Source: an uncultured Clostridia bacterium
GTDB taxonomy: Bacteria > Bacillota > Clostridia > Oscillospirales > Ruminococcaceae
Length of the DNA: 15,200 nucleotides
Direction: 5' to 3'
Assembly (NCBI GenBank): GCA_947175045.1
Contig: CAMWLH010000015.1
Span: 1 to 15,200, forward strand
Part shown: in pieces, positions 1-15,200 of the stretch
Layout: each line of letters starts with the position of its first letter
Position numbering within the stretch: position 1 is the first letter of the stretch
Notes under the pieces: model-generated
What the model was told of the DNA's origin: nothing
Database searches by the model: none
The model's input: the letters and a program-made list of their open reading frames with translations, nothing else
Made by a program: the position numbers and the translations under genes

Positions 1-247
1 CTTTTACAGAGGCTTGCGAAAAATTTTCCTGCGTGGGCGGAACGTCGCTGTTTGCTTATGTTGCTTTTCCGCGCAAACGACGCTTTGCGTCGTTTGCGCT
101 AGCCTCTCTGTAAAAGCTCCGCTCCACTTCATTCCGCTGCGCTTTTACAGAGGCTTGCGAAAAATTTTCCTGCGTGGGCGGAACGTCGCTGTTTGCGTTG
201 CGTTGCTGCGCGGGCTTTATGTTGAGTTGGGCTTACACCCCTTAATA
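1..247. repeat. Structured intergenic repeat, copy A, with a 141-bp tandem period
   Basis: Positions 1-55 recur exactly at 142-196, so the window opens inside a tandem array of 141-bp period. The unit holds a perfect 13-bp hairpin (71-83 with 87-99, 3-nt loop). A second hairpin follows (102-116 with 142-154), whose left arm carries two extra bases. Both are bracketed by a weak outer stem (about 65-72 with 157-162). After the outer stem come degenerate units starting TGCGTGGGC or TGCGCGGGC (30, 171, 207). The region ends at the stop codon of ppk, so it is the 3' flank of that leftward gene. Related copies lie at 6789-7060, 8287-8560 and 11810-12010. No open frame here looks like a protein. Whether it terminates or stabilises the ppk transcript is not known. 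Confidence 0.85.
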
Positions 248-2419
248 CTACTTTATCCTCTTGATCTTAACCTTGACCGTGGAGTGGCGCGGCGGCTCTG
301 CCGTTGGCTGCGGCGCAGACGCTGTTTCTGCCGAAGCCTGTGATACGTCCGGCAGACGGCTTCCGTCCTGCTGCTCGGCGGATTTATATGCCTGCTCATA
401 AAAATATATCTGCGAATTTAACGGCGCTTCTCCCTCGGAGCGCTCCACATGGCGGTATGACCCGTCCGGACCCTGCTCGCGCGCCTTGACGTTATCCCTC
501 AGCATAATCTCAAACGACTCCGCCACCCTGTCCGCCAGACCTCTGTCAAGAATGGGCGCGGCTACCTCTACTCGGCGCTCGGTATTCCTCGTCATAAAAT
601 CGGCGCTGGAGATATAAACGCGGCGGCGCTCTCCCTTGCCGAAAATATATATCCTGCTGTGCTCCAGGAATCTCCCCACAATGGAAATCACCCTGATATT
701 CTCCGTGCTTCCCTCAACGCCCGCGACAAGGCAGCATATGCCCCTTAGCACGATCTCGATCTTAACTCCCGCGCGGCTTGCCTCCGCCAGCTTTTCAATA
801 ATATCCTTGTCCGTCAGAGAGTTCATCTTTATCCCGATATAACCCCCCGCTCCGTAGGTTATCTCATTATCTATAAACTCCACGATACGGCTTTTCAGCC
901 CCTTGGGAGCCACCAGCAGCTTGTTGGTGCTTTCAACAGTATTCCCAACCATAAGGGCGTTAAACACCACCGACGCGTCCGAGCCGAAATCCCTGTCCGC
1001 CGTCATAAGGCAAAGATCGGTATACAGCCGTGAGGTGCGCTCGTTGTAGTTTCCCGTTCCTATCTGCGTGATATAGCTTACACCGTCCCCGTCGCGCAGA
1101 GTTATCAGCAGCAGCTTGGAGTGCACCTTAAGCTCCTCCAGACCGTATATTACCGTAACTCCCGCTTCTTCAAGGCGCTTTGACCAGCCGATATTGTTTT
1201 CCTCATCGAACCTCGCCCTAAGCTCCACCAGCGCGAGAACATCCTTGCCGTTCTCCGCGGCTCTTATCAGCGCGTTGATTATCTTGCTCGCCCTTGCAAC
1301 CCGGTAAAGCGTTATTTTGATGGACATTACCTGCGGGTTGTCCGCCGCCTCTTCAAGCAGCTTTATAAACTGATTTATGTTTTCATAGGGGTAATTCAGC
1401 AGTATATCCCGCCCGCGAACCTGATCTATAACGGACCTTCCCGTTTCGATGATCGGCGATCTCTGCGGCGTGAGCTGCGGGAAAAACAGCTCGCTCTGCT
1501 TCTCCAATCTGCGCTCCAGCGCGGAAAGGAAATCCATATTCAGCGGAGCGTTCTGCGTGAACACAAAATTTTCCTTTACTCCGAGTATTTTTGCGATAGT
1601 ACCGATCACCTGCGCGGAGGGCTTGCCTTGGAACTCCAGGCGGACCGGGTTGAGCTTTTTGCGCTTTTTTACCAGCTTGCTCATTATATCGCGGAAGTCC
1701 ATATCATGGTCGAACAGCCCCTCATCGGGCGCTATATCCGCATTTCTCGTCACTCTGAAAATGCAGCGTGAGATAATCTCGAAGTTGCTGAAAACCTGCT
1801 TTGCGTAGCGGGAGATAAGCTCCTCGCACAAAATAAATTTTCCAGTTTTGGGCAGGAATATAACTCTTGGCAGATTTTCCGACGCGGGAAGTATACCGAG
1901 AGTTATTTTGCCCGCGGGATCGGTTTTTTTTCTTATTGCCGCGCCTATGTATATCTCGCCGCTTTTAAGGAACGGCACGGGGTGCTTTTTGTCGACTACG
2001 CCCGTGAACAACAAAGGGCGTATCTCGCGCGTGAAGAATGCCTTGAGGAAAGCGTCCTCCTCGGGGGTGAGTTTATCCTCCGCGAGGTGCTCCACGCCGT
2101 ATTTTGAAAGCCCGCGCATTATTTCGGCGTAGGCGCTGTCCTTTGTCGGCAGCAGCGCTCTGACCCTCTTGGCTATCGCGCTGAGCTGCTCCTTGGAGGT
2201 CATATTGGTTTTATTTTCCCTGTCCTTGGGGTCGAAGCGCGCCTTATCGCTGAGACTGCCGCACCTTATCATAAAAAATTCGTCGAGATTCGAGCAGAAT
2301 ATCTGCACGAACCTCAGCCTTTCAAACAAAGGAGTTTCTCCGTCGCGCGCTTCCTCAAGCACCCTTTCGTTGAATTTGAGCCAAGAAAGCTCTCTGTTGT
2401 CATAAAAATTTCTTTCCAT
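248..2419 (-). CDS. ppk: Polyphosphate kinase (PPK1)
   Basis: Makes inorganic polyphosphate reversibly from the gamma-phosphate of ATP. The 723-residue length and the four-part layout fit PPK1: N domain about 5-112, head domain about 120-310, then two phospholipase-D-like catalytic domains about 330-500 and 505-675. The phospho-acceptor histidine lies in KVHSK (His433) and the second conserved histidine in FLEHSR (His587). SSADFMTRN (604-612) is also a family signature. After about residue 675 there is a tail rich in Ala, Ser, Pro and Gln ending in a basic KVKIKRIK stretch; it looks disordered and is not part of the usual core. The start has AAGGAGTT six bases upstream. The gene is the last of a leftward run pyrG, acetyltransferase, ppk, with 57 bp to the gene before it. 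Identification is secure; the role of the tail is unknown. Confidence 0.97.
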   Translation of the reverse strand: MERNFYDNRELSWLKFNERVLEEARDGETPLFERLRFVQIFCSNLDEFFMIRCGSLSDKARFDPKDRENKTNMTSKEQLSAIAKRVRALLPTKDSAYAEIMRGLSKYGVEHLAEDKLTPEEDAFLKAFFTREIRPLLFTGVVDKKHPVPFLKSGEIYIGAAIRKKTDPAGKITLGILPASENLPRVIFLPKTGKFILCEELISRYAKQVFSNFEIISRCIFRVTRNADIAPDEGLFDHDMDFRDIMSKLVKKRKKLNPVRLEFQGKPSAQVIGTIAKILGVKENFVFTQNAPLNMDFLSALERRLEKQSELFFPQLTPQRSPIIETGRSVIDQVRGRDILLNYPYENINQFIKLLEEAADNPQVMSIKITLYRVARASKIINALIRAAENGKDVLALVELRARFDEENNIGWSKRLEEAGVTVIYGLEELKVHSKLLLITLRDGDGVSYITQIGTGNYNERTSRLYTDLCLMTADRDFGSDASVVFNALMVGNTVESTNKLLVAPKGLKSRIVEFIDNEITYGAGGYIGIKMNSLTDKDIIEKLAEASRAGVKIEIVLRGICCLVAGVEGSTENIRVISIVGRFLEHSRIYIFGKGERRRVYISSADFMTRNTERRVEVAAPILDRGLADRVAESFEIMLRDNVKAREQGPDGSYRHVERSEGEAPLNSQIYFYEQAYKSAEQQDGSRLPDVSQASAETASAPQPTAEPPRHSTVKVKIKRIK

Positions 2420-2442
2420 ACATACAACTCCTTATTTATCGG

Positions 2443-2456
2443 CTGCCGCAGGCGGC
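2443..2456. other. Short GC hairpin between acetyltransferase gene and ppk
   Basis: TGCCGC and GCGGCA form a perfect 6-bp stem with a 2-nt loop in the 57-bp gap upstream of ppk. No U-tract follows on the minus strand, so a full terminator is unlikely. It could act as a processing or stability element within a shared transcript. Confidence 0.35.
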
Positions 2457-2476
2457 AAATCCGAGTAACGGTCAAG

Positions 2477-3031
2477 CTATCGCTCATCCGCTAATACCGC
2501 GTAATAACAAGCGTCGCATATTCCCATGTTATTCCAATCCGACTGCCTGAGCGTTCCCTCATACTTCATTCCGCACTTTTTCATGACCGCGCCCGAATTC
2601 GGATTTCTTGAGTCGTGCCTTGATTCGACGCGGTTTACGCCCACCTCGTCGAAAAGGAAATCGATGACCGCCTTAAGCGCCTCTGACATTATCCCCTTGT
2701 GCCACCACGGCTTTCCGATACAATATCCGATATGTGCCTTGCCGACGGGCACGTCTATGGTATTCACCACGGCTATTGAACCGATGGGCTCATCGGAATA
2801 CTCCCTAAAAACTATCGCCCATTGGTAAAAATCGTCCTTGGCATAATTGCCGACCCAATCGCGCAGAACCGTCTCGCTGACCGAAACGTCCCCGTGAGAC
2901 GGCCACATAAGGTATTTTGTCACCTCATCGTCGGAAGCCCAGTTTTTATACATTGCGGGCGCGTCGTCCATAGTGAACCGCCGCAGGATAAGACGCTCGG
3001 TTTCAATATATACAGTACCCTTATGCTTCAT
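2477..3031 (-). CDS. GNAT acetyltransferase, RimJ/RimL type
   Basis: Predicted acetyl-CoA-dependent N-acetyltransferase of the Acetyltransf_3 group, 184 residues, which is the usual length. The N-terminal ETERLILRRF (10-19) is typical of RimJ/RimL-like proteins. The acetyl-CoA loop lies in IGYCIGKPWWHKGIMSEAL (101-119), and the Asn-rich helix start N143-x-x-S with MKKCGMKYEG (150-159) is the usual C-terminal part of the fold. The substrate cannot be read from sequence: ribosomal protein N-termini, a peptide, or a small amine are all possible. GGAGG sits four bases before the ATG, a short but workable spacing. The start lies 21 bp after the pyrG stop, so co-transcription with pyrG is likely. 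Confidence 0.88.
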   Translation of the reverse strand: MKHKGTVYIETERLILRRFTMDDAPAMYKNWASDDEVTKYLMWPSHGDVSVSETVLRDWVGNYAKDDFYQWAIVFREYSDEPIGSIAVVNTIDVPVGKAHIGYCIGKPWWHKGIMSEALKAVIDFLFDEVGVNRVESRHDSRNPNSGAVMKKCGMKYEGTLRQSDWNNMGICDACYYAVLADER

Positions 3032-3052
3032 GATTCCTCCGTTTGTGTGATA

Positions 3053-4684
<1,632 letters not shown>

Positions 4685-4693
4685 TCAGAAGCA

Positions 4694-4714
4694 AGAGTCA
4701 AGAAGCAAGACTCT
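4694..4714 (-). promoter_or_regulatory. Hairpin in the pyrG leader
   Basis: AGAGTC and GACTCT pair as a 6-bp stem around a 9-nt loop within the predicted pyrG 5' leader, next to a short direct repeat of GAAGCAAGA. No U-tract follows. Leader control of pyrG by reiterative transcription and attenuation is known in Bacillus, but the predicted transcript here does not visibly begin with the GGGC-type start used there. A regulatory role is therefore only a possibility. Confidence 0.35.
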
Positions 4715-4739
4715 ACCGTTATTCTACCATATTTAATTC

Positions 4740-4768
4740 ATTATACCACTTTTCGCGGTTTATTTCAA
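4740..4768 (-). promoter_or_regulatory. Sigma-A promoter of pyrG
   Basis: On the minus strand TTGAAA (4763-4768) and TATAAT (4740-4745) are separated by exactly 17 bp, with TGG just before the -10 box giving an extended -10. The transcript would start near 4733 and give a leader of about 65 nt before the pyrG start codon. Confidence 0.85.
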
Positions 4769-4824
4769 GAGCTATTTCCCGAAATGCGCAAAAAGATGGA
4801 CAAAAGATAAAAAGGCAAATATAA

Positions 4825-4877
4825 CAAAAGAAAAAGAGGTAAGAATCCGAACTCTTACCTCTAGCTTCTTACCTCTA
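4825..4877 (-). terminator. Rho-independent terminator of rpmB with a duplicated left arm
   Basis: On the minus strand a perfect 10-bp stem (4853-4862 with 4835-4844) closes an 8-nt loop containing TTCGG. It is followed at once by TTTTTCTTTTG, a classic terminator 18 bp after the rpmB stop codon. The left-arm sequence TAGAGGTAAGA is present twice: 4867-4877 repeats the arm, so either copy could pair with the right arm. This stops rpmB transcripts before the pyrG promoter. Confidence 0.9.
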
Positions 4878-4879
4878 AA

Positions 4880-5068
4880 TCAAACCGCTCTCTGAACAAG
4901 ACCCGAGCGCAGGCAGCGAGTGCAGGCGTTTACTCTGCAGGGAGTGCCGTTCACTATCGCTTTAACCTTTTTTACATTCGGCTTATAGGTTCTGTTGCTG
5001 CGTCTGTGAGAGTGAGATACCTTGATACCGAAGGATACGCTCTTGCCGCAGATTTCACATTTTGCCAT
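4880..5068 (-). CDS. rpmB: Ribosomal protein L28 (bL28)
   Basis: Large-subunit ribosomal protein of 62 residues. The start MAKCEICG, the SHSHRRSNRTYKPN segment (18-31) and the C-terminal NACTRCLRSG (47-56) are typical. Cys4, Cys7, Cys49 and Cys52 are arranged as a four-cysteine zinc site, the zinc-binding form of L28. An in-frame GTG nine bases further upstream is possible but rejected: family members start at MAKC, and the AGGTAGGTG ribosome binding site overlaps that GTG. The gene has its own sigma-A promoter and terminator, so it is a single-gene unit. Confidence 0.96.
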   Translation of the reverse strand: MAKCEICGKSVSFGIKVSHSHRRSNRTYKPNVKKVKAIVNGTPCRVNACTRCLRSGLVQRAV

Positions 5069-5114
5069 TTTTAGCACCTACCTCTCTTTGTGTAGTTTTT
5101 CAGTAACAAGAAAC

Positions 5115-5145
5115 ATTATAACACATTCGCCTTGAAATTTCAAGG
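5115..5145 (-). promoter_or_regulatory. Sigma-A promoter of rpmB overlapping a 16-bp palindrome
   Basis: On the minus strand TTGAAA (5138-5143), a 17-bp spacer and TATAAT (5115-5120) form a strong sigma-A promoter, starting transcripts near 5108 and giving a leader of about 40 nt before rpmB. The -35 box lies inside a perfect 16-bp palindrome, CCTTGAAATTTCAAGG (5130-5145), which could be an operator. On the plus strand the same palindrome is followed by a T-rich run and would look like a weak terminator, but no plus-strand gene needs one. Confidence 0.85.
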
Positions 5146-5211
5146 GTTTTATTTATTTATCTTCATTTTTGTGCAATTTTACCATAACCCCGACCGCTTT
5201 CACGCCGATTT

Positions 5212-5730
5212 TCAGCCGTTTATACTTGCATAGTATACGCCCCGCCCTTTGTCTATCTGCGTTACTTGGTTTTGTATCATAAATGTTTTGTAGTGATTTT
5301 CATGTATATACGCAGGGACGTCGTTTATCTGTACCTCTATTGTATAGTTAATGTTTAAATAGCGACCGCCGTCGCGGTCAAAATCGAACAGCCCCGTATA
5401 ATCTGCGGAGGACGGTGTGTCCTGTCCCCCGGCTATTGCAGCTATACGCTCCATGCCTTCCTGTGTTATAAGCCCGTTTTCGTCCACATAGGGTATACTG
5501 TCGAGAGCGCTCTCCGGGCTCTCCTGCTCCCCTGTTTTGGGAGTCATCTCGCGGGAACGCTCCGTTGTTTCATTGTCGGAGTTTTCCGCGGTTTCGGGCG
5601 CGGACTGCTCCGCCGTTCCATAGTCAAACTGCTCCAAAACGCTCTCCGAAACGCGGCTTTCGGGAGCTCCCTTGCACCCCGAAAGCAATACCGCTGTCAA
5701 TACCGAAAATAAATACAAAGACTTTTTCAT
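5212..5730 (-). CDS. Predicted lipoprotein of unknown function
   Basis: 172-residue predicted secreted lipoprotein. A basic N-terminus (MKK), a hydrophobic core and the lipobox LLSGC place the lipidated cysteine at residue 19. Residues 20 to about 75 are a Glu/Ser/Thr-rich, disordered-looking linker. The C-terminal part (about 76-172) is more regular, with VDENGLITQEG and a short strand-rich segment near the end (LNINYTIEVQI, 124-134). I do not recognise a family. The start has GAGG nine bases upstream and lies 32 bp after the trpS stop on the same strand. The gap holds no terminator, so it is probably read from the trpS promoter. No clear terminator was seen after it. Confidence 0.8.
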   Translation of the reverse strand: MKKSLYLFSVLTAVLLSGCKGAPESRVSESVLEQFDYGTAEQSAPETAENSDNETTERSREMTPKTGEQESPESALDSIPYVDENGLITQEGMERIAAIAGGQDTPSSADYTGLFDFDRDGGRYLNINYTIEVQINDVPAYIHENHYKTFMIQNQVTQIDKGRGVYYASING

Positions 5731-5762
5731 AAATTATTACCTCATTGTAAGATGTCAATAGA

Positions 5763-6761
5763 TTACAGCACAACAAATCCAAGCTTCTTCTGAACCTTTT
5801 GCAGCGTTTTGCGGGTAGTTCTGAACGCCTTTTCTGCGCCCTTTTTCATGCAGTCCTCAAGATACGCCTTGTCCGCGGAAATACGCTTGAATTCCTGCTG
5901 CATGGGAGCGAGCTTGTCCGCGACCGCCTCGCCTACCGCCAGTTTGAAATCGCCGTAGCCCCTGCCCTTGAATTCTTCCTCTATCTCCTCAAAGCTCTTG
6001 CCCGTCGATGCGGAATATATCGACATAAGATTGATTATCCCGTCCTTGCCCTCGCGCGCGCAGACCTCGGTCTCGCTGTCGGTAACGGCGCGCTTGAACT
6101 TCCTTATTATCGTGTCGCGGTCGTCGAGTATCCAGACGGAAGCATTGGGGTTCTCGTCGGATTTGGACATCTTCTTTGTCGGCTCCTGCAGCGACATTAT
6201 TTTCGCGGTACTCTTAGTGATATAACCCTCGGGCATGGTGAACACGTCGCCGTATATGCCGTTAAATCTCTGCACGATATTCCGCGCAAGCTCCAGATGC
6301 TGCATCTGATCCTGCCCGACGGGCACGAGATCCGCCTGATACAGCAGAATATCCGCCGCCATAAGAACGGGATAAGTGAACAGTCCCGCGTTGATATTAT
6401 CGGGGTGCTTCTGCGACTTATCCTTGAACTGTGTCATTCTCGACAGCTCCCCGAACTGGGTATAGCACGACAGTATCCACGACAGCTCCGCATGATTGGG
6501 ATTGTGCCCCTGCACGAAAAGCGTGGACTTCTCGGGGTCGAGCCCCATCGCTATCAGCAGCGCGTAGCTCTCCTTTATCTGCGCTCTCAGCTTTGCGGGG
6601 TCCTGCCTTACCGTTATCGAGTGCAGATCAACTATGCTATACGTGCAGTCGTACTCCTCCTGGAGCTTTACCCAGTTTGCCATTGCTCCGAAATAATTCC
6701 CCAGGTGGGGAGTATTTGTCGGCTGTATGCCGCTGAATATCCTCTTTTTGGTTTCTTCCAT
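5763..6761 (-). CDS. trpS: Tryptophanyl-tRNA synthetase
   Basis: Charges tRNA-Trp with tryptophan using ATP. At 332 residues it has the length of bacterial class I TrpRS. The HIGH-type signature is HLGN (19-22) in GIQPTNTPHLGN, and the KMSKS loop is at 197-201. The conserved VPVGQDQMQHLELAR segment (146-160) lies between them. The start has AGGAGG four bases upstream. No T-box leader was found although many Firmicutes trpS genes have one: the upstream region lacks the GGTGG-ACCGCG type specifier and antiterminator pattern. A conserved repeat block (6789-6871) sits just upstream instead. A lipoprotein gene follows 32 bp downstream. Confidence 0.97.
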   Translation of the reverse strand: MEETKKRIFSGIQPTNTPHLGNYFGAMANWVKLQEEYDCTYSIVDLHSITVRQDPAKLRAQIKESYALLIAMGLDPEKSTLFVQGHNPNHAELSWILSCYTQFGELSRMTQFKDKSQKHPDNINAGLFTYPVLMAADILLYQADLVPVGQDQMQHLELARNIVQRFNGIYGDVFTMPEGYITKSTAKIMSLQEPTKKMSKSDENPNASVWILDDRDTIIRKFKRAVTDSETEVCAREGKDGIINLMSIYSASTGKSFEEIEEEFKGRGYGDFKLAVGEAVADKLAPMQQEFKRISADKAYLEDCMKKGAEKAFRTTRKTLQKVQKKLGFVVL

Positions 6762-6788
6762 GTTTCCTCCTGATTTTTATCAAAATTT

Positions 6789-6871
6789 GCAGCGCGCTGT
6801 GATGCTTTTAAGCAGTGTTGACAAAAATTTGTTTTTTATGTTGACGAGAATTAAATGATTTAAAAGAATTT
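6789..6871 (-). promoter_or_regulatory. Conserved upstream block, copy 1 (trpS)
   Basis: Begins 27 bp upstream of the trpS ATG and is closely matched by 8287-8375, which begins 23 bp upstream of the aminotransferase ATG. The two ends are nearly identical: GCAGCGCGC, TGCTTTTA and CAGTGTTGACA on one side, ATGTTGACGAGAA and TAAATGATTTAAAAGAATTT on the other. The AT-rich middle differs in sequence and length. The heptamer TGTTGAC occurs twice in each copy. No confident sigma-A promoter is visible on the minus strand. A shared promoter or regulatory region is possible; the end of a mobile repeat is equally so. Confidence 0.6.
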
Positions 6872-7060
6872 CAAAATTCCCGCAAGCACGTTCCGCTCAC
6901 TGCGTTCGCTTCACGTGATTGCGCGAACCGGATATATCAATCCCCGGACGGGATTGATATCGAATTTTCTGCGAAAATTCCGACTCTTTTTGAAATTCCG
7001 CTGCGTGGGCGAAACGCTGCTCTCTGCGAGCATTGCTTTTATGCGTGGGCGATTTGCCGA
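6866..7060. repeat. Structured intergenic repeat, copy B (diverged)
   Basis: A perfect 11-bp outer stem (6866-6876 with 6988-6998) encloses three hairpins. The first is 6881-6891 with 6913-6923 (one mismatch in 11). The second is 6934-6944 with 6950-6960 (perfect 11 bp, 5-nt loop). The third is 6962-6969 with 6973-6980 (perfect 8 bp, 3-nt loop). It is followed by two TGCGTGGGC units (7002 and 7041) that run up to the 3' end of the aminotransferase gene. The stems share little sequence with copies A, C and D, but the plan is the same. It fills most of the 308-bp gap between trpS and the aminotransferase gene. Confidence 0.75.
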
Positions 7061-7069
7061 CATCTTCTT

Positions 7070-8263
7070 TCAGAGCCCCAACTGTCTTGCGACACTGCCC
7101 AATATCTTAACGCCCTGATCTATCTGCTCGTCCGTGGGAGTGCTGAAATTCATTCTGAACGACCTGCTCACGGCGCTCTCGTCCGCGGCAAACGCGCTGC
7201 CCGGAACTACCGCCACCTTATTCCTCACCGCCTCGGCGCAGAACACGTTCATATCCTGCCCCTCAGGGAGCGTTCCCCAGATAAACAGTCCGCCCTGCGG
7301 CTCCGTAAGCGTTATGCTCTCGGGGAGCTCGCGGCGCAGTCCGTCTCTCATCCGCAAGTATTTCGCCCTGTAAATGCCGCGCAGCCGCTCCAGGTGCTCC
7401 CCGAAATCCACCTCTTTCAAGAACCGATATGTAAGCATCTGCGCCCATATGTTGGTATGCACCGTGCTGGTCTGCAAGCCGACTACCGCTTTCTTTACTA
7501 TCTCCTCGCCGCCCAGCAGATACCCCACTCTCAGCCCCGGGGCGAGCACCTTTGAAAACGTACCCGCGTACAGCACAACGCCCTCGTCGTCCAGCTCCTT
7601 TATCGACGGCACGTTATCTCCCTCAAACCTCAGATCGCCGTAAGGGTTATCCTCTAAAATATACACGCCGTACTTTTTCGCCAGCGCCAGCATTTCACGG
7701 CGGCGCTTAAGCGTTGACGTAAGCCCCGTGGGATTCTGAAAATTCGGTATAGTGTATATCAGCTTCGCGGTCGGATTGGCTTTCAGAGCCGCCTCCAGCC
7801 CCTCCGCGCTCATGCCCTCTCCGTCCATCGGCACTCCCGCAAGACGTACTCCGTAAGAGCGAAAAGCGTTCAACGACCCTATAAACGCGGGATCTTCGCA
7901 AATTATCACGTCGCCCTCATTAAGCAATATTTTCGCCGTGGTCTCAATAGCCTGCTGCGCCCCCGCGGTCACTACCACCATATCGCCCGCGTTGAACAAG
8001 CCCTTTTTGGCAAGATCATCTTTGAGCCGCCCGCGCAGCGGTGCGTAGCCCTCCGTCACCGAGTACTGCAGCGCGTTTATCGGCTCCTCCGCCAGAATTT
8101 GCGCCGAGAGCTTCTCCACCGTCTTTACGGGGAACGCCTCCGGCGCGGGATTCCCCGCCGCAAAGCTGATAACCTCGGGGTCTGCCGTGAACTTCAATAT
8201 CTCCCTTATCGCCGAGGGCTGAAGCCCCGACACTCTGTCCGAAAACGGTTTTAGCATCTTCAT
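7070..8263 (-). CDS. PLP-dependent aminotransferase, class I/II (LysN/MocR-like branch)
   Basis: 397-residue fold-type I aminotransferase using pyridoxal phosphate. Visible family features are the N-terminal SFAAGNPAPEAFP segment (33-45), NPTG (177-180), Asp205 and Tyr208 in ILEDNPYGD, the Schiff-base lysine Lys238 in AGTFSKVLAPGLRVGY, and the substrate-carboxylate arginine Arg370 in SRSFRMNF. The sequence resembles the branch holding 2-aminoadipate and aromatic aminotransferases and the catalytic part of MocR regulators; it has no DNA-binding domain. The amino donor and acceptor cannot be decided. Two starts are possible: the first ATG has AGGAG four bases away, the ATG at codon 3 has it ten bases away. 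It lies between two copies of the structured repeat. Confidence 0.92.
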   Translation of the reverse strand: MKMLKPFSDRVSGLQPSAIREILKFTADPEVISFAAGNPAPEAFPVKTVEKLSAQILAEEPINALQYSVTEGYAPLRGRLKDDLAKKGLFNAGDMVVVTAGAQQAIETTAKILLNEGDVIICEDPAFIGSLNAFRSYGVRLAGVPMDGEGMSAEGLEAALKANPTAKLIYTIPNFQNPTGLTSTLKRRREMLALAKKYGVYILEDNPYGDLRFEGDNVPSIKELDDEGVVLYAGTFSKVLAPGLRVGYLLGGEEIVKKAVVGLQTSTVHTNIWAQMLTYRFLKEVDFGEHLERLRGIYRAKYLRMRDGLRRELPESITLTEPQGGLFIWGTLPEGQDMNVFCAEAVRNKVAVVPGSAFAADESAVSRSFRMNFSTPTDEQIDQGVKILGSVARQLGL

Positions 8264-8286
8264 GTATCTCCTAATCCATAAAAATC

Positions 8287-8375
8287 GCAGCGCGCGGTAA
8301 TGCTTTTAGGCAGTGTTGACAAGGAGCCGTTTATATGTTTATATATGTTGACGAGAAGTAAATGATTTAAAAGAA
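8287..8375 (-). promoter_or_regulatory. Conserved upstream block, copy 2 (aminotransferase gene)
   Basis: Partner of 6789-6871 with the same conserved ends and a longer AT-rich middle. It lies 23 bp upstream of the aminotransferase start. On the plus strand TTGACA and TTATAT are 17 bp apart here, but the other copy lacks a matching -10, so I do not call a promoter. The block runs directly into the outer stem of repeat copy C. Confidence 0.6.
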
Positions 8376-8560
8376 TTTTCCGCACCGCTGCCAACGACGC
8401 CTTGCGTCGTTGGCGCTAGCCCGCCGTAAAAGCTCCGTTTCACTCCGCTTTCACGGCGGCTTGCGGAAAATTCATGCGTGGGCTTTATGTCGCTCTTTAT
8501 CTGTGTTGCTTTGCTGCGTGGGCGCAGCGTTTCTCTATTTACTGCGCGGGCTGTCCGATC
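8373..8560. repeat. Structured intergenic repeat, copy C
   Basis: A perfect 12-bp outer stem (8373-8384 with 8462-8473) encloses two hairpins. One is 8390-8400 with 8404-8414 (perfect 11 bp, 3-nt loop). The other is 8421-8432 with 8448-8459 (11 of 12 paired). Three units follow, starting at 8475 (TGCGTGGGC), 8515 (TGCGTGGGC) and 8543 (TGCGCGGGC), and run to the fprA stop. Against copy A both hairpins carry paired substitutions that keep base pairing. Confidence 0.85.
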
Positions 8561-8561
8561 A

Positions 8562-9716
8562 TTAATTCATAAGCTCCTGCGCCAGAGCCTCGACCTGCGC
8601 GGTGCTCTCCGCGTTCAGCGCGGACTTGATAGTTACAGTGGTATCCGTGAACGTTATATTCTTGCTCTTTTCAAACGCCGCCTTGATGACCTTTGCCGCC
8701 ATAGGCGCCCAGCTTCCGTTCTCTATGATTCCGACAGTCCTGTTCTGATAATTCCGCTCGGTCAAATGCGCAATAAACTCCCTCATAAACGGGAATATTT
8801 CCGCATTATAAGTCGTAGTCGCGAGAACCAGCTTTCCGTAACGGAACGCGTCACCGACCGCATCCGCCATATCCTCACGCGCAAGGTCTGTAACCACGAC
8901 ATTGGGGCAGCCCTTTTCCCGGAGCTTTTCCTCCAGCAGCATAACCGCCTTTTTTGTATTGCCGTACACCGAGGTATACGCTATCACTACGCCCTCCGAC
9001 TCAACGCCGTATCCCGACCATGTATTGTACAAGCCCAGATAATATTCAAGATTTTCCGTCAGCACGGGACCGTGCAGCGGGCATATCGTTCGTATATCCA
9101 GCGCCGCCGCTTTTTTCAGCAGCGCCTGAACCTGCGCGCCGTATTTTCCGACGATACCGATATAATAGCGCCTTGCCTCGCACGCCCAATCCTCGTCGAC
9201 GTCCAGAGCGCCGAATTTACCGAAAGCGTCCGCGGAAAATAATACTTTATCAGCATCGTCATATGTCAAAACGACCTCGGGCCAATGCACCATAGGCGCG
9301 GTGACAAATGTGAGCGTATGCTTTCCGAGCGATAACGTATCTTTCTCCCCCACGACCTCCTGCTTGTCCGCATAGTCCGTGCCAAAAAACTGCCCCATCA
9401 TCTCAAACGCCTTTTTTGATGCGGCTATCTTCGCATCGGGATAGGCTTCGACAAATCTCGCGATATTAGCGGAATGATCGGGCTCCATATGCTGAACCAC
9501 CAGATAATCGGGCTTTCTGCCGCCGAGAGCCTCTGAGAGATTTTTCAGCCACTCGTCCCCGAAGTTCCTGTCCACCGTATCCATTACTGCGATTTTCTCA
9601 TCGAGTATCACATACGAATTGTACGCCATGCCGTTGGGTACGGCGTACTGTCCCTCAAAAAGATCTAACTTGTGGTCGTTGACTCCCACATACCTAATAT
9701 CCTCCGAAACGTTCAT
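8562..9716 (-). CDS. fprA: A-type flavo-diiron protein (oxygen/NO reductase)
   Basis: 384-residue cytoplasmic flavo-diiron protein that reduces O2 to water, or NO to N2O, protecting anaerobes. The N-terminal metallo-beta-lactamase-like domain (about 1-240) carries the diiron ligands His76, Glu78, Asp80 and His81 in QHMEPDH, His144, Asp163 in SADAFG, and His215 in CPLHGP. The C-terminal flavodoxin domain (about 243-384) has the FMN phosphate loop YTSVYGNTKK (247-256). No rubredoxin or reductase domain is fused, so electrons come from a separate partner. AAGGAGG lies eight bases before the start, and a perfect sigma-A promoter lies upstream. Whether O2 or NO is the main substrate is not readable. 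Confidence 0.95.
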   Translation of the reverse strand: MNVSEDIRYVGVNDHKLDLFEGQYAVPNGMAYNSYVILDEKIAVMDTVDRNFGDEWLKNLSEALGGRKPDYLVVQHMEPDHSANIARFVEAYPDAKIAASKKAFEMMGQFFGTDYADKQEVVGEKDTLSLGKHTLTFVTAPMVHWPEVVLTYDDADKVLFSADAFGKFGALDVDEDWACEARRYYIGIVGKYGAQVQALLKKAAALDIRTICPLHGPVLTENLEYYLGLYNTWSGYGVESEGVVIAYTSVYGNTKKAVMLLEEKLREKGCPNVVVTDLAREDMADAVGDAFRYGKLVLATTTYNAEIFPFMREFIAHLTERNYQNRTVGIIENGSWAPMAAKVIKAAFEKSKNITFTDTTVTIKSALNAESTAQVEALAQELMN

Positions 9717-9786
9717 GTGTTTATCCTCCTTACGATCCTGCGGCTGTATCTGTTTTCATACCGCGGAGCGATTCTATATATCAAAT

Positions 9787-9815
9787 ATTATACTACTAAC
9801 ACGCCCCGTTGTCAA
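9787..9815 (-). promoter_or_regulatory. Perfect-consensus sigma-A promoter of fprA
   Basis: On the minus strand TTGACA (9810-9815), a 17-bp spacer and TATAAT (9787-9792) match the sigma-A consensus exactly. The transcript would start near 9780 and give a leader of about 64 nt. Such a strong promoter suggests high constitutive expression or control by a repressor; no clear operator was identified. Confidence 0.9.
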
Positions 9816-9829
9816 GATAGAAAGTATTC

Positions 9830-9856
9830 ACTTATCCGCCCCGACCGCATAAAATA
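9830..9856 (+). promoter_or_regulatory. Candidate sigma-K promoter of dpaA
   Basis: AC at 9830-9831, a 16-bp gap and CATAAAATA (9848-9856) match the sigma-K pattern AC-N16/17-CATAnnnTA. Dipicolinate synthase is under sigma-K in the mother cell of Bacillus subtilis, so a match here makes sense. The distance to dpaA is about 160 bp, and such a short motif can occur by chance. Confidence 0.45.
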
Positions 9857-9910
9857 TTACAGACGGCGTGATACGCCGCCAAAAACAGAAACATAATACT
9901 CCGCACCCAA

Positions 9911-9960
9911 ATGTCAAAAAGAGTCGGAATTTACACAGAAAATTCCGACCGGTTCACGCA
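9911..9960. repeat. Hairpin fragment related to copy B, inverted
   Basis: GTCGGAATT and AATTCCGAC form a 9-bp hairpin (9924-9949). The left part, TCAAAAAGAGTCGGAATTT (from 9913), is the reverse complement of a stretch at about 6974-6992 in copy B. Further along, CCGGTTCACGCA resembles the reverse complement of GCGCGAACCGG there. It is thus a short, inverted piece of copy B placed in the dpaA upstream region. Confidence 0.65.
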
Positions 9961-10025
9961 TTATATTTGTAAATCGCAATGTTGACGCGTGAATTTCCAA
10001 AAGGTTCCGCAAGGGAGATAAGAAT

Positions 10026-10850
10026 ATGAACAAATTTCTTTTTATAGGCGGCGACAAGCGAATGGAGTACGCCGCGGACTATATATCAAGGGTATATCCC
10101 GTTGACAGGTTCAATGGCGGAGATATGCCCGAGGGAAGATATGAATACATCGTCCTGCCGCTGCCCGTCAGCCGTGACGGAGCCCACATAAACGCTCCGC
10201 TTTCCGAAAAGCCGCTGCCATTTGAGCTTATATCTCAGTACGCGGCGGAAAACGCGGTGGTTTTCTGCGGAGGCGCCAACAGCGCGGTCGATGAAATCTG
10301 CCGCGAAATGGGTCTGAAATGCATAAATTATTTTGCCAGCGAGCCGCTAACGCTTAAAAATGCCGTACTTACAGCCGAATCCGCCGCGGCTATACTGGCG
10401 GACAGCAACGATTCCTCGCTGCTCGGTTCAAGTGTGGTTATCACGGGCGGCGGACGCGTCGCAGTCTACACGGCGCGCCTTCTGAAGGCTTTCGGAGCCT
10501 CCGTCACACTTTGCGCCAGAAGTGCGGAGCAGCGAGCTAAAGCGGAGCTGGACGGTTTTTGGGCGGCGGACATAGAAGAGCTGTCCGCCGTCTGCGGAAA
10601 GGCGGATTTTGTGATCAACACCGTTCCCGCGGAGCTTTTTGATACGGGGGTATTCTCCTCCATGAAACGCGGCGCGGTTTATCTCGAGCTTGCCTCGCTC
10701 CCGCCCGAGCCTTACAGAAGCCTCGCGGAGCAGCACAGGGTGAAGTATATCCACGCCCCGGGGCTGCCCGGAAAGTACTCCCCCAAAACCGCGGGGGAGA
10801 TCATCGCCGAAACAATACTTGCAAATGCGGACGATCCGCGTTTATTTTAG
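10026..10850 (+). CDS. dpaA: Dipicolinate synthase subunit A
   Basis: Subunit of the enzyme that oxidises the lysine-pathway dihydrodipicolinate product to dipicolinic acid in the mother cell during sporulation, also called SpoVFA. It has 274 residues, close to the usual length of about 290. A Rossmann-type NAD(P) fold begins near 134 (SSVVITGGGRVAVYTARLL), with GGGRVA in place of the more usual GxGRVG. The C-terminal GLPGKYSPKTAGEIIAETI (246-264) is a strong family signature. GGGAGA lies seven bases before the ATG. dpaB follows 43 bp downstream on the same strand. The gene indicates genetic potential for endospores. Confidence 0.95.
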   Translation: MNKFLFIGGDKRMEYAADYISRVYPVDRFNGGDMPEGRYEYIVLPLPVSRDGAHINAPLSEKPLPFELISQYAAENAVVFCGGANSAVDEICREMGLKCINYFASEPLTLKNAVLTAESAAAILADSNDSSLLGSSVVITGGGRVAVYTARLLKAFGASVTLCARSAEQRAKAELDGFWAADIEELSAVCGKADFVINTVPAELFDTGVFSSMKRGAVYLELASLPPEPYRSLAEQHRVKYIHAPGLPGKYSPKTAGEIIAETILANADDPRLF

Positions 10851-10893
10851 TTTACTTAAGTTTACCCGATATATTCACGAAAGGAAAATCATT

Positions 10894-11490
10894 ATGAGCG
10901 ATATACAGAAGCTATCGGGATTAAGGGTAGGTTTCGCTGTGTGCGGCTCGTTCTGTACGTTCTCACGCGCGTTCGAGCAGCTCGAGCAGCTCTCGGCGCT
11001 GGGCTGCGAGCTTACCCCGATAATGTCCCACAATGCCTACGCTCTTGACACCCGCTTCGGCGCGGCGCAGGAGCACGCGGCAAGATTATATGAGATCACA
11101 GGCAGGACGGTTCTTCACGACATCACCGCCACCGAGCCCGTAGGCCCCAAAAAGATGTTCGACGTGCTGGTGGTAGCTCCCTGCACGGGGAACACGCTGG
11201 CAAAGCTGGCTCTCGGGATAACCGATACCCCCGTCTGCATGGCGGTCAAGAGCCACCTGCGCAATCAGCGCCCCGTAGTTATAGCCGTTTCCACCAACGA
11301 CGCGCTGTCGGGCTCCGCCAAGAACATAGGCACCCTGCGCAACTACAAGAATTTCTACTTCGTCCCCGTGCAGCAGGACGACTGTGTGGGCAAGCCCTTT
11401 TCCATGGTAGCGGACTTCTCAAAAATTCCCCAGACCATCGCCGAAGCCATAGAAGGGCGGCAGATACAACCCATGCTCGTTACCCGATAA
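10894..11490 (+). CDS. dpaB: Dipicolinate synthase subunit B
   Basis: Flavoprotein-like second subunit of dipicolinate synthase (SpoVFB), 198 residues as expected. Visible features are the N-terminal LRVGFAVCGSFCTFSRAF (10-27), VAPCTGNTLAKLALGITDTP (94-113) and the C-terminal NIGTLRNYKNFYFVPVQQDD (144-163), all typical of the family. The start at MSDIQKL is preferred over an upstream in-frame ATG at 10819. That one would overlap the end of dpaA and lacks a ribosome binding site, whereas AAAGGA precedes this one. It is co-transcribed with dpaA. Confidence 0.95.
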   Translation: MSDIQKLSGLRVGFAVCGSFCTFSRAFEQLEQLSALGCELTPIMSHNAYALDTRFGAAQEHAARLYEITGRTVLHDITATEPVGPKKMFDVLVVAPCTGNTLAKLALGITDTPVCMAVKSHLRNQRPVVIAVSTNDALSGSAKNIGTLRNYKNFYFVPVQQDDCVGKPFSMVADFSKIPQTIAEAIEGRQIQPMLVTR

Positions 11491-11509
11491 CACTTACCTC
11501 CGTAATGAA

Positions 11510-11560
11510 ATAAGCCCCGATAGCCTTCGGCGTTTTATTCGCCGAGGGGTCGGGGCTTAT
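11510..11560. terminator. Large hairpin between convergent dpaB and the 57-residue ORF
   Basis: An outer 11-bp perfect stem (11510-11520 with 11550-11560) encloses an inner GC stem (TTCGGCG with CGCCGA) around a TTTTATT loop. It lies 20 bp after the dpaB stop and 53 bp after the convergent gene. Both exits are AT-rich (TATATATT one way, TTATTTCATT the other) but lack a solid U-run. A bidirectional terminator is the best reading. Confidence 0.75.
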
Positions 11561-11613
11561 ATATTAACTCTGCGGTGCGGACTGTGGCTTTCCTCTGCCG
11601 CGGAGATAATTTT

Positions 11614-11787
11614 TTATTCTTCGTTCGCCGTTGTTTCCTCCAGCGCTTCCGCATTTTTGCGCGGTATCTTGTTAAGCAGTCTGTTTAGCGGCGTGAAGAG
11701 CACTATTGCCACCGACAGCAGAACTGTCCCCACCGCTATTCCCGCGAACAGTACGCCGCGGACCACACTTCCCTTTTTGCCTTCCAT
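11614..11787 (-). CDS. Small single-span membrane protein, unknown function
   Basis: 57 residues. The short basic N-terminus (MEGKKGS) leads into one hydrophobic segment (about 10-32), then an amphipathic stretch NRLLNKIPRKN and an acidic tail EALEETTANEE. The N-terminus is probably inside, but the loops give only weak charge evidence. The start is set by AAGGAGG five bases upstream; a longer in-frame reading back to 11868 would run into repeat copy D and is rejected. I do not recognise a family. Repeat copy D begins 23 bp upstream of the start. No clear sigma-A promoter was seen. Confidence 0.72.
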   Translation of the reverse strand: MEGKKGSVVRGVLFAGIAVGTVLLSVAIVLFTPLNRLLNKIPRKNAEALEETTANEE

Positions 11788-11809
11788 GTGCGCCTCCTTA
11801 TTTTGATCT

Positions 11810-12010
11810 GAAATTTTCCGCACCGCACACTCAACCGCTGCGCGGTTGAGTGTGCTATCTCGCCGCAAAAGCTCCGTTTCGCTGCGCTCAACTCCGCTTT
11901 CACGGCGGATTGCGGAAAATTTCCTGCGCGGGCGTTACGTTGCTCTTTTTTTAGCGCTGCTTTGCTGTGTGAGCTTTATGGTCGCTCTTTGCGGTCATTG
12001 CTTTTCCGCA
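11810..12010. repeat. Structured intergenic repeat, copy D
   Basis: A perfect 13-bp outer stem (11810-11822 with 11911-11923) encloses a perfect 14-bp hairpin (11825-11838 with 11842-11855, 3-nt loop) and a second hairpin of CGCCG with CGGCG and AAAG with CTTT (about 11861-11907). The 14-bp hairpin has a different sequence from those of copies A and C but the same place and loop size. Units starting TGCGCGGGC (11925) and TGTGTGAGC (11966) follow. The conserved upstream block of copies B and C is absent. Confidence 0.85.
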
Positions 12011-12215
12011 TGAACCTTTGAACCTTGCGTTGATTTTTTGGTATAATAATGTCGGGACGGCTCGGAGAAAACAAATTAAATTTATACGGCAGTATTGCCC
12101 TGATTAACCAAACCCTTTATGCCCTGAAAATTTCGCCGCCCCGAACATTACACGCTTTTTGTAGCGCTCAGCGCCCTGCGGCTCGGAACGCTCATATATG
12201 GGGAAATGATGAAGA
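12011..12215. other. Unassigned 205-bp intergenic stretch
   Basis: Lies between repeat copy D and the 3' end of the cytoplasmic DUF4097 gene. It holds a plus-strand promoter (12018-12047) and short inverted repeats (GGCAGTATTGCC near 12090, ATGATGAAGATCAT ending at 12219). An open frame from 12049 has no ribosome binding site, starts before the expected transcript start and does not look like a protein. It matches no RNA family I know and has no convincing terminator for the DUF4097 operon. Confidence 0.4.
12018..12047 (+). promoter_or_regulatory. Plus-strand sigma-A-like promoter without a gene
   Basis: TTGAAC (12018-12023), an 18-bp spacer and TATAAT (12042-12047), with TTGG before the -10 box. 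Transcripts would begin near 12054 and run towards, and antisense to, the DUF4097 gene. It may drive an untranslated RNA, or be a chance match. Confidence 0.55.
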
Positions 12216-13055
12216 TCATGCCTGCGCGGCTGTTACAACTCCGCTGGTGAGGTTGATGTTGAGCTTATGCTTGTTCTCCCCGCCGAACTCTCCCGAGGTT
12301 CCCTTGCCGAGATTTACAAAGCTGCCGCGCTCGTTTCCTATATCGGTCTTTACCGTGCCCGATATCCCGCCGAAGCTGATATCCAGACCCGAATCCTTTG
12401 GCAGCGTGAGATTTACCGAGCCGCTTATCGCGCTTACGTCCAGGTCGGCGTTCCACTCGGAATAGCTCACGTCCACCGTTCCCGATGTGACCGCCACCTT
12501 GCCCGCGCCGCTCGCGCCGCTGTATGCCGTCCTCCCCGAAACCGAGTGAAGACTGAACTTCTCCGCTTTATAATCAACTACCTTAGCGTTGCCCGATACC
12601 GTGCAGGTATGCAGCGATTTCGCGGGTTTGTCTGTGGGATTTGTGAGCGTGATATTTCCCGACGCGGACTGTATGGTTATATTCTCAAAATAGGCGTTGA
12701 TGTTTATCTCACCCGAGGCGGTGTTCAGATCGAAATCCCGCGCCGTAACACCCTCTATCTCCGCGCCGCCGGAAGCGGTGTTCACCGCCAGCTTTTCAAA
12801 GCACCTTTCGGGCAGATAAACCGTGATGGAATATCCCTCCGTGGGCTTGCTGCCGAAAATGCTCAGTGACAATTTTTCCTTCAGCGACAGCGTTTTTCCG
12901 CTTATCGTCGCGGCAAACTCGGGGGTGTCGCGGGGATTGTCGTATTCCGCGACGATAGCCTCCTCCCCGTGGCGCTTTACTATTATTTTAGCGCCTATCG
13001 AACCTATCTCCACTCTGTCTATCTCATTTGGGAACCTGTAGATCTGCTTATCCAT
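12216..13055 (-). CDS. DUF4097 beta-repeat protein, cytoplasmic form
   Basis: 279 residues of the DUF4097/DUF4098 putative-adhesin type. It consists of short beta strands with a Ser-Gly turn about every 18-21 residues: SG at 95, 114, 132, 154, 172, 191, 211, 232 and 271. This suggests a beta-helix or stacked solenoid. There is no signal peptide or membrane segment, so it probably stays in the cytoplasm or acts on the inner face of the membrane. AAAGGAGT precedes the start by five bases. It is the third gene of the operon, 24 bp after the anchored DUF4097 gene. Molecular function is unknown for the family. Confidence 0.85.
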   Translation of the reverse strand: MDKQIYRFPNEIDRVEIGSIGAKIIVKRHGEEAIVAEYDNPRDTPEFAATISGKTLSLKEKLSLSIFGSKPTEGYSITVYLPERCFEKLAVNTASGGAEIEGVTARDFDLNTASGEININAYFENITIQSASGNITLTNPTDKPAKSLHTCTVSGNAKVVDYKAEKFSLHSVSGRTAYSGASGAGKVAVTSGTVDVSYSEWNADLDVSAISGSVNLTLPKDSGLDISFGGISGTVKTDIGNERGSFVNLGKGTSGEFGGENKHKLNINLTSGVVTAAQA

Positions 13056-13079
13056 AATATACTCCTTTCAAAAGTGCGC

Positions 13080-14318
13080 TCAGCCCTGTGCGTAGCCCGA
13101 TACCGACGCCGAAAAAGAGGGCGCTTCGGGGGCTTTCGGGGCGCTCGGCGCTTCGGGTGCCTGCGGAACCTCGGGGGCCTCTATAAGCACCGTGTCACCG
13201 CTGATAACTATCGGCGCCGCCCCCTCAATCGCCACGACAGTCGTATCCGCCGCGCGCTCGTCCGTAACTATCGCGAAATCTATCGGCGGCACCTCGGACA
13301 CGGTCACCTCCGTCTCCGGATAGATTTCGGAAATGCTCACCTGACCGGAATTGAGGTCGACAGACATTAAATTTTCACCGCCGCCTATTGTGACGCTGTC
13401 GCCGTCGCGCAGCCTGGAATAATGATCCGCAGTGACGACATACACGCTGCCCGAGTTGATATCCGCGTCAACTCTCATGGAGGAGTTTTGCGGAACATAA
13501 ATATCCACCGTGCCGCTGTTCATTGAAATGTCGCAGTTTCCGTCAAAGGCGTCAAAGCCGATGGCGCCGCTTCCGCTGTTTATCTCAAGCTCGCCGTCGC
13601 CCGAAAGCCCGAATATCTCATATCTTCCGGAATTTATGTCGATGCTGTATTCCATTGTTTTAGCACCATTAGCCTGTATATACCCCGAGCCTACGGTGAT
13701 ATCCAGGTTATCGGAGGTAAAGTCGCTGTCGTTGAAAAAGCTCATACTGCCCGAGCCGAGATAAAAGCTGTTGCTTGCGGCGTTTACATTGACGACCTCC
13801 AGGCTGCCCGAGCCCATTGTCACATCAAGGCAGTGGTACACCTGCGGAGGAACGATTATATCAAGACGGCTGCCTCCGAATATATTCTCAAAGCCCTCTC
13901 CCGTTCTGATAGCCTCAAACAGTCTGTCAAGATAGTCAAACCCGAAATTGATAAACTTGAAGCTCTCATCGATGGAAATGACAAGGGTGTCCCCCAACAG
14001 CTCGGTGCGGATATCGGTGCTGTCGCCGCTGATGCGGCTTGCATTGAAATAGGTGGTATAGTCTCCCTCCTGACCGGAGATAAGCGTTACATTGTACGCT
14101 CCGATATCAAGGCGTATGTCGGAGTAGCTATCGTAAAGCTCCCAGCTTGATATGTCGCTGCCCCCGTCCACAATTCCGTAGTCGATGTACTCCACCTCCG
14201 AGCCAACGTCATCATAATATGTGCCGTAGCCCGTTCCCAGCACCGCCGCGGAGATACCGAAGGCAATAAAGGAGAATATACACAGCGGGATAAATATCCC
14301 GAATAATTTTTTTAACAT
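13080..14318 (-). CDS. Membrane-anchored DUF4097 beta-repeat protein
   Basis: 412 residues. An N-terminal hydrophobic segment (about 5-28) after MLKK is a signal anchor or uncleaved signal peptide, so the bulk is predicted to be outside the membrane. Residues about 65-330 are beta-rich with Gly-Ser turns roughly every 20 residues: GSGS at 169 and 188, GSG at 210, NSG at 229, 247, 267, 288 and 323. The C-terminal tail (about 380-402) is a run of Ala-Pro-Glu repeats, likely extended. The ribosome binding site AAGGAGG overlaps the stop codon of the preceding gene (TAAGGAGG), so translation of the two is probably coupled. Function is unknown; genes of this family often accompany DUF1700 membrane proteins. 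Confidence 0.87.
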   Translation of the reverse strand: MLKKLFGIFIPLCIFSFIAFGISAAVLGTGYGTYYDDVGSEVEYIDYGIVDGGSDISSWELYDSYSDIRLDIGAYNVTLISGQEGDYTTYFNASRISGDSTDIRTELLGDTLVISIDESFKFINFGFDYLDRLFEAIRTGEGFENIFGGSRLDIIVPPQVYHCLDVTMGSGSLEVVNVNAASNSFYLGSGSMSFFNDSDFTSDNLDITVGSGYIQANGAKTMEYSIDINSGRYEIFGLSGDGELEINSGSGAIGFDAFDGNCDISMNSGTVDIYVPQNSSMRVDADINSGSVYVVTADHYSRLRDGDSVTIGGGENLMSVDLNSGQVSISEIYPETEVTVSEVPPIDFAIVTDERAADTTVVAIEGAAPIVISGDTVLIEAPEVPQAPEAPSAPKAPEAPSFSASVSGYAQG

Positions 14319-14331
14319 TATTATCGCCTCC

Positions 14332-15200
14332 TTACAGGTCGTACAAAGCCTTGACGTGCATAAGCACGATATGCTTCACGAGCTTTATTATTCCCTTTAC
14401 CAACAGTATGCCCAGAAGCAGCAGTATAACTCCGAGCGAGATCATCGCGATACCGTAGAAAACACGGCTTATTATATGATATGAACCAAGCCCCACGAAC
14501 AGACCGTTCAGCCCGTGCATCACACACCAGCCGAAGCCGCCTAAGCCTACCTCCACCGCGACAGACCCCAACAGAGCTATTAACCAAGACCACACGAACA
14601 GATCCAGACAAATACAGCCGAACAGCTTTCCGAAGCTTGGATTCATCGGCATTCCCTTTACGTCCTTGAAACTAAAGCCCTTGCCCGCGCCCGCTTTCGT
14701 GCCGTACTGCGGGGGTATCTCCCCGCGGCGGTCGGTGGAATTGTACTCCCTCGCCTCGTCGGTGGGGCGCGGTACGGCGGTCTCGGGCTGACCGTTGTGG
14801 TACGCCTGATGCGTCTGATGAGCGTTGCGCGCGTTTTCCGCGGCGGCTTTCACCTTATCCGCAACAACTCCGCTCGCGTTCTTTGCCGCCTCGGCGGCGT
14901 TTCTGCCCGCTGTTTTCACCGCGTCGGCGGAGAATGCCTCGCCTATCGCGTGACCCGCAGCTTTGGCGGCTTCGCCTATCGCTCTGCCCGCCGCTCCGAA
15001 AGCGTCCCCGAGGGACTGATTGGGCTGCCCCGTCTGCCCTGCCTGACCCGCCTGTGCGCTGTTATCGGCTGTGCCGCCTGCTCCTGCGTTGGCAGCGTTT
15101 GTGTTTGTGCCGGCATTTCCCTCGGCGCTCTGCGTGCCGCCCGCGGACTGAGACTGCGCGTTGGGGTATATCTCGGCGCTCAGATGCTGCGGGGTATATT
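14332..15200 (-). CDS. DUF1700-like membrane protein with Ala-rich amphipathic region (5' end beyond window)
   Basis: The frame is open to the right edge, giving at least 288 residues with no N-terminus in view; the GTG at 14919 is internal. Counting from the edge, residues 11-60 are a Gly/Ala/Gln/Asn/Thr-rich low-complexity stretch. About 61-128 is Ala-rich and amphipathic with near 11-residue periodicity (AGRAIGEAAKAAGHAIGEA, 70-88), like lipid-surface or coiled helices. About 130-185 is a polar linker, and about 190-270 has three hydrophobic spans, followed by a basic tail (KGIIKLVKHIV). The C-terminal part resembles DUF1700/HAAS-type membrane proteins that often precede DUF4097 genes, but this is a likeness by eye. 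It is the first visible gene of the operon, 13 bp before the next. Confidence 0.7.
   Translation of the reverse strand, partial: YTPQHLSAEIYPNAQSQSAGGTQSAEGNAGTNTNAANAGAGGTADNSAQAGQAGQTGQPNQSLGDAFGAAGRAIGEAAKAAGHAIGEAFSADAVKTAGRNAAEAAKNASGVVADKVKAAAENARNAHQTHQAYHNGQPETAVPRPTDEAREYNSTDRRGEIPPQYGTKAGAGKGFSFKDVKGMPMNPSFGKLFGCICLDLFVWSWLIALLGSVAVEVGLGGFGWCVMHGLNGLFVGLGSYHIISRVFYGIAMISLGVILLLLGILLVKGIIKLVKHIVLMHVKALYDL

Follow-up and report, generated by a model that had tools for sequence, protein, structure and literature searches.

A dispersed family of structured elements, probably mRNA leaders, lies directly upstream of ribosome-binding sites in one genus of uncultured Clostridia

The window, which is the whole stretch of 15,200 nucleotides that was analysed and one entire contig (C15) of its assembly, contains three copies of an intergenic element on its minus strand. 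Copy C (8372..8483; 128 bits with covariance model R1 and 113.9 bits with model R2) comprises the end of a 5' tail and a three-way junction. Its outer stem P1 is formed by 8462..8473, the 5' arm in the RNA sense, and 8373..8384, the 3' arm. P1 encloses the hairpin P2 (8418..8461), which has an internal loop, and the hairpin P3 (8387..8416), whose stem is perfect except for one bulged base and has a 3-nt loop. The arms of P1 were assigned from sequence and fold, P2 also from the pair counts by helix, and P3 from sequence and the P3 statistics given below. We number the hairpins in this order because the RNA sense is the minus strand of the window, where P2 comes first; in the initial annotation, P3 was the first hairpin and P2 the second.

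Both flanks of copy C are repetitive as well. At 8474..8545 (minus strand, ends approximate), its 5' tail consists of repeats with units like GCCCACGCAGCAAAGCAACGTAAAGAGC, recognised from the repeats D1, D3 and D6 and from the tails of other copies. A tail of imperfect repeat units (GCCCACGCAGCAAAGCAACG..AAAGAGCAACGTAAA) lies 5' of most copies in this genome, for example at 8474-8545 and 11934-12010, and fills the gap to the upstream gene; in other species the tails differ. On the 3' side, the distance from copy C to the start codon of an aminotransferase gene is 108 nt. This space is taken up by an alternative 3' module (8280 to about 8371-8378, minus strand), delimited by the direct repeats D7 and D8 (88% and 93% identical), which recurs at 6782-6871 of the window. 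The module is made up of CTCGTCAACAT .. TGTCAACACTGC .. GCGCGCTGC and can sit between an element and a start codon; letters like CTCGTCAACAT are also found 3' of elements in genome G049.

Copy D (11810..11933, minus strand; R1 125.4 bits) has its 3' end 22 nt from the ATG of a small ORF (11614-11787). Its P2 lies at 11857..11910, and its P3, at 11825..11855, has 14 bp and a 3-nt loop and is unrelated in sequence to the P3 of copy C. Copy D ends in a ribosome-binding block, TAAGGAGG (11793..11800, minus strand), ahead of the start codon at 11785-11787, as recognised from the listing of junctions and the block counts given below. Copy A (62..179, minus strand; R1 89.9 bits) was assigned from its fold and context and has a degraded outer stem. 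It lies 68 nt downstream of the ORF at 248-2419, and its own downstream gene would lie beyond the contig end. The contig end truncates a tandem neighbour of copy A, which remains as a piece at 1..38 on the minus strand (R1 E 0.00056), and window positions 1-55 and 142-196 are 100% identical.

The window also holds a leader element of a second class with a different fixed motif, at about 6866-7005, upstream of trpS. In this class II, an outer stem GAATTTCAAAA/TTTTGAAATTC is combined with AAAAAGGTC[hairpin]GACCGGTT, a second hairpin and an end that is like AAATCAGGAGG or consists of the same 3' module. With shifted duplicates and two chance matches discarded by eye, class II has 11 places, among them L036, L087, L111, L285, L286, L288, L290 and L294 in the own genome, L195 in G049 and L078 in G018. 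Furthermore, positions 9902-9945 form a 44-nt inverted match (86%) to 6962-7005, which is possibly the remnant of a class II element upstream of the gene at 10026. The leader at 3539-5257 of locus L292 is a relative that lacks a second hairpin, with a tandem duplication that by eye appears to start and stop at the ribosome-binding block; these duplication ends hint at a natural boundary of the unit.

The three copies fold better than expected from their composition. With 200 dinucleotide shuffles, the z-scores on the plus strand were -8.4 for copy C, -5.8 for copy A and -7.5 for copy D, and on the minus strand -7.2 for copy C and -8.6 for copy D; for each of these five strands tested, none of the 200 shuffles folded as well. 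The initial annotation had proposed that all three share the three-way plan, and this is true of copies C and D but only partly of copy A, because most of one half of its outer stem is lost and its best fold does not include that stem. The paired changes that it had read between copies are present in the sequence. Between copies A and C, an A-T pair is replaced by C-G in the first hairpin (GCAAACGACGC vs GCCAACGACGC and their partners), and a T-A by G-C and another T-A by C-G in the second. Between copies C and D, the outer stem gains an A and a T on opposite arms, and the first hairpin of copy D is indeed a stem of 14 bp with a 3-nt loop.

The observation is thus real, and it is far bigger than three copies. 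The own assembly (G000) comprises 2.55 Mb in 443 contigs and is 78% complete. A BLAST search with copy C found at least 50 places at E<0.001 when 40 of 130 candidates were scored. A covariance search with Infernal, the check that had been proposed with the initial annotation, gave at least 135 matches at E<=0.01 with 150 of 2152 candidates scored, some of the matches being short or weak pieces. This search used model R1, built from 27 copies; the wider model R2 was built from 46 copies of several species. For counts within the own genome we used a set of 129 distinct copies: of 189 R1 matches, the top 150 entered an alignment (A3); its final 19 rows, consisting of antisense echoes together with weak or truncated matches, were excluded and 2 duplicates were merged. 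Two weak matches (C121, L158) lie outside this set.

Some copies occur in tandem arrays, namely at L015 (C257), L055 (C244), L028 (C253) and L027 (C1) with a period of 155-193 bp, and at 1-196 of the window with a period of 141 bp. Some units are identical, and one tandem pair on C253 differs by a paired change from C-G to A-T in P3. The initial annotation had set selection on structure against simple copying. This opposition was mistaken: the copies are tandem, dispersed and apparently exchanged.

In the larger alignment (A5, 46 rows), 38 of the 40 pairs of the fold show double changes. The number of double-change cells is 437, compared to a mean of 110.7 in shuffles that preserve the make-up of columns but not the relatedness of rows, and none of 500 shuffles was as high. 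Likewise, 97.3% of the cells can pair, compared to 68.5% in the shuffles and 34.5-42.4% when the partners are slid; all of these values lean toward structure because the alignment was fitted to it. Classing the folds by RNAfold alone kept only 16 of the 129 own copies, probably because the tail forms a small hairpin, and the alignment counts are used here instead. Whereas the helices vary, the letters of the junction recur, mostly as AAGC .. GCTA .. GGT; a paired variant, from G-C to T-A, is found in copy D and in genomes G006 and G023.

RNA tolerates G-U pairs but not A-C pairs. Among the 129 distinct own copies, G-U cells outnumber A-C cells on the sense strand by 269 to 56, with 95:13 in P1, 156:29 in P2 and 18:14 in P3. 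When each copy is used once (36 disjoint pairs), the one-sided changes that lead to G-U and A-C number 17:2 in P1, 28:17 in P2 and 6:4 in P3, and under this count the strand bias of P2 by itself is weak. Since G-U exceeds A-C, the folds of P1 and P2 are probably maintained at the RNA level, with the minus strand of the window as the sense strand. Mutation linked to transcription could be an added source of the G-U bias. For P1 and P2, selection on structure, which the initial annotation had left open between DNA cruciform and RNA, can thus be narrowed to RNA on one strand.

P3 behaves differently. When nearest own copies are compared, double Watson-Crick changes relate to one-sided changes as 42:16 in P3 and as 43:125 in P1 and P2 together (p 5e-10, which is overstated because copies recur in pairs). 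These ratios are based on the 107 of 129 rows with at least 95 letters and leave out 9 other double and 3 other single changes. With disjoint pairs, the ratios are 36:16 in P3 and 43:97 in P1 and P2 (11 other double changes left out). Furthermore, 59 of the 75 perfect P3 hairpins of at least 6 bp among the 129 own copies have loops of 3 nt, and these loops occur as reverse complements on the same arms: arms with CGTTGC carry AAA in 3 copies, TTT in 4 and TCT in 1. Template switching is described to make paired changes and inverted loops (the available part of PMC8794818), suggesting that those of P3 result from templated changes of the DNA. Paired change in P3 alone is thus no evidence for selection on an RNA structure, as there is no G-U bias, the changes are mostly double and the loops occur in both orientations. 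P3 loops of the form G-N-A, however, prefer the sense strand (20 of GAA, GCA and GGA, vs 2 of TTC), which counts against a purely DNA account of P3. A further 33 copies have no such perfect hairpin, and in 21 of the 129 copies P3 is missing or shorter than 14 nt; P3 therefore looks like an optional module.

Should the same explanation be extended to the whole element, template switching in palindromes would have produced its covariation as a by-product of mutation, and its fold would have no function. Such an extension, well as it suits the changes and loops of P3, appears highly improbable, because one-sided wobble changes are numerous in P1 and P2 and have a strand bias, the letters of the junction recur, and the position of the elements is tied to start codons.

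This position is the main point of our analysis, and it is invisible from the window alone: the elements have a fixed orientation and lie directly upstream of a ribosome-binding site. Genes were called with a small caller based on codon scores, trained and tried on the ORFs of the window. Among the 129 distinct own copies examined, a downstream gene was called for 114, of which 108 share its strand, and an upstream gene for 116, of which 105 share its strand. The start codon follows 17-25 nt past the element in 73 of the 108 same-strand copies. The other 35, to which copy C with its 108 nt belongs, include distal members of tandem arrays and copies that, like copy C, have another module behind them. 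In G018, where seven regions were picked around model hits, 23 of 23 copies are on the strand of the downstream gene and 20 of the 23 lie 15-30 nt from its start; in G051, all 15 copies with a called gene (16 examined) are on the same strand, 14 of them at 15-30 nt. Among 26 copies from other species, 21 are on the same strand, 4 on the opposite one and 1 is without a called gene; 12 of the 26 lie on the same strand at 15-30 nt.

Many of the 3' junctions end in AAATAAGGAG, AAATCAGGAG or near variants, and the letters past them are unrelated. In G018, the ribosome-binding block precedes 18 of 22 starts with an element compared to 2 of 72 starts without (p 1.4e-13), and in a sample of the own genome 7 of 11 starts with an element compared to 10 of 256 without. 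Several of these 10 starts carry, as judged by eye, other folded leaders that the model missed. In two control genomes, the block was found at 0 of 113 and 0 of 129 starts (242 in all). Judging from these counts, the element brings its own putative ribosome-binding site, and we regard the elements as predicted mRNA leaders. Scanning gene starts thermodynamically for a helix that closes near the start codon was too loose for this purpose and did not cleanly separate own from control genomes: helices that close at least two hairpins were found at 33 of 137 own starts, 23 of 53 in G018, 18 of 92 in G016 and 9 of 79 in G058, among starts with enough intergenic space. Among folds with z below -3.5, the plan was seen by eye only in the own genome and in G018.

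Promoters were considered by motif only. Across species, a TTTACA..TATAAT stretch is found upstream of the aminotransferase gene. In G021, which lacks an element at this place, about 61 nt separate the stretch from the gene; the corresponding distances in G018 and G051, where elements intervene, are about 362 and 394 nt. Long aminotransferase leaders that by eye have no such element are also found, of about 446 nt in G020 and about 320 nt in G048; a long leader of this gene is not special to carriers of the element. By eye, G018 and G051 share two further conserved promoter-like stretches, which lie upstream of elements.

We scanned 20 of the 76 downstream proteins of the own genome whose genes start 15-30 nt past an element. 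Their functions are mixed, and three are without a match. Among them are trpD, a GerW spore protein, a PcrA-like helicase, a relative of carboxynorspermidine synthase, MurG, GlmU and a RadD-like helicase; an MBOAT protein, a class II tRNA synthetase, NadA, ribosomal protein L10, a MatE protein and glycoside hydrolases; and an amidohydrolase, the N-terminus of GlgB and a DUF1934 protein. No common theme or regulon was seen among these 20 proteins. This bears on the idea of a global switch, where the conserved junction would bind a metabolite or an RNA-binding protein and thereby control translation or early termination of many genes. A leader position with a conserved structure, and a ribosome-binding site that follows soon after the closing stem, are features that such a switch shares with riboswitches. 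However, riboswitches serve coherent sets of genes, whereas the proteins scanned here are functionally unrelated and some genomes have more than 100 copies. Furthermore, the ribosome-binding site lies outside the fold, and in the neighbourhood of copy C (8200-8620), the only copy scanned for this, there is no sense-strand GC-rich hairpin followed by a run of T as in an intrinsic terminator. We consider a global switch to be quite improbable; what keeps it in consideration is that the junction letters recur while the helices vary.

To describe the distribution of the family, we used R2 on 43 genomes of the genus. Matches were found in 17 of them, the own genome included; 12 of these have at least 11 matches and 5 have one to three. 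The number of matches is at least 137 in G018 and at least 128 in G051, each from 150 scored candidates. No matches were found in the other 26 genomes of the genus, or in 400 kb of the same-genus controls G016 and G058. On a tree of 30 of the 43 genomes, presence is patchy. This patchiness and the 26 genomes without a match show that the genes can do without the element. Outside the genus, R2 matched 0 of 196 other genomes drawn from the order and 0 of 196 other genomes drawn from the family, the latter including two element-free genomes of the genus; for these draws, 18 candidates per genome were scored under stricter filters, so that a few diverged copies could escape. An element-rich genome should have shown under these settings, because the own genome matched with 18 of 18 candidates. 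The family is thus known so far from one genus only. The relatives of the aminotransferase in the window belong to uncultured Oscillospiraceae and Ruminococcaceae genomes assembled from metagenomes, several of which are apparently from herbivore guts. As to carriage by phages or plasmids, an exact pattern had 0 matches in viral contigs, and plasmid records likewise gave 0; both searches relied on own-genome letters, which diverged copies would escape.

In order to see how the elements change in place, we compared a stretch of 18-19 kb in G018 with its counterpart in the sister species G051, where collinear blocks are 88-95% identical. An element adjoins a gene at six sites of G018, and at five of them the model also has a hit in G051; at the sixth, upstream of the gene at 17365, only a remnant is seen by eye. 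However, the elements at orthologous sites have a mean identity of only 61% (range 43 to 85%, six comparisons, with one site counted with both of its G018 tandem copies), which is the identity of unrelated copies (62% within G018 and 61% across the two species, highest 82%). The case with 85% is the gene starting at 2556, where P2 was replaced as a block and P1 and P3 are almost unchanged. As this value exceeds that of every unrelated pair, the site keeps some of its history, and turnover is not complete everywhere. Most of the compared copies fold to the same plan; the G018 copy at 5349-5473, whose outer arms are mismatched, does not. Site and plan are thus kept while the letters are exchanged, probably via recombination among copies.

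An unlikely explanation, although not as improbable as a global switch, is that the family is a selfish small mobile DNA element of the MITE or REP kind. The fold would then be needed as single-stranded DNA for movement, and insertions would survive only where a ribosome-binding site is restored, which would produce the bias in position and orientation. Its many near-copies, tandem arrays and patchy presence are typical of such elements, P1 forms terminal inverted repeats of about 11-13 bp as in MITEs, and P3 behaves at the DNA level, with loops of mostly 3 nt. On the other hand, the G-U bias follows the RNA sense strand, site occupancy is mostly conserved between the two species, and orientation is nearly fixed: MITEs insert in either orientation, whereas here 108 of 114 copies have one orientation relative to the downstream gene. 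No consistent target duplication is seen at the ends of upstream genes; an insertion with duplication of the ribosome-binding site, hinted at by one leader of G051, was not borne out there either. For one gene, the filled leaders of G018 and G051 could be set beside the unfilled leader of G021, and these are too diverged for the ends to be read. Among transposases we searched for the Y1 family (PF01797), the RAYT type that accompanies REP and BIME repeats, and it is not tied to the elements: 10 of the 12 element-rich genomes, some of them incomplete drafts, have no match (G018, G051, G048 and G049 are without one), and the other two are G006, with a full-length match, and G000, with a fragment that contains a stop. 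A Y1 transposase as the mobiliser is thus unsupported.

The explanation that we favour, and consider probable, is that the elements are a family of dispersed mRNA-leader cassettes whose fold would insulate or stabilise the start of the gene. By comparison of the copies, a typical cassette consists, towards the gene, of the 5' tail, the three-way junction of P1, P2 and P3, and an A/T-rich linker whose end is a block such as AAATAAGGAG, immediately followed by the start codon. On its other side lies the preceding gene or a promoter-like stretch, so that transcription of the gene should include the cassette as leader or intercistronic RNA. In the mRNA, the fold would immediately precede an open ribosome-binding site and would shield the downstream gene from ribosomes that arrive from upstream, and also from 5'-to-3' decay or processing coming from there, so that each gene would get a standard, protected translation start. 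Since the cassette seems to carry its own ribosome-binding site, its gain or exchange may be tolerated, and this tolerance would let copies spread by recombination among the many copies present. We infer this function as the simplest one that fits the position, the orientation, the own ribosome-binding site, the lack of a regulon and the indifference to the letters of the helices. A selfish origin of the family is compatible with it.

A stronger version, which we put forward tentatively and hold to be possible but doubtful, is that these leaders make up a genome-wide system of portable translation leaders, where a junction with its own ribosome-binding site stands immediately before the start codons of unrelated genes and is continually exchanged, whole or hairpin by hairpin. 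If this is true, portable leaders would standardise the translation start of more than 100 genes, and all of these genes could respond to one trans-acting factor. Repeats dispersed in bacterial genomes are commonly taken as tolerated parasites with loose orientation and position. Here, a repeat would have become, or at least appears to behave as, a standard mRNA leader with its own ribosome-binding site before unrelated genes. As its copies are apparently exchanged rather than inherited in place, it offers a testable case of selection on an RNA plan and not on a sequence. Furthermore, one family combines two routes to covariation, by wobble steps in P1 and P2 and, apparently, by template switching in P3. 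This bears on the question of when covariation proves RNA function, and it is a rare natural record of how paired changes originate.

Lastly, we compared the family with known systems. Rfam 15 gave 0 matches at the gathering score in the window and in loci L163, L159, L031 and L200. CRISPR-DR20 overlaps part of copy C (P3) with E 0.51, which we regard as a chance match to a palindrome. Among the open-licence papers listed by our literature searches, none describes this family, judging from the title and the start of the abstract. Like the BOX, RUP and SPRITE elements of Streptococcus pneumoniae, the elements are small, interspersed, structured repeats with many copies, and BOX is likewise modular with an optional internal module (PMC3049150, in the part of its text available). 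However, BOX, RUP and SPRITE are reported to be overrepresented between convergent genes, and that part of the text describes no spacing to start codons, whereas 108 of 114 copies of the present family point the same way as the downstream gene, and most have a ribosome-binding block and lie 17-25 nt from the start codon. ERIC/IRU and YPAL of enterobacteria are small intergenic elements that are co-transcribed with neighbouring genes, and ERIC affects mRNA stability depending on its orientation; no docking at a ribosome-binding site is described for them in the part available of PMC2229807, whose text does not use the term Shine-Dalgarno.

Two further likenesses come from a survey of non-coding RNAs in 50 genomes (PMC11109978, part of the text). 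Its mobile or repeat sequence candidates (MRSC) are structured motifs with dozens of copies per genome and strong covariation; they are recognised partly by inconsistent orientation and a transposase-type association, whereas here the orientation is consistent and there is no link to Y1. Its dauA-type riboswitch candidates have a Shine-Dalgarno-proximal three-stem junction, which resembles our three-way junction in a leader beside the ribosome-binding site. However, the ribosome-binding site forms part of the dauA junction, which is found before a single kind of gene, whereas in the present family this site lies outside the fold and the downstream genes are unrelated. P3 resembles RNA hairpins that are maintained by template switching, with simultaneous compensatory changes and inverted loops (PMC8794818 and PMC8604942, each as far as available); in the rRNA data of the former, the combination of compensation and loop inversion is extremely rare, whereas here inverted loops recur within one repeat family. 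Compared by description, the nearest known kinds are thus the small interspersed structured repeats, from which this family is set apart by its locked orientation and spacing, its attached ribosome-binding block and the exchange of its helices.
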